Origin: Cyanobium sp. M30B3
Lineage (GTDB): Bacteria > Cyanobacteriota > Cyanobacteriia > PCC-6307 > Cyanobiaceae
Length of the DNA stretch: 64,000 nucleotides
Assembly (NCBI GenBank): GCA_018399015.1
Contig: CP073761.1
Coordinates: 620,001-684,000 of the forward strand
Reading direction: 5' to 3'
Shown here: positions 1 to 64,000 of the stretch, one piece after another
Layout: the number at the start of each line of letters is the position of its first letter
Position numbering within the stretch: position 1 is the first letter of the stretch
Notes under the pieces: model-generated
The model's database searches: none
Seen by the model: the letters and a program-made list of their open reading frames with translations, nothing else
Told to the model about the DNA's origin: nothing
Position numbers and translations under genes: made by a program

Positions 1-30
1 CTGAGGCCACTTCCTCCATGCCAAACAGGG

Positions 31-134
31 GACTTGCTCCGGGCCTCTCCAGTCTGAGGCCCGGCCTACGGCCGCGCCTCCGCTGGGATCGGTCCCGTCG
101 CTGCGCCGCTCTCGGCGCCGATTCCCATGGCCAC
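31..134 (+). repeat. Leader repeat copy A
   Basis: A GC-rich leader of about 100 bp directly in front of the ATG at 127. It aligns without gaps to 32472-32575 with about eight mismatches, and identity extends through the start codon into the first codons (ATGGCCAC) of two otherwise unrelated small proteins. It may be a shared regulatory leader or a recombination site. Confidence 0.75.
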
Positions 135-615
135 TGTTGAGTCCTCTGCTCAATCCTCTGCTGAATCCTCAGCTGAATCCTCAGCTGAATCCCAGGCGCT
201 GCTGCTCCATCAATCCACCACCGCCGGCATCACCTGGCGGGTGCTGCTGCGGCCCGAGTTGCGCAGGGCCGGAGAATCCGAGGTGGTGGAGTTCCAGAAG
301 CTGGGGCGCAGGGGCAAGCTGCTCGATCAGGTGATCGGCTGGGGCGGCGGCAGCTGGCGTTCGGAGCCCAGCCGCAAGGTGCCGCAGTGGCTGCGCACAG
401 AAGTTGTGGGGCTCCTGTGTGCACGCTCGGCGGTGAGAGCCGCTGAGGCTGCCGGCGGCAGTGCCGTGCGGCAGCAGCAAGGCGCAGGGGCGGTGATGGC
501 CTTCCCCAGCTTCCTGTCGGCCGAGCTGCTGGCGGCCCATTGCCCGGGGTATTTCCAGCGCCACAGCGCCGGTGGGAGTGCTGCTGCTGCTGCTGGAGAG
601 GTTGCAGGGGGCTGA
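127..615 (+). CDS. Hypothetical protein behind leader repeat A
   Basis: 162 aa, family not recognised. The N-terminus is a short Ser/Ala/Glu repeat (SSAESSAE..., residues 6-22) encoded by tandem 12-15 bp DNA repeats at about 140-193. A basic, Arg-rich middle follows, and the C-terminus is Gly/Ala-rich and of low complexity. The start was chosen because the duplicated leader (31-134) runs exactly into this ATG, and the second leader copy leads the same way into the gene at 32568. The opposite strand has competing open frames, so coding status is only moderately supported. Confidence 0.45.
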   Translation: MATVESSAQSSAESSAESSAESQALLLHQSTTAGITWRVLLRPELRRAGESEVVEFQKLGRRGKLLDQVIGWGGGSWRSEPSRKVPQWLRTEVVGLLCARSAVRAAEAAGGSAVRQQQGAGAVMAFPSFLSAELLAAHCPGYFQRHSAGGSAAAAAGEVAGG

Positions 616-734
616 GAAGCGTCTGGCGTGCAGTGGCTGGCAGTTCGCCAGCGCTGCACGCCGCTCTGGGCCACGGCCGCCCGCAGCCGTTGCATTGGGC
701 ATCAGCAGAGCGCCATCGAGCTGGCCGGACCGGC

Positions 735-923
735 TTACGCGAACACCAGGGTGGAGAGCGGCCACCAGCCGCTGCCGCCCTCGTCGTAGGCCAGCTCCAC
801 AATCGGCTCGTCCTCGGGAATCTCGGCCGCAAGGCTCAGCACCGTCGCGCCGCTCTCTGGGCTGATCCGATCGCGCCAGCAGCGCGCTCCAATCGCTGGC
901 AGGGGTGCCTTGGTGTCAGGCAT
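735..923 (-). CDS. Small hypothetical protein at the end of the tail-fibre operon
   Basis: 62 aa, starting 3 bp after the beta-propeller gene ends, as expected for the last gene of that operon. It is rich in acidic and Pro/Gly residues, with one Cys and a Trp pair near the C-terminus; no membrane segment or signal peptide. The family is not recognised. The tight spacing and strand suggest a small phage tail or fibre-associated protein. Confidence 0.55.
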   Translation of the reverse strand: MPDTKAPLPAIGARCWRDRISPESGATVLSLAAEIPEDEPIVELAYDEGGSGWWPLSTLVFA

Positions 924-926
924 GGC

Positions 927-1976
927 TCACGGGCTCACCATCACCCAGTTGCCAGTCCCACTGAAGCTCACCGCCGCAAACTGCCTGTGCTGGGGTGACC
1001 AGCAGATCGATCGCCAGGCCAGATCGGCCGGCGAGTTGCGTGTGGTCCAGTTGAGGCCATCGGCGCTGCTCATGATCCGGATGCCGCTGCCGCTGCTGGC
1101 GACGGCCACAAGCAGCTGCCGCTGCGGCGACCAGCAAAGGGAAGTCCAGACGTTGTCGGATGCCGAGCTGCGGCTGCTCCAGTGGATGCCATCGCTCGAG
1201 GTCATCACCCGGTCGCCTGTGCCGCTGCTGCTCACCGCCACCAGCAAACCCAGCTCCGCCGCCCAGCAGAGCGCCGCCCAGTTGTTGGCTGCGGCAGCCG
1301 TCCGCAGTGTCCAGTTGCGGCCATCGTCTGAGGTCATCACCCGCTCGCTCTCGCCGCTGCTGCTCACCGCCACCAGCAAGCCCAGCTGCGGTGCCCAGCA
1401 GATCGATCGCCACACCAGATCGGCAGCAGCAGGGCCGGCCGTCCACTCGCTGCCATCGCTGCTGGTCATCACCCGGTTGCCTGTGCCGCTGCGGGCGACG
1501 GCGACCAGCAGGCCCAGTTCGGGCGACCAGCAGATGGAGCTCCAGTTGTTGTCCGCCGGCGTCCGGCGCAGGGTCCAGCTGCGGCCATCCGCTGAGGTCA
1601 TCACCCGCTGGCCCGTGCCGCTGCCGCTGACGGCGACAAACAGCCCCAGCTCAGCCGCCCAGCAGATCGCCAACCAGTTCCGGTCTGCCGCCACTGGTTG
1701 GCTGCTCCAGCGGATGCCATCGCTGGAGGTCATCACCCGATTGCCGCTGCCGCTGCTGGCCACAGCCGCATACAGCTGCAGCTCCGGCGACCAGCACACC
1801 GCCTCCCAGTTGTTGGCCGCCGCAGGGGGAACAGTCGACCAGAGCAATCCCGTGATGCCGAGCACCGGCGGTGTGGCCAGCTGCTCAGCCAGTGCCGCCA
1901 CCGGCAGCCGATAGCTGCCGGCCTCAGGCCCGGCAGGGCGGGTGATCGCCAGCAGGTCATCGCGGTGGAGGCTCAT
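927..1976 (-). CDS. Seven-repeat beta-propeller-like phage tail fibre/adhesin protein
   Basis: 349 aa. After about 45 N-terminal residues there are seven tandem repeats of about 45 aa. Each has a W-x-[SA]-[IL]-C-W core, a strand like LLVAVSSSGTG, then RVMTSSDG and a closing W-[ST]. Repeats of this kind are known in cyanophage and algal-virus fibre proteins. Seven repeats fit a seven-bladed propeller, with the last blade ending at the C-terminus. It overlaps the upstream fibre gene by a few bases, so the two are translationally coupled. Likely role: receptor or surface binding at the tail tip. Repeat structure is seen directly; fold and role are inferred. Confidence 0.75.
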   Translation of the reverse strand: MSLHRDDLLAITRPAGPEAGSYRLPVAALAEQLATPPVLGITGLLWSTVPPAAANNWEAVCWSPELQLYAAVASSGSGNRVMTSSDGIRWSSQPVAADRNWLAICWAAELGLFVAVSGSGTGQRVMTSADGRSWTLRRTPADNNWSSICWSPELGLLVAVARSGTGNRVMTSSDGSEWTAGPAAADLVWRSICWAPQLGLLVAVSSSGESERVMTSDDGRNWTLRTAAAANNWAALCWAAELGLLVAVSSSGTGDRVMTSSDGIHWSSRSSASDNVWTSLCWSPQRQLLVAVASSGSGIRIMSSADGLNWTTRNSPADLAWRSICWSPQHRQFAAVSFSGTGNWVMVSP

Positions 1977-2653
1977 CAGGGCAGGGCGGGCAGGGTGCTG
2001 ATGTCCAGCGGCAGATAGTCGCCGGCGGGCTGGGCGGTGGCCATCGCGGCCTTGAGCGCTGCGGCATCCACCGCCGCCCCCTCCGTGCCGGCGGTGAGGT
2101 CCTCGGCAGCGGCCAGCCGCAGCACACCGGCAGCGGCAGTTGTTGCGGGCTCCACCGTGAGCAGAGGCTGGGCCGGATCGCTCGCATCGACGCTCAGCGG
2201 TGCGGCCACCTGGATGCGGATCACACCGGCGCCATCAGGGCCGAGGGCGGCGTTGGCACTCCAGCTCCTGCCGTCAAACAGCAGCAGGTCACCCTGGGCG
2301 ACCTGCGCTCCGGCGATGCCGCTCCAGCTGGCGCTGGCCGTGCCGGTGCTGCTGGCCAGGTACACATCGCCGGCCGCGGCGCCAGCGGGTGCATCGCTGC
2401 TGGAAGGATCGATCGCGCCGCGGTAGGTGAGGGCGCCGGGGATCACGGCATGGAGGGTGCCATCGGCATCCACCAGCAGGTTGGTGCCGGGCTTGATCGC
2501 ACCGATCGCCGCCGCGGTGGCGGGGGTGAGCATGGAGCTCTTGAGCTCATCAGCAGTGGCCCGGTAGGGCGTGCTGCCGCGTTGCACCAGCAGCAGGTCG
2601 GTGGGCTGGGGGAGCCCGCGGGAGGTGGAGCGGGTTGCTGTGCTGGTGGCCAT
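1976..2653 (-). CDS. Cyanophage-type tail fibre/collar protein
   Basis: 225 aa. The first 45 residues (LLVQRGSTPYRATADELK and context) resemble the N-terminal attachment module of cyanophage fibre proteins. The middle has the typical GDVYLASSTG...SWSGIAG...GDLLLFDG pattern. The C-terminal part is Ala/Thr/Asp-rich (PATTAAAGVLRLA). No signal peptide. It sits between a small protein and the propeller fibre, which begins at its stop codon, so the two probably form one tail-fibre unit. Confidence 0.7.
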   Translation of the reverse strand: MATSTATRSTSRGLPQPTDLLLVQRGSTPYRATADELKSSMLTPATAAAIGAIKPGTNLLVDADGTLHAVIPGALTYRGAIDPSSSDAPAGAAAGDVYLASSTGTASASWSGIAGAQVAQGDLLLFDGRSWSANAALGPDGAGVIRIQVAAPLSVDASDPAQPLLTVEPATTAAAGVLRLAAAEDLTAGTEGAAVDAAALKAAMATAQPAGDYLPLDISTLPALP

Positions 2654-2701
2654 CGGGATCAGCAGGGTGAGACGGAAGGGGAAGCAAGCCAGCCCAGGCG
2701 A

Positions 2702-2944
2702 TCAGGACGGCAGGGGACTGAGCAGGCGCAGATCCAGGGCCAGCACCACCACCCCATCGCCTGCAGTGGCACTGATGAGCGGCGCCAGTGCCTGCATTGC
2801 CGTAATGCCGCCGTTGGGCGGTGGTTCAGGGCTGCCGCCGTCCTGCAGCTGCGCCTGGCCCAGGAAGATCACCCCCTGGGCACGGGCCTCACGGCTGCTG
2901 CGGACAGCCAGTGCGGCCAGCAGGGCGGGATTGGTTGAGGCCAT
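2702..2944 (-). CDS. Small hypothetical phage protein
   Basis: 80 aa using the ATG at 2944. Longer starts would overlap the gene at 3039-3911, so the short form is preferred. It has a helical N-terminus, a Pro/Gly-rich centre and a hydrophobic C-terminus. It sits in the capsid-to-tail operon between the SAP-like protein and the tail fibre. Family not recognised. Confidence 0.5.
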   Translation of the reverse strand: MASTNPALLAALAVRSSREARAQGVIFLGQAQLQDGGSPEPPPNGGITAMQALAPLISATAGDGVVVLALDLRLLSPLPS

Positions 2945-3038
2945 CGGCAGCAGGGCAGTGCTGCAGAGCTGTTGCCAGGGCCGCCAAACCCCAAGCCCCT
3001 GGCCACCGTGCCCCTGGCCCGGATGGCAGGGGCGGGGA

Positions 3039-3911
<873 letters not shown>

Positions 3912-3912
3912 C

Positions 3913-4347
3913 TCACAGCCCCTGGTTGGCGGTGAGCGCCACGGTCATCGCCGCCGGTGTAGACGGGGAGACCATCGCCCGCGCCAGACGCAGGCAGGGC
4001 GGGGTGATCAGCTCGCTGTCGGCTGGGTTGAGCAGCAACGCAGCGCCGCTGATCAAGGCCTCCACCTTGCCGCCGCTGGCGGGAATCGCCACGGCGGCAG
4101 CCGTGATCCAGCTGCCGGCGCTGCCGTCAGCCAAAAGCGGCGCCAGCTCCAGCGTCACCGTCACCGCCTCGCTGTGGCCGGGATGGGAGGCGACGAGCAC
4201 AAAGGTGCTGGTGGCATCGAGGTCGGTGCCGAGGTTCACCACATCACCGCTGCTGCGGCTGTGCTCGTAGCAGTCGGTCGCCGAATGGTTGATCCAGCCG
4301 ACGAGCACCGTCTGGGCGTCGAGCAGCCGGGTGGCTTGGGCAGTCAT
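3913..4347 (-). CDS. Putative capsid decoration/head-stabilising protein
   Basis: 144 aa from the ATG at 4347 (MTAQATRLL); the longer upstream frame overlaps the capsid gene and was not used. It is a beta-rich small protein with repeated hydrophobic strands (FVLVASHPGH, AVTVTLELAPLL, GSWITAAAVAIP). It sits directly downstream of the major capsid gene, where phages often encode decoration or head-stabilising proteins. The function is positional inference; no specific family was recognised. Confidence 0.6.
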   Translation of the reverse strand: MTAQATRLLDAQTVLVGWINHSATDCYEHSRSSGDVVNLGTDLDATSTFVLVASHPGHSEAVTVTLELAPLLADGSAGSWITAAAVAIPASGGKVEALISGAALLLNPADSELITPPCLRLARAMVSPSTPAAMTVALTANQGL

Positions 4348-4442
4348 GGAATGGGTCTCCAGAGAAAGGGGAAGAAGCAGCGCTGCCGGTGGGCCGGCTG
4401 TTATGCGCTCGCGATGGGAAGGGCTCTGCTGCTGGCGGTGGC

Positions 4443-5381
4443 TCAGACCACCAGCGGCATGGGCGCCACGTTGAACAGGCGGGCAGCGGCCTTGCGGTTG
4501 CACACGGCAAAGCCCACGTACCAATCCACCCGCGTGCGGAACACCGGCGCGTCGTGCACCTCCCCGAAGTCCCGCACCGAGATGCCGTAGCGCCCCTCGA
4601 ACGGGCCCTGCAGACCGCAGACCGCCGCATCCCCGAGCACACAGCAGTAGATCGAGGTGGTGTCCCCCGGTTCGTCGTAGCCGAGCACGGCGTTGCCCTC
4701 GGCGTCCTCCTCCACCAGCAGGATCTCCACCCCCTCGAAGAAGTGCCGGCCGTCGATCACCTCGTAGAGGTCGCCCCCGGCCTGGCGGGAGGCGGTGCTG
4801 ATCTGGCGGCGGGCGGCCTTGCTGGCGATCAGCACCTTGTCGCCGCCGTAGCCGATCACGCTGTCGGTCAACGCCTCCAGCGCCAGCAGGTTGAGGGTGC
4901 TGCCGCCGTTGTCGATCGTCTGGTCCTCGCCCGGCACCAGGCGCTTGCTCAGCCCGTTGAACGCCCGCGGATCAAAGGTGTCATCGCCGTTGATGATCGC
5001 CGCCTCCAGCGTCAGCCGCATGGAGCGCACCTTCATCTCGGTCTGGGCGGCACGGGCCTCGGGGCCCTGCAGATCAACGATCGAGCGGTCCACATCCAGG
5101 TCGCCGCCAAAGAGGTGTACGAACTCCGAATCGGAGTTGATGACGCCATAGCTCTGGCGGTAGCCCTCATTCACCGCCCGGAAACCGACGCGGGGCAGCT
5201 TGGTCTCCGCCGGGAAGCTCAGCGAGCCGCCCACGAGGTTGCGGAACGGCAGGCGGCGCAGCAGCTCCCCCTCCGCAAAGGTCTTGAGCACCGCCAGCTG
5301 TTCCGCTCGGCGGGCGTATTTCTGCGCCTCGATCAAGGTCAGGCCCAAGGGCACGCTCCAGGGGCCTCGCCCCAGTGACAA
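4443..5381 (-). CDS. Phage major capsid protein
   Basis: 312 aa, typical length for a compact HK97-fold or related major capsid protein. It has an N-terminal helix (LTLIEAQKYARR), a central segment (FGGDLDVDRSIVDL), an acidic/helical spine-like region with MKVRSMRLTLEAAIINGD, and a beta-rich P-domain-like C-terminus ending in NVAPMPLVV. It is the first gene of a minus-strand block running into decoration, SAP-like and fibre genes. The scaffold gene, normally adjacent, is 29 kb away at 34374-35333. Confidence 0.8.
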   Translation of the reverse strand: MSLGRGPWSVPLGLTLIEAQKYARRAEQLAVLKTFAEGELLRRLPFRNLVGGSLSFPAETKLPRVGFRAVNEGYRQSYGVINSDSEFVHLFGGDLDVDRSIVDLQGPEARAAQTEMKVRSMRLTLEAAIINGDDTFDPRAFNGLSKRLVPGEDQTIDNGGSTLNLLALEALTDSVIGYGGDKVLIASKAARRQISTASRQAGGDLYEVIDGRHFFEGVEILLVEEDAEGNAVLGYDEPGDTTSIYCCVLGDAAVCGLQGPFEGRYGISVRDFGEVHDAPVFRTRVDWYVGFAVCNRKAAARLFNVAPMPLVV

Positions 5382-5429
5382 CAGCAGCTGTTGCCAGGTC
5401 CGCTTAAGCCACTGGTTTGTGCTCAGCGC

Positions 5430-5535
5430 AGGTCAGCAGGGGTGGTCGCTGGCGGCAAGAGCAGCAGGCGCTCCGCAGAATGCCCTGGTGCAACGGGGCG
5501 AGGGGGTGATGCACCGTCTGCCCCGCTGCTTCTCC
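5430..5535 (+). repeat. Leader-like repeat copy D
   Basis: Contains GAGCAGCAGGCGCTCCGCAG-type sequence and ends in CTGCCCCGC. It aligns over about 80 bp with 14566-14650, which leads into a small gene; here no ORF follows. The core CTCCGCAG-ATGCCC also occurs near 33297. Confidence 0.6.
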
Positions 5536-5553
5536 TGAATTCACTCCCCGGAT

Positions 5554-5690
5554 TTAACCCAACGACCCAGCCCAGCCACTGATCGAGGCGTCCTTGCCAC
5601 TGAGCTGCTCCCGCCATTGCTTCAACATCTCCACCACGGCGTTCCACACCGGCTGTTGGAACGCAAACCCTCGGCCATCTGGCGCCTTAT
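5554..5690 (-). pseudogene. C-terminal remnant of a phage gene, cut by the SAHH-like gene insertion
   Basis: An open frame ends at the TAA at 5554-5556 and encodes a natural-looking C-terminus (PVWNAVVEMLKQWREQLSG...). It is open up to about 5690, exactly where the adenosylhomocysteinase-like gene ends. It lies just upstream of the capsid gene on the same strand. I read it as the tail of the gene that once preceded the capsid gene; the rest was lost or displaced by the inserted cargo. The family is not recognised. Confidence 0.45.
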
Positions 5691-6952
5691 TCCATTTTGC
5701 GGAAAGCATCCTCCAGGTCGTCCTCGAATGTTGGATCCAGCGGAACCAATCCGCCTAGGTGCTCGCTCTGCACGGCCTGAATCGCACCGTGCACCATTAT
5801 TGCCTGTGTGATCTGCATCTGCTCCGGCATAATCCGGTTAAGCCGCCCATCGAAATTAACCGGAAAGCCACCATTGGCAATGTGCACAACATGATCGATC
5901 ACCTGGAGGCTGATGTCGGCATGAACATTACCGTTGATCAGGCTATCGCTGTTGATTACGAAGACATCATCAAAGGCTGAGGCCTGAGCGTATTCCACGA
6001 AATCCTCCCGTGCCAGTTCGCTGGCACCTGAGGATGCGCTGATCAACAGAGATTCGGGTGCCAGATGCACGTAATCCCACATCTCGAAGCTGCACGTGCC
6101 CGTGCAGCCCAGTACCAGTCCGAAGCCCCCTTCCACCCGCTCACGGTTCCAAGCGCTGTAGCCATCTTCCAGGGCCTGCCGTTGGCTTTCAGAGCTCACA
6201 TCCACCACATGAATCTGTGCTCGTGACAGGCCGAGAGATGCATTCAGTTCAGCTGCCACTGCCATACCGATCGCCCCGTAGCCGAGTACCAGAGCTCGTG
6301 GTGCCCGGCGCAGAATTTCATCTGCGCCGGGACGGGCCGCGATTTTCTCCATCACCGCACCGCATACGGCAGTGGCAATAAATGCCGGTTCCAGCTTTTT
6401 CTTGGGCCTTGATTCGGCAATATTAATGACAGGAATATCTCTACAGTAGTGACGGATAGCTGCATTGCGGTTGTACTTGATAATGCCCCGGGTGGTTTGC
6501 TCCACGATGACCAGTCTGCGAAGATGCTGGCGTAGGCAGATCATCGCCTCTAGGAAATAACCGCCATCATCAAGAACCAGTAGTGGCGCGTCTATTCCGT
6601 TGGCTGCGATGTAGTCGCGAATCCAGTTTGTCACTCTCAAACGCTGGTAGCTGTTGTAGCGTTGCTCCAGTTTGTAGTTGTGGCATATAAAGTTGCTCCT
6701 TGGTACCGCCCGGCGACGGATCAGCTCATCACGGATCTCCGGTGATGAGGTGTAGGGAATATCCAGCCAGTGGAAGTCATTCACACGTACCCCGAGATCG
6801 AGGATCACCTCTGCTTGGGGCAGATGGTTTTCCAGCTGGTGTTGCAGAAACAGCACTTGCCAGCCGGCCAGGGTCGCACTGTCGCCGCACCGCTTCGCCG
6901 TCCAGTCGAGTAGAGGCATCCGCTGTCGCGCGTCGGGGTCGAATAGCCGCAT
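5687..6952 (-). CDS. Adenosylhomocysteinase-like NAD-binding protein
   Basis: 421 aa, close to SAH hydrolase length. Seen: LVLDDGGYFLE near residue 125, VVEQTTRGI near 150, a Rossmann dinucleotide motif VLGYGAIGMAVAAEL near 230, and the C-terminal NGGFPVNFDGRLNRI, which corresponds to the SAH hydrolase C-terminal region. True SAHH has a Lys/Asp pair and GVSEETTTG here; this sequence is divergent, so the substrate may differ. It sits back-to-back with the recombinase/IS91 pair and cuts off a phage gene at 5690. Base composition is AT-richer than the flanking phage genes. Probably acquired cargo. Confidence 0.7.
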   Translation of the reverse strand: MRLFDPDARQRMPLLDWTAKRCGDSATLAGWQVLFLQHQLENHLPQAEVILDLGVRVNDFHWLDIPYTSSPEIRDELIRRRAVPRSNFICHNYKLEQRYNSYQRLRVTNWIRDYIAANGIDAPLLVLDDGGYFLEAMICLRQHLRRLVIVEQTTRGIIKYNRNAAIRHYCRDIPVINIAESRPKKKLEPAFIATAVCGAVMEKIAARPGADEILRRAPRALVLGYGAIGMAVAAELNASLGLSRAQIHVVDVSSESQRQALEDGYSAWNRERVEGGFGLVLGCTGTCSFEMWDYVHLAPESLLISASSGASELAREDFVEYAQASAFDDVFVINSDSLINGNVHADISLQVIDHVVHIANGGFPVNFDGRLNRIMPEQMQITQAIMVHGAIQAVQSEHLGGLVPLDPTFEDDLEDAFRKME

Positions 6953-7206
6953 GGCGGGCTCTCTCCGTGCCGGAACCGGAATAACCCATGTTGAACTAAG
7001 CCGCTACGCGGCAGATTCCAACAGCCAATCATAGCCAAGCCCCTGTCGGGACCTGCCATTGCGCCGCCGATACGATCAGCCCACTGCGGCGGAGTGCGGC
7101 GGTTGGCTGGCCTTCAATGTCGTGCAGCCAGGAGAGAAAGACACTGAGGAATGCGCATCCATCGATGTGCAGCGTTCCTTTATCTTTCCTTCCGGAGGCA
7201 TCACCC

Positions 7207-8115
7207 ATGGATCCTGCTGAGCAGGCCAGATTTGATTCGCGCCTAGATGCAATGACGCAGGCCATGCACCTGCATGGTCTGCGCGACAAGACGATCGACA
7301 GTTACAGACGCACGCTCTATCGGATAGCTGGACACTTTGGCCGCTGCCCGGACGACCTTCAGCCTGACGAGTTGAAAGACTACTTTTCTACCATGCTGGA
7401 GCAATACTCATGGAGCACGATTAAGGTTGACCTTTCCAGCCTGCAGTTCTTCCACCGCTATGTGCTGGAGCGGGAGATGGAATGGATCAAGATCATCCGT
7501 CCCCCGCGTGTGCGCACGCTGCCAGACATTCCAACCCGGGAGGAAGTTCAGCTCTTAATCAACACAGTGCGCAAGTTACGCTACCGGATTTTTCTGCTGG
7601 TGGTCTATAGCCTGGGGCTGCGGATCACAGAAGGCCTGGCTCTGGAGGTCGCTGATATCGATGGCAGCCAGCGTCGCGTGCACATCCGCGATGGCAAGGG
7701 CGGCAAGGATCGCTACGTCCCCCTGCCGGCGTTGACCCTGCAGGCGCTGCGCCGCTTCTGGAGCAGCCACCGCCACCCGCGGCTGCTGTTCCCCTCGCCG
7801 GCTGGTCACCAGATCATCGTGCGCATCGCCAGTGCACCGATGGATGCCAGCGGCGTGCAGGCAGCCCTGAGGGCAGCACGGCTGGACTGTCGCATCCAGA
7901 AAAAACTCACGGTCCACAGCCTGCGCCATGCCTATGCCACCCACCTGCTGGAGCAGGGGATGGACCTGAGGTTGATCCAGTCGCTGCTCGGCCACAGCCA
8001 CAGCAACACCACCGCCCGCTACGCCCACATCACCCAGGTGGTGCGCCACAACAGCCGTGAGCGCATCGAGAGGCTGCTCGATGGCTTCCAGCTGCGCTGG
8101 GAGGAGGGCGTGTGA
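7207..8115 (+). CDS. Tyrosine recombinase of an IS91-type element
   Basis: 302 aa from the ATG at 7207, preceded by a strong GGAGG Shine-Dalgarno; the longer frame from 7117 lacks one. It has an N-terminal SAM-like core-binding domain (residues 10-90) and a C-terminal catalytic domain with Arg in YSLGLRITEGL, the HSLRHAYATHLL box, LLGHSHSNTTARYAH and the catalytic Tyr. The set R-H-R-H-Y is complete. It overlaps the transposase gene, so the pair is co-translated. Role: accessory recombination during transposition of the IS91-like element. It is not the phage integrase, which lies at the right edge of the window. Confidence 0.85.
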   Translation: MDPAEQARFDSRLDAMTQAMHLHGLRDKTIDSYRRTLYRIAGHFGRCPDDLQPDELKDYFSTMLEQYSWSTIKVDLSSLQFFHRYVLEREMEWIKIIRPPRVRTLPDIPTREEVQLLINTVRKLRYRIFLLVVYSLGLRITEGLALEVADIDGSQRRVHIRDGKGGKDRYVPLPALTLQALRRFWSSHRHPRLLFPSPAGHQIIVRIASAPMDASGVQAALRAARLDCRIQKKLTVHSLRHAYATHLLEQGMDLRLIQSLLGHSHSNTTARYAHITQVVRHNSRERIERLLDGFQLRWEEGV

Positions 8116-9218
8116 TGGTGCTCCTCTCCGAGGTGGTCGAACGCCACCAGGGCGAACTAGAGCGCCTGCATGGACCCCAGTTGCTGCCCAGCCATCGCCA
8201 GGCCCTGCAGGCGATGCGGCGCTGCCGCCGCCAGGGCGGAGACCTGATGGTGCTCCGCTGCAGCGACTGCCACCACCGCCTCAAGGTTCCCCACTCCTGC
8301 GGGCATCGCAGCTGCCCCCACTGCCAACACACGGGCAGCCAGCGCTGGATCGAGCGGCAGCAGGCCAAGCTGCTGCCGGTGGAGTACTTCCTGATCACCT
8401 TCACGGTGCCGGCCGAGCTGCGGGCTCTGTTCTGGAGTAAGCAACGCATCAGCTACGACCTGCTGCTCAAAACCGCCTGGCAGACGGTGGACTCCTTTGC
8501 CCGCAGAGATCCCAGGCTCAAGGGGATCACCGGTGCCCATGCGGTGCTGCATACCCACAGCCGCCGCCTGGACTTCCATCCCCACGTGCACCTGATCGTC
8601 CCTGCTGGTGCGATCCACCGCCAGCCAGCAGTGGCAGGGCAGAAGGGAGGCCAGCCGAGAACCTGGCAGTGGAAAGAGCGGGGCTATCTCTTCCCGGCCA
8701 CCAACCTGGCCAAGGTGTTCCGCGCCAAATGGCTGGACGGCATGCGCAGAGCGGGATTGCAGGTGCAGGCAACGATCCCAAGGGATTGGGTGGTGCACTG
8801 CACATCAGTCGGCAGTGGCAGCAAGGCGCTGGTGTATCTGGGGCGCTACCTCTACCGCGGAGTGCTCCCGGAAAAGGACATCCTCAGTGATCGCGATGGC
8901 CAGATCACCTTTCGCATCCGCGACAACAGCGGTGCGGAGCAGATCCAGAGCCTGCCAGGGGCGGAGTTCCTGTGGATGCTGCTGCGACATGTGCTGCCCA
9001 AACGCTTCCGGCGCGCCCGCGACTACGGCCTGCTCCATGGCAACAGCCAGAAGCTGCTGCAGGTGGTGCAACTGCTGCTGCGCGTCGTGCTGCCGGAACC
9101 CCGGCAAGGCCAGCCCTGGCAGAACCAGCCCACCCCACCCATCCGCTGCCCACACTGCGGCGGTGTGATGGCAATCATCGCTGTGAGGGTGCGAGAAATC
9201 AACCCAGCGCCAGCTTGA
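8112..9218 (+). CDS. IS91-family HUH transposase
   Basis: 368 aa. An N-terminal Cys-rich zinc-binding module (LRCSDC...CGHRSCPHCQ, residues about 45-75) is followed by the HUH nickase motif HPHVHLIVP near residue 155 and the tyrosine segment YLGRYLYRGVL near 240. These are the hallmarks of IS91/IS801-type rolling-circle transposases. It begins GTG-ATG inside the stop of the tyrosine recombinase gene. It appears full length and may be active. Confidence 0.88.
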   Translation: MMVLLSEVVERHQGELERLHGPQLLPSHRQALQAMRRCRRQGGDLMVLRCSDCHHRLKVPHSCGHRSCPHCQHTGSQRWIERQQAKLLPVEYFLITFTVPAELRALFWSKQRISYDLLLKTAWQTVDSFARRDPRLKGITGAHAVLHTHSRRLDFHPHVHLIVPAGAIHRQPAVAGQKGGQPRTWQWKERGYLFPATNLAKVFRAKWLDGMRRAGLQVQATIPRDWVVHCTSVGSGSKALVYLGRYLYRGVLPEKDILSDRDGQITFRIRDNSGAEQIQSLPGAEFLWMLLRHVLPKRFRRARDYGLLHGNSQKLLQVVQLLLRVVLPEPRQGQPWQNQPTPPIRCPHCGGVMAIIAVRVREINPAPA

Positions 9219-9535
9219 AACCATCAACAAGGGAAGGAATAGACCGTAGTGAGTAGCAACCGCAGTCGATGATGGTCCGTTCTCAACCAGAACCGGCCTG
9301 CTGGCCCGCCTGCGTGCCTAGAGTGGAGAGCTGCATAGCTCGACGAGTCTGCACCCCCATCTGTAGGCCATTTCTCCTAGGGCAGAAGCTAAAGCAGAGC
9401 TGAAAAGCGGCCTGATTGTTCTGCAGTAGGCGCTGGGCCTTAGCGTTGCCGGCTTGTTCAACTTCGGATAAGATCGTGGCTGCGCACGATCTATCCATAA
9501 TCGTTGGCAATGGAGGTCACTATTGCCAGCAACCA
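9219..9535. other. Non-coding or unrecognised DNA between the IS91 end and the eCIS fragment
   Basis: About 320 bp. The first 80 bp probably include the IS91 3' end. The rest has minus-strand open frames without a recognisable family, possibly a remnant of another element. The eCIS open frame starts to make sense again only from about 9540. Confidence 0.4.
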
Positions 9536-9649
9536 TCACTCCCTGCCATCGAGCCTGGCCAGGGCCGGCGCAGAGCGCGGGGCGCTGGCCTCGTAGACAC
9601 CGGGGGCCCGGCCGGAAAGCCAGGGCTGAATGGGCCGGGTGACGACCAT
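9536..9649 (-). pseudogene. Truncated N-terminus of a second contractile sheath-like protein
   Basis: 37 codons starting at 9649, 8 bp after the tube gene stops. The peptide has the APGVYE motif followed by PALARLD, like the N-terminus of sheath subunits (compare LAPGVYVEE in the full sheath gene at 10136-12076). It then runs into a stop and foreign sequence. eCIS loci often carry more than one sheath gene. I infer that the rest of this gene and the downstream eCIS genes were lost at a junction near 9536, next to the IS91 element. Confidence 0.5.
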
Positions 9650-9659
9650 CGCTCCGCGC

Positions 9660-10115
9660 TCACTCGTAGGCGATGTCTTCGCAGACAAGTACCAACTCCT
9701 CCATCGCCACATCGGAGGCCCCCTTGGCCGCCAGGCTGGGGCCGGTCCATTTCGACGGCCGGGCGCGGGTAAGGGTCCAGGTGGCGACCACGCCGGCGCT
9801 GTCTTCACTGCGTAGCTGGATCACTACCGTGGCGCGAGCCAGCATGTTGCCGCTGCGCACCAGGCTCACCCATTGCCACAGATCAAGCGCCGCGATCAGG
9901 CCGCGTTTGAGGGTGACATCGCCGGGCTTGTACATCAACGGAATCTTGCACGGGCGGCTAAAGGGTTCGGTGCCCTCGCGGTAATCGGCGTAGGTGATCT
10001 CCGTGTTCAGGCCGGAGCAATCGGAGAAGCCGCCGCGGAATTCACCACCGCTCTCCGGTGAGATGGTGACCAGGAAGTTAAACGGACCGTAGGGATCATC
10101 GCGGGTGACAGCCAT
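9660..10115 (-). CDS. eCIS/phage tail tube protein (T4 gp19-like)
   Basis: 151 aa, typical of contractile tube proteins. Family features are seen: DDPYGPFNFLVTI at the N-terminus, SDCSGLNTEITYADYREG, a conserved KPGDVTLKRGL, then LWQWVSLV and a basic-acidic C-terminal strand (AMEELVLVCEDI). It follows the sheath gene by 20 bp, as in eCIS operons (Afp1/Pvc1 type). Role: subunit of the inner tube of a contractile injection system. The length and sheath-tube-DUF4255 company favour an eCIS over a phage. Confidence 0.85.
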   Translation of the reverse strand: MAVTRDDPYGPFNFLVTISPESGGEFRGGFSDCSGLNTEITYADYREGTEPFSRPCKIPLMYKPGDVTLKRGLIAALDLWQWVSLVRSGNMLARATVVIQLRSEDSAGVVATWTLTRARPSKWTGPSLAAKGASDVAMEELVLVCEDIAYE

Positions 10116-10135
10116 GGGAAATCAGGGGAGAAAAA

Positions 10136-12076
10136 TCAGATGATTGAGGCATCAGCGGTCCACTGACCGATGCGGAAGATCACGAATTCCGCCGGCTTGG
10201 TGGGGGCCACGCCGATCAGGCAGATGAGGCGGCCATTATCGAGATCGCCCTGGCTCATCGTGCTGCGATCGCAGCGCACGAAGTAGGCATCTTCGGGCTT
10301 GCTGCCCAGCAGGGCACCGGTGCGCCACACGTCGTAAAGGAAGCTTTCGATCGTGAGCCGGATCTTCAGCCAGAGCTCTTCATTGTTGGGTTCAAACACC
10401 GCCCACTGGGTGCTGCGATCGATCGAATGCTCCAGAAAAATGAATAATCGCCGCACATTTACATACACCCATTCAGGATCGGAAGAGATCGTGCGCGCCC
10501 CCCAGACGCGATAGCCGCGGCCCTCGAAGAAACGCAAGCAGTTGATACCCTCGGGATTGAGCACATACTGCTCGCCCTTATCCACGTTGCGGTTGAAACC
10601 GAGCACACCTCGCACCGTTTCATTGGCTGGCGCTTTGTGCACGCCCCGCTCGATGTCGCTGCGGGCATAGATGCCGGCCATGGCGCCCTCCGGCGAGAGG
10701 GCCAAAGGTGGACTGTTGCGCTCCACCGGCGGAAGCAAGAGCCAGGGGTAATAGAGCGCGGCGTGCTTGGAGTCGATCTGGCTGCGAACCGCACGAATGC
10801 CGGTCTGATTGAGATCGCGCGGCCCGGCCAAAATGGCAAAGCGATAGCGCAGGTTTTCGCAGTGGCTGATCAAGGCGTTGGTCACGGCCTGCCTTTCCGT
10901 ATCGGCAAGGGCCGCACTGCCCGGCGCGGCAACGATGGCGATGTCGTCAATCTCGGCAAGCGCCTTCAACCCTTTGGCGTCCCGACCTTCCCCTGAGCCA
11001 TCGAAATCACTGGCCACCACTGCTTGACCATCGGAGCCACCGCGGAGCGCGAAGGCAGGCCGAGCCTCATCGGGATCTGGGGCCCCAGAGTCCAGGGTGA
11101 GTGCCGCCAACAGATCCCGTGCAAACGCTGCCTTCAGCGCATCCGTCGCCGCCGTTCCCTGAGGGAAAGGAGGCACCGGCTTGCTGGCCGACCCTGCACC
11201 GCGGGCGAGATAAATCCGTTGGCTGCTATCGGCGGGGGGTTGCACACCATCGCGATCGTCGTGGCGTAGAACCTGGCCGATGAAATCTTCGGAATCAGCA
11301 TGAACAGACATGCGTTGATATAGATCGCTTCGCGCTCCACTACTGCCATCTGGGTTAGGATGCACCTCAAGGTCTACGGTGATCTTCTGGATGGCAACCG
11401 CATCTGTGATGGCCACATCCAAGATCGATCCGTCACCCCTTGTCAGCACGATCTGGCCACTACTTCCCATTGAAATGGCATAAAGATGATCGGGCGTGAT
11501 GGCCTCAGCTCCGCCTGCGCTCACCACGCGTTGCTTGATGGTGCCGCCAGCGGGTATGACTTCCACCACATCTCCGCGGCGTACTCCGCTGAGCCGCTTC
11601 GATCCGGTAACGCCGGTGAGTAAGTTGCCGCTGCGTAGAGCTCGCACAGTGACTTGAACGTTACCGGCGCGACCCGGGAATCGAGCCCGTAGGCTCACAC
11701 GATCAACGTCTGTTGCTCCGGTGCCAGCGATCAAGACAGATTCGGCAACTCCATCGGCATTTACGCCAGCGGCTACGGCCGTCGGGGCGGAGTACAAACG
11801 GCTGATATATACCCGTTTTCCACCGTTCTCAAAGAAGAGTCGAACCGCATAGGCCAGATGGTTGAGCGTCGGTATGCCATCCAGCAGCAAAAGGTCATGA
11901 TCACCGAATAGTCGCTTGAAATCTTCATAGCTGGTCACCAGCTCCGGCAACCCCTTGATCGGCCCATAGCGCGCCTGCCCCACGAAGCCACAGCTGGAGG
12001 TGGCTACCCCCTCGATCGACTTGGCGCGGAAACTGGTTTCTTCAACGTAGACACCGGGGGCGAGATACTCAGGCAT
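10136..12076 (-). CDS. Contractile sheath protein (eCIS/phage tail sheath)
   Basis: 646 aa. The N-terminus LAPGVYVEETSFRAKSIEGV is the classical sheath start. The C-terminal domain includes GYRVWGARTI, VNVRRLFIFLEHSID, FEPNNEELWLKIR and a final strand EFVIFRIGQW that locks neighbouring subunits. A larger variable insertion (residues about 100-330) sits between, as in outer-facing sheath domains. The gene lies between an Ig-like/DUF4255 group and the tube gene, the order seen in cyanobacterial eCIS loci. It appears intact. Role: contracts to drive the tube into a target membrane. Confidence 0.9.
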   Translation of the reverse strand: MPEYLAPGVYVEETSFRAKSIEGVATSSCGFVGQARYGPIKGLPELVTSYEDFKRLFGDHDLLLLDGIPTLNHLAYAVRLFFENGGKRVYISRLYSAPTAVAAGVNADGVAESVLIAGTGATDVDRVSLRARFPGRAGNVQVTVRALRSGNLLTGVTGSKRLSGVRRGDVVEVIPAGGTIKQRVVSAGGAEAITPDHLYAISMGSSGQIVLTRGDGSILDVAITDAVAIQKITVDLEVHPNPDGSSGARSDLYQRMSVHADSEDFIGQVLRHDDRDGVQPPADSSQRIYLARGAGSASKPVPPFPQGTAATDALKAAFARDLLAALTLDSGAPDPDEARPAFALRGGSDGQAVVASDFDGSGEGRDAKGLKALAEIDDIAIVAAPGSAALADTERQAVTNALISHCENLRYRFAILAGPRDLNQTGIRAVRSQIDSKHAALYYPWLLLPPVERNSPPLALSPEGAMAGIYARSDIERGVHKAPANETVRGVLGFNRNVDKGEQYVLNPEGINCLRFFEGRGYRVWGARTISSDPEWVYVNVRRLFIFLEHSIDRSTQWAVFEPNNEELWLKIRLTIESFLYDVWRTGALLGSKPEDAYFVRCDRSTMSQGDLDNGRLICLIGVAPTKPAEFVIFRIGQWTADASII

Positions 12077-12110
12077 GACGAGGAAAAAGGTGATGAATGG
12101 AGTGGAACAG

Positions 12111-12660
12111 TCAGATCAGAATCAGATCCCAGCGCTGCTGACGGTCGATTCGCAGCGGCAGTCGATCACTGAACAGCCCATCCGGTCCATCCCGAAGCCG
12201 GAGGTAGGGCCCGCTAGCTCTGGGGTAGCCATAAACGGTCGGGGCCGTCCTAGCGGAGATCCCTTGCACAAGCCCTTGATCCAGGAAGGGGATGCGCTCC
12301 ACCCTGGACAGACTCTACCCGCAGATGGGTGCAGCGGCAGGCAAAGCCTTCCTTCACGTTCCTCTAGGGTGCCTGGAGATGCGAATGGATCGGGCCGCTC
12401 CCCATCCAGGTCCACGGCATATCCACCTGAGGAGTCGCTCCAGGGGGTGGGGCTGGCGAGCACTCCGCGGAATCTGGTCTGCACCTACACCAACGCAAAG
12501 GGGATTGGCTGCCCCCCGCATCGCGCAGCTCACCCCAGATTCCGGTGGAGCCAGCATGTTTTCCCGCTCCTGGAGCCGGACGCAACGGCAGGCGATGCAC
12601 CAGCTGACGCCAATCTTCTACCTGGGTGGGTCGCTGCAACCGCTTCAGTGACTCATGCAC
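12111..12660 (-). pseudogene. Frameshifted eCIS accessory gene between sheath and Ig-like protein
   Basis: Protein-like sequence continues across three frames. It starts at 12660 (MHESLKRLQRPT, overlapping the previous stop), moves to a second frame near 12485 (SSGGYAVDLDGERPDPF) and a third near 12312-12111 (YPRASGPYLRLRDGPDG ... QQRWDLILI). Each frame is blocked by a stop outside its segment. Together they would make one protein of about 180 aa ending in an Ig-like/carboxypeptidase-regulatory type strand. Either two indels broke the gene or the assembly has errors here. Confidence 0.55.
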
Positions 12661-13016
12661 TCCCCCCGATCGATGACGGTGAGGTTGAGCTTTGCCGGCA
12701 GATAGCGGCCCAGAGGATCTTCGATTGTGAAGGTGTGGGGACCTGGCGCCAGCTCCACAAAACCGTAGAGGCCATTGGCGGCATGCCAGCTGGGCATCTC
12801 TCGTGATCCCCGGCAGCGCACGAGAAGGTCAGGAATGCTTTCACGCGGCAACCAACGCTCCATCCCTGCTGGGAGACCCTCTTCATCAACCCGATGGGGC
12901 ACCGGCTGGATCGCCAGGGATCCCAGCACCGGCACCCCTTCCCATCCCCGCGAGTTGCTCCAGGCCAGCGCTTCCCCAAAGGGCCATGGCAGCGGATAGG
13001 GAAGCAGCCAGGTCAT
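12645..13016 (-). CDS. eCIS Ig-like/carboxypeptidase-regulatory-like protein
   Basis: 123 aa, overlapping the DUF4255 gene by 4 bp. The C-terminal half reads GLYGFVELAPGPHTFTIEDP and GRYLPAKLNLTV, a beta-sandwich pattern of carboxypeptidase-regulatory or Ig-like domains that commonly accompany DUF4255 (Pvc16/Afp16) proteins. The N-terminal half is Trp/Pro-rich. In some systems this domain is fused to the DUF4255 protein; here it is separate. Role probably structural, at the cap end of the injection particle. Confidence 0.65.
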   Translation of the reverse strand: MTWLLPYPLPWPFGEALAWSNSRGWEGVPVLGSLAIQPVPHRVDEEGLPAGMERWLPRESIPDLLVRCRGSREMPSWHAANGLYGFVELAPGPHTFTIEDPLGRYLPAKLNLTVIDRGECMSH

Positions 13017-13594
13017 GGCTGGATCCGCGACCCGAAGGCAAGGGCTTGGCTGGTGACCGGCACCTCGCTCCTCTCCCTTGGTGCCAGGCGCACCGTGCGC
13101 ACCAAATAAGGAACGGACAACTGATAGGGGAGATCAAAGCTGTCCCATAGCCGCATCATGTCTTCATGGTTCATCGGGGCCAGTGAGATCTGCAGCGCAT
13201 CCTCAGGCTCCCAGTTATAGGAGGGGCTCAGCCATGAACCCTGCACGATGGCGAACTCCTGCAGGATTTCCATGCAGTGCTGCAGCATTCGCTGCTCGCC
13301 GCTTGCTGAGCTTTGGCCCCAGACAGTTAACAGATACGACAGCTCCAGTTCCAGCCAGCGGGTGCCGGGAATGGTCGGCGACCCTGCAGGCGAATCGCTA
13401 TTGCGACATGCCTTGTTTACATCAACGCGATAAAGCAGCAGGGAAACCGTGTTAGTGGGTGGCCCGTAGTATTGGGCGCTACGAAAAAGCTCTACATCGT
13501 AGCCATCACGTGTTGGCCCCAACAACACTTCTAGGCGCTGTTTGAGCAGCGAGACCAGCGTTTCGCTGGCGCCTGGGATCGAGGCAGCACTCAT
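13013..13594 (-). CDS. eCIS tail terminator/cap protein (DUF4255, Pvc16/Afp16-like)
   Basis: 193 aa. Residues 5-150 match the DUF4255 pattern: an N-terminal helix followed by a beta sheet (TVSLLLYRVDVNKACRN), LELSYLLTVWG, EQRMLQHCMEILQE, then the domain end. This family caps the tube-sheath of extracellular contractile injection systems and is a good marker separating eCIS from ordinary phages. It is the first gene of the minus-strand eCIS group. Genes for LysM, spike, baseplate wedge, tape measure and AAA+ ATPase are absent from the window. Confidence 0.82.
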   Translation of the reverse strand: MSAASIPGASETLVSLLKQRLEVLLGPTRDGYDVELFRSAQYYGPPTNTVSLLLYRVDVNKACRNSDSPAGSPTIPGTRWLELELSYLLTVWGQSSASGEQRMLQHCMEILQEFAIVQGSWLSPSYNWEPEDALQISLAPMNHEDMMRLWDSFDLPYQLSVPYLVRTVRLAPRERSEVPVTSQALAFGSRIQP

Positions 13595-13693
13595 AGAGGC
13601 TGGCCTTTGCCGTGGGGTAACTCCAACGTGCTAGCAAGCCAAGCTCAAGCCGTCATCGATTAAACAGAACTTCACTCGACGATCTCCAACCGA

Positions 13694-13936
13694 TTGGCCC
13701 AGGGCTGGGCCGCGCCCCGGTTCCAGTCCTTTGAGCGCGTGGCCCGCCGCAAGCTCAGGCAGCTGGAGATTGCAGGCCGTCTGGACGACCTGCGCGTTCC
13801 ACCGGGCAACCGACTGGAGGCCCTGCGGGGTGATCGCACAGGCCAGCACAGCATCCGCATCAACGACCAGTTCCGCCTCTGCTTCATCTGGACTGCCGCC
13901 GGTCCCGATGCTGTCGAAATCGTCGACTACCACTGA
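13694..13936 (+). CDS. higB: HigB-type (RelE/ParE superfamily) toxin, N-terminus uncertain
   Basis: 80 aa using a TTG start. [20 protein letters not shown], then [20 protein letters not shown] and INDQFRLCF are the HigB/plasmid-maintenance killer signature. Family members are about 92 aa and begin MIR-x-F; the expected start region here (13650-13690) carries an in-frame stop, so the N-terminus may be shortened or damaged. HigA follows after 8 bp in the family's usual toxin-first order. Role: ribosome-dependent mRNA cleavage. Confidence 0.75.
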
Positions 13937-13944
13937 TCCCTGTC

Positions 13945-14244
13945 ATGGACCGTCTGCCCCCCATCACCCCCGGTGAACTGCTCCAGGAGGAGTTCCTGCA
14001 GCCGCTGGGTGTGAGCCAGTACCGGCTGGCCAAGGCCATTGGCGTGCCGGCCTCAAGGATCAGCGAAATCGTGACGGGCCAGCGGGCGATCAGCGCCGAC
14101 ACCGATCTGCGCCTTTGCCGGTTTCTGGGCCTCAGTCCTGGCTACTGGCTGCGGGCCCAGGCCGCCCACGACACTGAGCTGGCCAGTGCTGAACTGGCCG
14201 ACGAGCTGGAGCAGATCCAGCCCCTGGTGGCTGCTCAGACGTAG
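13945..14244 (+). CDS. higA: HigA-family antitoxin
   Basis: 99 aa. It has the HigA signature ITPGELLQEEFLQPLGVSQY, a helix-turn-helix (RLAKAIGVPASRISEIVTGQ) and the conserved DTDLRLCRFLGLSPGYWL. It binds HigB and autoregulates the operon. The stop overlaps the stop of the convergent Nif11 gene by about 10 bp. Confidence 0.9.
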   Translation: MDRLPPITPGELLQEEFLQPLGVSQYRLAKAIGVPASRISEIVTGQRAISADTDLRLCRFLGLSPGYWLRAQAAHDTELASAELADELEQIQPLVAAQT

Positions 14245-14462
14245 CGGCCGGGGTATTCCCCTGGGTGATCGATCCGCGTCACCCGCACGCCGGCGGCGGA
14301 GCGACCGGAGAAGCGCAGCAGGTCACTGCCGCTCACCGGGTAGCCCAGGGCCTGGGCCAGCAGCGACACCTCATCAGCGGTGATCGCCTCGCTCACCTGC
14401 CGGCGCAGGGCAGGGTCGGCCTGCACGTGGGCCAGGAACTGCTCCAGTGCGGATGGGCCCAT
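14235..14462 (-). CDS. Nif11-family small protein
   Basis: 75 aa from the ATG at 14462; a longer frame runs upstream but the family start fits here. Residues 4-50 follow the Nif11 pattern (ALEQFLAHVQADPALRR, then ADEVSLLAQALGY). The C-terminus ends VTRIDHPGEYPGRYV, without a Gly-Gly cleavage site or Cys-rich core. Nif11 domains serve as RiPP leader peptides in some families, but this one lacks a core, so it is probably a regulatory or structural relative. It is convergent with higA. Confidence 0.7.
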   Translation of the reverse strand: MGPSALEQFLAHVQADPALRRQVSEAITADEVSLLAQALGYPVSGSDLLRFSGRSAAGVRVTRIDHPGEYPGRYV

Positions 14463-14560
14463 GGCAGTGGCATCACCGCCATCAAGGTAGGCGGGCTGGC
14501 AGGCCAGGGTGCTTTGTAGTGGCCCTGTCAAGAAGGGGGGCTGGATCGGCCGGGGGAACC

Positions 14561-14660
14561 ATGCTCGGGTGGCTGGCGGCGAGAGCAGCAGGCGCTCCGC
14601 AGGATGCCCCGTCATGGCGGGGCGCGGTGGTCGCGTCCTGTCTGCCCCGCCGCCATGGCC
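14561..14660 (+). repeat. Leader-like repeat copy E
   Basis: Shares about 80 bp with copy D at 5430-5535 (GAGCAGCAGGCGCTCCGCAG, closing CTGCCCCGC) and leads into the ATG at 14655. It has an internal short hairpin, GCCCCGTCATGGCGGGGC. Confidence 0.6.
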
Positions 14661-14867
14661 ACCATTCCCGTTGCCCCGGCCTGCCCGATCCGCCTGGTCT
14701 CCTTCCGTCTGGCTGCCAAGGGCAGCACACAGCCGCGGTGCCTGTTCCTCGATGGCGAGGGGCACATCAGCGCTGCTCCCCACTGGCTGCCGCGGGAGCA
14801 GGCCCTGCTGCTGGCGCACAATCAGCAGCTGATCTGGGGGTCAGCCGCCCGGGTGCTCGTGCTCTGA
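14655..14867 (+). CDS. Small hypothetical protein behind leader repeat E
   Basis: 70 aa from the ATG at 14655, the one to which the leader runs. It contains a beta-like segment (RLVSFRLAAKG, RCLFLDGEGHIS) and a helix (LPREQALLLAHNQQL). Not recognised. The start context GCCATGGCCAC is shared with the small genes at 127, 32568 and 33416. Confidence 0.5.
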   Translation: MATIPVAPACPIRLVSFRLAAKGSTQPRCLFLDGEGHISAAPHWLPREQALLLAHNQQLIWGSAARVLVL

Positions 14868-14945
14868 GTGCCCAGCTGCGGGGCCGTGGGCAGGAGTTCG
14901 CTGGCCCGCAATTGCCCCCATACAGGGGCAATCATCGGCCCTGTC

Positions 14946-15320
14946 TTAGGTCGTGTCCTGACTGCGTTGCTCAAGGTCGCGAACGGCAGCCAGAACGCCG
15001 GGTAGGGCCTGCTGGCAGATCAGCAGCACCTGCTCGGCATCGAGATCGAAGTACTGGTGCGCAATGACATCGCGAAACCCCATGGCTCCCTTCCAGTCGA
15101 CAGCAGGAAAGCTCGCTGCCAGAAGCCCAGGCTGGAGCTTGTCCAGTCGTTTGAGTGCTTCCCCGGCTGCCAGGAACTGCATGCAAATCACATCGAGCAG
15201 GTCCTGGCCTTCCTCACGGTCCAGCAGTGCCGGATCCATCAGCAAGGGTTGTGCCTTGCGCTCGATCCGCTCCAGGGCCTGCCGCAGCGGGGTAAGCAGC
15301 AACAGCAGGTCACCGCTCAC
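14946..15320 (-). CDS. hepT: HepT-like RNase toxin
   Basis: 124 aa, helical. The catalytic Rx4-6H motif of HEPN RNases is present as RDVIAHQYFDLD near residue 84. It starts inside the stop of the MntA gene (overlap about 4 bp) and follows it, the standard order for MntA/HepT modules. Role: HEPN RNase toxin, silenced by AMPylation by the partner. Confidence 0.85.
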   Translation of the reverse strand: MSGDLLLLLTPLRQALERIERKAQPLLMDPALLDREEGQDLLDVICMQFLAAGEALKRLDKLQPGLLAASFPAVDWKGAMGFRDVIAHQYFDLDAEQVLLICQQALPGVLAAVRDLEQRSQDTT

Positions 15321-15634
15321 GCGCTGATGCCTTCTTGCAGGATGGCCTGCCGCAGGGCGGGATTCATGCGCTCCCGCAAACGCACCAGATCAACCGGGCG
15401 CTGCAGCAGCTCCTCCAGCTCCTGCTTGAGATGGACGGTGGCGTAGGGGGTGAGGGGATCGAGTTCAACCCACACATCCACGTCACTGGAGGCCGTGGCC
15501 TGGTTGCGAGCCATGGAGCCGAACAGCCCAATGCGTTGCAGCTGATAGCGCTGCCGCCATTCGCTTTGGCGCTCACGCAGCAGTGCAAGCACCTGATCAG
15601 GACCGAATACAAGCAGGGTGTCTGCGCTGGCCAT
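15317..15634 (-). CDS. mntA: MntA-like minimal nucleotidyltransferase antitoxin
   Basis: 105 aa. The active-site motif GSMARNQATASSDVDVWVEL (about residues 38-57) gives GSxxR and the D-x-D metal ligands. It is coupled to HepT downstream and neutralises it by AMPylation. A short imperfect palindrome (TCCGAT/ATCGGA, 15643-15663) lies just upstream and may be its operator. Confidence 0.85.
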   Translation of the reverse strand: MASADTLLVFGPDQVLALLRERQSEWRQRYQLQRIGLFGSMARNQATASSDVDVWVELDPLTPYATVHLKQELEELLQRPVDLVRLRERMNPALRQAILQEGISA

Positions 15635-15768
15635 GGCACCAGTCCGATCTCTTCAGTATCGGATGGATCAGCAGGGGTTCCCAGCCCACCGCATCACGGG
15701 TGCGCGGGATCCAGGCAGACGCAGGGTTGAGCGCCCGCTGGCAAAGGCCGTGGTCAGCACCACTCCCG

Positions 15769-16503
15769 ATGACCACCCCGATGAGCGCCGAGCGGTTTGC
15801 CGATCGCTTCCGCTACTACCAAGGCCAGCCGCAGCAGCAGGACGGCGTCCTGCAGCTGCATGCCGCAATCAGCGGCAGCGACCAAGGCACAGCGATCCTC
15901 GATGAGCAGGCGCCCTGGGCCGTCATCTACAGCGAGCAGCCTCCCGAGCTGACGGCACCCACCGGTGGGCTGGATCCCCGCGGTTCAGAGGAGGCCGGCA
16001 TGGCCGGTCCCCAGAAGCCGGCACCGGTCAAACCCGGCGACACCTACCTGCTGGTGAACGACCGGGACGAGGACATGGAGGCCTACGACCACAGCGGCCA
16101 GCTGCTCTGGAAGATCCCCTGCCTGGCACGCGGCCAGGGCGCCGACACCGACTGGAGCCACACCAACACCGACACCCCACCTGGGCTTTACAAGCTCGGG
16201 AAGCTCTACGCGGACTACGAGCAGAACCCCAACCCGGCCTGCAGCGATACCGCCATGGGCTACGGCTGGTACTCCTTCGATATGGAGGAGCTGGAAGGCC
16301 AGGAGGTAGCTGTTGGCCGGGCCGGGATCATGCTCCACGGTGGTGGATCGGCCTGCGGCTGGCCCATGGCTTGGGCGCCGCAGCAGCCGCTGCATCCCAC
16401 GTTGGGCTGCATCCGCATCCACAACGCCGATCTGCGCGACAAGGTGCTGCCGCTCTACCGCCAGGGCACGGTGTATGTGGGGGTGTTCCAGGAAAAAAAG
16501 TGA
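15769..16503 (+). CDS. L,D-transpeptidase-like (YkuD) protein in a lysis-type cassette
   Basis: 244 aa from the ATG at 15769 (a second ATG is four codons on). The C-terminal domain has HGGGSACGWPMAWAPQQ and HPTLGCIRIHNADLRDKVLP, that is, the His, a conserved Gly and the catalytic Cys of the YkuD fold (Cys in TLGCIR). The N-terminal 90 residues are Gln/Pro-rich and unrecognised. There is no signal peptide. The next gene (lysozyme-like) starts within its stop codon (GTGA), then a holin-like gene follows. Role: peptidoglycan cross-link editing, or hydrolysis in lysis or entry. The substrate is unknown. Confidence 0.7.
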   Translation: MTTPMSAERFADRFRYYQGQPQQQDGVLQLHAAISGSDQGTAILDEQAPWAVIYSEQPPELTAPTGGLDPRGSEEAGMAGPQKPAPVKPGDTYLLVNDRDEDMEAYDHSGQLLWKIPCLARGQGADTDWSHTNTDTPPGLYKLGKLYADYEQNPNPACSDTAMGYGWYSFDMEELEGQEVAVGRAGIMLHGGGSACGWPMAWAPQQPLHPTLGCIRIHNADLRDKVLPLYRQGTVYVGVFQEKK

Positions 16504-17081
16504 CGGCGGGGCCCGGGGAGGGGGAGCCCGGGCCCCACGCCAACCTGCAGCACTGGCTGGACTTCTTCTGCAGCAGCACCGTCACCGAGGCCAGCCTGGG
16601 CGTCATCCAGCCGCTCACGGCTGAGGAGGCCTGCGGCTTCCTTGGCTGCATGGTGGTCGAGACCGGGGAGCCGGAGCTGGAAAACCTCGATGTGGTCGAG
16701 GCCGGTAGTGGAGCTGGCCGCGGGGCCATGCAGTACACCGGCGTCCGCCGCACCGCCTACGACGCAGCACGGCTGCAAGCCATCAGCGAGGGGATCGACC
16801 CCAACAGCAACGGCTTGCAGGAGCTGTACTTCGCGGAGGAGTACGCCGGCCTACACGATCCGCCCGAGGGCTCGCTGATCGGCTGGACCCGAGTGTTCGA
16901 GGACCGCCCCTTCTGCATGGATCCAGCAGATGCGGCGGCCTACTGGACCGGTTCGGCTGCAGCAGCTGAGGGCTACTTCAGGCCCGGCACGCCCCACACC
17001 GAGCGACGCCAGGCGGAAGCCCGGCGGGTCTGGGGGTTGCTGCAGAGCGGGGCGCTGGTGCTGCCACCGGCTGGGGCCTGA
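16500..17081 (+). CDS. Phage tail lysozyme-like muramidase
   Basis: 193 aa from the GTG at 16500 that overlaps the previous stop. The segment AEEACGFLGCMVVETGEPEL followed by GRGAMQYTGVRR and NGLQELYFAEEY resembles phage tail-tip lysozyme domains, which hydrolyse peptidoglycan (catalytic Glu in VVETG or near). The N-terminal 20 residues are linker-like. It sits between the L,D-transpeptidase-like and holin-like genes, so a role in host lysis or cell-wall penetration is likely. Confidence 0.65.
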   Translation: MTAGPGEGEPGPHANLQHWLDFFCSSTVTEASLGVIQPLTAEEACGFLGCMVVETGEPELENLDVVEAGSGAGRGAMQYTGVRRTAYDAARLQAISEGIDPNSNGLQELYFAEEYAGLHDPPEGSLIGWTRVFEDRPFCMDPADAAAYWTGSAAAAEGYFRPGTPHTERRQAEARRVWGLLQSGALVLPPAGA

Positions 17082-17100
17082 TCGCCAGGGAGGAGCAGCG

Positions 17101-17367
17101 ATGCAAGCGAACCCACTGCCCCGGCCACCCAAGCCGCCGTTCGACCGGGAGCGGTTCGTCTTCAAGATCCTGGCGGTGGTGATCGGTACCCAGCTGCTGA
17201 TCTATTCCCTCGCCGCCGGGGTTTGCGGTCAGCGGGCACTTGATGGCCGGCCTGTCGGGCAGATCTGCCCCGGCACGCTGGAGCAGCTGCAGGGCGGCTT
17301 TGATTCCACCCTCAAGCTGCTGCTGGCTCTGCTGGGTGGAGCAGCGCTGTCGCGGATGGACCGGTGA
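17101..17367 (+). CDS. Holin-like small membrane protein
   Basis: 88 aa with two predicted membrane segments (ILAVVIGTQLLIYSLAAGV, residues about 23-41; LKLLLALLGGAALS, about 70-84). A Pro/Arg-rich N-terminal tail precedes the first. It follows the lysozyme-like gene by 20 bp with a GGAGG ribosome site. Size, topology and position fit a holin. Confidence 0.55.
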   Translation: MQANPLPRPPKPPFDRERFVFKILAVVIGTQLLIYSLAAGVCGQRALDGRPVGQICPGTLEQLQGGFDSTLKLLLALLGGAALSRMDR

Positions 17368-17442
17368 CACCAGGGTCAGCTCTGCATGAGGGCAGGTCGC
17401 GAAGTCATCCAAGTAAACCGAGCAGCAACGCGATGCCTGAGG

Positions 17443-17943
17443 TCACGCTGCCTGGGGGCGAGTGAGAAAACCCGGCAGGTTCACACCCGCATCCATGGCC
17501 GTGGCCAGCAGCTCGGCGCGCTGCACCTCATCGAGGCCATCCCAGAAGGCATGGAAGAGATCCAGGGAGGCCTTGCCCATCCCCACCAAACCCAGCAGAG
17601 ATAACGGTGCTGCCAACCAGGGGAACACCAGCAGCACCACCGCCAGCACCAGGCTGACGGCCGCACCCTGTTTGGTGGATTCCCAGATGGTGCTGGTGAT
17701 CACCTGGATCTGCACGGCGCGGGTGATGGTGCCGCGGCGGCGCAGGGCCTCGGTGCGCAGGGAGGTGAGCAGCGCCTGATAGATGGCGTAGACCACCACG
17801 CCACCGAGGGTGGACTCCCTCAGGAATTCCCCTGCGGTGAAGCCCTCACTGGCGGTGGTCACATCCAGGGAAGAGAGACCAGCCAGGGGCGCGGCCTCGA
17901 TGCCGGCGTGGGGGATGCGGAAGGGATCGCGTTGACGGGTCAT
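17443..17943 (-). CDS. Membrane protein, possible partner of the HNH-like protein
   Basis: 166 aa. Hydrophobic segments at about residues 45-60 and 95-125 (AVSLVLAVVLLVFPWLAAPL and the following stretch). The C-terminus (DEVQRAELLATAMDAGVNLP) is helical and acidic. It lies 57 bp downstream of the gene at 18000-18965 on the same strand. Not recognised. If the neighbour is a nuclease toxin this could be its membrane partner or immunity protein, but only position supports that. Confidence 0.55.
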   Translation of the reverse strand: MTRQRDPFRIPHAGIEAAPLAGLSSLDVTTASEGFTAGEFLRESTLGGVVVYAIYQALLTSLRTEALRRRGTITRAVQIQVITSTIWESTKQGAAVSLVLAVVLLVFPWLAAPLSLLGLVGMGKASLDLFHAFWDGLDEVQRAELLATAMDAGVNLPGFLTRPQAA

Positions 17944-17999
17944 GGCGAGAGCAGACGATGGAGGAGATGGACGGAATGGGTGCGTGGGGCGTGGTGGCT

Positions 18000-18965
18000 T
18001 CAGCTTTGCTTGAGCCCTTCAGCGCCCTGCTGGCTGGCCTTGCCATAGGCCGAGATGATCGAAAAGCCAGCCAGCCCAAGCCAGCCCACGGGGCCTGCGC
18101 AGACCAAGGCTGTGGCCAGGGCTCCCTTACCCACCACCCCCATGGCGCGTTGGTTGTACTCCTGCTCGCTGAGCTTGTCCTTCTGGGTGAGCAGGGACAC
18201 CACATCCGGTGCCACCAGGCCGATGCCAGCGGTGAGGGGATTGGCGCCGAGCACCGCCTGGGTGACGGCCATGGAGGTGCCGCGGACGACGCCGTTGACT
18301 GTGCCTTTGGCCGCATCCTTGGCGATCTGCGCTTCTGCCTGGGCCGCCAGGTCATCCCGACCGGCATCGCGGTAACCCTGGGCCTGGGCCAGGCGGTGCA
18401 CGGCGGCCAGGCCACCACCCATCACGCCACCGAGGGCGCCAGTTTCCAGGGTGTCGCCAGCCACTTCAACCAGATCGCCGGTGACACCAGGCGTGTTGAG
18501 CTCGGCAACCTCGAGGGTGTACGCCTCGGCCTCAGCGACGTGCTCCTCACTCATGGGGGTGTCCCTGAGGCTGGAGTTCAGCGACTTGGGCCCGTAGACG
18601 ATGTTGCTGGCATCGCTGCTGCCGCCATCGGCATGGGGCTTGATGTGCATTGCGGGGATGTTCGGGTCGTTGACCACGGCATCGACTCCATCGATCGAGC
18701 CCCTGGCTTCTGCATGCACCCGTTGGTCCAAGAGCTCCTGGGCTTCTGCATCACTGCGGCGGGCACCATCGCGAATGCCGTCGGTGCGCAGCTGCTCCTT
18801 GAGCTCGGTGGGCAGGTCATCCCAGCCCACGCGGCGGAAAGCCTCCACCCCGCCGAGAGCGCTGGCTGCAGCAGCGGCGGGGAAGGCCACCCCAACCGTT
18901 GTGGTTTCGATTGACTGGCGGATCAGGACTCCGGCTCCATCTTTGCTATAGCGGTAAGTGGACAT
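18000..18965 (-). CDS. HNH-like domain protein with glycine-rich membrane-active C-terminus
   Basis: 321 aa. Around residue 108 the segment MHIKPHADGGSSDASNIVYG, then PKSLN, fits the H-x-x-P-x-x-x-G-G...N...N pattern of HNH nucleases. Residues 175-321 are Gly/Ala-rich with helices and likely membrane-inserting segments (GALATALVCAGPVGWLGLAG). The arrangement is like a toxin with nuclease and translocation parts, but no known toxin family is recognised and the first HNH His is not obvious. It starts MSTYRY, and an unrelated membrane protein at 29958 starts MATYRY. Confidence 0.5.
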   Translation of the reverse strand: MSTYRYSKDGAGVLIRQSIETTTVGVAFPAAAAASALGGVEAFRRVGWDDLPTELKEQLRTDGIRDGARRSDAEAQELLDQRVHAEARGSIDGVDAVVNDPNIPAMHIKPHADGGSSDASNIVYGPKSLNSSLRDTPMSEEHVAEAEAYTLEVAELNTPGVTGDLVEVAGDTLETGALGGVMGGGLAAVHRLAQAQGYRDAGRDDLAAQAEAQIAKDAAKGTVNGVVRGTSMAVTQAVLGANPLTAGIGLVAPDVVSLLTQKDKLSEQEYNQRAMGVVGKGALATALVCAGPVGWLGLAGFSIISAYGKASQQGAEGLKQS

Positions 18966-19016
18966 GGCTGGCTGTCAAGTAGCAGGGTGAAGATTCAGGT
19001 GGGTGTGGTTAGCTGA

Positions 19017-19286
19017 TCAGTGGCAGCTTTGGAAGATCTGCTGGCCGATGTACTGCGTGGTGCAGCGGGAGCGGCCGTAGGGGCTGGAGTAGTTGGAGAA
19101 GACCGTGTTGCCCACGCGCTGCCGCTGGTAGGTCCCGGTGTATCCCCGGGGGCCGGTTACTCTGCCGTAACCGGAATTGCCGTAGTCCTGGTAGTAGTAG
19201 TTCCAGCCCCAGGCCTTGGCGGCCGGCTGGTGGGCCAGCACGGCGAGGGGAGCGAGGAGCAGCAGGGAGGAAACGAAGCGCTTCAT
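19017..19286 (-). CDS. Secreted Tyr/Gly-rich small protein
   Basis: 89 aa with a clear signal peptide (MKRFVSSLLLLAPLAVLAHQ, cleavage after AKA near residue 25). The mature part is Tyr/Gly/Asn/Arg-rich with two Cys near the C-terminus (RCTTQYIGQQIFQSCH). Not recognised; a small periplasmic or extracellular protein. Confidence 0.65.
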   Translation of the reverse strand: MKRFVSSLLLLAPLAVLAHQPAAKAWGWNYYYQDYGNSGYGRVTGPRGYTGTYQRQRVGNTVFSNYSSPYGRSRCTTQYIGQQIFQSCH

Positions 19287-19374
19287 GGTCGTGGGGGTGA
19301 GATCGGTGGTGGAGCAGGTCAGCCCTGCCGTCCCCTACCCCTTGTTCCAAGGGCTGCGGGGTGATTCCAGGTGG

Positions 19375-19572
19375 TCAGTCTTTGTTCGGTGTGTCCTTGC
19401 GGGTTCCAAGATTCAGCTGGTCGTACGCCACGCCACAAACCAGGTGGCAGCCACCGAGGACCAGTGAGGCCCCACCGGTGAACGGCGCCATACAGGCACC
19501 GAGTCCCATCCAGAGCAGACCCTGCTGGGTGAAGCTCATGGTGCCCTCTCGGGCGGATTTGCTGTTGAGCAT
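19375..19572 (-). CDS. Small hydrophobic Gly/Cys-rich protein
   Basis: 65 aa (an alternative ATG at residue 12, MSFTQQG). It is one hydrophobic hairpin (LLWMGLGACMAPFTGGASLV, then LGGCHLVCGVAY) with a charged C-tail. It may be a membrane or bacteriocin-like peptide, but has no double-Gly leader. Function unknown. Confidence 0.4.
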   Translation of the reverse strand: MLNSKSAREGTMSFTQQGLLWMGLGACMAPFTGGASLVLGGCHLVCGVAYDQLNLGTRKDTPNKD

Positions 19573-19728
19573 GACGAGTACTTGCGATGAACAGGAGGGG
19601 CTTTGCTGCCCCTCTTGTTGTCTTCTCGTTCCGGTGCGCTGGGGGTGATTCCTGCTCAGAGGCGTGGACAGAGGGCGACAGCGGGGATCAGGGCTTACTG
19701 ATCGAGCAGGTACACCGATTGGGGACAG

Positions 19729-20052
19729 TCACCAGCCGCCGGTCCAGCCCGGCAGGGTCCGACTGGGATTCGGACCCTGGCGCATCAGGCCGTTGCCGTC
19801 GTAGATCGTGCCGTTGTTGCGATCGAGGTAACGCTGCTGCGAGGGAAGGGTGGGTAGCAAGCGGCGAGGATCTGGCCCGGACTGGATGATGCCGTTCTGA
19901 TTGCGGACGCTCCCATCGGGATAGAGAAACTGGGCCTGAACAGCCAGGCCTGAGCTGAGGCTGAGTCCAAGCAGGGCAGCCAGCAGGGAGCTGGAGGTGA
20001 GACCGGCAATCGTTTGTGCAGGGGGGGGGCGAGCGGCAGTGGTGCCACTCAT
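19729..20052 (-). CDS. Secreted small hypothetical protein
   Basis: 107 aa from the ATG at 20052. It has a signal-peptide-like segment (SLLAALLGLSLSSGLAVQAQ). The mature domain contains paired sequence units of the form YPDGSVRNQNGIIQSGPDP and YDGNGLMRQGPNPSRTLPG. It lies just downstream of the TPR-CHAT gene on the same strand. Not recognised. Confidence 0.55.
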   Translation of the reverse strand: MSGTTAARPPPAQTIAGLTSSSLLAALLGLSLSSGLAVQAQFLYPDGSVRNQNGIIQSGPDPRRLLPTLPSQQRYLDRNNGTIYDGNGLMRQGPNPSRTLPGWTGGW

Positions 20053-20100
20053 TGCTCTCCCCTCGTTCTTGCCGCCGTGAGGTAATTCCACGGGGAGGGA

Positions 20101-23100
20101 TCAGAGCCCCTGGATCGGCCCCCAGTCGCCGGTGAGCTGCCAGGCGGCCCAGAAGTAGGGGGTGCGCCAGTCCTCGCCCATGGGACCTTTCACCGAGCCA
20201 TTGCGAAACTCAGCCTGGACGGCGGCCAGGGCATCAGCGCGGCCCTCGCCAGCCTTGAGACGCCGGTAGAAGCGCACCATGAACTCGGCGGTGGCGGCAT
20301 CATCCACCTTCCAGAGCGAGAGCAGGGTGGAGCGGGCGCCGGCCACGGTGAGGGCCCGCTGCAGGCCATACACCCCCTCGCCAGTGCGCACATCACCCTG
20401 GCCGGTGGAGCAGGCCGAGAGCACCACCAGCTGGGTTCCCTTGAGATTGAGCTGCAAGGCTTCTGCGGCAGTCAGATATCCGTCGTCATTCGGGTCGAGG
20501 TCAGGCTGGTTGGCACCGGCGAGCACCAGACCGCTGCGCAGCTGGGGGTCTTCCTGGCGGAGCGATTGCAGCAGGGGGGATTCCTCTTGAAGCATGCGCA
20601 GGGGATCAGATGGCGGGGCTTGCTGATCGGCAACAAAGAATCCGTGGGTAGCAACATGCAGCACCCGAGGGCTTTGCTGCTGTATCAGTGCCGCGGTGGT
20701 GGCCTGCGGCCCACTGACCAGACGGGTGCCCAGGAGGCTCGCCACCTGCTGACCTTCCTGTTGAGTGCCAGGAAGAGGGGACCAGACGGTCTTGCCCAGG
20801 TCTCCCGAGCGGCGCTGAGCCACGCTGAGCGCAGCGGCTGGACGGGATGCAACTGCCTTGATGCCCGGGCGATCAAAGCTGGGGTTAGCCACCACTACAG
20901 CTTTAGTGCTGCCTGCAGCGGGTTGCTGGAGACGCACCAGCTCGCGGCCGGTGGTGAGCAGCCGCAGCTGCACCGCCTCGGCCAAAGGCTTGTTGGGTTG
21001 CTGTGGAGCGGGCAGTGCGGCAAATGGCACCCGGTTCAACTCGCCATCGGGGGAGAGAAACCACTGGCGGCTGCCAGTGAGGTGGGGAAGCAGCGGCCGC
21101 AGCAGCAGCTCACTCAGCTGCGCCCAAAAAGCCTCTGCGTCGTTCTGGTCCTGGTCGGAAGCACTCAGTCCCTTGTGGACGAGGGCATCGATCGCTGCTG
21201 CTGGTCCCAGCGACACGAAACTGATGGTGCCGTTGGGGGTTAGCAGCAGGGCGATGTATTTCGGTTCACCCCAGACCTGATCACTTGGTTTTCGACCATC
21301 AAAGGGGCGGTAGCGCTGGAACTCAACAAGCACACCATCGGCTGGCAATGCCTTGGCTACTGCGGCGGGGGTAACGAGCTGAATCTGGAGGTCTGGGAGC
21401 TGACGGTAGAATTCAACCTGCATTTTGTCTCTTTGTCGGCGCAGCAAAGCGCGCTGATCAGCTGACAAAGAAACGGAAGCGAGTTGCTGAGTTAATGCTT
21501 GAAGCTCACGCACCTTGGCTTGATCTATGCTTGATACACTGAGCAGGAGAGCCTGACGCTTTTCAATCTCTGGTAGCAGACCCTGCCGGTTGAGACGGGT
21601 CTCCAACGCTAGTTGCGTTGCAGGGAGATATTGCTCTATCAATCCAAAGCTAACTTGCCACGTATCGCCAAGTTTACGAAGTTGCGCCGAACGAGCCTGA
21701 TCTTGAAGAAATGGAAGTTCACGTATCAGCCAGCTACCTTCTATTTCAAGCGATCGAATCAGGGTGGAAACTGCAGCGCTATACTTTCTTTGGTCCTTTA
21801 GGAGCAATGCCAAGTTGCTGAGGCCGAGTGCAACATCGGGATGATCTGTCCCGATGGCTTTCTCATAGATGGCCACAGTGCGTCGAAAGAGAGACTCTGC
21901 TGCGCCGTATTGTCCTTGATAGAACAGGAGCAATGCCAGGTTGTTGAGGCTTTGGGCGACATCGGGATGATCCGTCCCGAGGGCTTTCTCGTAGATGACC
22001 AGAGAGCGCTGAAAGAGAGGCTCTGCAGCGCTGTATTGCCCCTGATTCTTCAGAAGCAATGCGAGATTGTTGAGCGTGGTGGCGACATTAGGATGGTCCG
22101 TCCCGATGGCTTTCTCATAGATGGCCAGAGTGCGTCGAAAGAGAGGCTCTGCTGCGCCGTATTGTCCTTGATCGAGCAGGAGCAATGCCAGGTTGTTGAG
22201 GCTTTGGGCGACATCGGGATGATCCGTCCCGAGGGCTTTCTCCCTTATGGCCAGAGAGCGCCGAAAGAGAGGCTCTGCTTCGCTGTACTGCCCCTGGTTT
22301 CTCAGAACCATTGCTAGGTTGTTGAGGCCGAGTGCGAAGTTGGGATGATCCGTTCCGAAGGCTTTCTCATAGATGTCAAGAGAGCGCCGGTAGAGGGGCT
22401 CTACTGCGCGGTATTGTCCTTGATCGAACAGGAGCAATGCCAGGTTGTTGAGGCCGAGTGCGACATCGGGATGATCCGACCCGAGGGCTTTCTCGTAAAT
22501 GACCAGAGAGCGCCGAATGAGAGGCTCTGCAGCGCTGTATTGCCCCTGGTTTCTCAGAACCATTGCTAGGTTGTTGAGGCCGAGTGCGACATCGGGATGA
22601 TCCGTCCCGATGGCTTTCTCATAGATGGCCAGAGTGCGTCGAAAGAGAGGCTCTGCTGCGCCGTATTGTCCTTGATCAGTCAGGAGCAATGCCAGGTTGT
22701 TGAGGCTTTTGGCGACATCGGGATGATCCGTCCCGAGGGCTTTCTCCCTTATGGCCAGAGAGCGCCGAAAGAGAGGCTCTGCTTCGCTGTACTGCCCCTG
22801 GTTTCTCAGAACCATTGCTAGGTTGTTGAGGCCGAGTGCGAAGTTGGGATGATCCGTTCCGAAGGCTTTCTCATAGATGGCCAGAGTGCGTCGAAAGAGA
22901 GGCTCTGCTGCGCCGTATTGTCCTTGATCAGTCAGGAGCAATGCCAGGTTGTTGAGGCTTTGGGCGACAACGGGATGATCCGTCCCGAGGGCTTTCTCCC
23001 TTATGGCCAGAGAGCGCCGAAAGAGAGGCTCTGCTTCGTTGTACTGCCCCTGGTTCCTCAGAAGTAATGCGAGATTATTGAGCGTGGTGGCGACATTAGG

Positions 23101-24240
23101 ATGGTCCGTCCCGATGGCTTTCTCATAGATGGCAAGAGAGCGCCGGTAGAGGGGCTCTGCTGCGCCGTATTGTCCTTGATCAGTCAGGAGCAATGCCAGG
23201 TTGTTGAGGCTTTGGGCGACAACGGGATGATCCGTCCCGAGGGCTTTCTCGTAGATGACCAGAGAGCGCCGAATGAGAGGCTCAGCGTCGCTGTATTGCC
23301 CCTGATTCTTCAGAAGAAATGCGAGGTTGTTTAGGGAAATGGCAAGCGTAGAATAATCAGGTCCATGGCTTTTCTCGTGAATCGCCAAAGAGCGCCTGAG
23401 AAGAGGCTCTGCTTCCCCGTACTTTCCTTGGGCGCTGAGGAGCCGTGCCAATCTAGTCAGGATGTTGGCAACCGAGGGATGATCTGCGCCGAGATCTTTC
23501 TCGGAAATAGCTAATAGTTGCTTCCAGGCAGTGGCCGCAGCTTCATATTTTTTTTCAGATTCTAATCTTTCTGCTTGCCGAATTAAAGACTGAATATCAG
23601 GCTCTTGGTAAGTAGTTGCATCAATATCAGGGCTTAGCTGTTGCGATAAAGCCAAAGCGCGCTGCATAACATCTCTTTTAAGTGTTTCGCTTAAGCTTGG
23701 GCCGTCTTGGAGTGCGTCAAGTAATTGATCCTCGTAGGTTGTGCTTTTTGCATTGAGCGCTGACCATGTAGCTTGCTTGTAAATGGTAATCAGCGCAAGT
23801 GAGGTCTGATCCATGGAGGCCAGCAGTGCGCTGTTCTGATGGCTAGGACTTGATGACCTTGACAGCAATGAATCTTCATCTGGCAGTGGCGAGCTGATTG
23901 TTATGCCGAGCTCGATGAGCAACGCCTCTAGACCATAGGCATAGCGGTAGAGAGAGGATGCTGCATTGATCCCAAACCGCTCTAAGACTTCTTTCTCTTG
24001 ATCGGACAGTGATCTCCAGAACGGGTCATTCCCAAAGCGATCACCAATCTTCTCAGCGGTTGCTGTATTGCCTTCTTGTGGTTGGGATTGCGTTGTGCTT
24101 GTCTGAGCGAGAAGTCCTTGGGGCAAGCCCAGGCTGAGAAGTGTTGCCGACAGTGCAATGCAACTGCTGGTCATGCCCCGCCCTGCCATCACGCGCAGCT
24201 TGCGGAACAGAGCTTGCTGGACCTTGTTGGAACCACCCAT
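20101..24240 (-). CDS. Secreted TPR-CHAT (caspase-like) protein
   Basis: 1379 aa. A signal peptide (residues 18-46, MAGRGMTSSCIALSATLLSL) predicts export. Residues about 245-840 hold fourteen 42-aa tetratricopeptide repeats of kinesin-light-chain type (TDHPDVAQSLNNLALLL). A helical linker follows, then a C-terminal CHAT domain with His1199 in HVATHGFF and Cys1277 in LSACSTGQG, the clan CD peptidase dyad. The end (GDWRTPYFWAAWQLTGDWGP) is the usual cyanobacterial CHAT ending. It is divergent from the cassette at 24585. Likely a peptidase triggered by ligand or partner binding to the TPRs; the substrate is unknown. Confidence 0.88.
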   Translation of the reverse strand: MGGSNKVQQALFRKLRVMAGRGMTSSCIALSATLLSLGLPQGLLAQTSTTQSQPQEGNTATAEKIGDRFGNDPFWRSLSDQEKEVLERFGINAASSLYRYAYGLEALLIELGITISSPLPDEDSLLSRSSSPSHQNSALLASMDQTSLALITIYKQATWSALNAKSTTYEDQLLDALQDGPSLSETLKRDVMQRALALSQQLSPDIDATTYQEPDIQSLIRQAERLESEKKYEAAATAWKQLLAISEKDLGADHPSVANILTRLARLLSAQGKYGEAEPLLRRSLAIHEKSHGPDYSTLAISLNNLAFLLKNQGQYSDAEPLIRRSLVIYEKALGTDHPVVAQSLNNLALLLTDQGQYGAAEPLYRRSLAIYEKAIGTDHPNVATTLNNLALLLRNQGQYNEAEPLFRRSLAIREKALGTDHPVVAQSLNNLALLLTDQGQYGAAEPLFRRTLAIYEKAFGTDHPNFALGLNNLAMVLRNQGQYSEAEPLFRRSLAIREKALGTDHPDVAKSLNNLALLLTDQGQYGAAEPLFRRTLAIYEKAIGTDHPDVALGLNNLAMVLRNQGQYSAAEPLIRRSLVIYEKALGSDHPDVALGLNNLALLLFDQGQYRAVEPLYRRSLDIYEKAFGTDHPNFALGLNNLAMVLRNQGQYSEAEPLFRRSLAIREKALGTDHPDVAQSLNNLALLLLDQGQYGAAEPLFRRTLAIYEKAIGTDHPNVATTLNNLALLLKNQGQYSAAEPLFQRSLVIYEKALGTDHPDVAQSLNNLALLLFYQGQYGAAESLFRRTVAIYEKAIGTDHPDVALGLSNLALLLKDQRKYSAAVSTLIRSLEIEGSWLIRELPFLQDQARSAQLRKLGDTWQVSFGLIEQYLPATQLALETRLNRQGLLPEIEKRQALLLSVSSIDQAKVRELQALTQQLASVSLSADQRALLRRQRDKMQVEFYRQLPDLQIQLVTPAAVAKALPADGVLVEFQRYRPFDGRKPSDQVWGEPKYIALLLTPNGTISFVSLGPAAAIDALVHKGLSASDQDQNDAEAFWAQLSELLLRPLLPHLTGSRQWFLSPDGELNRVPFAALPAPQQPNKPLAEAVQLRLLTTGRELVRLQQPAAGSTKAVVVANPSFDRPGIKAVASRPAAALSVAQRRSGDLGKTVWSPLPGTQQEGQQVASLLGTRLVSGPQATTAALIQQQSPRVLHVATHGFFVADQQAPPSDPLRMLQEESPLLQSLRQEDPQLRSGLVLAGANQPDLDPNDDGYLTAAEALQLNLKGTQLVVLSACSTGQGDVRTGEGVYGLQRALTVAGARSTLLSLWKVDDAATAEFMVRFYRRLKAGEGRADALAAVQAEFRNGSVKGPMGEDWRTPYFWAAWQLTGDWGPIQGL
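21790..23470 (-). repeat. Tandem 126-bp TPR repeats with 252-bp higher-order period
   Basis: Each 42-aa TPR is encoded by 126 bp. Alternating unit types (LLTDQGQYGAAEPLFRRTLA, then VLRNQGQYSEAEPLF) create a 252-bp double repeat that is nearly identical at the DNA level across 22.3-23.3 kb. This implies recent unequal recombination or gene conversion. It is also a likely assembly or copy-number hazard. Confidence 0.85.
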
Positions 24241-24584
24241 CTTCTGTATTCAGCAGTGTTGTGGAGTTGCTGTTCTGGCGTCCATCAGTACACGAATTGC
24301 CGGTAGCCAGACGTGAGTCCATGACCGAGACGATCCGGCCCTCCATCTAGATCCGAACAACAATGCCATCTCGGCTGGTTCACCCCTGCGTGGGTTCCGC
24401 CAGCTGCGCGAAAGGTAAATGCGAATAGTTTGCATGGCGCAGGCCAGGGGCTTCAGCTGGTGTCTGCTGGAAAACGCGTGGTGAGTTGGCGGGCCGTACT
24501 GGTCGTTCTGGCGGCTTTGCCCTGATTCAGCTCTTCTGCCTACAGTCTGTCATCAGATGGTCGGCAGTGGGAACGATTGCAGCA
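24241..24584. promoter_or_regulatory. Divergent intergenic region between the two CHAT loci
   Basis: About 340 bp between the TPR-CHAT gene (minus) and the sigma-like/DUF1822/CHAT cassette (plus). It is slightly AT-richer than its surroundings and must hold both promoters. I see no clear -35/-10 pair or operator. Confidence 0.4.
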
Positions 24585-25871
24585 ATGCGTCAATACCTGG
24601 AGCTCTTGCACCTCGGGGCAGATGGGATCGAGAGCAAGCCAACTCCTGCGGCGGCCCCTCTCCTTGCCGGGTTGGTCGGTGATGCCGCAGAACCCAGCCG
24701 CAGCCTGGATCTGGCGCTACTGGAGGCGAGCCAGGTGGGGCTTGATCCCTTGCCGCTGCTGTGCCTGCGCTGCCGCATCAGCCACGCCTTGGCGGCCTGG
24801 CTGATCGCCACACACAGTGCCCACCGCAAACTGCACGGGATCGAGCTGGAGGCGATGGCCAGCTATGGGCTCGACGACGACGGCACACTCAGCATCCGTA
24901 CGGGGTCCGGCGGCCAGGTGGCCTTCGTTCATGCGGAACTTGCATCATTGCCTGCGCGGTTGCTCAGTCCCTTCTCTGCTGAGGTGCTGCGTAGTTACGA
25001 GCCTGCCCAGAGCGGCCTCACCCACTGGGCACGTCTAAAGATCCAGGCCCACAACGAGCTCAAGGCCTACTTCAAGCAACATGGCCTGTTGCTGATCTCC
25101 GACTGGGCGCTGCTGCGTGACAGCAGCCCCCGCCGCGTGCGCCAGGCGTGCCAGGAGCAGCTCAGCGGCGGCGACACGATTGACTCCCTCTGCGCTCTGC
25201 ACGCCAGCTACCGCCCCCTCTATGACGCCGCCAAGGCGGAATACAGAGCGCGAACGGGCAAGGCATCGGGCTGGCAGCCCGATCTGGCCTTCCTTAGGGA
25301 ACTGGCACCCGATGAGGAGCCCTTTGTCACCCTCGACCGACTGAAGGCAGCCGCCCAGGCCGTTCGTCTGCTGCTCACCAGCACCACCCGATCGAGCAGC
25401 AACGCTGCCGCGCTGGCCGAGCAGGTTGCCGATCCCAGGTGCATGGACTCCAAACCAGATCAATATGAGTCGCCCGCAGAGCTCAAGGCGCTGATTGATG
25501 CCGCCTTGCAACGGGCGATGGATCAGCACATGCCAGCGGTACTTGCCGGCTCGGCCAAGGCTGGTGAGCTGCTGCGCTGTCTCTGGGCCGGCTGGGCCGA
25601 GGGCCTCACCAACCGCCCCCTGGCCGAGCGCTGCGGCACCAGCTGCGGCACGGTGAGCAAGAAGCTGCGGCCTGTTGAGCACGCCACGGCCATCGCCACG
25701 GCAGCCGCAGTGGAGCTCAAGCGCCATGCGGCCTTTGCCAGCTGCGGCCAGAGTGTGGAGGCAGCCGAGCGGCTAGTGGATGCCCTGCGGAATCACCTGC
25801 TGGAGCCAGAACAAGAGGGTGATGTCGCCCCCCTGCGCCAGTGGGTGCGGAACCACCTGAGTCAGCCATGA
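24585..25871 (+). CDS. CHAT-cassette sigma-like/HTH protein
   Basis: 428 aa from the ATG at 24585 (MRQYLELLHLGADG). A central region (TPWA-like LTHWARLKIQAHNELKAYF, then LLISDWALLRDSSPRRVRQA) and a C-terminal region with a helix-turn-helix (LTNRPLAERCGTSCGTVSKK) match a cyanobacterial protein found in front of DUF1822 and CHAT genes, distantly sigma-70-like. It overlaps the next gene (ATGA). Role: probably transcriptional control of, or signalling with, the CHAT cassette. The family assignment is from memory of the context, not a search. Confidence 0.6.
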   Translation: MRQYLELLHLGADGIESKPTPAAAPLLAGLVGDAAEPSRSLDLALLEASQVGLDPLPLLCLRCRISHALAAWLIATHSAHRKLHGIELEAMASYGLDDDGTLSIRTGSGGQVAFVHAELASLPARLLSPFSAEVLRSYEPAQSGLTHWARLKIQAHNELKAYFKQHGLLLISDWALLRDSSPRRVRQACQEQLSGGDTIDSLCALHASYRPLYDAAKAEYRARTGKASGWQPDLAFLRELAPDEEPFVTLDRLKAAAQAVRLLLTSTTRSSSNAAALAEQVADPRCMDSKPDQYESPAELKALIDAALQRAMDQHMPAVLAGSAKAGELLRCLWAGWAEGLTNRPLAERCGTSCGTVSKKLRPVEHATAIATAAAVELKRHAAFASCGQSVEAAERLVDALRNHLLEPEQEGDVAPLRQWVRNHLSQP

Positions 25872-26911
25872 GCGAACCGATACCCGTGACCGATGTCCTG
25901 GCCATGCCGCCCGGGGCCATCGAGCTGCCGGCCGATGGCAGCTGGCCGAATGCCCGGGCGATGGCGGTTGCAGCCCTTGTGGAGGTGCTGGCCAGCCGCG
26001 GCGTTGCCTTGCCGCTGGGGCCGGCAACGGCGGCGCAGGAGGACGGCCGGTTGCTGAGCCTCAATCGCTTTGCCCTCCAGCTCAGCACCAGCGGCATCAG
26101 CGCCGATCAGATCGCCATCGACCTAACACCTTGGAGCGAGCAGGCCAGCGCACCCCAGCTGCTGCTTTCGGCCCTGGTGGATGAGGAGAACGCCCTCGTT
26201 GCCTTTGGTGGGGTGCTCACCGGCCCGGAATTCGTGAGTTTGGCCAGCACCGCCGAGCGCGACGGAGATCAGCTGCTGTTGGATGTGGATGCCTTCCGGG
26301 GCGGCGTGGAGCGGCTGCTCACCCTGGTGCAGCTGCTGGAACCAGAAGCGTTGCCCCGCACGGCACTGGTTAGCTGGCGCTCCGCAGGTGCGGTTGTGAG
26401 CGCCGTGGCCGACTGGCTGCAGGGCCGGCTGGATGAGGGCCTCAGCGCCCTGGGGGGTGTGTTGTTGCCCCCAGCGATGCAGCCCGGCCTGTCTGCAGGC
26501 GGCATGCGCTCTTCCGCCGCAGCCATCAGCGGCCTGGAGAACAGCATTCCCCTGGCCGTGCTGGCCATCCCCCTGGGCCTCACCCCCGACGGCCAGCTGG
26601 TGAGCGGTGAGGAGGCGCGCCAATGCGTGGAAACCTTCCAGTTGCTGCTCATCCCCAGCACGGGCCCGGGCGCGGGCGACAGCCCGGAGGCCCTGGTCCT
26701 TCAGCTGACAGGCACCATCACCGGAGACCTGCTGCCCGATGGCATCGAGCTCATCGCTGAACAGGGTCGGCTGCGGCAAAGTGCCACCAGTGAGCAGAGC
26801 AACGAGCTGTCGCTCTGCTTCCGGGGTGTGAATCCGATTCAGGTGGTGCTGCGAACCGCAGCTGGCGAGCCCCTGCAGCTGCCGCTGCTCCAGCTGCCGC
26901 CGCAGGCATGA
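25868..26911 (+). CDS. DUF1822-family protein
   Basis: 347 aa from the ATG at 25868, which overlaps the previous stop; the in-frame upstream start is not needed. Family features: a beta-rich N-terminal segment with RFALQLSTSGISADQIAIDL, a helix-rich centre with GVERLLTLVQLLEPEALP, and a C-terminal beta domain. DUF1822 is almost confined to cyanobacteria and recurs beside CHAT proteases. It overlaps the CHAT gene by 4 bp. Function unknown; possibly a sensor or regulator of the protease. Confidence 0.75.
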   Translation: MSEPIPVTDVLAMPPGAIELPADGSWPNARAMAVAALVEVLASRGVALPLGPATAAQEDGRLLSLNRFALQLSTSGISADQIAIDLTPWSEQASAPQLLLSALVDEENALVAFGGVLTGPEFVSLASTAERDGDQLLLDVDAFRGGVERLLTLVQLLEPEALPRTALVSWRSAGAVVSAVADWLQGRLDEGLSALGGVLLPPAMQPGLSAGGMRSSAAAISGLENSIPLAVLAIPLGLTPDGQLVSGEEARQCVETFQLLLIPSTGPGAGDSPEALVLQLTGTITGDLLPDGIELIAEQGRLRQSATSEQSNELSLCFRGVNPIQVVLRTAAGEPLQLPLLQLPPQA

Positions 26912-29061
26912 ACGCCGTCAGCCTGCAGTTGCAGCCAGAGGGGACTGGGGGAGTTCAACTGGCCGCCTTTCTGTTGGCCCCAGCCCAGCAGCTGGCCTTT
27001 TCTGTGGCGCTGCCTGGCCGGTTGCTGCAGAGCTACAACGCCTGGCGATCGAGATTTCTGGCCCACCACAGCAGCAGCGATCAAGCCGGGCCCGGGGAGG
27101 ATGTGGTGCGGCACTACGGCGCCCAGCTCTGCCGGGAGCTCAGCGAGTGGCTGCAGCAGCCCGACTGGCAGCCGCTGCAGCAATGCCTCAAGCGCCACCC
27201 ATCGCTGCCCCTGCTGATCAGCACTGCGGACAGCCGGCTGGAGCTGTTGCCCTGGGAAGCGCTGCCGCTGGAGCGGCCGATCTGGCGCCAGCCGCCACCC
27301 CGCAGCAACGGCCAGCACGCTCCAGTGCCACCGTCCAGGGTGAAGGTGCGCCGGCCCCGGATGCTGTTGCTGGTGGGGGATGAGCACACCCTTGATCTTG
27401 AGGAGGAAAGAAAGCAGCTGCAGCAGCTCGATCGCGAGGGCCGGCTCTCCCTCACCACCCTGCGGGGGAGCGACTGCAGCCTGCAGCAGCTGCATAGGCG
27501 CTTGCTCGATCCCGCCGGCTGGGATGGCCTGGTGTTTCTGGGACATTCCGACCGTGATGGCAATGCCGGCGGCCGGCTGCAATTGGGGGATGGCAGCTGG
27601 TTGCCCGCTGCCGCCTTCCAGCAGGAGCTGAACACCGCCGCCCAGCGGGGGCTGCAGCTGGTGCTGCTCAGCAGTTGCAGCGGCACCGATCTGGCTGCAA
27701 CAGCTGCGGCAGCCGGCATCCCCTGGACCGTCTGCTTCCGCGAACCGGTGCCGGACCGGGCCGCTGCCACTGGCTTCTCCAGGTTGTTGGGCGAGCTGCA
27801 GGGCGGCAGCAGCCTGTTTGAGGCGATGGAGAGCTGCCGGCGTGAGCTGGAGCACGAGGGACCGGCCGGCAGCCACTTGTTGCTCAGTGGCTACACCGCT
27901 GGCCTGGCGCCACCGCTGCAACTGCCCCTGCGCCGCCAACAGCTCCTGAGCAGGCGGCTGGCCAGCTCCACTTCGGGGCAACTGGCAGCCGCCACCAGTT
28001 GCTGCCTGCTGGCGGCTGTGAGCGCCCTGGTGCCCTGGAATCCCGTGAGCAGCTACCTGCTGGATCGGCGCCTGGAGCTGCAGCGACAGTGGCGCCAACT
28101 CACGGGCCAACTTGGGCCTGCCGGTGAGCCCTTGCCAGTGCTGTTGATTGATCCCGACAGGGTGCAAGCCGACTTCGGTGCGGCACCCACCCCCGGCCGC
28201 CTGCCCCGTCAGGCCTTGGCGGATGTGTTGCGCCGCACGCCCGTGGCCCGGGTTCCCAAGGTGGGCCTTGATGTAGTGCTCGATGAGGAAGCTCCCCACA
28301 GCGATGAGCTGGCAGCGGTGCTGCGGCAGCAGCAAAGGCCCCTGGTGATCTCCGGCTGGTTCGGGGACGACACGGCTGCAGTCAAGCCTGGCCGGCGCAG
28401 CCAGGTGCTCACGGCGAAGCTGGAAGACAGCGGGCTGCAGACCCGCCGACTGGATGTGAACACCCCAGGCCGCAGCGCAGGTGCTGGGCCCCAGCCGCTG
28501 CCGCTGCGGTTGAGCAAGCCGATCAACGCCGAGCACTTTGCTGCGGCGATGGCCTCCCACTCCGCCCCCTTGCTGCCTGCCGATGCAGTGATCGACTGGT
28601 CGATCGACTGGCGGCGCCTGATCCGCCCGGTGCAGCCGGCTGACCTGCCGTCCCTGGAGGCCAGCAGCCTGCTGGTGGGGAGCACCGGCAGCGTGGATCC
28701 GGCCAATCCCGATCTGTTTGCCGCACCGGGTGCGGCCGGCAGCGCGCTGGCCCAGCTCTCCGGCGGCAGTGCCCGAGCCATCCCCGGGGCGCTGGTGCAG
28801 GCGGCCCTGGCCCAGAGCATCACGCTGAACCACTGGCTGCGGCCTCTGCCGCTGTTACCGATCACAGCCCTGACTGCTGGCCTTGGGGTACTGCTTGCGG
28901 CAGGCATTGGCGATCGCAACCGCCGCCTGCTGTTGGTCGGAGGTATAGCGGTGCTGGCCGTACCGATCGCTCTGCAGTTGGCCGTCTCAGCGCTGTTGGT
29001 GCTGCCCTTGTTGTTGCCGCTGACTGCACTGGCCAGCTGTGCGGGTCTTCGTCAGGATTGA
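26908..29061 (+). CDS. CHAT-CHASE2 membrane protease/sensor
   Basis: 717 aa. The N-terminal CHAT domain has LGHSDRDGNAGG (His213) and LLSSCSGTD (Cys257), the peptidase dyad. One membrane segment lies near residues 365-380, then an extracytoplasmic CHASE2-like sensory domain (VLLIDPDRVQADFG, then KVGLDVVLDEEAP, residues about 405-620). At the end are two or three closely spaced membrane helices (LLPITALTAGLGVLLAAGIG; LQLAVSALLVLPLLLPLTAL). So a signal outside may control a cytoplasmic caspase-like domain. It overlaps the DUF1822 gene. Confidence 0.85.
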   Translation: MNAVSLQLQPEGTGGVQLAAFLLAPAQQLAFSVALPGRLLQSYNAWRSRFLAHHSSSDQAGPGEDVVRHYGAQLCRELSEWLQQPDWQPLQQCLKRHPSLPLLISTADSRLELLPWEALPLERPIWRQPPPRSNGQHAPVPPSRVKVRRPRMLLLVGDEHTLDLEEERKQLQQLDREGRLSLTTLRGSDCSLQQLHRRLLDPAGWDGLVFLGHSDRDGNAGGRLQLGDGSWLPAAAFQQELNTAAQRGLQLVLLSSCSGTDLAATAAAAGIPWTVCFREPVPDRAAATGFSRLLGELQGGSSLFEAMESCRRELEHEGPAGSHLLLSGYTAGLAPPLQLPLRRQQLLSRRLASSTSGQLAAATSCCLLAAVSALVPWNPVSSYLLDRRLELQRQWRQLTGQLGPAGEPLPVLLIDPDRVQADFGAAPTPGRLPRQALADVLRRTPVARVPKVGLDVVLDEEAPHSDELAAVLRQQQRPLVISGWFGDDTAAVKPGRRSQVLTAKLEDSGLQTRRLDVNTPGRSAGAGPQPLPLRLSKPINAEHFAAAMASHSAPLLPADAVIDWSIDWRRLIRPVQPADLPSLEASSLLVGSTGSVDPANPDLFAAPGAAGSALAQLSGGSARAIPGALVQAALAQSITLNHWLRPLPLLPITALTAGLGVLLAAGIGDRNRRLLLVGGIAVLAVPIALQLAVSALLVLPLLLPLTALASCAGLRQD

Positions 29062-29076
29062 TTTCACGGTCTCCTC

Positions 29077-29811
29077 ATGCATTCTCTGTCTGTGTATCTC
29101 TTACTGATCGGCCTGGCGCTGGCGGCCGGTGCCGGTGGTGCGGGCGCAGCTCAACCTCCAGGCCAAGGTCAACCGCCGCCAGCTGCGCAGCAGCAGAAGC
29201 TCATCCAGCCCAACGCCACCCTGGTGGAGCGATTGCGGCGCCTGCTCAACCTCACCCCACCGCTGGCAGTCGGCGGCAGCCGCAGCGGCGCTGGAGCGCA
29301 GGTTTGCCTGGTCAGCCCCTGGCTGCAAACCCAGCCGCAGCGAGCGGAGGACCCCAACCGGCAGCAGCCCAAGGCGGTAGTGCCCACAGCAACACCGACC
29401 CTGCTCAGTGCCGGGCCGCTGAATGAGGTGCAGTTGCTGCGCAACAACCGCATCGTGTGGCAGCAACGGGCCTCTTCCACTGAGGCGATCAGCGGTCCCA
29501 TCCCCTGGCCGATCGAGCCCCTGCGGCCTGGGGAACAGGCGGTGCTGCGCCTCCGCCCCCGGGGGGCATCGGGAGGGGACTTTGCCGCCATCACCCTGCA
29601 GGCCGCCGATGCAGCAACGTTGCAACGCCTCCAGAGCCTGGTGGCCGCTCTCCAGGCCAGGCCAGAGGGCTGGCAGTCCGCCATTGAGCGCGAGGCGGGC
29701 GCCAATCCAGCCGTGGCGGTGGCGCTGGCGAGTGCGCCGACGGCGCCGCTTGCCATTCAGCAGGCGCTTGTGGCGGCTGGTGGCTGTGCAAATACGGGGT
29801 CTAACCCATAA
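29077..29811 (+). CDS. Secreted protein of the CHAT cassette
   Basis: 244 aa with a signal peptide (SVYLLLIGLALAAGAGGAGA). It then has a Pro/Gln linker and a beta-rich domain (AQVCLVSPW, then TLLSAGPLNEVQLLRNNRIV, LRPGEQAVLRLRPRG). It resembles the extracytoplasmic partner proteins (DUF928-like) seen downstream of cyanobacterial CHAT/CHASE2 genes. It follows 15 bp after the CHAT gene. It could present a periplasmic signal to the CHASE2 domain; that is inference. Confidence 0.6.
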   Translation: MHSLSVYLLLIGLALAAGAGGAGAAQPPGQGQPPPAAQQQKLIQPNATLVERLRRLLNLTPPLAVGGSRSGAGAQVCLVSPWLQTQPQRAEDPNRQQPKAVVPTATPTLLSAGPLNEVQLLRNNRIVWQQRASSTEAISGPIPWPIEPLRPGEQAVLRLRPRGASGGDFAAITLQAADAATLQRLQSLVAALQARPEGWQSAIEREAGANPAVAVALASAPTAPLAIQQALVAAGGCANTGSNP

Positions 29812-29957
29812 CGGCACGACAGGCCCCCTTCCAATGCAGCCCTGCCACCTGGTTGATGCCGCCCAGCTCAACCTGCTGGGCCCCGTGGCAACGCACTGAT
29901 CGCCTGAATCAGCTCTGCACCGCCGGAACAAGAGGAGGTCACCACCTCCGCCCGCTG

Positions 29958-31607
29958 ATGGCTACCTACCGCTACGCCCGGCCCGAATCTGCTGATGCCA
30001 CAAGCGATCCCTCCAGCACAGGGGATGGGGACGGGGCCACCAACGCCGGTGAGGTCGCCCCCATGCCGGTGGCCACCGGCAGTGCCATGGCCTTCCTGCG
30101 CTGGTTGGAGAGTGCCGGCAATGCCCAGGAGTTGCGCGTGGAGGCCGGCCAGCACCTCTTCAACCAACCCACCACACCCCAGCCGCGCAGCACCCTCATG
30201 CGCCGCGTCCTCGGCATGAGCGGGCTGTGGGTGTATGCCGATGAGCTGCACGGTAACCAGGCCGTCGCCCAGGACCTGCGCCAGCGCTCCATCGCCGCCT
30301 CCGTGCTGCTCTCGGGCAGTTCATTGATCGACTACATCAGCTCGCTGGGGCTGTTTGCCTTCATCTTTCGCCTCGCGCCCGCGGGCCCCATTCCCTACAC
30401 CCTCGGGCTCTCCACCCTGCTGCTGCTGTTCGGCAACTGGAGTGGCCGGGCCATGGTGGATCGCCACAAGGGCCAGGCCATTCCCAACATTTCCCTGTCG
30501 ATCTTCATCGCCCTCTCCATCTTCCAGTCCCTCACCGCTGGCATCGGCGTGTTCCTGTTCAACGGCCAGGCGCGGGTGGTGGAGGCCCGCGCCGAGGCCC
30601 TCATCCAGAACGACATCAAGGAACGCCGCCGCCAGATCGCTGAGCTGCTCAATCCCGCCAACCCCGCCATCGCCAACGACCAGGAGGCCTGCAATGCCAA
30701 CCGCCTCCAGCTCGGCCAGATCAACGCCGCCAATGCCGCCTATCAGCAGCTCTCGGTGGAAACCTTCGGGCGCTGGGATGACCGTCGCGTGCCGCCCACG
30801 GGCCGCCCCCGCTGGGAGCTGGCCAACTGGCCCCTGGCCCAGTGGCCCCTCTGCCCCCGCGTGGAGCAGCAGCGCGCCCAGCTGCAGCAGCAGGCCGAGC
30901 GTCAGAAAGGTGAACTGGCAACCCTGGAAGCCCAGATCCGTCAGGCGCCCAGCCGCGCCGACTTCCTCGCCACCACCCGCCCCCAGGTCTTCGAGCAGGT
31001 GTTCCTGCGCAGTGCCGATGGCCGCATCGAACTCAAGGACGGCGTGCAGGCCTTCGGGGCGGCGTGGGAGTTCTTCTGGAATCCGCCAGCCGAGTACCGC
31101 AGCGATCTGATCCTCAGCTGGGTGTACATGGCCATTTCGATCATCACCTCCACCGGTGCCGTCGCCCTCCTCTACTGGCAGTCCCGCGCCGACAACACCC
31201 GCATGTCCTTTGCGGTGCCCTGCGGCCAGTACCGCTTCAAGTTGCTGAGTGAACTGCGCGACCGGTTGCCCACTGAGGTGCAGCAGTTCTTTCTTGAACG
31301 CCAGCGCCAGCGCCTCGAGCAGCGCATCCCAGCTGCCCGCGGTGTGGCCGTGGAGGACATCTCCAACCTCAACCCCGATTTCCAGACCCTCGCCTACCTG
31401 ATGCAGCGCGGCGATGAAACCACCCAGCAGGAGGCCCAGCGCCAGTACTGGCAGCACCTGATCAACCTCTACATCAACGACACCAGCACCAGCGGCGACA
31501 TCGATTACGACTACCTCTACAACAACGTGATCGGCTTCTGGCGCAATCTCAAATCCGCAAGCCACGTGCAGGCAGCCCCCGCCCGCTTCATCGATCCGCC
31601 GGCCTGA
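29958..31607 (+). CDS. DUF4407-like membrane protein with long coiled coil
   Basis: 549 aa from the ATG at 29958 (MATYRYARPES). Three membrane segments at about residues 115-135, 145-160 and 175-200 (IPNISLSIFIALSIFQSLTA) are followed by a long coiled-coil/helical region (residues 210-340) and a fourth segment near 395 (LILSWVYMAISIITSTGAVA). The C-terminal 150 residues are cytoplasmic helices. This topology is like DUF4407 proteins. No catalytic motif was seen. It lies between the CHAT cassette and the M28 peptidase, 8 bp from the latter. Confidence 0.5.
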   Translation: MATYRYARPESADATSDPSSTGDGDGATNAGEVAPMPVATGSAMAFLRWLESAGNAQELRVEAGQHLFNQPTTPQPRSTLMRRVLGMSGLWVYADELHGNQAVAQDLRQRSIAASVLLSGSSLIDYISSLGLFAFIFRLAPAGPIPYTLGLSTLLLLFGNWSGRAMVDRHKGQAIPNISLSIFIALSIFQSLTAGIGVFLFNGQARVVEARAEALIQNDIKERRRQIAELLNPANPAIANDQEACNANRLQLGQINAANAAYQQLSVETFGRWDDRRVPPTGRPRWELANWPLAQWPLCPRVEQQRAQLQQQAERQKGELATLEAQIRQAPSRADFLATTRPQVFEQVFLRSADGRIELKDGVQAFGAAWEFFWNPPAEYRSDLILSWVYMAISIITSTGAVALLYWQSRADNTRMSFAVPCGQYRFKLLSELRDRLPTEVQQFFLERQRQRLEQRIPAARGVAVEDISNLNPDFQTLAYLMQRGDETTQQEAQRQYWQHLINLYINDTSTSGDIDYDYLYNNVIGFWRNLKSASHVQAAPARFIDPPA

Positions 31608-31614
31608 GCCCCGC

Positions 31615-32448
31615 ATGCCCACCACCCTCCAGCAACGGCTGCTCGACCACCTGGAGCAGCTCGCCCGCCCCCGCCATGCCCAGTGGGACCGGCTGGGGCT
31701 GATGGCGGTGCGCGCCTTCATCCACGAGCAGCTCGCCGCCCTCGGTGCGGTGGAAGAGCACCACTTCCAGCGGGGCAGCGAGGCCGGCACCAACCTGATA
31801 CTGCGCCTCCCCGGCCAGCACGCCCAGCTCGATCCCCTGCTGATCGGCGCCCACTACGACGGTCCCCTCCACTCGATCGGCGCCGACGACAACGCCACCG
31901 GCGTGGCGGTGCTGCTGGAGCTGGCCCAACGCTGGAGCACCACCCCGCCCCACCGGCCGGTGTGGATCGTTGCCTTTGACCAGGAGGAGTGGGGGATGCT
32001 CGGCAGCCAGGCCCTGGCGGGGGAGCTGCACCACAGCGGGCAGAGGTTGCGCCTGATGGTGAGCCTGGAGATGCTCGGCTTCACCAGCCCATCGCAGAAC
32101 TACCCACTGCCGGCCATGCGCCGCATCTACGGCGACACCGGCGACTTCATCGCGGTGGTGGGTAACGCCTCTGCCGCCCTCACCCTGCCCCAGCTGGCAG
32201 GGGCGATGGGCAGGCACGTCAAGACCAAGGTGCTGCCGGTGCCCAACGGCGGCCGGGCCCTGCCGGATGTGCGCCTCTCTGACCACAGCCCGTTCTGGGA
32301 TGTGGGCTACGACGCGGTGATGGTCACCGACACCTCCTTCATGCGCAATCCCCACTACCACCAGATGAGCGACACGATCGACACCCTCGATCTGCCCTTT
32401 CTGGCCGCCGTCACCGAGGGGCTGGCCGCCGCGCTCAGCAGACTCTGA
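31615..32448 (+). CDS. M28-family zinc aminopeptidase-like peptidase
   Basis: 277 aa, 8 bp after the membrane protein. Zn ligands of family M28 are visible: GAHYDGP (His), GADDNATGVA (bridging Asp), DQEEWG (catalytic Glu and ligand Glu), a ligand Glu in MVSLEMLGF, and His in NPHYHQMSDT. There is no signal peptide, so it is cytoplasmic. Role: aminopeptidase or peptide hydrolysis. It could process fragments made by the CHAT protein, but only co-orientation supports this. Confidence 0.8.
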   Translation: MPTTLQQRLLDHLEQLARPRHAQWDRLGLMAVRAFIHEQLAALGAVEEHHFQRGSEAGTNLILRLPGQHAQLDPLLIGAHYDGPLHSIGADDNATGVAVLLELAQRWSTTPPHRPVWIVAFDQEEWGMLGSQALAGELHHSGQRLRLMVSLEMLGFTSPSQNYPLPAMRRIYGDTGDFIAVVGNASAALTLPQLAGAMGRHVKTKVLPVPNGGRALPDVRLSDHSPFWDVGYDAVMVTDTSFMRNPHYHQMSDTIDTLDLPFLAAVTEGLAAALSRL

Positions 32449-32471
32449 GGCAGCCGCTGCTTCCTGGTGGG

Positions 32472-32575
32472 GGCTTACTCCCGGCCTCTCCAGTCTGAGG
32501 CCCGTCCTGCGGCCGCGCCTCCGCTGGGATCGGTCCCGTCGCTGCGCCGCTCTTGGCGCCGATCACCATGGCCAC
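32472..32575 (+). repeat. Leader repeat copy B
   Basis: Gap-free match to 31-134 (offset 32441) with about eight mismatches, ending in the ATG at 32568. The two downstream proteins are unrelated after MAT. It is probably a shared 5' untranslated or regulatory element, or a recombination point of the island. Confidence 0.75.
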
Positions 32576-32909
32576 GCTTTCGTCTGCCGCTTCTCCGTTC
32601 TGCAGGCCAGAGGAAGATCCGTTTCTGTTGCTGGAGTCCTGCGGCAAGGCTATTGAAGGCATACTGCGGGGCCATGCCGGCCGGCCGCTGCACCGCACCT
32701 GGATCCGGCACCCCTATGGAGAAGAGGAGCTCACGCTCCTGGAGGAGGAGGTGCTGCCAGCGATCCAGCGCTGCATGGCGCGGGTGGAGGAGATAGATCA
32801 GGCGCTGCAGCTGGAGCAGGAGCTGGAGATTCGGCAGCACCTGCTCTCGGCTGAGCGTGAGCAGCGGGAGCTGATGGCCGAGGCCGGGGTGGGCGGCATG
32901 GGCTACTGA
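32568..32909 (+). CDS. Small helical hypothetical protein behind leader repeat B
   Basis: 113 aa. The C-terminal half is a coiled-coil-like, Glu/Leu-rich helix (VEEIDQALQLEQELEIRQH). No recognised family or membrane segment. The start is fixed by the leader repeat. Confidence 0.5.
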   Translation: MATLSSAASPFCRPEEDPFLLLESCGKAIEGILRGHAGRPLHRTWIRHPYGEEELTLLEEEVLPAIQRCMARVEEIDQALQLEQELEIRQHLLSAEREQRELMAEAGVGGMGY

Positions 32910-33415
32910 GGCCCTGCTTGGGGCTCCTTTGGGGTCTGGCCGAGTGCCAGGCCCGGGGGAGTCCCCGGCACCCGGTCCCGGTTGTTGGCAGCCGAACAGC
33001 CACCGGGCCAGGGCTGCTCCGCATCTCGCGCCTGCTCGGGCTGCGCGGCTCAGGCCTGCGGCAGACCAGGCCACCAGGCGGGCCGGGCTGAATCAGGGAC
33101 GAGATAGCTGGGGGGCTGCAGGACGGGCAAGCAGGAAGCCGTTCCGCGGCAGCCGCATCAATCCTGACGGGAGGAGCTGGCCAGTCCTCGATCCCAGGAG
33201 AGCCAGCACCTCTGGTCGCCTGGCGCGGTGAGGAATCAGCACGGCACTGGCACCGTTGCCACTGGGGGCTGGCTGGCCGGGCGGTGCGAAACCCCTCCGC
33301 AGCATGCCCCTGCGGCTCTCGCTGGCCAGGGCTGAGGCAAGGCTCGCGGTGCTCGCCCCTTGCCAGCACTGCGCCTGCGGGGCGCTTGGTCGGTGTTCTC
33401 CGCACCACCCCAGCC
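32910..33415. other. Intergenic region, GC-rich, with leader-like sequence
   Basis: About 500 bp without a convincing gene. Around 33297 the core CTCCGCAGCATGCCCCTG resembles leader copies D and E and precedes another small gene with the same ATGGCCAC start. Elsewhere I see only GC-rich hairpin-prone sequence (such as CCGGGGGAGTCCCCGG near 32950). Confidence 0.4.
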
Positions 33416-33634
33416 ATGGCCACTCCCCAAGGCCCCGTCTGTGAAGTCCGCCTGCTTGTGGTTCACCGCTATCCGCCCGGCGTTCAGAAGCTCGGCTCCA
33501 CTCCCTGTGAGGTCGAGTTCTTGGGCCGCCGTGGCAAGCCCGTCAAGAAGATGCGGCTGATCCCTGCCGAGAAGGCCTTCGCCTTTGCCCGCAAGCTGCA
33601 GGGCACCCCCGGCTGCACCGTCTCGGTCTGCTGA
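33416..33634 (+). CDS. Small basic hypothetical protein
   Basis: 72 aa from the ATG at 33416. It is basic with three Cys (residues 9, 31, 66) plus a C-terminal Cys, and has a beta-like core (VRLLVVHRYPP, CEVEFLGRRGKPV) and a helix (PAEKAFAFARKL). It shares the GCCATGGCCAC start with the leader-linked genes. Unrecognised. Confidence 0.45.
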   Translation: MATPQGPVCEVRLLVVHRYPPGVQKLGSTPCEVEFLGRRGKPVKKMRLIPAEKAFAFARKLQGTPGCTVSVC

Positions 33635-33747
33635 GCCTGGGGGCTCTGGCCCGGCTGCCGGTTGGTGGTCGGGCCTAAATCCCATGCAGGGGAAGCTCAT
33701 GGAACCCGTGAGCAGCAAAGTGGAAGAGCAGTCAGCAGCCGCTGTCC

Positions 33748-33942
33748 TCAGCTCTCCTGGCCTGGGTTGTGGTGCATCAGATACCTGACGGCCACAAACC
33801 GCGAACGCTGGCCGGCTCTGCTGAGGCTGGAATTGGCGCGATGGATTTCCTGCTCCGTCGCGCGGGTTGTGTAGAGCGCTGAGCCGGTATCCCGATGAAG
33901 AAGCACGTAGTCGCTGGCCTCTAGGGCGGCGGACATGGGCAT
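33748..33942 (-). CDS. Small hypothetical phage protein
   Basis: 64 aa from the ATG at 33942 (an alternative is at 33936). Reads naturally as a small soluble protein (SDYVLLHRDTGSALYTTRA). It lies in line with the scaffold-side genes on the minus strand. Not recognised. Confidence 0.4.
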   Translation of the reverse strand: MPMSAALEASDYVLLHRDTGSALYTTRATEQEIHRANSSLSRAGQRSRFVAVRYLMHHNPGQES

Positions 33943-34019
33943 GGCGGGACAGCGGCAGGAAGCGCTGGGCCGCAGCAAAGCGGAGCAGCGCTGCCGGTGC
34001 CAGAGCCGATCCACTGCTG

Positions 34020-34160
34020 TTACAGATCGGCCTCCTGCACGACGTCCAGCTGGTCAATGGCTGGGTCAGCCACGGGCACCCAGCCACCGCCGATAGCGGC
34101 TGCGCTGCCGCCTGGCCCTGGCTTTGGATCGAGCACTGCCGAACTGGGGGCTGGAGCCAT
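34020..34160 (-). CDS. Possible very small phage protein
   Basis: 46 codons ending PVADPAIDQLDVVQEADL, a natural-looking acidic C-terminus. It overlaps the 3' end of the gene at 34066-34353 by nearly 100 bp, so either it or the C-terminus of that gene may be false. Confidence 0.25.
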   Translation of the reverse strand: MAPAPSSAVLDPKPGPGGSAAAIGGGWVPVADPAIDQLDVVQEADL

Positions 34161-34353
34161 CGCGGCGCCGCCGCACCCAGACACCACGGAGAATGAGCTG
34201 GCTGTCCTGGGCATTGGCGCGGCGGGCAGCCACGATTTGCCCATAGCCCCGCTTCTGTTTGCGCTGGGCACGGGAGCGGGCCTGGCTGGCGCTGGCGGCC
34301 GGCACCACCGTGGCGGTGAAGCGGTTGCGCCAGAACACCAGATACCAGGCCAT
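34066..34353 (-). CDS. Small basic phage protein downstream of scaffold
   Basis: 95 aa, strongly basic (Arg/Lys-rich; SRAQRKQKRGYGQI) with an N-terminal hydrophobic stretch MAWYLVFWRNRFTATVV. It begins 20 bp after the scaffold gene. It may be a nucleic-acid-binding or head-associated protein. Unrecognised. Confidence 0.45.
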   Translation of the reverse strand: MAWYLVFWRNRFTATVVPAASASQARSRAQRKQKRGYGQIVAARRANAQDSQLILRGVWVRRRRDGSSPQFGSARSKARARRQRSRYRRWLGARG

Positions 34354-34373
34354 CGCTCTCTGGCGGGGTGAGA

Positions 34374-35333
34374 TCAGCGCCGGGGAGCAGCCGCCCTGGG
34401 GGTGGTGCCCTTGACGGCCTCCAGGTAGAGCTCGGCGGTACTCAGGGTCTGCAGGTTCACGCCCCCGCCGTGCTCATGGCCCGTTTCAGGCACAGCAGCC
34501 GAATAGAGGCCGCTGCGCTGCTGGAACAAGAAGCTGTACACCGGGTGGCGGCGCAGCTCCTCCATGTAGTCGCCATCGCTGAGGGCCACACCATCGGCGG
34601 TGAGGGGCTGGCCCTTGCCGTCCACGGGCAGCAGCCGCTCGCGGCCGTCCACCTCGCCCAGCTGGAAGTGGCCGCCGCACAGCGTCACGAAGGTGTCAAA
34701 GAAGGTGCCCCGTTCATCGCCGCCGACGCGGCCCTCGGCCTCGGAGAACAGGCGCTCCATCAAGCGCTCCTTGCGCAGGTTCTGCACCTGGGAGCGGGCC
34801 TCATCCCGTTCCTTTTCAACGCTGCGCACGCGGCGCAGGTTGGCCTCGTTGAGCTGGCGTTCGCGCTCGCCCACCTGGCGTTCGAACTCCTCCCGCTTGC
34901 GCTCGGCGTCCTGCAGGCGGGCGTACTCGTCGGGGTTGATCTCGGAGAACCGCGACAGCTGGGCGCGGGCCTTGCGCAGCTCTTTCTCGAGTTGGTTGCT
35001 GCGGCGCCGCTCGGCCCGCAGGGGATCAGCACTGCTGGGAGCAGCGGGGGGATCGTCGTTGTCGCCGCTGCCGCTGCCGGAGTCCTGGGGCAGGGAGAGA
35101 TCGAGAGTGTCGTCACCGGCGGAGCCGCCGTCGAGGCTGCTGGCCTCGTCGTCGTCTTCGTCGAGGGGGTCGAGGTCTGCGGCTGGCGGAGCAGTGGCGC
35201 CGGCAGGGCCCTGGTTGGGCTGCTGCTGGTGCTGGCCATAGACCCGCCAGGGAGCGGCAAGGGCCAGGGGCTCTGGAGCAGTGCCGCTGCTGGGGCGGCT
35301 GGAATCAGAGGAGAAGAAGGAAGAGGGCATCAC
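34374..35333 (-). CDS. Phage capsid scaffolding protein
   Basis: 319 aa. An acidic, Pro/Asp-rich N-terminal half (residues 1-120, DLDPLDEDDDEASSLDGG) is followed by a long coiled coil (120-215: NQLEKELRKARAQLSRF, NEANLRRVRSVEKERDEAR) and a C-terminal region ending in a short basic tail (GTTPRAAAPRR). This is the typical make-up of tailed-phage scaffold proteins. Its usual neighbour, the capsid gene, is at 4443-5381, so about 29 kb of other DNA intervenes. Confidence 0.7.
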   Translation of the reverse strand: MMPSSFFSSDSSRPSSGTAPEPLALAAPWRVYGQHQQQPNQGPAGATAPPAADLDPLDEDDDEASSLDGGSAGDDTLDLSLPQDSGSGSGDNDDPPAAPSSADPLRAERRRSNQLEKELRKARAQLSRFSEINPDEYARLQDAERKREEFERQVGERERQLNEANLRRVRSVEKERDEARSQVQNLRKERLMERLFSEAEGRVGGDERGTFFDTFVTLCGGHFQLGEVDGRERLLPVDGKGQPLTADGVALSDGDYMEELRRHPVYSFLFQQRSGLYSAAVPETGHEHGGGVNLQTLSTAELYLEAVKGTTPRAAAPRR

Positions 35334-35419
35334 CCATCACGGCTGTGGTGCTGCGGGCGCCCCGTCCGGGCTGCGCTCGCTCTACCCCTTGCCAGGCTGG
35401 GAGCACCGCGACGGGTCCG

Positions 35420-35823
35420 ATGCTGCGCTTTCTGCTCAACGTGCTCTGGTTCGTGCTTGGGGGCGTTGTGATGGGCCTGGGCTGGTGGCTGGCCGGTCTG
35501 GTGGCGGCGATCACGATCGTCGGCATCCCCTGGGCCCGGGCCTGCTTTGTGATCGGCAACTACTCCTTCTGGCCGTTCGGGAACGAGGCGGTGAGCAGGC
35601 GGGAGCTCACCGGTCAGGGGACATCGGCACCGGGCCCTTCGGGGTGGTGGGCAACGTGATCTGGCTCCTGCTGGCCGGCTGGTGGCTGGCGATCGGCCAC
35701 CTCAGCTCGGCAGTGGCCTGCTTCATCACGATCATCGGCATCCCCTTTGGCATCCAGCACATCAAGCTGGCGCTGATCGCCCTGGCCCCGATCGGTATGC
35801 AGGTGGTGCCGGTGCGCCGCTGA
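35420..35823 (+). pseudogene. YccF-family membrane protein gene with a single-base frameshift
   Basis: Residues 1-60 read MLRFLLNVLWFVLGGVVMGL ... AITIVGIPWARACFVIGNYS, then EAVSRRELTG, all conserved in YccF. Near 35612 the frame breaks, and the +1 frame continues DIGTGPFGVVGNVIW ... ACFITIIGIPFGIQH to 35823. Restoring one base near CAGGGGACATC gives a full YccF. So it is either a pseudogene or an indel error in a G run. Confidence 0.75.
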
Positions 35824-35921
35824 ACGCCACCCCAGCGGCGCGCTGGCGAAGTGGCTTGGCGAGCGGACCACCAGCGTGAAAAGCCGGTACGCTCTTGCCC
35901 CCGTTTCCTGGCAGAGCAGCC

Positions 35922-36193
35922 ATGGACAACTCCACTCCGCTCCGCGGCGCTCGGCTGCTGGTGTTCCACCCCGCCAGCTGGATGACGCCCAGGACCTGAT
36001 CCGTGCCGTCAAGGCCAATCAGACGGTGGTGCTCAATGCCAGCAGTGCCGACGCCGGGGAGGCCCAGCGGCTGATCGATTTCGCCTGCGGCGGCATGGAG
36101 GCGATCGACGGCCAGACCCACCGCATCGATGCCGAGACGTTCCTGTTCACACCGGCCCGGGGGCGGGTGGAGCACTGGCCGCAGGCGGCCTGA
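35922..36193 (+). pseudogene. SepF-like cell-division protein gene with a single-base frameshift
   Basis: The ATG at 35922 gives RGARLLVFHPASW; after a break near 35980 the next frame gives DDAQDLIRAVKANQTVVLN, RLIDFACGGMEAIDGQTHR and TFLFTP. This is the SepF (DUF552) domain almost without extra sequence, about 90 aa in total. One missing G at GCTGGATGAC explains the break. SepF tethers FtsZ to the membrane; this short copy would lack most of the N-terminal membrane linker. It may be real decay or a sequencing indel. Confidence 0.65.
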
Positions 36194-36236
36194 GGCCTCA
36201 GCGCGGGTCCGCCACAGCCGCACCAGCAACCTGTTC

Positions 36237-36270
36237 CGATGTGTATGCCCGGCCTAGGCTTTACACATCG
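36237..36270. promoter_or_regulatory. Palindromic operator upstream of vapBC
   Basis: CGATGTGTA (36237-36245) and its exact reverse complement TACACATCG (36262-36270) with a 16-bp gap, 15 bp before the vapB ATG. VapBC complexes typically autorepress through such inverted repeats. Confidence 0.6.
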
Positions 36271-36284
36271 CCCTTTGGCCTGGC

Positions 36285-36506
36285 ATGCGCACCAACATCG
36301 TCATTGACGACGCCCTGATGAAGCAGGCGATGCAGGCCAGCGGTGCCCGCAGCAAGCGGGAGGCGGTCGAGCTGGGCCTGCGCACCCTGGTCAAGCTGCA
36401 GCAGCAGGCAGGGATCCGCGCCTTCCGGGGGCGCCTTCGCTGGGAAGGGCACCTGGAGGCCCAGCGCCTGGATGGAGAGGCCGAGGCGGCTGAGCAGCTG
36501 CCGTGA
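36285..36506 (+). CDS. vapB: VapB-type antitoxin
   Basis: 73 aa. A ribbon-helix-helix N-terminus (MRTNIVIDDALMKQAMQASG, RSKREAVELGLRTLVKL) is followed by a toxin-binding tail (FRGRLRWEGHLEAQR). It is coupled to vapC by a GTGA overlap and preceded by a 9-bp-arm palindrome. Confidence 0.88.
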   Translation: MRTNIVIDDALMKQAMQASGARSKREAVELGLRTLVKLQQQAGIRAFRGRLRWEGHLEAQRLDGEAEAAEQLP

Positions 36507-36892
36507 TCGTTGTTGACTCCTCGGTCTGGATTGATTTTTTCAATGGGGTGAGCACCCCTGAGGTGGAGCGGCTGGATGGGTTGCTCGGGGTGACGCCACT
36601 GGCGATCGGTGATCTGATCCTGGTGGAGGTGATGCAGGGCTTCCGCAACGAGCGCGACGTGGCCACCGCCCGCCAGCTGTTCCGCTCCCTGGCCCTGCTG
36701 CCGATGCTGAGCGGCAGCAACGCCTGGAAGGCAGCCGAGAACTACCGGCAGCTGCGCAGCCGTGGCATCACGGTGCGCAAGACGATCGACGGGATCATCG
36801 CCACCGCCTGCATCGAAGCCAACCTGCCGCTGCTGTTCAGCGACCGGGACTTTGTGCCCTACGTGGAGCACCTTGGCCTGGAGGCGGCATGA
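36503..36892 (+). CDS. vapC: VapC PIN-domain RNase toxin
   Basis: 129 aa from a GTG start overlapping the vapB stop. PIN-domain acidic residues are present: MIVVDSSVWIDFF (Asp5), a Glu in LILVEVMQGF, Asp in TVRKTIDGIIA and Asp in LLFSDRDFVP. Role: site-specific RNA cleavage, held by VapB. Confidence 0.9.
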   Translation: MIVVDSSVWIDFFNGVSTPEVERLDGLLGVTPLAIGDLILVEVMQGFRNERDVATARQLFRSLALLPMLSGSNAWKAAENYRQLRSRGITVRKTIDGIIATACIEANLPLLFSDRDFVPYVEHLGLEAA

Positions 36893-36922
36893 GCTGCAGT
36901 GGTGGGGAGCCTTCTGCGGCCG

Positions 36923-38107
36923 TCAGCCCAGGGACTCCACGCCCTCCTCAACAGCAGGCGCCGAACGTCTGGCCGGCAGGTAGATCCACTCACCCGCCGG
37001 CAGCGGCGTGGAGGGCATGTAGCCCGGCACCAGCAGCTGCATCCCGGCCGGGAAGGGAGTGGTGGAGCGGTAGACGGGCAGCAGCAGGGTGGTGCCAGCC
37101 GGCAGCGGTTCCTCGCTGGGCCAACTGCCCAGGTCCGTGTTGAACTGGCGCAGCAGGGAGAGGCTGAGGCTCTGCTCGGCCGCCATGCTGCTCAAGGTCT
37201 CGCCCTCGCCCGTGACATAGGGCTCGCTCTGCTGCAGCTCCGGGTTGAGGCTGCGCAGCTTGCTTTCCGTGGTGCCATGGCGGCCAGCCAGCACCGCCAG
37301 CGAATCGCCATCCAGCGCGGTGATCGTCTGGGTGCTCTCCAGCTGGGGGTTGATCCGCCGCAGCGTGGCCACGGTGGTGCCGTAGCGCTCGGCGATCAGG
37401 TTCAAGGTGTCGCCATCCCTGAGCACCAGCACGCTGTGGGGCCTGAGCACCAGCTGGATCGCTTCCCCCAGCAGCGGCTGCACCAACAGGCCGATGCCCC
37501 CGGGGCCGTAGTCCGCCCCGAAGTGCATCACCTGGCAACCAGCGAACTGGGCCCGGCCTCCACTGGGCAGCCCGCCCTCTGATTGCAGCAGGGCCAGGTC
37601 GCCCAGCCACATCACCCCCTGGCAGGGGGCCTGCACCGTGCCCAGCAGGGTTGGATCCCAGGGCAGCGGTGCCTCATCGCGGAAGCCTGGGGTGGCCCAG
37701 TCCTGCTCGGCCGCCAGCCAATCGAAGGTGTTGCTGGTGCTCACCGACAGGATGGCGGCCCGGCAGAGGTAGCCGCGCAGCAGCACGTCGCCCGGGTCGG
37801 TGAGGGCAGTGTCGTTGTAGCCGCTGACGATGCCGCTCTGCTCCAGGAAGCAGTCGATCACATGCCGGCGGATGGGAACCGGATTGCGGCTCTCGGGCCG
37901 GTCCACCTCAAACAGGCAGAGGCGGGCGTTGGCGTAGGGCTGCAGCGCGAGCCACAGGGGCACAGGCCCATGGGGCGCAGCACTGGACAGACCCGCCCGG
38001 CTGTCGATCGCTGGGGCGGCAGCGGGTAGAGACACCAGCTGGCCCCACAGCGGCGCCCCCCGCAGGGGGTTGAGGCCCTGGTTCAGCGGCGAGAGGGGCT
38101 GCTCCAT
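36923..38107 (-). CDS. LysM-repeat phage structural protein
   Basis: 394 aa. The first 220 residues form a unique domain with SGYNDTALTDPGDVLLRGYL. Residues about 225-365 carry three LysM-like units (VLRDGDTLNLIAERYGTTVA; LDGDSLAVLAGRHGTT; GEGETLSSMAAEQS), followed by a Pro-rich stretch with repeated LLVPGYMP-type sequence. LysM modules occur in phage baseplate/tail proteins and in eCIS Afp7. The gene begins 3 bp after the gene at 38111, so they form a pair. It is placed here among phage neck/tail genes; an eCIS origin cannot be ruled out. Confidence 0.55.
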   Translation of the reverse strand: MEQPLSPLNQGLNPLRGAPLWGQLVSLPAAAPAIDSRAGLSSAAPHGPVPLWLALQPYANARLCLFEVDRPESRNPVPIRRHVIDCFLEQSGIVSGYNDTALTDPGDVLLRGYLCRAAILSVSTSNTFDWLAAEQDWATPGFRDEAPLPWDPTLLGTVQAPCQGVMWLGDLALLQSEGGLPSGGRAQFAGCQVMHFGADYGPGGIGLLVQPLLGEAIQLVLRPHSVLVLRDGDTLNLIAERYGTTVATLRRINPQLESTQTITALDGDSLAVLAGRHGTTESKLRSLNPELQQSEPYVTGEGETLSSMAAEQSLSLSLLRQFNTDLGSWPSEEPLPAGTTLLLPVYRSTTPFPAGMQLLVPGYMPSTPLPAGEWIYLPARRSAPAVEEGVESLG

Positions 38108-38110
38108 CGC

Positions 38111-38608
38111 TCAGCTCCGCACCAGTGATCCCCGGAAGGGATCGGGGTTGCACTGGCGCCAGTTCTGCAGCCTTGGCAGCAGCAGTGCCAGCTGGCCGAT
38201 GTGCTGGCTGCGCTGCCGGTTCAGCACAATCGCCGGTGAGGGGCCCGCAGGGTTCCACTCGCTCTCGGTGTCCTCGAGCAGCAGCTCGGTGGCGTACTCC
38301 ACCACCGCCAGCTTGCTCAGCGGCAGTGGGTTGGGCACCACGCCGCCGGCCACGCCCTTGCGTCTGCTGCGCACCGGGCTGTTCACCTGTGCCGGGGTCA
38401 GTGCGGCCAGCTGCTGATCCAGGAGGGCGATCGCATCGAGGTGGCCCTGGGCGGTGCACACTCCCGTGGGGTAGTGGGTCTGTAGCTGGGCCATCTCGCG
38501 GTTCAGAGCCACCAGGGCAGCACTGGTGACGGGAATGGAGAGGGCGATGCGCAGGGCCTCGGCATCACCGAGTCGCCAGGAGCAGGTGGGTGGGGAGGAC
38601 TGGGTCAT
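38111..38608 (-). CDS. Hypothetical phage structural protein paired with the LysM protein
   Basis: 165 aa, helical, without membrane segments. Recognisable features: ALVALNREMAQLQTHYPTG, a basic centre SPVRSRRKGVAGGV and a final helix-rich segment. Position between YhaV and the LysM-like gene on the minus strand suggests head-tail joining or a baseplate component. Family not recognised. Confidence 0.45.
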   Translation of the reverse strand: MTQSSPPTCSWRLGDAEALRIALSIPVTSAALVALNREMAQLQTHYPTGVCTAQGHLDAIALLDQQLAALTPAQVNSPVRSRRKGVAGGVVPNPLPLSKLAVVEYATELLLEDTESEWNPAGPSPAIVLNRQRSQHIGQLALLLPRLQNWRQCNPDPFRGSLVRS

Positions 38609-38634
38609 GCCCTCCCTTGCCAGGCGCCTCCTCC

Positions 38635-39090
38635 TCAGCCGGCGTCGAGCTCGCGCTGCAGGCTCTCCCAGTCCTCCGGCAGCTCGCCGCGCTGCAGCAG
38701 ACGCGAGAACACGGCGTAGCAGTCGTTGCGATCGCCGTCTTTGCGCGGGAACCCCAGCCAGAGGATCAGCAGCAGGCGCCGGCCCTCGGCTTCAAAGGGG
38801 CGGAAGAACAGGCGGTAGCGATCCGGCAGGCCCAGGCCCTTGAGGCGGCCATAGCGGCGCAGCGGGCCCGTGAGAGCAAAGCGGCTGGCGTAGGGATCGG
38901 CGGCGATCCGCTCCTTGATCCCCTCCATCACTGCCGCCAGCAGCTTCACCTGGGGGTGCTGAACGAAGGACTGGGGATCGAGCTCCTGCTTGAGCCGTTT
39001 CACCTCAGCCTTGAGCTCGGCGTACTGCCGCGCAAACAGCTGGGGCTGGAAGGCGATCTCCCAGCCATGGCGTACCAGCGGAGGGCTCAT
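38635..39090 (-). CDS. yhaV: YhaV-family RNase toxin
   Basis: 151 aa. YhaV features: VRHGWEIAFQPQLFARQ at the N-terminus, IAADPYASRFALTG in the middle, then DRYRLFFRPFEAEGRRLLLI and NDCYAVFSRLLQRGELPEDW. It is a RelE-fold ribosome-dependent mRNase. The cognate PrlF-type antitoxin normally lies immediately upstream; here an IS1182 element begins 78 bp upstream, and a PrlF-like gene is only found at 42653-42985. The toxin appears intact. Confidence 0.8.
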   Translation of the reverse strand: MSPPLVRHGWEIAFQPQLFARQYAELKAEVKRLKQELDPQSFVQHPQVKLLAAVMEGIKERIAADPYASRFALTGPLRRYGRLKGLGLPDRYRLFFRPFEAEGRRLLLILWLGFPRKDGDRNDCYAVFSRLLQRGELPEDWESLQRELDAG

Positions 39091-39167
39091 GCCCTACTCA
39101 GCTCGTCTGCGGCGTCAACCGTCACGCCTGCCTACCTAATTGCCGCAGCGCTCCAGGGTCAACTAAA

Positions 39168-40958
39168 TGACTAGGAGTTTGTTGCCGATAGAGCAGCAAC
39201 CCTTCTGACGCGGCGAATGCCGCTGCTCAGTTGGTCTTCTGCTGGTGGTGCCCTTGGACGGCGGCGATTCAGCCCTGGCTGATGCTGCCAGGGTCATGGC
39301 CCTTCATCCGGTGGCTGCCCACTGCGCCTGCTGCTGTGATCGCCGGTGCCTGAACAGCTTCAGCAGGTTGTGGGTGGCCGCGATCAGATGCCACTCGCCA
39401 TCGACCTTCTCCAGGCCCCGCAGCAGGAAGCGACGGATGCCCCGGCCTTCCTTGATCTGGCCGTTCACCGGTTCCACGATCGCCTTACGCTGGGCGTAGA
39501 TCGCTGATCCCTTCTTGCTTCTGAGCTTGCGGGCCATGCGAGTTTTCGCATCGGCATCTCTGGCCAGCGGTCCCCGCTGCGGCGGCGGTGGCTGCCCGTG
39601 CGGCAGACGGCCGGTGGCGATGTAGGCGTCAATGCCCTTCTCAGCACAGGCATTGGCATTGTCCTCACTCCAGTAGCCCGCATCCAGCGTCATCACCTCA
39701 GGCAAGGCACCGGCTGTTGTTGCGATGCGCTGCAGCATGGGGTCGAGGTGCTCGACATCGGGCGGCTGGTTGCTCACGCCCACCGCCACGATCACCTGAT
39801 GCCCGCTGTCGACGGCCAGTTGGCAGTTGTAGCCCTGCAGGTATGACCCGCCTGACTGCATGAGATGGCTGTCGGCATCCGTGAAGTTCCGCTGGGTCTT
39901 CTTGGTGGGCGTGCCATCGGCCTTCCTGGCCAGGCCCCGCCTGGGCATCGCGTCACAGGCCAGGGGCTCCAGATCCGGTGGTTCCAGGCCTGCATCCTCG
40001 GCAGCGTCGTTCGCCTTCTCCCGTGCCGCCTTGGCCTTGGCTGCTGCCGACGCGGCTTTCCTGGCCAGCTCGGTCTGCTCATCAGCCGGTGCATCCGATT
40101 CCTCGGCTGCAGCGGCTCTGGCTCTGGCCTCTTCTGCTTCATCCTGTCGCTGCCGCGCTGCAGCCGCTGCGGTCTCAGCTTCCATCTCCTTGCGGGCCTG
40201 ACGGATCCGCTCCAGGCGGTCCTGCCGTCTCCTGAGCTCATCCGGCAATTCGCTGCCCAGCTTGCCCTTGCCGTAGCGGCGATCCTCCTGGGCATCCAGG
40301 ATCTCGGCCTTGCGAATCAAGGCGTTGATCTCCTTCTCCAGCTCCTTCTCGGCCCTGAGCATCCGCTCGTGGCTCATGGCTTTGCGCTTGGAGGCGTTGG
40401 CCTGCACCTTGGTGCCATCCAGGGCCACATGACCCAGGCTCACCATGCCTGCCTTCTGGCACAGCCGCAGGATCTGAACGAACAGATCCTTGAGGGCATC
40501 GAGGTTGCGGCGCCGGAACTCGCTGATTCGGCTGTGGTCCGGCTGCTGATTCCCGGTCAGCACTCGGAAGGCCAGATCCTCGTAGCAGGCCCGCTCGATC
40601 TTGCGGGATGACACCGTGCCGACGCAGTAGGCGTAGAGCAGCAGCATGGTCATCATCCGCGGGTCAAAACCCTTCTCCCCACGGGGATCCTTGGCCTGCG
40701 CAGGGATCAGGATCTCGGAGAGATCCAGCTCATCCACCAGATCCAGCAGGAAATACACCTGATGGTCCTCGGCCAGCCACTCACGTGGCGAGGGCGGCAG
40801 CAGGGTGGTCTGATCCGGCTGCCAGGGGCGGAAGGACTTGGGCTTCTGCATGGCCCATGTTATCGCCCAGATGCATTGCTGTCACTGGGATCTGGGCAGA
40901 TTCAGGGGCGTCTGTGGAGAGCCGCTGGGCGGATCTACGCGCAACACGCTCCTAGACA
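39168..40958 (-). mobile_element. IS1182-family insertion sequence
   Basis: Imperfect terminal inverted repeats: TGACTAGGAGTTTGTTG (39168-39184) and TGTCTAGGAGCGTGTTG read from 40958 inward. They enclose one DDE transposase. No target duplication is obvious. The element sits between yhaV and its likely antitoxin. Confidence 0.8.
39304..40851 (-). CDS. IS1182-family DDE transposase
   Basis: 515 aa. An N-terminal DNA-binding part (FRPWQPDQTTLLPPSPREWL, FDPRMMTMLLLYAYCVGTVS) is followed by catalytic-core elements: LDGTKVQANAS (Asp), an Ala/Glu-rich coiled insert (residues 180-300), LDAGYWSEDN (Asp) and AIVEPVNGQIKEGRGIRRFL (Glu). All three catalytic acids are present and the frame is intact, so it may be active. 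Confidence 0.92.
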   Translation of the reverse strand: MQKPKSFRPWQPDQTTLLPPSPREWLAEDHQVYFLLDLVDELDLSEILIPAQAKDPRGEKGFDPRMMTMLLLYAYCVGTVSSRKIERACYEDLAFRVLTGNQQPDHSRISEFRRRNLDALKDLFVQILRLCQKAGMVSLGHVALDGTKVQANASKRKAMSHERMLRAEKELEKEINALIRKAEILDAQEDRRYGKGKLGSELPDELRRRQDRLERIRQARKEMEAETAAAAARQRQDEAEEARARAAAAEESDAPADEQTELARKAASAAAKAKAAREKANDAAEDAGLEPPDLEPLACDAMPRRGLARKADGTPTKKTQRNFTDADSHLMQSGGSYLQGYNCQLAVDSGHQVIVAVGVSNQPPDVEHLDPMLQRIATTAGALPEVMTLDAGYWSEDNANACAEKGIDAYIATGRLPHGQPPPPQRGPLARDADAKTRMARKLRSKKGSAIYAQRKAIVEPVNGQIKEGRGIRRFLLRGLEKVDGEWHLIAATHNLLKLFRHRRSQQQAQWAATG

Positions 40959-41125
40959 AGTGGCAAAACCGCCCTACGCACCCCCACCAAGAGAGCCCAG
41001 CTTCCCACCACCACCTCGGCCACCACGGCCAGACAGCCGAGGCACGGCCAGACCCTATTGATCAGCCAATCCGGCGGATTCGAGAAACCTGCGGCGGGGA
41101 TGATGGCTGGGACTGCTGCCTAGCC

Positions 41126-41386
41126 ATGCGCCGAATCCTGAGCACCATTGCTGCTGGTGTCCTACTGGCGGGGCCGGCTGCGGCAGTCGACAACCTCAAC
41201 ACCGACCTGGAGGAGATTTGCAAGCCTCTGCTGGAGCTGAATACCGAGTTCGGGGCTTCTGCAGCGCCGGGCTCGCCCATCGGGGGCCAGATGCAAAACG
41301 AGCTCTCACTATCAGCAGCCCAGTACGGCGCCCTCTGGTCGCTGCTCAAGCTCACGCCCACCCCCAGCTGCAGCCGCATGTACTGA
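41126..41386 (+). CDS. Small secreted protein
   Basis: 86 aa from the ATG at 41126. Signal peptide MRRILSTIAAGVLLAGPAAA, then an 66-residue mature helix-turn-helix-like domain with Cys at 32 and 82. Not recognised. Confidence 0.55.
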   Translation: MRRILSTIAAGVLLAGPAAAVDNLNTDLEEICKPLLELNTEFGASAAPGSPIGGQMQNELSLSAAQYGALWSLLKLTPTPSCSRMY

Positions 41387-41501
41387 CCCCTGCCATGGCC
41401 AGCACTAACAGCACATTTGTGGCCTAATTCCGGCCGGCTCAAGCAGCTTGGGGCTGGGCTGACCGTCGCAATGCCTGTTACGGCAAGGTGCCAGGTATGG
41501 A

Positions 41502-42272
41502 TCAGGCGCCGGTTGAGGCAGAGATATCGCTGGTTCCTTTATGGAGCTTGATGCGCTTCCTTAGCTTACGGCTGGAGCCGAATGCAGCAGCAAGGCCGAG
41601 GATTGGCAGAGGGCCGGGAACTGACGCCGGGCTCGCACTGGCATTGACTTGAACTGAAATGGTGTCACCTATGTAAGAGAAGTCAAACGGATCCACCAGC
41701 GTCCAAGTGCCCAGGGTTCCAGAGTTGGGAATCCCCAAGGATGCGAGGGTTGTACCGGCGAAGGTGGAGCTGCTATTAATGGCAGCACCTGAAACGTATG
41801 TTTCATCAATTACGAAAAAATTGTCAGCATAAGAGAGAGCGGAACTGATGCCGCTGTCGCTTGACGAGAAAGCGAAGGTGGGAATTATGCCCGCGCCGAG
41901 AGTGTTAGGCCCATCGATAAAATATAGGTTAGCCAGGGAGGGAGTAGCAGTTGCTCCAGTGGCAAATCCGCCGTCTAGTTCTAAGAAACCATTCGGGAGC
42001 TCAATGCCGGAAGCTAATGGGGAGGAGGGCAAGTTCAACGATCCAGTGCCCTCAACAACCAGATTGCCGCCCGATTCATAGAAATTGTAAATCAGTACGG
42101 CTTGGGCTGGCTGGACCCAAGTAGCCGCCAAGGGGAGGCTGAGCGCAAGGCCGGCAGAAACATTCCTGGCAATGCGACCAATGGAAACAAAGGTGTCGAC
42201 CGCTACCGAAGCGCGAGGCTGACACGAGGAGGGAGAGGAGCAAGCCATCGATTCAAAAATTTGATTTTGCAT
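41502..42272 (-). CDS. PEP-CTERM-like exported protein
   Basis: 256 aa. Signal segment near residues 35-58 (GLALSLPLAATWVQPAQA). The mature beta-rich domain has Ser/Gly/Thr-rich strands. The C-terminus has VPGPLPILGLAAAFGSSRK followed by LRKRIKL, the sorting signal of VPxPLP/PEP-CTERM proteins (motif, hydrophobic helix, basic tail). Function unknown; probably surface or exopolysaccharide-associated. AT-richer than the flanking phage genes, suggesting separate origin. Confidence 0.75.
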   Translation of the reverse strand: MQNQIFESMACSSPSSCQPRASVAVDTFVSIGRIARNVSAGLALSLPLAATWVQPAQAVLIYNFYESGGNLVVEGTGSLNLPSSPLASGIELPNGFLELDGGFATGATATPSLANLYFIDGPNTLGAGIIPTFAFSSSDSGISSALSYADNFFVIDETYVSGAAINSSSTFAGTTLASLGIPNSGTLGTWTLVDPFDFSYIGDTISVQVNASASPASVPGPLPILGLAAAFGSSRKLRKRIKLHKGTSDISASTGA

Positions 42273-42652
42273 AGTAACATTTACGGCGTTAGAAGTAAGG
42301 CAGCGAAACCGCGGAAGCGGTCAAGCACGCACCGAAGCCCACCGAGCTGCCGCTAGCAGCGCCTGCATAGCTGCCTAACCCGGCGCCCCTGGTCTGTCGT
42401 CGTCGACCTGGTGAAGCGGGTCGCTGGGCAATGGCTGCCAAAAAAACCGCAGTACAACCCTGGCGGCCCTGCTGCTGCGAGCACTAAGCACCCGGCTCGC
42501 CCTCCTTCCGCACCACCGTGAACCGATGGCCGGGGAACAGCTCTATGCCGGCATCTAGGGCCTCGGCCTTATCAGCAGCAAACACCGGCACCCGCTCCTG
42601 CGGCTCCAGAAGACCAGGCAGTAACGCCAGCTCGCCATATGCACGGCGACAA
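42273..42652. other. Intergenic region with a possible coding remnant
   Basis: The segment 42484-42655 on the minus strand has an open frame (ELALLPGLLEPQERVPVFAA, then FTVVRKEGEPGA) that reads like a protein C-terminus but has no ATG in frame. It may be the remnant of a gene cut when yhaV and its antitoxin were separated. The remainder shows nothing recognisable. Confidence 0.3.
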
Positions 42653-42985
42653 TTAGGTCGGCGCGCCGGCCAGCAGTTCGTCGTCGTCTGCCGCCATGGC
42701 TTTCGTGTAAAGCACAGGGCCCTGATCGCTTGTGAGTGCCTGTCGGCTGAGGAAATCGAGGAACAGCCCGAGCATCAGGGTGTCTTCTTCTGCCTCCCCC
42801 TGCTGCTGCTCTTCTGGCTCCAGGCGCAGCAACAGCGTGCTGTCGTCCAGCACCTCCACCTGACCCGCAGCACCGGCGAACTGGGGATGGTCGCGGTAGA
42901 AGGCGGCCGGCAGCCGCAGCCCGGAGGAGTTACCGATCCGGGCCGGTGTGACGCGGTAAGGACTGACAGCCATGGCAAGCGGCAC
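42653..42985 (-). CDS. PrlF/AbrB-like antitoxin
   Basis: 110 aa. The N-terminal swapped-hairpin pattern YRVTPARIGNSSGLRLPAAF is AbrB/MazE/PrlF-like. The C-terminal LMLGLFLDFLSRQAL and ADDDELLAGAP resemble PrlF, the partner of YhaV. It is 3.6 kb upstream of yhaV on the same strand, with IS1182 and two unrelated genes between them. It starts 43 bp downstream of the portal gene. Confidence 0.6.
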   Translation of the reverse strand: MPLAMAVSPYRVTPARIGNSSGLRLPAAFYRDHPQFAGAAGQVEVLDDSTLLLRLEPEEQQQGEAEEDTLMLGLFLDFLSRQALTSDQGPVLYTKAMAADDDELLAGAPT

Positions 42986-43028
42986 CGCACGGCAGGACTT
43001 ACGTCATGTTAGTCCGTCTGACGGTGGT

Positions 43029-44609
43029 TCAGGCCGCCGCCGTGCCATCGAGTCCCAGCTGCTGGCGCAGCTCCACGCCGTCGATCACCCCCCGCTCATG
43101 CAGCACCAGCCACTCCTGCACCGAGGGCTGGGGTTTACGCGGCGGCTGCGGCGGCACCAAGGGGCAGATCTCCACGCTGCAGGCCGGCGTGTCGGAAAGC
43201 TTTTCGCCGGTGAGGCGGGTCCACTGGCGGAGCAGGGTGCTCAGCATCGAGGCCTTCTGGCCTGCGAGTGACTGCAGCACCGCAAAGCTCTGGCCGGCAG
43301 TCAGGGAAATCTCCAGCTCGGTGCGGGCGGGGCCGTGGCCGCCAGCCGGGATCAGGGCGTCGTGGCGCATGGCCTCCTCCAGCTGCTGCAGGTAGGCCCG
43401 GTGCTCCGCCAGCGAGCGGGCCTCGATCTCCACCCACTCGAACTTGGCGCCGTCGGGCAGGTCCATGAAGGAGGAGGTGGAGAGCACCAGGCGCTGGGGG
43501 CGCTGGGCATCTGTTCCCCCTGGCCCTGCACCCGAGCCGAGGGCGCCGTCGCTGCGGCGGAAGCCATAGGCATCCACCAGGCCGGTGCGCACGCCGACTG
43601 GCAGGGCCGTGCGCGACAAAAGATCTTCGTATTCGCTGCGGCAGCGGTAGTGGTTGAGGTACTGGTGCGCCAGGCCCAGGTGGGGGAGATCGCCCTCACC
43701 GAAGGCGGTGCCATCCACCGAGTACCAGAGAGCCGGCAGGTCAAAGCGCTGGGGCATCCGTTCCGGCTCGCCAATGGGCACCACGTCGTAGCCATCGGCA
43801 GCACCGGGATTGGGGTTGGCCTGCCAGCTGCGCAGCACCAGGCCGTCGTCCGTCACCGCCAGGCTGCGGTACAGCCAGGCCTGGGGATCGGGCACCAGGC
43901 CGCCGTGGGCGTCGATCACCACCGTGGGCACCGCCGCATTGCCGCTGGCGAAGCGGGGCGGCAGGGCCTGCCGGCGCGGCTCCCGCCAGACGATCTCCAC
44001 CGGTCCCGATGCCGGAGCGCCGGTGGCGCAGTCGGTGGGCAGGCGCCAGTTGAGCAGGTCGCCCCGGGGCACCAGCTGCAGCCGTGGCAGGGAGAGGCGG
44101 TCTCCCTTGGCGAGGGCCTCCAGCCGGTCCCCCTCTGAAGGCCAGCGGTGCTGGGGCGGCAGCTGCAGGATCAGGCAGCCGCCATCGCGCAGGGTGAGCA
44201 GGTCGGCCAGGAACAGGAACACCCCCAGGTCGGTGCCCTGGCCATCGACATCAGTGGCGACCCGGCCCAGGGAGTCGGGTAGCTCCTGCCAGGCCAATCG
44301 CGACAGCATCCCGGCGTAGGTGCGCAGGGCATCGCGGTAGAAGCCGGTAGGCCGGGCGGCTTCCAGCCGCTTGAGGTAACAGGTCTCGGGCTCCTCGAGG
44401 CCGCGGGGGAGGTACATCGGCCGGCGGCTGGTGCCGTCAGGCAGCTCCAGCAGGGTCCAGCAGTCGTAGACAAGCTGCAGCCGGTCCCGCAGGCCGGAGA
44501 GGGTGGGGTGTTCCAGCCAGGGGGGCTGGGCAGGGGGCTGAGCTTGCGGTGCGGCTGGGGAGGCGGGGCTGCTGGAGGTGGCTGACCTGCCACGGCTGGT
44601 GGTGGGCAC
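43029..44609 (-). CDS. Phage portal protein (DUF4055 type)
   Basis: 526 aa. DUF4055-type features: HPTLSGLRDRLQLVYDCWTL, YLKRLEAARPTGFYRDALRT, a GDLLNWRLP segment, LPALWYSVDGTAFGEGDLPH and the clip/stem region with RCRSEYEDLLSRTALPVGV. The C-terminus is helical. It forms the dodecameric DNA channel at the capsid vertex. The terminase genes are 9 kb upstream rather than adjacent, because the protease/lanthipeptide-like cargo is inserted between. Confidence 0.82.
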   Translation of the reverse strand: MPTTSRGRSATSSSPASPAAPQAQPPAQPPWLEHPTLSGLRDRLQLVYDCWTLLELPDGTSRRPMYLPRGLEEPETCYLKRLEAARPTGFYRDALRTYAGMLSRLAWQELPDSLGRVATDVDGQGTDLGVFLFLADLLTLRDGGCLILQLPPQHRWPSEGDRLEALAKGDRLSLPRLQLVPRGDLLNWRLPTDCATGAPASGPVEIVWREPRRQALPPRFASGNAAVPTVVIDAHGGLVPDPQAWLYRSLAVTDDGLVLRSWQANPNPGAADGYDVVPIGEPERMPQRFDLPALWYSVDGTAFGEGDLPHLGLAHQYLNHYRCRSEYEDLLSRTALPVGVRTGLVDAYGFRRSDGALGSGAGPGGTDAQRPQRLVLSTSSFMDLPDGAKFEWVEIEARSLAEHRAYLQQLEEAMRHDALIPAGGHGPARTELEISLTAGQSFAVLQSLAGQKASMLSTLLRQWTRLTGEKLSDTPACSVEICPLVPPQPPRKPQPSVQEWLVLHERGVIDGVELRQQLGLDGTAAA

Positions 44610-45207
44610 GGGCTGCTGGTTGGGTCAGAGCCATTGCCAGAGGTAGCGGTTGGCTGCGGGGAAGGCGATGCAGGATCTGCATGGTTCCAGTCAGATCATT
44701 TGGGCAAGCGAGTCGGCCAGAGCGAGGGACACAGGTTCTTACGAGGGTCCGCATATGAACCAGGCTTGATGATCCATCTGCCCGAGAGTGATTGCCACGC
44801 AGTGGGTTTAGGGTTGAACTGTTATTGACTTCGGGATCTTATGCGGACCAGCAGGGGCCAGGCGATCTTTTAACGAGGATCCGCCCATATAGCGTTAGGC
44901 ATCAGAAAGTCGCCCCCAGTTCCCAAAAGGAAGTAGGGCAATCGACCGCAAGGCATAACAGCCCTTACTAAAATCGGAATTCATCAATCAGGTCCAGTCC
45001 TACGTTTTTAATCATGGCAGCATGAAAGGCTATCCCTGCCGTAACGAAGCTGCGTCTGTTTTCGGAGGCTGCCGGTCGGTGCCAACGCCCAGCATGTCTC
45101 CGTCCACTCTTTCCGGCTGAGATGGGCGGGGATAAACACATTGCTGAAATGGCACATGTGATTCCAATCTGTCCGACGACAATCTGGTTGAGCGCCCATC
45201 AACCTGA
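44610..45207. other. AT-richer junction region with short repeats
   Basis: About 600 bp with no convincing gene. It has a 10-bp inverted repeat GGTCCGCATA (44746-44755) / TATGCGGACC (44840-44849), and related sequences ACGAGGGTCCGCATAT and ACGAGGATCCGCCCATAT (about 44741 and 44873). These may be IS or MITE ends marking the edge of the inserted cargo. Confidence 0.4.
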
Positions 45208-45456
45208 TTGACACGGGACACTGGCAAGCGCCGCGCACTACCCGATACACCCGAGGGGCGGGTGGATGATCTGGTCGAAACTGCCAAAGCTCATATCCGC
45301 GCCAAAGTGGAGCACCCATTTCGGGTGATCAAACGACAGTTCGGCTTTCAGAAGACCAGGCTGCGGGGAATGCTCAAGAACAGCTGTAAAGTGCATGTGC
45401 TGGCAGCACTCTCGAACCTCTTCATGGCACGTCGCAGATTGCTATGCAGTACGTGA
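45208..45456 (+). pseudogene. IS5-family transposase C-terminal remnant
   Basis: 82 codons containing the IS5 signature IRAKVEHPFRVIKRQFGFQK and LAALSNLFMARRRLL. It lacks the N-terminal catalytic domain. It marks past transposition beside the protease/LanC operon. Confidence 0.8.
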
Positions 45457-45564
45457 TTGCGGGGTTGGTGTGCCCATGGAGGGAAAAGTCGCCCCATTAG
45501 GGCCAGTTTTGGGTCCTGAAACGGTGAGATCAGGGCAATCCAGCCTGAAATTGTCCAAAATCGT

Positions 45565-45747
45565 TCAATCCGAACAAATTGCAGTTTCGAGCTCTCTTTC
45601 AGGGCTCGTTGCCCAGAGCTTCCTTAGAGCTAAAATCAAAATAAACCCAAGGGCAGCAGCGACGATAAGCTCAGACTGAACAAGAAGCAGGCTTATCCAT
45701 GCGAAGTCGATTATTCGTAGAATAGCATTTATTCGCCTTCGAGCCAC
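45565..45747 (-). CDS. Small membrane protein coupled to the I9-like protein
   Basis: 60 aa from a GTG start that lies inside the last codons of the I9-like gene, so it is probably translationally coupled. A hydrophobic core (IIDFAWISLLLVQS, LIVAAALGFILILAL) is flanked by basic residues (MARRR) and a charged C-tail. It may anchor or export something, or act as immunity for the protease system. No family recognised. Confidence 0.45.
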   Translation of the reverse strand: MARRRINAILRIIDFAWISLLLVQSELIVAAALGFILILALRKLWATSPERELETAICSD

Positions 45748-46001
45748 CTCGAGTATTCAATAGAAACTACTAGTGGATCCATTGATAGAACTTTAACCCT
45801 TGAGAGTTCAATGCTGCCTGTTAATATGTCGCCCACTGATGAATTTACCTTCAGTCCAGCTGAAGACAGGCGAGCAAAGTCCGTGCTTTCGGGGATCCGC
45901 GATACAGCTATGAGTATCATAACCTTCTGGCTTCCGCTTCTTTGGCCGGCAACATATTCATTGACATATTGAGCAATGATTGGGTCTAGCTTGTTGGCCA
46001 T
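45729..46001 (-). CDS. Stand-alone I9-like propeptide/inhibitor of the operon's protease
   Basis: 90 aa from the ATG at 46001; the longer frame adds a hydrophobic stretch without a good start. The segment KVMILIAVSR ... LKVNSSVGDILTGSIELSRV parallels the N-terminal prodomain of the S8 protease at 49446 (RVQVIIQATS ... LTIRSQIGDIITGVIALDKL), including the spacing. I9-type prodomains chaperone and inhibit subtilases, so this is a candidate inhibitor, immunity protein or folding helper. It lies 280 bp downstream of the LanC-like gene on the same strand. The homology was found by eye within the window. Confidence 0.65.
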   Translation of the reverse strand: MANKLDPIIAQYVNEYVAGQRSGSQKVMILIAVSRIPESTDFARLSSAGLKVNSSVGDILTGSIELSRVKVLSMDPLVVSIEYSRWLEGE

Positions 46002-46282
46002 GGGATTTTCAGGCAGACTGGGTTGCAATGATAACCGATAATGACACTGTAGCTTGAAGACGTGAATTCCTTCAGACAATAGTGCAAGCAATAGATACAG
46101 GGTCCAATGAGTCATTGCAATAGATTATTGCACTTTATCCCCGCAAGCATAAGCGTTCTGAGTAATACTTGGATGCCCTGGTTAAGGCGAGTGATGCCGA
46201 GAGGGCTGCAAGCGTAATAGGCCGCTTCTAATATAGAGCAGTGACGGGAGATCTTTTTGATGCGCTTGGAGGCATCTTCCTT

Positions 46283-47536
46283 TCAAATCGGACTTGGTGC
46301 GGGAGTCCATGCACAGGGAATTTTCTCTGGAAGGGCCGCGCGGAACTGTCCCCATGCAGCGCCAGCGAGACCAAGCATCATCCCAGGTGTTGGCTCTCCA
46401 CTGGCAAGACCGCTGCGTGGTCCAATGATTCCTTTGGCATCATCGCGTACAAAAGCAGCAAGTTTGTGTGCAAGCTTACGGTCATGTTCCGTACCAGTGG
46501 CTACGAGAAGGTCGATCAAACCAGAAATGCCATGGCACTGAGAAGCATTGGCACCGTATCCAGCGCCCGGTCCGGCTGGACCGGCCAGCACACGGCCGGC
46601 CTCTCTACGAGCGCCCAAAAGTGCTGCCGAACAGTCTGCACTCATCAATGGACAATTGGGGCGACGGCGATGGGCGGTTAGCCGATCATGGGCAATACCT
46701 ACAGAGCCCTGACACCACATGTGGGGATGATTGGGTAATCCACCCTCACCGAGTGAGTCTGGACGCAAGTCAGCCCAGCTGCTCTCATGAGGATCAAAAT
46801 GAGCCCGTTCAAATGACCGCGCCTCCTCGGCCACATCGAGCCATCGTTCTTGGTCAGGAACTACTGTGGCTAGGTCTTCAAGCGCTAGCGCTATGCCGGC
46901 GGCGCCATGGGCAAGTCCGCATAGGGCAGTGCTTTCCCCAGGGAGCATTGGCCAGCAGAGCCCTTCATCCGTTTTGACGCTACAACCCACCAGCCGGTGA
47001 CCGACTTCGGTGGCCAGGTCTCTCAGCTCTAACCTGCCTTGGTGGGAGAGCCTCGCAGCTGCATGAACAATCCCGGCAAGGCCAATCAACAGGTCGGTGG
47101 GTGCTGTGGTCTTCTCCGCAGCCACAAGTGCACCAGTTAAGCACTGCTGTGCCAAGTGATATCCCTGTTCAGCGATTTCGGGCCTGTCCAGCATCGGGGA
47201 GATCTCAATGGCAACAAGAGCCACTCCCATCCCCCCTGAGTGGAGCCCCCAGCCCTCTACCCGCTGAAGGGAATGGAGGAGTGCCCCTATCGCGGTTCGT
47301 CTGACATCATCCCCAGCATCCATCTGTGCGGCCCAAGCAAGCGATCGGGCTATACCGGCGGAGCCGTCGTAGTAATCGGCTCCGAAGACACGCCAGCGTG
47401 CCGGCAACCCGAGCGATGGAGCAGCCTGGGCGCCCTCAAATGCGCAGACTGCACCGTGCCAAATTGCACCACTAGCAAGCAGGTTTGCCCACTCCAATCC
47501 TGCTGCTAACGCTGCTTCAGTTTGAGGATCACTCAT
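46283..47536 (-). CDS. LanC-like lanthionine synthetase cyclase
   Basis: 417 aa, the size of stand-alone LanC. The double alpha-toroid repeats carry the family motifs: LCGLAHGAAGIAL (His210), HMWCQGSVGIA (Cys275) and SQCHGISGLIDLL (Cys334-His335), the last two giving the three zinc ligands. LanC catalyses addition of Cys thiols to dehydrated Ser/Thr. It overlaps the HopA1-type gene by 4 bp in an operon with a kinase and a protease that has a Thr/Ser-x-Cys tail. Inferred role: form thioether rings in that tail or in an unseen precursor. Confidence 0.85.
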   Translation of the reverse strand: MSDPQTEAALAAGLEWANLLASGAIWHGAVCAFEGAQAAPSLGLPARWRVFGADYYDGSAGIARSLAWAAQMDAGDDVRRTAIGALLHSLQRVEGWGLHSGGMGVALVAIEISPMLDRPEIAEQGYHLAQQCLTGALVAAEKTTAPTDLLIGLAGIVHAAARLSHQGRLELRDLATEVGHRLVGCSVKTDEGLCWPMLPGESTALCGLAHGAAGIALALEDLATVVPDQERWLDVAEEARSFERAHFDPHESSWADLRPDSLGEGGLPNHPHMWCQGSVGIAHDRLTAHRRRPNCPLMSADCSAALLGARREAGRVLAGPAGPGAGYGANASQCHGISGLIDLLVATGTEHDRKLAHKLAAFVRDDAKGIIGPRSGLASGEPTPGMMLGLAGAAWGQFRAALPEKIPCAWTPAPSPI

Positions 47537-48375
47537 GAGCCAATGAGTACAGATAGACGGCGTGATAGCTCAGGTCCAAGAAGACCACGGTCAACTTTAC
47601 TGCCCACGGCGACGACCGTTTCGGCGATTGCAGTGCAACAAGCCTGACCAAAACTGCGCTCCTTTCCCGGGTCAGGTGCGAGACAGGCCCCACCACTCCA
47701 TCGATGAGCCAGCCGTACCTTTGGCCCAGTGAGGAGTGGACTGAGGCACTCCATGAGGGTGATCACCCATGCTGCTGACTCTGCACCGGCAGGCAGATAC
47801 AACAGTGCGGGATCACGGCGCCCACCGCTGTGATAGCCGGAAAGGAACTTTGCCGCCCAGATATCACTGGTCGGGGCCATGCGTAATAGTATTTGCGCAG
47901 CTTGACGACAGCTGGATCGAGGCAGCGGGAAGTATATGCGGACCATGCGTGCTGGAGGCCCCTCCATGCGCCATCCATCTGACCAGAGATGCCAGAAGCC
48001 TGGTATCGGAGCAGCATTACGCATCAACCTACGCACGACGAGACCAGTTGCGAGCGGCAACGTTGCATCGACGGGGGCAAAATCTCCTGGCAGGACGACA
48101 GCCTCCATGCCGCTTAGGTGTTGTGCTCGGATGCCCTCAGGCGATATCGATTTCAATGACCATCCAGTTGAAAACAGCTCAGGAATTGCGGTTGATGCAG
48201 CGTAGCTACTCGGTGAAGGCCATAGTAGCGGCGGGAAGTAATCGTGGAACCAGTGCTCATAGAGGTAATCAGCAAGAACATCGCAGTCCTGAGCCTGATC
48301 AGGGTCGGTTTCGTGCAAAGCCTCGAGACAAGTCAGGGCATCATTTATATCCTCTGCAAACTCATTCGGGATCAT
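47533..48375 (-). CDS. HopA1-family protein (putative lanthipeptide lyase)
   Basis: 280 aa. Family resemblance: an early YLYEHWF, a central strand ARMVRIYFPLPRSSCRQAAQ, then IWAAKFLSGYHSGG and RDPALLYLPAGAE, and a late APDPGKERSFGQACC. HopA1-family proteins (LxmY type) act as phospho-Ser/Thr lyases in class V lanthipeptide pathways. It overlaps both neighbours: 14 bp with the kinase gene upstream and 4 bp with lanC downstream. Together the three supply phosphorylation, elimination and cyclisation. Confidence 0.75.
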   Translation of the reverse strand: MIPNEFAEDINDALTCLEALHETDPDQAQDCDVLADYLYEHWFHDYFPPLLWPSPSSYAASTAIPELFSTGWSLKSISPEGIRAQHLSGMEAVVLPGDFAPVDATLPLATGLVVRRLMRNAAPIPGFWHLWSDGWRMEGPPARMVRIYFPLPRSSCRQAAQILLRMAPTSDIWAAKFLSGYHSGGRRDPALLYLPAGAESAAWVITLMECLSPLLTGPKVRLAHRWSGGACLAPDPGKERSFGQACCTAIAETVVAVGSKVDRGLLGPELSRRLSVLIGS

Positions 48376-49471
48376 TGTCGGCCATCAACTCTCGAGAGAC
48401 ACCTGCTGCGTCGGTTAGGCATGCCTCCACTAGTGTAATGATCCGCATGATCGCAGTATCATCGGCTTCTGCAACAATTGAACGGTACTGGATCATGCTC
48501 ATCATCAGCCAAGCTCCACAGTAGAGAACCAATCTTTGCGTCAATGCCTTAGCTGGGACTGGTACTACTGAGCGATAAGTCTCTATCATCCTACGGGCAG
48601 TCGCTTTTGCAGTGTTCGACCAGTTTCCGGTTTCTGTTTCGGACACCAACAACGGGCGGCTCATGAGGCCTGCGAGATCCCAAGTTGGATCGCCGATTGC
48701 GGCCATCTCCCAATCAATCACCACAATGCGATCACTGCAGTTAACAAGCAGGTTATCGTGTTTTAGATCACCATGAATCAGCGCCACTCTCCGCCAAGCG
48801 CCACGTGTTCGACGAAGACCAGCCACCAGTGCGGGGCGTGACGCTACAAAGTCAAGAACTGGTCGCAGGAGCGGGTTTGCCCATATCTCGGCAGGAGCAT
48901 CACCGTCAAAGAGCCTTAGAACCCAGGGGACGGGGCTGTTGAAGCGAGGATCGATCGAACCGTCCTGGTGGCGACGGGCTGTCGCTCGGTGCATGCGTGC
49001 CAAGGCAGGGACAATCAGTGGCACAAGCGCATCAAGATCAGCTGCCGCATTTGCCGGCACACCATTAGAGAGTGCATCTCCCTCCCAGGCAGGTCGTCCG
49101 TCAAACCACTCGGTTACAATCAGATCCGCTGCACTGTGATGTGACCGCATCGAACTGAGCAGACACGCAAGCTCTGGCACCTCACGGCCAAGTTCATGAA
49201 CGAGTGCTTCGCGCAGCGCCTCTCCCTCAGTCTCGCTAGTCTTAGGGTCGAAAAGCTTTATTGCGGCAACGGGTTGCCCATCCTGCTCCAAACACCAAAC
49301 AGCATGCGATCTTCCAACCGGCAACAGCAAGAGGTCTTGGAGGATGGCTTCGCGGCTTTGAAGCAGGCCGCAGGCGACAAGATCTTTTACAAGGCATGAC
49401 CGGCGCGGGGGTGGTTGGACCATCCCCGCGTTGACTGTCGTGAGACTAGACTTGGCCATCTGATTCGTCAT
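48362..49471 (-). CDS. APH-type kinase (putative lanthipeptide Ser/Thr kinase)
   Basis: 369 aa from MTNQMAKSS (ATG at 49471); alternatives at 49498 and 49459. Aminoglycoside-phosphotransferase fold: an N-lobe Lys in VAAIKLFDP, the catalytic loop LIHGDLKHDNLLV (Asp about 235, Asn about 240) and the metal-binding IDWEMAAIGDP, then WDLAGLM. Class V lanthipeptide loci use such a kinase (LxmK) with a HopA1-type lyase. It overlaps the protease 3' end by 26 bp and the HopA1 gene by 14 bp, indicating a tightly coupled operon. Confidence 0.8.
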   Translation of the reverse strand: MTNQMAKSSLTTVNAGMVQPPPRRSCLVKDLVACGLLQSREAILQDLLLLPVGRSHAVWCLEQDGQPVAAIKLFDPKTSETEGEALREALVHELGREVPELACLLSSMRSHHSAADLIVTEWFDGRPAWEGDALSNGVPANAAADLDALVPLIVPALARMHRATARRHQDGSIDPRFNSPVPWVLRLFDGDAPAEIWANPLLRPVLDFVASRPALVAGLRRTRGAWRRVALIHGDLKHDNLLVNCSDRIVVIDWEMAAIGDPTWDLAGLMSRPLLVSETETGNWSNTAKATARRMIETYRSVVPVPAKALTQRLVLYCGAWLMMSMIQYRSIVAEADDTAIMRIITLVEACLTDAAGVSRELMADNDPE

Positions 49472-51833
49472 AGTCAAACCAACTGTCGTCATATTCAAAG
49501 TACCCTTGTTCAGGAATTATTTCGGCAGCTGGTTCCGGTTGCTCGCTGGTCCAAGCCTCGCTAAGGGTTTCCCAAATCTGACGCGCGATCTCTGCGGCCA
49601 GGGCTTCCATCTCGGGGGAGAGAGGATTGATAGAAGGTGTGCCAATTGCGCGATTGCCCGGTATGTTCAATGAGGGTGTATTGATCTTACCTGGGTTAGT
49701 CACAACCGTTCCGGGATTGATCACAACCGTTCGGGGGTCGCACCCACCTGGGGTGGAAGGGCAGCCGTCGACGAGAGATGGACAGCGAACTGCACTGGGT
49801 ATGCATCCGACTACCCTTGAATTCACCATGCACTCGGACGGAACCCGGGTGAGTTGGAGACATCTCGGCACGCGTGTAACGAGTTGGGTGCATTGGGGCT
49901 CTACGACAGTCTGCAGTTGGCATCGCGGTCCAACTCGCGTGAGTAGTTGACGGCAGAATGGTCTAACGACAGTTAAGCGATGGGTGATACCGGGCGCAGG
50001 CACGCAATTCACAGCGGCCTGAGCATCCACTTTGCCAGCACCCCATGCAGTATTGGGAACAGGGCCAGTAAACCCATCCTGCCCAGCGGTGGTTGTAAGG
50101 CACTCACGGATCTGCTCCTGGGTGCGGTTTGGATTCTTCTGGAACATCAAGGCAATGATGCCCGTGATGTGAGGGGCTGACATCGAAGTACCGGAGAAAT
50201 CGATGTATGGGGCGCCGCCTCCAAATTCAGCGTTGGCAGAGAAGACGTTCGTGCCCGGTGCGCTAACTGTTGGTGCAAGTCGACCATCACGGGTCGGTCC
50301 CCGAGATGATGATGCACTTAGGCCACCCACACCGGGACCTCTTGTAATATAATTAGCAGCTGTTATCACCTTCTGTGCCGTGCCAGGTGTTGAGATGGTG
50401 CGGTCGTTGCTCTCAAAGGGGGCCGTGAAAGTCGGTCTCTGTGTGAACGAGTTGTGTCGCTGGATCCAACCATCGAAACGCCCGCCCCCGGCAGATGAAA
50501 CACTTTGCAGCCGCACTGTCCAGTCACCGGGCCTGACCTGCGTTGCACTGCCTCGGGTGATGGTGATAAAGATACGTTTGTCGCCGTTAAACGGATCATT
50601 ATTGCGGTGATCAATACGCACCGTATTGCCGCCAGCCAGGGTGGAATTGGTTGCTAAGCCGACATTTACAAGACCTGTAGAATTACCGGCAGAGTCAACA
50701 ACCTCTACCCGGAATGTGTTGCCGCCTCCATACCAGAAATCTAGCGTGTCTGGCGTAGTGTTGCCACTTGGCTCAGCAAAACCGACATTGACCACCCCTC
50801 CACTGGGTACCGTTCCCCCAGCATGGTGGCGTGCATTGCCAACATTCCCAGCAGATTTCACGAATGCCCGCCGTTGCGGACCGAGCAGGTTATCGAGGCC
50901 TCGTTCCAGCAGACTTGTGCCGTCGTGGGGCCCGAGATTGTCTCCCAAGCTCATGTTGACGACACATGCACGGTTGCCGCTCGACTGTGCACGCTGGTAG
51001 CAGTAATTCACCGCATCGAGCGCATTTGCTGAAGTGCCTAGCCCTTCGGACCCGCCTCCACCGACTTTCACGATGATCAGATCAGCTTCTGGGGCCACGC
51101 CGACAAACCTGAACGCCGGCTGGCTGGAGCTGGATGCGCGCCCGTTGCCAGCCGCGATGCCAGCGACATGGGTGCCGTGCTTGCGTGGATCGCGGCTGCG
51201 GACCTGAGCGAAAGGATTGGCCTGAGTGAGTGCCGCATTGATCTGGGCGTTTGTGTACTCCACTCCGTAGGCAAATCCTGCTGGCGCGGTCTCGGTACCC
51301 GTTCTGATCAGCGTCTGATCCCAAATAAAAAGAATTCGACTCGTACCGTCATCATTGCGGAAACAGGGGTGTGTGAAGTCGCAGCCAGAATCAACGACAC
51401 CGACGATCACGCCCGACCCTCTGCGGCCAGGGGGCCCCTGTTGGACAAGATTAACTCGTGTGTCCACAATCGCGAGATCAAGTTCTGCGACCATTTCGCG
51501 AGCACTCTCAACCAGCTCAACGCCCTCTACTGCAGCAAGGTCAGGCAGCTTGTCCAGTGCGATTACGCCGGTGATGATATCGCCGATCTGGGACCTGATA
51601 GTCAAGCCACTATTGGCAAGTTGATCAACTCCTGAGGTTGCTTGAATTATAACCTGAACTCTTGCTTGCCCTAGTTTAGACTTCTCACCCTCTTTCGCTT
51701 TCTTCGGAGTTGACTCGATTCCAAAGAAGCTAGACTCTTCGATTTCCTCCAGCGCTTTCTCGCTATCGTCTTGAATGTTGCCTGAAACAGCATCAAGTAA
51801 AAAACCCAGCTGAGGATCGCAGTGATTGATCAT
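49446..51833 (-). CDS. Subtilisin-like protease with C-terminal Thr/Ser-x-Cys tail (putative thioether-modified)
   Basis: 795 aa. Residues 1-115: N-terminal region with an I9-like prodomain (GQARVQVIIQATS ... IGDIITGVIALDKL). Residues about 130-610: S8 domain with Asp148 (GVVDSGCDFTHP), His219 (KHGTHVAGIA), Asn330 and Ser550 (FSGTSMSAPH), plus an inserted beta domain (about 340-480). Residues 619-700: nine Cys (627 to 698), each preceded by Thr or Ser at 3-5 residues' distance, e.g. TRVGPRC, TVVEPQC, TRVPRC. Then a Pro/Asn linker and an acidic end (EYDDSWFDYDESD). No signal peptide. It is the first gene of the kinase-HopA1-LanC operon. The tail looks like a multi-ring thioether substrate fused to the enzyme. 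Confidence 0.88.
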   Translation of the reverse strand: MINHCDPQLGFLLDAVSGNIQDDSEKALEEIEESSFFGIESTPKKAKEGEKSKLGQARVQVIIQATSGVDQLANSGLTIRSQIGDIITGVIALDKLPDLAAVEGVELVESAREMVAELDLAIVDTRVNLVQQGPPGRRGSGVIVGVVDSGCDFTHPCFRNDDGTSRILFIWDQTLIRTGTETAPAGFAYGVEYTNAQINAALTQANPFAQVRSRDPRKHGTHVAGIAAGNGRASSSSQPAFRFVGVAPEADLIIVKVGGGGSEGLGTSANALDAVNYCYQRAQSSGNRACVVNMSLGDNLGPHDGTSLLERGLDNLLGPQRRAFVKSAGNVGNARHHAGGTVPSGGVVNVGFAEPSGNTTPDTLDFWYGGGNTFRVEVVDSAGNSTGLVNVGLATNSTLAGGNTVRIDHRNNDPFNGDKRIFITITRGSATQVRPGDWTVRLQSVSSAGGGRFDGWIQRHNSFTQRPTFTAPFESNDRTISTPGTAQKVITAANYITRGPGVGGLSASSSRGPTRDGRLAPTVSAPGTNVFSANAEFGGGAPYIDFSGTSMSAPHITGIIALMFQKNPNRTQEQIRECLTTTAGQDGFTGPVPNTAWGAGKVDAQAAVNCVPAPGITHRLTVVRPFCRQLLTRVGPRCQLQTVVEPQCTQLVTRVPRCLQLTRVPSECMVNSRVVGCIPSAVRCPSLVDGCPSTPGGCDPRTVVINPGTVVTNPGKINTPSLNIPGNRAIGTPSINPLSPEMEALAAEIARQIWETLSEAWTSEQPEPAAEIIPEQGYFEYDDSWFDYDESDGQV
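49737..49979 (-). other. Region coding nine Thr/Ser-x(3-5)-Cys units in the protease tail
   Basis: Residues 619-700 of the S8 protease. Donor-acceptor pairs: T621-C627, T632-C638, T642-C648, T653-C658, T662-C668, S672-C677, S680-C684, S686-C691, S693-C698. Most donors are followed by V-V or R-V, a periodicity of about 10 residues in the first five units, shrinking to 7 after. No other Cys falls in the stretch. Confidence 0.85.
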
Positions 51834-52153
51834 TGCTGCTTAGCTCAAAAGTATCTAATTCTCAATGTCTCGCATCTGACTGCCCCTGTCAATCCAGGGC
51901 GTGTTCTGGAACACCATTCTTCATAGATCTTTGCGTCACGATAGCTGCCTAGTCAAAGGTAAGGCAACCACTTCGGACTTCATCGACGCAAATCACAGGC
52001 TGGAGTTGCTCGCCGGATGCGATCGCTCTGGCATCGGGGCTTAGGCCAGTTAGCCCCCAAAGAGACGCCAACAACCGGGGGCGACGATCGCGGGGAGCCC
52101 ATCGAACAACTGCATCGGATAGCCAAGGCGAATTCAACCGCTATGTCGCGAGC
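51834..52153. promoter_or_regulatory. Upstream region of the protease operon
   Basis: About 320 bp. It must contain the operon promoter; I see no clear -35/-10. A short minus-strand frame at 51949-52137 (about 62 codons) reads protein-like (LLASLWGLTGLSPDARAIA) but lacks an ATG and is not recognised; it may be a remnant. One HIP1 octamer GCGATCGC lies near 52018. Confidence 0.35.
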
Positions 52154-52471
52154 TCAGCCCGCAACCGGCCGGCGCTTCTGCGTGCTGTAGATCGCTGCCC
52201 CGCCAGCAGCCAGCACCAGGCCGCCGCTGATGGCCAGGAACACCAGGGTCTGCAGCAGCAGCAGGAAGAAGCCGAGGGCGGAGCCCGTTGCGATCTGCAC
52301 CCTGGCTTTGATCAGCAGGGTGAGCAGCAGCAGCACCGTGGCCTTCAGGGCCAGCAGCTTGGCTGAGGTAAATGGACAGAGGGGGTTCAGCAGCACAACA
52401 GGATTCCAGGTCAGTCCATGCTGGCGGCGGGGCGACGAGCCGGTGGCTTCACCTCGGGCGGCGGCGTCCAC
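52154..52471 (-). CDS. Small membrane protein, two helices
   Basis: 105 aa by the ATG at 52471, but the first 20 residues overlap the DUF1651 gene, so the real start may be near 52415 (NPVVLLNPLCPF). It has two strong hydrophobic segments (LKATVLLLLTLLIKA; GFFLLLLQTLVFLAISGGLV) and a basic C-terminal KRRPVAG. Size and topology would suit a phage holin or spanin-like membrane protein; it is in the terminase-sigma neighbourhood. Confidence 0.45.
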   Translation of the reverse strand: MDAAARGEATGSSPRRQHGLTWNPVVLLNPLCPFTSAKLLALKATVLLLLTLLIKARVQIATGSALGFFLLLLQTLVFLAISGGLVLAAGGAAIYSTQKRRPVAG

Positions 52472-52680
52472 TGGGGCTCGCAGGACTGCCAGCCCTGCTT
52501 GCGCTTCTGCGCCCAGAGCTTGATCGCCTCCTCACGACTGATCTCCTTGCGGCACTTCAGCAGAAGCGCCTGGCCGGGGATCAGTTCGCCGGTGGTGAGC
52601 TCCAGCGCCTGGGAGAAGCGGCTGTAGTGGACAGGCCGGAAGTGCAACAGCTGGCTGCTTCTGACGGGTACTTGCTTCAT
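52411..52680 (-). CDS. DUF1651-family small protein
   Basis: 89 aa. The C-terminal half ISREEAIKLWAQKRKQGWQS and CEPQW is the DUF1651 signature, found in marine and freshwater Synechococcus/Prochlorococcus. Function unknown. It supports the picocyanobacterial assignment. Confidence 0.75.
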   Translation of the reverse strand: MKQVPVRSSQLLHFRPVHYSRFSQALELTTGELIPGQALLLKCRKEISREEAIKLWAQKRKQGWQSCEPQWTPPPEVKPPARRPAASMD

Positions 52681-52841
52681 CAGCAGTGAGCTTCACTTGG
52701 TGATTTGCCAGCACCAGATTGGTAGGCCAAGAGCCAAGTGCTCAGAAGCCGCGATTTGATGCCTAACAACAACATTCACCCGGCCCGGCTGTGAAGGTCG
52801 TATCGTGAACGATGTCTCCCGCGGGCGGGTGATGTTGAGCG

Positions 52842-53531
52842 TCAATCAACAGGAAAGGCAACCACCCGCACTGAGCAAGCATCAACGATCTGAATCCACT
52901 GCTCGCCGCTGATCCTTATCCGCTCCAGCATCTCCTCCACGCCAACTCCTGAGGACAGCAACCGATGCCCACGCGCATGAATCTCCCGCCACGTCGGCGG
53001 CACCTTCAGCAGGAAGCCGTTGTCCCGCAAAAAGTGCGTAATCTCCCCATTGGCATAGGTACGCCCGTAAGGCCGAAATGGTCCCCGCGAGGGGTCGTAG
53101 CGCCGCGCCGCTTTGATCAGCCCGATCATCGCCAGCTGCAGCAGGTCTTCTTTCGGATGGACTGTGCGCCGAGCGAAGTTCCCGGCGATCTTCTCCGCCA
53201 GATCAATGTGCTCCAGCGCCAGGGCATCAGCAGCGGCATGGGGCTGCACCGGCCGTTCTCGCCGGGGCCTGCGCCGCGGAGGCCGCTGACCCTGATATCT
53301 GGGCGGGTGACGCACTGGATCGTGGAGGTTGATCTCCAACTGCTGCGCTCGGGCGTGGCACGCCGCCCTGCGGTAGCGCCGTTGACGCAGCATCCGCTCC
53401 ACCCCGGTGGCATCGCCCACCAACACCACCACGATCGGCAGCACCAGCTGCACCACAACTGCTGCCGGCTCAGGAGCCCCTGAGTTCGCCAGCGCGGAGG
53501 GTCCGGGACATTCCTGCACCGCGGACAGCAT
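52842..53531 (-). CDS. Sigma-70-family factor next to the terminase
   Basis: 229 aa from the ATG at 53531, 8 bp after the terminase stop. The N-terminal 100 residues are unique. A sigma-70 region 2 follows: LALEHIDLAEKIAGNFARRT, KEDLLQLAMIGLIKAARRYD, FRPYGRTYANGEITHFLRD. Part of region 3 comes after (KVPPTWREIHARG), and no clear region 4 is seen. It resembles cyanobacterial group 3 sigma factors. Likely role: redirect host RNA polymerase to late or island promoters. Confidence 0.72.
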   Translation of the reverse strand: MLSAVQECPGPSALANSGAPEPAAVVVQLVLPIVVVLVGDATGVERMLRQRRYRRAACHARAQQLEINLHDPVRHPPRYQGQRPPRRRPRRERPVQPHAAADALALEHIDLAEKIAGNFARRTVHPKEDLLQLAMIGLIKAARRYDPSRGPFRPYGRTYANGEITHFLRDNGFLLKVPPTWREIHARGHRLLSSGVGVEEMLERIRISGEQWIQIVDACSVRVVAFPVD

Positions 53532-53539
53532 CGGCCCCC

Positions 53540-55180
53540 TCACCGGCTCACCAGCAGCGGCGTCACCACCGGCTGGATGCCCTGGGCCTTCCAGTAGCGG
53601 CTCTCCAGCCATAGGGCGCCGTGGCAGAAAGCATCCACCAGGTCCTTGCTGCCCTTGGGGAAGCGGATCGCTTCTTCCACCAGCGGCTGGGCGCGATGGT
53701 GAAAGCGGATCTGCCCGGCTTCCACCAGGGGGGCGACGGCATGGGCGCGGGTTTCCTTGCTGCCTCTCGCCGTGATCGGCAGCATCCCCGGCACCCGACG
53801 CCGCAGCGTCTGCAGCACGGCCGGGCCGTTGGCGGCGTCTTCGATCAGTACGGCGTTGGGGCGGAGGCCCTGCTGCTCCAGCGCCTCCAGACAGCCCAAC
53901 AGGAAGCGGATCACCTCCGGCAGGCCAAAGCGGTGCCGGGCTGCCCAGAGCACCTCGATCTCCAGCTCCTGTGAGGACTGGATTCCCTGGGGTTCACCCG
54001 TTCGGGGGATGGCATGCCGGGCCGGTGGTGCCAGCAGGCCGGCCAGGCAGAAGCCGCAGTAGTCGCTCTCCGCCTCCCCCTTGAAGCTCAGGTCACACGA
54101 GAGCGTCAGCAGGGCGTACTGCCGCTGGCGGCCAGTGGCCGCTCCGGTGTCCTCGCGGGGGAAGGGCGGCCGGATCCACTGCCTCAGGAAGATGGAGCCG
54201 CTCGCCGGGCTGGGCCGCTGCTGATAGAGCGCCGCCCACCAGTAGGCCCCCAGGCGGGCCCTGATCTTGAGCAGTTCCGGCAGGGGGAACCGCTCCGGGC
54301 AGAGGGCTTCGCCCACCTGTCGCCAGTCGGGGATCAGGGTGCAGGTGGGCGGCAGCTTGGGCCGTTCTGCCGGGTCCTCGGCGATCGCCGGCAGATCGAG
54401 CACGGTCCACTGCTGCGGCGCTTCCCCCAGCTCCTGCTCGTACAGCCAGCCGATCACGTCCTGGTGGTCCCAGCGGGTCAGCACCACCACTTGGGCCGAG
54501 AGATTCGGCTGCTCCATGCCGTCCGGCCCCAGCACCGAGGCCGGCTCGGCGCGCGTCAGCCACACCGAGCGCAACCAATCGATCAGCTTCTGGCGCAGCG
54601 CCGGGGATGCGGCATCGCCGGGGCCCTTGTAGGGGTCGTCGATGATTCCCAGGCTGTAGCCCTTGCCCGTGAAGGGGCCATCCACACCGGCGGCGATGCA
54701 GCCACCGCGCTGGCGGGTGAGCCAGTTGCCCACCGCCGCCGAATCGCGGGCCAGCAAGTGGCCGGTCACCCGATAGAAGTGGCGGGCTTCCCTGGAGTGG
54801 GCATAGGCCAGCTCCGCCGAGTACGACGCAATCGCCGCAAAGAGCTGCGGGTAGCGCTGCAGGAAGTAGGCCGGGAACAGCTTGGACACCAGGAGGCTCT
54901 TTCCCAGGCGGGGTGGACAGGTAACGATCAGCCGGCTCAGCTGGCCATCAGCGACGGCCTGCAGCAGCTCGATCAGCACCTCGGCCCAGCGGTGGAAGCC
55001 GTAGCGGGGGTAGGCCTCGGCGATGAAGCTGCGCAGGCTCTGGGGTTCCGATTCCGCGGCAGCAGGGGGTGTGGGCAGGTGCAGCAGGCCACCGTCGCCC
55101 CAGGGGTCGCTGTCGGGCAGCAGCAACCCGCCCATATCAGGCAGAAGCCGTGGTGGTGATGTAACCGCCGCGGCCCTCAT
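53540..55180 (-). CDS. Phage terminase large subunit
   Basis: 546 aa. ATPase: Walker A-like TCPPRLGKSLLVSKL near residue 85, Walker B-like SLGIIDDPYKGPGD near 175, coupling segment VVLTRWDHQDVIGWL near 235. Nuclease (RNase H fold) acidic residues: LTLSCDLSFKGEAESDYCG, NAVLIEDAANGPA and KDLVDAFCHGALW. Packages DNA into the prohead through the portal. The start overlaps the small-subunit stop (ATGA). Confidence 0.9.
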   Translation of the reverse strand: MRAAAVTSPPRLLPDMGGLLLPDSDPWGDGGLLHLPTPPAAAESEPQSLRSFIAEAYPRYGFHRWAEVLIELLQAVADGQLSRLIVTCPPRLGKSLLVSKLFPAYFLQRYPQLFAAIASYSAELAYAHSREARHFYRVTGHLLARDSAAVGNWLTRQRGGCIAAGVDGPFTGKGYSLGIIDDPYKGPGDAASPALRQKLIDWLRSVWLTRAEPASVLGPDGMEQPNLSAQVVVLTRWDHQDVIGWLYEQELGEAPQQWTVLDLPAIAEDPAERPKLPPTCTLIPDWRQVGEALCPERFPLPELLKIRARLGAYWWAALYQQRPSPASGSIFLRQWIRPPFPREDTGAATGRQRQYALLTLSCDLSFKGEAESDYCGFCLAGLLAPPARHAIPRTGEPQGIQSSQELEIEVLWAARHRFGLPEVIRFLLGCLEALEQQGLRPNAVLIEDAANGPAVLQTLRRRVPGMLPITARGSKETRAHAVAPLVEAGQIRFHHRAQPLVEEAIRFPKGSKDLVDAFCHGALWLESRYWKAQGIQPVVTPLLVSR

Positions 55181-55740
55181 TGCCCTCCCCTCCCTTCCGG
55201 CGGCTTGATCGGTGCCCGCAGCAATCCGCCGATCTCAGCGATCACCCGGAATGCGCCCACCGCAGCCGAAAACTGCTCGGCATCCATGGCCCGGCGGGCG
55301 CATTCGTTCAGCGCAAAGATCTGCTCGGCCTGGTGACGGCGGCGGTCGGTGATCAGCTCCTCCACCATCCGCTCGCGAGCGAGGTTGAGGTAGCGGTGCA
55401 CCGTCAGAGAGTTGTGCACCCCCCACTTCGCTCCAGCGTTCTCCAGGATCTGGACCATCGGCAGGCGCTGGGCGATCCACAGCTGGGCCTCGGCGATGCG
55501 CCGCTCGATCTCCAGCCGGCTGGGCCTGGGGGCGGCGTTGCTCCCTCGCCGCTGCCGCGGTGGGTTGCCCGGTCCCACCGGCCGCCTGGGGTCCACACCC
55601 ACCGCCGCCCCCAGCGGCTGGCCGTCGTCGTCCTCCGCCGTGGCTGCCGAACGCAGGGCCTCGATGGCATCGCTGCCGCCGCTGTGCTCACTGCCGCCGT
55701 GGCGCTTGTGGTGAACGGTACCCATGGCCAACGGCGACAA
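55177..55740 (-). CDS. Phage terminase small subunit-like protein
   Basis: 187 aa. Basic, Pro-rich N-terminal 75 residues (alternative starts possible), then a helical DNA-binding-like region (RLEIERRIAEAQLWIAQRLP, NAGAKWGVHNSLTVHRYLNL) and a C-terminal helix-rich part. Overlap with the large-subunit gene and size support terminase small subunit or an equivalent HTH adaptor. Confidence 0.6.
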   Translation of the reverse strand: MSPLAMGTVHHKRHGGSEHSGGSDAIEALRSAATAEDDDGQPLGAAVGVDPRRPVGPGNPPRQRRGSNAAPRPSRLEIERRIAEAQLWIAQRLPMVQILENAGAKWGVHNSLTVHRYLNLARERMVEELITDRRRHQAEQIFALNECARRAMDAEQFSAAVGAFRVIAEIGGLLRAPIKPPEGRGGQ

Positions 55741-56376
55741 ACGCGATTCACTGCGCCCGGAATCACGAGGAACCGTAGCGGCCCGGTAACGCGAGGTGCA
55801 AGCAACGGCTTGAGCTTCTGGGTCCGCAGTTGATCGGAAAGGTCGGTGGATGCCGCTGTCGTGGCTCCAGGCCGCGGCCCAGGCCAGCAGCTACTCCCGC
55901 CCGGGATAGGGAGCGAAGAACTGCGGCCCGGGCGGCACCAGATCGCCTGCCCGTAGCGGAAGCACGGGCCTTGGCTCCAGTCCAGGGCCATGGAATCGCC
56001 GATCTGGGCCCTGCTGCCAGCGGCCATGGCCCAGCAAGGGACTCCGCAGGCGCCAGGGGGGACAAGGGGGACTGGAGGGGCAAGGGAGGGACAGGCCCTG
56101 TCCCTCCCAGAGAACTCCTGCGGCGCAGCCGTTCTGCCCCTTGGGGGGGGACAGGGGAACAGGTGCTGGTGAATGACGGAAGCAGCGGCACAGCAGCCGC
56201 CAGTCACCAGAAACAGTGGAACTCTGTCCCCCCTCCTCTTCCTTTTCTCTAAAACCCTTCTCAATACTGACTTCCTTGAGGGGGACAGGGTGGTGTCCCC
56301 CCCTTGTCCCCCACTGTCCCCCTCCCTGGCGTTCAGTCGTGCGGTGGTGCGCTGAGGAAGGGACGAAGCGCAGACC
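55741..56376. other. Intergenic region between terminase and replication gene, with GTCCC boxes
   Basis: About 640 bp. The right half is the GTCCC-box cluster. In the left half a minus-strand frame (55891-56037, ending PPGPQFFAPYPGRE) reads like a protein C-terminus with only a TTG start and may be a tiny gene or a remnant. Confidence 0.4.
56056..56326. repeat. Cluster of GTCCC(C/T)CC boxes, possible replication origin
   Basis: About ten copies of TGTCCC[CT]CC or its complement (56056, 56065, 56084, 56099, 56147, 56225, 56280, 56294, 56304, 56314). They include a near-perfect palindrome with 12-bp arms and a one-base centre (GGGAGGGACAGG at 56084-56095, CCTGTCCCTCCC at 56097-56108). An AT-richer stretch lies at 56236-56275. 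This layout of iterons plus an AT-rich segment beside a primase gene suggests an origin. Confidence 0.6.
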
Positions 56377-58932
56377 TCACGGCAGCTCCTGCAGCGCGGT
56401 GTAGAGCAGACCGCCCCGGGGGCCGGCATCCACCTGGCCATACCCCGCAGCGGCCAGCGCCTGCAGCGCCTGCTCCGCGGTGATCACATTGAGGTGGCGC
56501 TTCTCCCGCCAGGCGAGTCGGCCGCGCAGATCCTTCCAGCTCACGGGGCCGCCCAGGCCTGCGGCGATGCGATGGAGCCGCTCCATCAGCCCAGTGAGTT
56601 CGGTCCCCTCGGCGTCACTACTGGCCGCCAGCTCATGGAACCCCAGTGCCCAGCCATCGAGGGACTCCACCAGGGCAATGGCGGCCTGGAGCACATCCAC
56701 CCCAAGGGGAGCGGCAGCAGGCAGCAGGCAGCAGACGGTCTGGAGCACCTGGAGCAAGCCGGCAATGCGCAGCACCTTGCCGGCCGCCTTGCCGTGAATT
56801 GCAGCCTGCGCGCCCAGCCGTGCCGCCAGGGCCTGCTCCTGCTTGCTGTGCTCGTAGTGCGAGAAGAGCTCCAGTGCGGCCGGCTGCAGGTCGTGGAGCG
56901 CTGGCGGCAGGCCATGGACCGCCCGGGCGAGAGCAGCCAGAGTTTCCGCGCTGTCCTGCACCGCCCGCTGCTGCTCAGGGGTGATCGCGGTGGGCAGCCG
57001 GGCGGTACGCCGCGGCAGGGGTGAAAAGAGGAAGCGGGCCCACTTGCCAGAGGGGTCGCCCCCTTTCACCAGGCCGCTGAGCACCTCCGGCTGGATGCCG
57101 CCATAGATGGAGAGATGGCAGCGCTCAAACGAGCGCTGACCCGAGGTGATGCGCAGGGAGGTGTAGCTGTGGCCGTCAAAGAGCTCCAGCAGCTGCTGCT
57201 CATCGGCGCCGCGGCCCTGGCGATAGGCATTGAGGGAGCCAAACAGTCCGGAGAGTTCATCACGGCGCACCAGAACGGCCATCCCGCGGGCCTCCAGCGC
57301 CTGCAGCTGGGCAACCAGCGCTTCCCCGGTGTAGTCCTGCAGCTGGAGGTGGAGGGGTACGGGCAGCGGCGGACGCTCACTGGCCTTGCAGCCGCGGCAC
57401 TGCTCCCGCCAGTTCGCATGGGCCCGTGCGTTGTCCCGGGCCAGTTCGCGTTGCAGATCCCGCGTGGGTTCAACCACCAGCAACTGCTCAAGGGGCGTCT
57501 TCTTCTGGCCGCTGCGGGCGACAGTGCAGACGTAGAGGTTGGTTGGAACCACATAGCGGGTGATGGGGTTGCCGCAGACGGCGGTGCCGAGCTTGGTGAG
57601 GCCAGAGACACAGGCCAGCCAGGCCATCGCCACAGCGGTGTCGCTGTAGGGGAGGTGGCCGGTGAGGCTGCGCAGGGCAACGACGAGCTGGGGCGGCAAG
57701 AGCTGCTCAAGGGTGATGGCCTGCTGGTGGTGGCGCTCCCGCTCCTGCAGCAGGGCGCCAGCGGCTGCCTGCAGCGCCTCGGCGCGCTGAGCTTGCTGCT
57801 GCAGCGCCTTGAGCAGGGCGTGGAGGCTGCGGGGCACCAGTTCGGAGCTGGCCGCGAGTTCGTCGATCAGCAGCTCCAGATCGGCCTGGGCGAGATCGTC
57901 GGCGATTGCCTGCTCCAGCCGCTGGCGGCACTCCTGCCGGTTCAGCAGGCGCAAGGCCGGCAGTGGCCCAGCTGGAGCAGCTGAGGGCTGAACGGCCTTG
58001 CGGCTGCGCTCCTGGCGAGGGGCATAGCCATCGAGGGCCGCGAAGTGAAAGAGGGTGCCGATGGTCACACCACGCCCCTTGAAGGAACGCCACTTGGCCT
58101 GGCACTCCTCGGCGTTGAAGCTGCTGCAGCCCCGCGACCAGGCGATCCAGTGGGTAAGCAGCCCCGGATCGATCGAATGGAGCGCCATGCCCACCGTCAG
58201 CCAGCCGTCGTAGTCCTCGCGCGGCTGGATGTGGGCGAGCAGCTCGATCGCCCGCTCCTGGTCATCGCTGCGGGGAGCGAAGTCGGCCTCCACCGGCTCC
58301 TCCGGCCTCTTGAAGAGCGGCTCCAGCAACCAGTCCGGCGCATCGGCCACCTGCACCTGGGCCGGGGATCGCCCCTCCAGCCAGCGGTAGGAGCCGGTCA
58401 GCGGGTGGACACCTGCGATCACCGACTGGTGGCCCTCCCAGCGCAGCTCCAGCACCGTGGCGCGGCGGCGCTTGCCGCCCGGCCCACTGGTTGGACCTGG
58501 TGGGGTGGGGGTGTGTTCGGTGCTGGCCGGCCCCCAGCTGCGGCGCCCGCGCAGGCAGTCCCAGTACTCCAGGGGGACGCGGTAAGCCAGCTGGGCGCGC
58601 TGGGGCAGGCCGGAACTCCAGCCCACCGTTGCTGGCAGCTCCCCCGGAGGGCAGCCGTAGATCCGCTGGAAGCAGGCCGCGGCGCCGGGACCGTCGAAAT
58701 CCACCGCCAGCACGCCGGAGGCCGGACCCAGCACCAGCCCGACTGCCTGCACATGGGGACTGCCGGCGGCCGCGGCCGTGAAGTCCTCCAGGCTGCAGCC
58801 GGCGCTGGCCCATTGGCCCAATGGTTCGCCGCTGCCGGGGTCCACGGGGCGCTTGCGGCCATCGATTGGAATCAGCAGCCAGTCGGAATCGAGGCCGCAT
58901 AGGCTCTCGAGCACACCAGGGGCGAGCGCCAT
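56377..58932 (-). CDS. PrimPol-DUF3987 primase-helicase-like replication protein
   Basis: 851 aa. N-terminal archaeo-eukaryotic primase-polymerase-like domain (residues 1-200; DSDWLLIPIDGRKRPVDPGS, VLAVDFDGPGA with its metal-binding Asp pair). PriCT-2-like segment (residues about 225-300; LLAHIQPREDYDGWLTVGMA, CQAKWRSFKGRGVTIGTLFH). C-terminal DUF3987 ATPase-like domain with CTVARSGQKKTP as a Walker-A-like loop near residue 470, and VRRDELSGLFGSL. Initiates or drives replication of the element; the GTCCC boxes lie at its 3' end. Confidence 0.82.
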   Translation of the reverse strand: MALAPGVLESLCGLDSDWLLIPIDGRKRPVDPGSGEPLGQWASAGCSLEDFTAAAAGSPHVQAVGLVLGPASGVLAVDFDGPGAAACFQRIYGCPPGELPATVGWSSGLPQRAQLAYRVPLEYWDCLRGRRSWGPASTEHTPTPPGPTSGPGGKRRRATVLELRWEGHQSVIAGVHPLTGSYRWLEGRSPAQVQVADAPDWLLEPLFKRPEEPVEADFAPRSDDQERAIELLAHIQPREDYDGWLTVGMALHSIDPGLLTHWIAWSRGCSSFNAEECQAKWRSFKGRGVTIGTLFHFAALDGYAPRQERSRKAVQPSAAPAGPLPALRLLNRQECRQRLEQAIADDLAQADLELLIDELAASSELVPRSLHALLKALQQQAQRAEALQAAAGALLQERERHHQQAITLEQLLPPQLVVALRSLTGHLPYSDTAVAMAWLACVSGLTKLGTAVCGNPITRYVVPTNLYVCTVARSGQKKTPLEQLLVVEPTRDLQRELARDNARAHANWREQCRGCKASERPPLPVPLHLQLQDYTGEALVAQLQALEARGMAVLVRRDELSGLFGSLNAYRQGRGADEQQLLELFDGHSYTSLRITSGQRSFERCHLSIYGGIQPEVLSGLVKGGDPSGKWARFLFSPLPRRTARLPTAITPEQQRAVQDSAETLAALARAVHGLPPALHDLQPAALELFSHYEHSKQEQALAARLGAQAAIHGKAAGKVLRIAGLLQVLQTVCCLLPAAAPLGVDVLQAAIALVESLDGWALGFHELAASSDAEGTELTGLMERLHRIAAGLGGPVSWKDLRGRLAWREKRHLNVITAEQALQALAAAGYGQVDAGPRGGLLYTALQELP

Positions 58933-58999
58933 CAGCTGCCACGCCCCTCAGTCGCCCTGGGGACTGATGCCTGGGGCCACAGGAGCCAGCACCCCAGGC

Positions 59000-59311
59000 T
59001 CACAGCACCCCTCCCTGGGACCCCTGGAATCCAGCGGCAGGGGCGCGCAGCTGCTGGCGAGGCACCAAATTGCGGGCATCGCACACCCGCATGGCGGTGG
59101 GGCAGCGGTAGCCCAGCCGCCGCGCCCTCACCAGCACACTGGCACTGCCCACCTGGTCCACCACCCCTGCGGTCCAGGCGCAGCCAAGGAACACGCCCAC
59201 CCGATCGCCGCAGCGAAAGTGGCGGAAGTCCAGGGGTGGGGCAGAAAGCCGCTGCTGGGCCGGGACGCGGGGGCGCCAGATCTGCTGCTCGGCGTCTTCA
59301 GGGCTGGGCAT
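59000..59311 (-). CDS. Small hypothetical protein of the early operon
   Basis: 103 aa. Beta-rich centre (FRCGDRVGVFLGCAWTAGVV, SASVLVRARRLGYRCP) suggests a KOW/SH3-like small fold. It overlaps the ribbon-helix-helix gene by 14 bp and precedes the primase gene. Function unknown. Confidence 0.55.
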   Translation of the reverse strand: MPSPEDAEQQIWRPRVPAQQRLSAPPLDFRHFRCGDRVGVFLGCAWTAGVVDQVGSASVLVRARRLGYRCPTAMRVCDARNLVPRQQLRAPAAGFQGSQGGVL

Positions 59312-59492
59312 CGACAGCGCTGTAGGGGGTCCTGGTCCTGGCCCTGGCGGCAGCGCGGGCGGTGGAGCGGGCGTGGCGGCGGATGTGCTCCCGCAGGATC
59401 GAGCGGATCAGCGCCACCCGGGGCTCATCGCCGCGGTGGGCATCGAGCCAATCGAGCACGTCGTCGCTGAGGCGAATCACAGTGGGCCGCAA
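59298..59492 (-). CDS. Ribbon-helix-helix DNA-binding protein
   Basis: 64 aa. The N-terminus MRPTVIRLSDDVLDWLDAHR with SILREHIRRHA matches a ribbon-helix-helix (CopG/Arc-like) fold; the C-terminus is Arg/Ala-rich. It is the first gene of the leftward early operon, right behind a promoter that carries a 13-bp operator. Confidence 0.7.
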   Translation of the reverse strand: MRPTVIRLSDDVLDWLDAHRGDEPRVALIRSILREHIRRHARSTARAAARARTRTPYSAVDAQP

Positions 59493-59515
59493 GGCTCAGG
59501 AAAGCGGGGAGCGGC

Positions 59516-59544
59516 AGCGTAATCAGACTGGCTCGCTAACGCAA
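59516..59544 (-). promoter_or_regulatory. Leftward early promoter with operator (PL/OL)
   Basis: On the minus strand: -35 TTGCGT (59544-59539), 17-bp spacer, -10 TACGCT (59521-59516), transcript starting about 20 bp before the gene at 59492. The 13-bp sequence GCGTTAGCGAGCC (59542-59530) overlaps the -35 and spacer. The same 13 bp occurs in the rightward promoter at 60623-60635. Confidence 0.6.
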
Positions 59545-59842
59545 GGTGCATGGATGTACTCCCCCCGAGTTCCCTGGGCTTAATTAGGCCGCTCTGCTGG
59601 CGAGGGTCGCGCCGCCATGTCGGCGCCAAGCGGATGTGCAAGGTGGCTGGCAGAACACAGCTGGCTCCAGCAGCTGGCCGCGGCCACAAGGGGCGATGGC
59701 CTCCGCAGCGGCCGGGTTCAGCCCGTCCCGCGAACCGATCAGTCCAGCAATCAGCCCGGCAAGCCGAGGGGGTTGGCGCGGTGTCCTGCCGTATTCGGGG
59801 CGATGCTCTAGCCTTGGCCCGTTCTCCTCGGACTTTCAAGCC
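59545..59842. other. Upstream region of the repressor gene
   Basis: About 300 bp between PL/OL and the repressor ATG. It must hold the repressor promoter; TTGGCG at about 59775 is a weak -35 candidate. Nothing coding was recognised. Confidence 0.35.
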
Positions 59843-60571
59843 ATGGCCAACTGGTTTGCGGAGATGGAGGCCCGGCAGAGTGAGGCCCGTGTCGCCTTTG
59901 GCCGCATGCTGCGGCTGTGGCGCGAGCGCAACGGCTGGACCCAGTACACCGTGGCCGACTGGGGCAAGCAGGCGGGCTTTCCCGCCATCAGCTACGGCAA
60001 CCTCAGCGCGATCGAGCAGGGCAAGGCCGGGGAGCTGCGCCGTCCCGCCTTCTTCCAGCTGGCGGAGGCCAATCAGCGCCTGTTCAGCGGTGAGCTGGGC
60101 GCCATCACCGACAAGGGCCTGCGCGAGAAGATCCAGGCCGGCCAGCCGCTCCTCGGCGCCGATGGCCAGCCCTGGGGACCCCAGGAGCTGTGGTCCTGCT
60201 ACGTGGGGCTGCTGGAGGTGCCCGAGGCCTACCGCCAGCCCCAGCGCGGCGAGGCCCCCCGGCTGAGCGCGGCCAAGGCGCGGGAGCTGAGCCGCCGCTG
60301 GCGCGAGCAGGTGGGTGAGGCCATCGAAGCCCGGCAGCTGGATCCGCTCCAGGCCCTGCAGGCGATTGCCCGCTTGGCACCGCTGGCCCAGCGCAAGCAG
60401 CTGCGCACGGTGCTCTCCTCGTTCGGCGATTACAGCGCCGCCGACCTGCAGCAGCTGTGGGATGGGGACTGGCTGCCCCAGCAGTGGATCGACAGCTGGC
60501 TGGCCGCCCTGGAGGCCGGGGAGGGAGGAGAGGCCAGGCCGGAGCAGCCGCCTGAGGAGGAGCAACCCTGA
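59843..60571 (+). CDS. XRE-type repressor of the early region
   Basis: 242 aa from the ATG at 59843. N-terminal helix-turn-helix (FGRMLRLWRERNGWTQYTVA, NLSAIEQGKAGEL), then a helical C-terminal part (LSRRWREQVGEAIEARQLDP, ALQAIARLAPLAQRK). It has no obvious peptidase-type (LexA-like) C-domain. It lies between two copies of a 13-bp inverted operator, each in a divergent early promoter, the position of a CI/Cro-type lysogeny regulator. Confidence 0.75.
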   Translation: MANWFAEMEARQSEARVAFGRMLRLWRERNGWTQYTVADWGKQAGFPAISYGNLSAIEQGKAGELRRPAFFQLAEANQRLFSGELGAITDKGLREKIQAGQPLLGADGQPWGPQELWSCYVGLLEVPEAYRQPQRGEAPRLSAAKARELSRRWREQVGEAIEARQLDPLQALQAIARLAPLAQRKQLRTVLSSFGDYSAADLQQLWDGDWLPQQWIDSWLAALEAGEGGEARPEQPPEEEQP

Positions 60572-60613
60572 CAAGGGGCCGGCTATCAACAGCCCCGAGA
60601 ATCTGAGGAGAGC

Positions 60614-60643
60614 TTGCGCCCAGCGTTAGCGAGCCCATAAGAT
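60614..60643 (+). promoter_or_regulatory. Rightward early promoter with operator (PR/OR)
   Basis: -35 TTGCGC (60614-60619), 18-bp spacer, -10 TAAGAT (60638-60643). The 13-bp operator GCGTTAGCGAGCC (60623-60635) fills the spacer and is an exact inverted copy of 59530-59542. It drives the operon starting at 60680. Confidence 0.6.
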
Positions 60644-60679
60644 CGGCGGGCGCGGGCGCCGGTCCCGCATGAGCTCCCG

Positions 60680-61507
60680 ATGGACAACCCCAAGCCCCCG
60701 GGCGCAGCGAGCGAGCTGCTCTCCCCCGAGGCGATGCACTGGCAGGCCGATTGCGAGATGGCCGATGCCCTCTCCACGTTTCAGAGCCAGGTGGAACCCG
60801 CCGCCGAACTGACGCTGCAGGCCGTTGTAGAAGCTGCAAAGCCCGCCTTTCGGCTCGGTTTCAGCTTCTCGGTGCGCAGCAGCGAGGAGGGCACGACCGT
60901 GTTGCTGCGGCACCGCAGCGGCTCCCAGCAGAGCGCCGAAGGCGCGGGCCACGACGACGACTTCACCCTCAGCGCCCGGCTGCTGGCCGGCCTGCTGGGC
61001 ATTCCTGTGGCCGACGCTCCTCGCCCCAGCAAGGCCGAGGAGGAATCCTGCGCGGATGCATGCGCTCCGCCAGCTTCCGCAGCTGCTGCCCCAGGTGCCG
61101 ACAGCCCAGCCCCAGAAGCAGTGCCCGCTCCGGGTGTTCCGCCAGCAGGCGAGAGCGCCAGCGCCACCCCTGAAGCAGGCATCCAAGCCCGAGCACAGGG
61201 GGAGGGAACTGGCGAGGAGCTGCGGGCTGGCAGCAGCACCGAGGGGTTGGATCCAGCCCTGGAGCCCCTCACGGCAGAGGAGATCAGCACCCTCACAGGG
61301 ATGCTCAAGGAACTGGCCCGCAACGACAAGGAAGCCTGGAAGCAGTTCTCGCTGGCCTTCCGTGAGCACTTCGCGGTGCCGCGCACGGCCCGCACCATCA
61401 CCGATCGGATCAGCCAGCGGCGGCACGCCGACTTCATCGATCGCTTTGAACGGGAGCTGGCTGCCAGTGGCGGCAGCGGCGCGGTTGGTGCAGCGGAGGC
61501 GATCTGA
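60680..61507 (+). CDS. Hypothetical protein, first gene of the rightward early operon
   Basis: 275 aa. Residues 1-115: a globular domain (MADALSTFQSQVEPAAELTL, RLGFSFSVRSSEEGTTVLLR). 115-195: a Pro/Ala-rich linker. 200-265: a helical domain (EEISTLTGMLKELARNDKEA, then FREHFAVPRTARTITDRISQ) seen in cyanobacterial and cyanophage proteins. Function unknown, perhaps recombination or replication support. It overlaps the next gene. Confidence 0.6.
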   Translation: MDNPKPPGAASELLSPEAMHWQADCEMADALSTFQSQVEPAAELTLQAVVEAAKPAFRLGFSFSVRSSEEGTTVLLRHRSGSQQSAEGAGHDDDFTLSARLLAGLLGIPVADAPRPSKAEEESCADACAPPASAAAAPGADSPAPEAVPAPGVPPAGESASATPEAGIQARAQGEGTGEELRAGSSTEGLDPALEPLTAEEISTLTGMLKELARNDKEAWKQFSLAFREHFAVPRTARTITDRISQRRHADFIDRFERELAASGGSGAVGAAEAI

Positions 61508-61776
61508 TGGCCAGCCAGTCCAATTCCGGCCCGCGGCAGATCGCCTACGGCCACCGCCTGCACCAGCGGCCCGCCGCGGCCGATACCGGCCACTACCTGC
61601 ACAGCAAGGTGCGCAGCGATGTCTGGGGCGTGCTGCAGCAGCTCAGGCAGCAGCACGGCCTCTCGATCAGCGGCGCCGCCCATCACCTGATGCGGCTGGG
61701 CGCCGGCCTGGAGCCCCTGCCACCCCTCGATCACCTCATCCGCACCCAACGGTGCGCGCAACGCGATGGCCATTGA
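61507..61776 (+). CDS. Small hypothetical DNA-metabolism protein
   Basis: 89 aa, basic, with a helical segment (VWGVLQQLRQQHGLSISGAA) that could be a ribbon-helix-helix or short HTH. It overlaps its neighbours on both sides. Not recognised. Confidence 0.5.
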   Translation: MASQSNSGPRQIAYGHRLHQRPAAADTGHYLHSKVRSDVWGVLQQLRQQHGLSISGAAHHLMRLGAGLEPLPPLDHLIRTQRCAQRDGH

Positions 61777-62422
61777 GCTCCAGGACAGTGCCCGCATCGG
61801 GGCGCCGGTGATCCGCCAGCAGCGCCTCGGCGAGGTGGCCCATCTGGCGGTGGTGCGCACCGAGCAGCGCGACCGCCTGCGCCGCAACCAGAGCAACGGC
61901 GAGATGGAGCCGATCCCCAACGGCAGCGACCGCCAGGGCCGGCCCCGCTTCAGGCAGGAGATGGTGATCCATGCCCTGGCCCTGCCCGGCACCACCATGG
62001 AGGCCCGGCTGGGGGATGAGGGCGGGGTACCGGCGGCGGGCGATCGGGTGCGCCTGATCCTCAAGGCCAGGGGATTCGGCGACTGGATCGAAGCCCGCCG
62101 CGGCCACCGCAAGGGCAAGCTCAATGTGGGCGATGTGCTGACGCTGGAGACCCGCTGGGCGCAGCAGTACGACCAGGACGGCAACGCCAAGGGCCCCAAG
62201 ATCGCCGACCAGGCCATCGCTGACGGTCTGCCCCGCAACGTCACCGTCGGCTTCTACGGACCCCTCTCCCTCAGCGAGGGCAGCGACCCCCGCTGGATCG
62301 AGGCCGCCGAGCAGGCCTACCGGAGCGATGAGGCGGCGCAGCGCCAGCAGCAGGCGATCGAGCTCGATGGCGGCGATCCCTACGCAGAAGAGTTCGGCGA
62401 CGACGAGGAGGGGCCCTTCTGA
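61766..62422 (+). CDS. SSB-like OB-fold protein
   Basis: 218 aa. A beta-rich core (AHLAVVRTEQRDRL; RFRQEMVIHALALPG; RVRLILKARGFGDWIEA; VLTLETRWAQQYD) fits an OB fold. The C-terminus ends EEFGDDEEGPF, much like the acidic DDDIPF tip of single-strand-binding proteins that recruits partners. Role inferred: single-strand DNA binding during replication or recombination of the element. Confidence 0.55.
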   Translation: MAIELQDSARIGAPVIRQQRLGEVAHLAVVRTEQRDRLRRNQSNGEMEPIPNGSDRQGRPRFRQEMVIHALALPGTTMEARLGDEGGVPAAGDRVRLILKARGFGDWIEARRGHRKGKLNVGDVLTLETRWAQQYDQDGNAKGPKIADQAIADGLPRNVTVGFYGPLSLSEGSDPRWIEAAEQAYRSDEAAQRQQQAIELDGGDPYAEEFGDDEEGPF

Positions 62423-62682
62423 TGAGCAGCCCCCACAACCACCGCTCCGGCCGCGGCGACACCAGCCGCCGCAGTGCCCAGCTGCCGGCCTTCTGCCGCA
62501 GCCGCAGCTCCCGCAGCCAGCTGGTGAGCGTCAGCAACCTGCGCAATCTCCAGCGCCTGCTGCTGCTGGTGCTGCTGATTCAGCTCAGCACCCTCCTGCT
62601 GGTGATCGCCGGGCCGGTTCCGCAACGGCCCCTCTGGCCGGAGTTCCACAAATCAGCCATTAAGTGGAGCGTGAGGCCATGA
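62422..62682 (+). CDS. Small single-pass membrane protein
   Basis: 86 aa. Basic N-terminal half (SRSSRSQLVSVSNLRNL), then one membrane helix (LLLLVLLIQLSTLLLVIAG) and a short tail. Overlaps the SSB-like stop. Function unknown. Confidence 0.5.
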   Translation: MSSPHNHRSGRGDTSRRSAQLPAFCRSRSSRSQLVSVSNLRNLQRLLLLVLLIQLSTLLLVIAGPVPQRPLWPEFHKSAIKWSVRP

Positions 62683-62975
62683 CCATGGGTGAGCAGCATT
62701 CCACGCTTCTCCAGGACGACCAGACCTCAGCCCGGCCTGCCCGTCTGCCGACATGGGTGTCAACCCGGGTGATCTGCCAGGTGATCGGTATCTCCCGAGC
62801 CACCCTGTACCGAAACCTCCAGCAGGGGGTGTTCCGGATGGGGATCGAGTGCCGACGGATCAACCCCCTGGCCATCAAGGGGCAGGTTCAGTGGCACGTC
62901 CCCAACATTGAGGAGCGGCTGCGCAAGGCCTCAGCAGAAGCTGAGCGCTTACGTCGGCTGCGCCAGGGCCTTTGA
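62679..62975 (+). CDS. Excisionase-like winged-HTH protein
   Basis: 98 aa from the ATG at 62679 (overlapping the previous stop). WVSTRVICQVIGISRATLYR is a helix-turn-helix; a wing-like strand (RRINPLAIKGQVQWHVPNI) and a C-terminal helix follow. Position as the last rightward gene, convergent to the integrase, suggests a recombination directionality factor. Confidence 0.6.
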   Translation: MTMGEQHSTLLQDDQTSARPARLPTWVSTRVICQVIGISRATLYRNLQQGVFRMGIECRRINPLAIKGQVQWHVPNIEERLRKASAEAERLRRLRQGL

Positions 62976-62977
62976 AA

Positions 62978-63015
62978 GATCGGGCTGGATAGGGCTTCTG
63001 ACGCTCAGCCCGATC
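62978..63015. terminator. Hairpin between excisionase-like and integrase genes
   Basis: Perfect 10-bp stem GATCGGGCTG (62978-62987) and CAGCCCGATC (63006-63015) with an 18-base loop, right after the excisionase-like stop. There is no strong T run, so a terminator is probable but not certain. Confidence 0.5.
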
Positions 63016-63196
63016 CCATGCGGGAATGCCTGCATGGCTGACTGCTCGAAGGGGGGGAGACGAGTCAGCTTTGCCGGCATCTCTCCTCCTGGCGCCTTCT
63101 GCGGGTTCTCGTGATTTGCTGGCTGGCGTCACACCAGGCGGCTTCTCTATGGCCCCGCTTCCCACTGGGCTCCTCAGGTTGTGATGGCTTGGTCGC

Positions 63197-64000
63197 CTAC
63201 GCCATGGAGGCCTCCTCAAGACGTCTTCTGCGGAGCTCCTTGGCCCGGAGCTTCTGCTCGGCCTTGGTGATCCAGCGCTGGTAGTGGCGCCGATGAACGG
63301 TTTCGGAGTGGCCGAGGGATTCGGCTGCATCGGCTGTGGTCCAGAGCGGAATCAGCTCGGGGGTGCAGTGCACCCGTCTGGCCCAGCAGTGCCTCAGGTC
63401 GTAGGGGGTCAGCTTGCGTCCATCAGCGCTGACGGGTGGCGCTAGGCGACTGCAACGGGTAGAGACAGCCTGGCCGATGATGTTGTTCGGCCGGTCGGTG
63501 CGGATCGAGGGCAGGCGCATCTCCCGCAGCCGCCAGCGCTCGACCCACTCCTCGGGTGCCGGGTGGGAAATGTGAAAGCCCGTTTTCGTTTCTGGCAGCA
63601 CGGTCACCAGGGCGTCTTCGTCGGGGGGACCCTCCAGGTGGAACACCTCATGGGGCCGCAGCCCATAGGTGGCCAGCATCCCGAACACCCACTGCCATTT
63701 GGGCCGATCCTCCATGTGGTCGATCCAGCGCACGATGGCGTCGTCAGGAGCCAGCAAGCGGTCCGCAACTGAGGTCGCCCGGTAACGGGAGCGTTGGCGC
63801 AGCTTCAGAACGTCTTCCCTGCGCAGGCCCTGCAGTCCTGCCTCAATGAACTTGATGGCGGTGTCACAGCGGGCCAGGTAGTCCCTGCGGCCGCAGTCCT
63901 GCTCTTCGATCCAGTGCAGGATTGCTTCTGCAGTCGGGCTGTTCTCCCGCTTGGCGAGGGCATTGAAGTGGGAGTTGAAGGCCGTGGTGCTGCGCAGACC
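63197..64000 (-). CDS. Tyrosine integrase (N-terminus beyond the window)
   Basis: The frame is open to the window edge and encodes at least 267 residues of the C-terminal part; the gene continues past 64000. The upstream segment (STTAFNSHFNALAKRENSPT, GLQGLRREDVLKLRQRSRYR) is core-binding-like. The catalytic part has MLATYGLRPHEVFHLEG (Arg), LTPYDLRHCWARRV, ESLGHSETVHRRHYQRW with the nucleophile Tyr. It is the probable phage integrase, so the attachment site should lie just beyond the right edge. Confidence 0.85.
   Translation of the reverse strand, partial: GLRSTTAFNSHFNALAKRENSPTAEAILHWIEEQDCGRRDYLARCDTAIKFIEAGLQGLRREDVLKLRQRSRYRATSVADRLLAPDDAIVRWIDHMEDRPKWQWVFGMLATYGLRPHEVFHLEGPPDEDALVTVLPETKTGFHISHPAPEEWVERWRLREMRLPSIRTDRPNNIIGQAVSTRCSRLAPPVSADGRKLTPYDLRHCWARRVHCTPELIPLWTTADAAESLGHSETVHRRHYQRWITKAEQKLRAKELRRRRLEEASMA

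What the first reader, a model, noticed from the sequence alone, without database searches (positions are those of the whole stretch)
45565..51833. Protease-kinase-HopA1-LanC operon: a class V-like lanthipeptide toolkit built around a subtilase
Four minus-strand genes overlap one another (protease/kinase 26 bp, kinase/HopA1 14 bp, HopA1/LanC 4 bp). They supply an APH kinase, a HopA1-type lyase and a LanC cyclase, the activities needed to make thioether rings by the class V logic. No separate precursor peptide was found. Instead the first gene, an S8 protease, carries its own ring-ready Thr/Ser-Cys tail. Established knowledge: class V lanthipeptide loci (lexapeptide type) use LxmK-like kinases and HopA1-like LxmY. 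Inference: this operon may install thioethers on the protease itself. I know of no described system of this form.
Basis: partly seen in the sequence, partly recalled or inferred. Interest (0 to 1): 0.95.

Follow-up and report, generated by a model that had tools for sequence, protein, structure and literature searches.

The report
Protease with a thioether-ring-ready tail
A bacterial prophage carries a protein-cutting enzyme whose tail looks built to be stitched into nine sulfur rings by three ring-making enzymes encoded right behind it; if real, this would extend a peptide-antibiotic chemistry to a whole enzyme.

Summary
In detail: four overlapping minus-strand genes (26, 14 and 4 bp) encode an S8 subtilase, an APH-type kinase (K), a HopA1-type lyase (Y) and a LanC (C). 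The central idea, that the subtilase tail is the substrate, survives the sequence tests run. All 9 tail Cys have a Ser/Thr 4-6 residues upstream in their own segment. A Sandarakinorhabdus MAG has the same S8-K-Y order (LanC on another contig); its diverged tail (36% identical, catalytic region 73%) keeps the rule in 11 of 11 Cys. Fourteen other S8 relatives lack such a tail. Six more distant K-Y-C loci each have a separate precursor-like ORF in the slot the S8 holds here. Corrections: a LanC, no second APH gene and no short precursor in the operon put it outside class V proper; kinase-HopA1-LanC clusters are already in print; both S8-tail loci carry a stand-alone propeptide-like gene; and the operon sits in a prophage cargo site where some relatives carry anti-phage genes. 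Thioether formation, fate of the tail and biological role are inferred.

The parts
49446..51833 (-). S8 subtilase with Cys-repeat C-terminal tail (795 aa); Csp-like; motifs DSG, HGTHV, GTSMSAP present
51480..51833 (-). N-terminal propeptide-like region of the S8 (aa 1-118); no signal peptide seen by eye, no predictor run
   Evidence: 51% identical to L002; similar to stand-alone gene 45729-46001
49998..51479 (-). Catalytic region of the S8 (aa 119-612)
   Evidence: 73% identical to L002
49740..49982 (-). Substrate-like tail: 9 segments each with Ser/Thr 4-6 residues before its Cys (aa 618-698); proposed site of up to nine (methyl)lanthionine rings
   Evidence: absent from 14 other S8 ORFs
49449..49511 (-). 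C-terminal motif GYxEYDxSWFDxD region (aa 775-795), conserved between the two S8-tail loci; possible docking site (inference)
   Evidence: 57% identical after a 27%-identical linker
48362..49471 (-). LanK-type (APH-fold) Ser/Thr kinase; AIKLF, HGDLKHDN, IDWE present
47533..48375 (-). LanY/HopA1-type phospho-Ser/Thr lyase; H41, R146, K176, R186/R187 match CaoY H57, R187, K219, R229 in order and near spacing
46283..47536 (-). LanC cyclase; motifs HGAAG (H210), WCQG (C275), CHG (C334, H335)
45729..46001 (-). Stand-alone propeptide-like protein (about 90 aa; longer ATG frame to 46115); proposed trans inhibitor or chaperone of the S8
   Evidence: E 1e-5 to the window S8 N-terminus, 9e-12 to the L002 stand-alone copy
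45208..45456 (+). DDE transposase remnant beside the operon
   Evidence: DDE_Tnp_1, 7.7e-8
43029..44609 (-). Prophage portal protein, one flank of the cargo site
   Evidence: phrog_145, 4.1e-18
52842..53612 (-). Phage sigma-factor-like gene, other flank of the cargo site
53540..55180 (-). Terminase large subunit of the prophage
   Evidence: phrog_38, 2.3e-75

Best explanation
The operon makes a lanthionine-tailed protease, or a lanthipeptide released from it. The APH kinase phosphorylates Ser/Thr in the repeat tail of the S8 made from the gene just upstream, the HopA1 lyase removes phosphate to give Dha/Dhb, and LanC adds the Cys of the same unit, one ring per unit (9 here, 11 in the sister locus). 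The S8 body takes the place of a leader peptide, with the conserved C-terminal EYDxSWFD motif a candidate docking site. The propeptide plus the stand-alone propeptide protein keep the protease in check. Shown: gene content and order, active-site motifs, tail pattern, its persistence in a second locus, its absence from the S8 relatives scored. Inferred: modification, ring topology, release or retention of the tail, cytosolic location, inhibition by the small protein, and biological role (prophage-borne defence or competition cargo).
For: Tail rule 9 of 9 and 11 of 11 units with 36% identity between the variable tails. S8-K-Y synteny in L002, with a LanC of the same genome 53% identical at another contig end. 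In 6 of 6 other K-Y-C loci a precursor-like ORF lies directly upstream of K, the slot the S8 holds here. 14 S8 ORFs from 13 other loci have no Cys-rich tail, and no K, Y or C match lies in the DNA held around them. Active-site motifs present in S8, K, Y and C. Y-family profile finds LxmY of the solved LxmKY dehydratase.
Against: No mass-spectrometric data. Only two loci have the S8 tail, and one is a MAG whose LanC lies on another contig. Tail units are repeats and not independent, so shuffle values overstate significance. The window Y alone is below Pfam's HopA1 cut-off; K scores 32 bits against a LxmK cut-off of 315, and the kinase profile did not find LxmK in the PDB at 1e-5. Precursor-like ORFs elsewhere do not share the tail spacing (longest runs 1-2 in five scored). 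9 of the 14 control S8s simply end before the tail region, so they show absence of a tail, not a tail without Cys. A precursor elsewhere in the genome was not searched for.
Confidence: 0.72

Rival explanations
1. Self-cleaving precursor: the S8 is leader and leader peptidase in one. After ring formation it cuts its own tail off and releases a nine-ring lanthipeptide, so the peptide, not the protease, is the product. (A form of the best explanation, kept apart because the product differs.)
For: Separate S8 peptidases follow LanC in 3 of the 8 K-Y-C loci (L029, L035, G386), so an S8 maturation step fits such systems; no second S8 was seen in the window operon; the linker after the tail is poorly conserved (27%).
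Against: In G386 the tailed S8 and a separate downstream S8 coexist, so the tailed one need not be the maturation protease. The tailed S8 is nearest to Csp-type S8s in the PDB and shares only a 45-residue match with the L029 S8.
Confidence: 0.3
2. The Cys tail is not a lanthionine substrate: it binds metal or forms disulfides, and K-Y-C modify an unlinked peptide encoded elsewhere.
For: Cys spacing of 7-12 would suit other Cys chemistry too; the genome was not searched for distant precursors.
Against: Ser/Thr partner kept in 20 of 20 units with S and T interchanging while other positions vary; tail seen only beside K-Y (2 of 2) and in none of 14 other S8 ORFs; S8 and K frames overlap in the window and probably in L002, where the start is not certain.
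Confidence: 0.15
3. Defence cargo: whatever its chemistry, the operon is an intracellular anti-phage system of the prophage (protease effector with trans inhibitor, or lantiphage-like peptide). Compatible with the readings above.
For: It occupies the gap between sigma/terminase and portal. In 6 of 6 other elements read (5 genomes of the genus) that gap holds different DNA: Lamassu LmuA-LmuC-LmuB (G833), HEC-04 at 3.8e-212 (G885 C13), AriA/OLD-like ATPase (G853), Mrr-type nuclease at 4.9e-5 (G916), one unknown ORF (G949), one with PIN domain and other genes (G885 C20). GC 0.50-0.59 against 0.69-0.71 in the flanks. S8 hits PADLOC 'subtilase' (1.8e-30). Intracellular anti-phage lanthipeptides are reported (PMC12360287, passage).
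Against: Two of six sites hold no gene recognised as defence-like and two more rest on broad or weak matches; the PADLOC subtilase profile also hits S8s of unknown role; the sister locus in G386 follows a TonB-receptor-like and a transketolase-like gene, with no phage gene seen; no phage assay.
Confidence: 0.4

Closest known systems
HopA1-phosphotransferase-LanC clusters (families 11/20 and 22 of PMC8153245; passages read)
   Same: HopA1 lyase and its kinase near or fused to LanC
   Different: There short precursor peptides were sought; here the substrate-like stretch is the tail of a subtilase
Class V lanthipeptides (lexapeptide, cacaoidin)
   Same: APH kinase plus HopA1 lyase dehydratase; lyase residues match
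   Different: LanC instead of the second APH protein; no short precursor and no Cys decarboxylase in the operon
Csp germination subtilases (PDB 4i0w CspB)
   Same: S8 protease; best PDB sequence match (5.6e-44)
   Different: Cys/Ser/Thr tail and lanthionine enzymes beside it
Borosins (recalled; only titles and abstract starts seen)
   Same: Core peptide fused to the C-terminus of an enzyme (recalled)
   Different: There the fused enzyme does the modification; here it is a protease and three other enzymes would modify
Lantiphages (passages of PMC12360287 and PMC13064858; original report not read)
   Same: Lanthionine enzymes in a defence-gene neighbourhood
   Different: Reported from Actinomycetota defence islands; anti-phage action not tested here

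Membership tests
Class V lanthipeptide cluster | APH-type Ser/Thr kinase (LanK) | tested here: met
   Pfam APH 6.2e-17; LxmK model 5.5e-8 but 32 bits against cut-off 315, so not an LxmK equivalog
Class V lanthipeptide cluster | HopA1-type lyase (LanY) with catalytic residues | tested here: met
   Eight-row profile finds LxmY at 3.5e-22; R146 invariant in 8 of 8; residues named in PMC9486802; window protein alone below Pfam cut-off
Class V lanthipeptide cluster | Second APH-like protein (LanX) and no LanC | tested here: not met
   One APH gene and one LanC in the operon
Class V lanthipeptide cluster | Short precursor with leader and core | tested here: not met
   None recognised in 44.5-53.0 kb; rest of genome not searched
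HopA1-LanC cluster (PMC8153245) | Kinase, HopA1 and LanC together | tested here: met
HopA1-LanC cluster (PMC8153245) | Precursor gene at the start of the operon | tested here: inconclusive
   First gene is the S8 with a precursor-like tail; modification not shown
S8 subtilase | S8 domain with Asp/His/Ser motifs | tested here: met
LanC cyclase | Zinc-site motifs (Cys, Cys-His) and general His | tested here: met
   WCQG 274, CHG 334, HGAAG 210; motif roles recalled
Lanthipeptide (chemical definition) | (Methyl)lanthionine in the product | not testable with these tools
   needs mass spectrometry
Anti-phage system | Protection against phage | not testable with these tools
   Only location and profile evidence

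The most novel reading that the evidence does not exclude
A lanthionine synthetase assembly whose natural product is a whole enzyme: a prophage-borne, propeptide-controlled subtilase carrying a nine-ring thioether tail, used inside the cell as an anti-phage effector.
Probability: 0.25. Interest if true: 0.94.

Novelty: new variant of a known kind. Interest (0 to 1): 0.8.

Why it matters
Lanthionine enzymes are known to me from short precursor peptides. A substrate fused to a complete protease would make the leader a folded enzyme, would be missed by precursor finders that look for short peptides, and would raise the question whether the rings equip the protease or the protease frees the rings. 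Its place in a prophage site where relatives carry Lamassu and other defence genes makes a role in phage conflict directly testable.

Tried and rejected
AlphaFold models of the S8 and of the HopA1-like protein, each on a two-row alignment, were too poor to use (mean pLDDT 32.7 and 42.6), so no fold search was run. Viral-contig scans with the S8 alignment, a tail DNA pattern and LanC found no relative. The phage-record search with the S8 found 10 records with partial S8 matches, not followed up. HopA1 protein search: own genome only, 1 of 386 in the phylum sample. Tailed-S8 search at E 1e-60: 1 of 400 family genomes and 4 of 379 phylum genomes, own plus three matching the catalytic region; at E 1e-40: 1 of 24 in the genus of the MAG. 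Kinase profile in 396 genomes of the MAG's order: 343 matched at E 0.001; three strong (3.5e-181, 1.1e-44, 1.7e-42), the rest (best 1.8e-11) not inspected. LanC profile in 376 genomes of its class: five at E 1e-25; G386 and G1313 are K-Y-C, G1153 has no K or Y match in the region read, G1172 and G1300 were not inspected.

Considered and rejected: that the overlap or the tail is a frame artefact (a similar layout recurs in L002); that the tail is common in this S8 clade. Control: 17 loci given, one the sister locus, three (L022, L023, L047) gave no scorable ORF, the other 13 gave 14 ORFs. 13 of the 14 have 0 Cys in the tail region and one has 3 in 464 residues; 9 of the 14 end before that region; L004 and L005 are near-identical and L005 is shortened. 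An earlier count said 15 ORFs and 14 loci; the right count is 14 and 13.

Literature on a protease-fused lanthionine substrate: searches listed none that I recognised. This covers only the open-licence library; most listed papers were seen as listings. Papers opened were read as passages only.

Full report
What is there. On the minus strand, S8 subtilase, APH-type kinase (K), HopA1-type lyase (Y) and LanC (C) overlap by 26, 14 and 4 bp. Pfam: S8 1.6e-41, APH 6.2e-17, LANC_like 7.1e-28, HopA1 0.005, below cut-off. Active-site motifs are present in S8, kinase and LanC (their roles recalled).

The lyase. Alone it is a weak HopA1 match, but it aligns with the Y genes of L003 (1e-11), L018 (2e-7) and L035 (3e-7), which are clear HopA1 members (1.4e-25, 6e-32, 2e-41). 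The eight-row profile finds LxmY in PDB 9dk1 at 3.5e-22, from the LxmKY dehydratase of lexapeptide (PMC12141560, passages). PMC9486802 (passages) names CaoY H57, R187, K219 and R229; the window protein has H41, R146, K176 and R186/R187 in the same order, with spacings 30 and 10 where CaoY has 32 and 10. R146 is invariant in 8 of 8 rows. The kinase profile did not find LxmK in the PDB at 1e-5.

The tail. Residues 618-698 form nine segments ending in Cys, each with a Ser or Thr 4-6 residues before the Cys. With Cys positions fixed, shuffling gives a mean of 3.8 of 9, and 1 of 50,000 shuffles reaches 9; for L002 the mean is 6.6 of 11, and 54 of 50,000 reach 11. Because units are repeats these values overstate independence. 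Aligned on Cys, no other position of the 20 units comes near this regularity. The run of nine is unique in the window: next best 3 among 388 ORFs of 60+ aa.

The second locus. The genome-contig scan with the lyase returned one locus, a Sandarakinorhabdus MAG (L002). On one strand it has a propeptide-like ORF, an S8 with tail, K, and Y cut by the contig end. The LanC of that genome, 53% identical, starts at another contig end and is followed by a second S8 (Pfam 1.1e-25). That the two contigs join is inference. The tailed S8s align at 63% overall: catalytic region 73%, propeptide 51%, variable tail units 36%, the closing stretch around VDGCPSTPGGCDP 77%, linker 27%, C-terminal motif 57%.

Control S8s. 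Of 17 loci given, 14 S8 ORFs from 13 loci other than L002 could be scored: 13 have no Cys in the tail region and one has 3 in a 464-residue tail; 9 of the 14 end before that region. No K, Y or C match at 1e-4 lies in the DNA held around any of the 16 control loci; the flanks held are short for some.

Other K-Y-C loci. Six further loci have K, Y and C in this order: L003 (Aliiroseovarius plasmid), L017, L018, L029, L035 (Deinococcus plasmid, Y and C fused) and L038 (Pseudonocardia plasmid, fused). Each has a precursor-like ORF directly upstream of K: 80, 304, 449, 202, 201 and 88 aa. So the slot held by the tailed S8 is the precursor slot. These ORFs do not share the tail spacing of the S8 (runs of 1-2 in the five scored). 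L030 has only C; L036 and L037 have K and Y without a C match. Separate S8 genes follow C in L029, L035 and G386.

Stand-alone propeptide. The ORF 45729-46115 resembles the S8 N-terminus (1e-5) and the L002 stand-alone copy (9e-12). Three rhizobial S8 relatives are followed by an 84-85-aa ORF with a weak profile match to it (hhalign probability 71%, E 4e-5); plain tblastn did not find it. A trans inhibitor or chaperone is inference.

Genomic setting. Flanks are a portal, a sigma-like gene and terminase; an integrase match (2.9e-5) lies at 63197-63757, so this is a prophage or remnant. The terminase was found in 7 of 13 genus genomes at E 0.001, strongly in six including its own. I read six other elements from five genomes (a further G916 contig match was not read). 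In all six the sigma/terminase-to-portal gap holds other DNA, with defence-like genes in four: Lamassu, HEC-04, AriA/OLD-like, Mrr-type; the last two rest on broad or weak matches. The portal match is partial in L058 and L059. The window cargo has GC 0.50-0.59 against 0.69-0.71 in the flanks. The tailed S8 is absent at E 1e-60 from the other 12 genus genomes searched, some of them incomplete.

What is known. [quoted passage not shown] its precursor search looked for short peptides. PMC7794033 (passages) proposes class V. Anti-phage lanthipeptides are described in PMC12360287 and PMC13064858 (passages); the original report was not read. Three library searches showed no protease-fused substrate that I recognised.

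Verdict. The dedicated substrate of this K-Y-C set is most likely the tail of the S8 (0.72). Whether the tail stays on the protease or is released is open. The defence role is plausible from location and profile matches only.

Noticed in passing
window 44610-52841; L054-L059: Variable cargo site between sigma/terminase and portal of a prophage family; relatives carry Lamassu, HEC-04, AriA/OLD-like and Mrr-type genes, others unknown or PIN.
   Followed up: partly
L029 7942-8550: Precursor-like protein made of many PQTISFAQ-type repeats with only 3 Cys, directly upstream of kinase-HopA1-LanC-S8.
   Followed up: no
L018 7594-8943; L017 10828-11742: Long precursor-like proteins with repeated CKDVMWTAGCTF-type units (34 and 24 Cys) upstream of K-Y-C in two genomes of the MAG's order.
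   Followed up: no
L035 3099-3704: 201-aa ORF not in the record's gene table, Ser/Thr/Cys at its C-terminus, upstream of kinase and HopA1-LanC fusion on a Deinococcus plasmid.
   Followed up: no
L041 2215-6434; L042; L044: Rhizobial plasmids: S8, 84-85-aa propeptide-like ORF and PLD-domain protein in a row, a CHAT-domain gene near in L044; possible protease-inhibitor defence module.
   Followed up: partly
L004 7713-10049: Sinorhizobium S8 with a possible second propeptide-like domain at its C-terminus (weak match, E 0.018).
   Followed up: no
window 45208-45456: DDE transposase fragment next to the operon.
   Followed up: no
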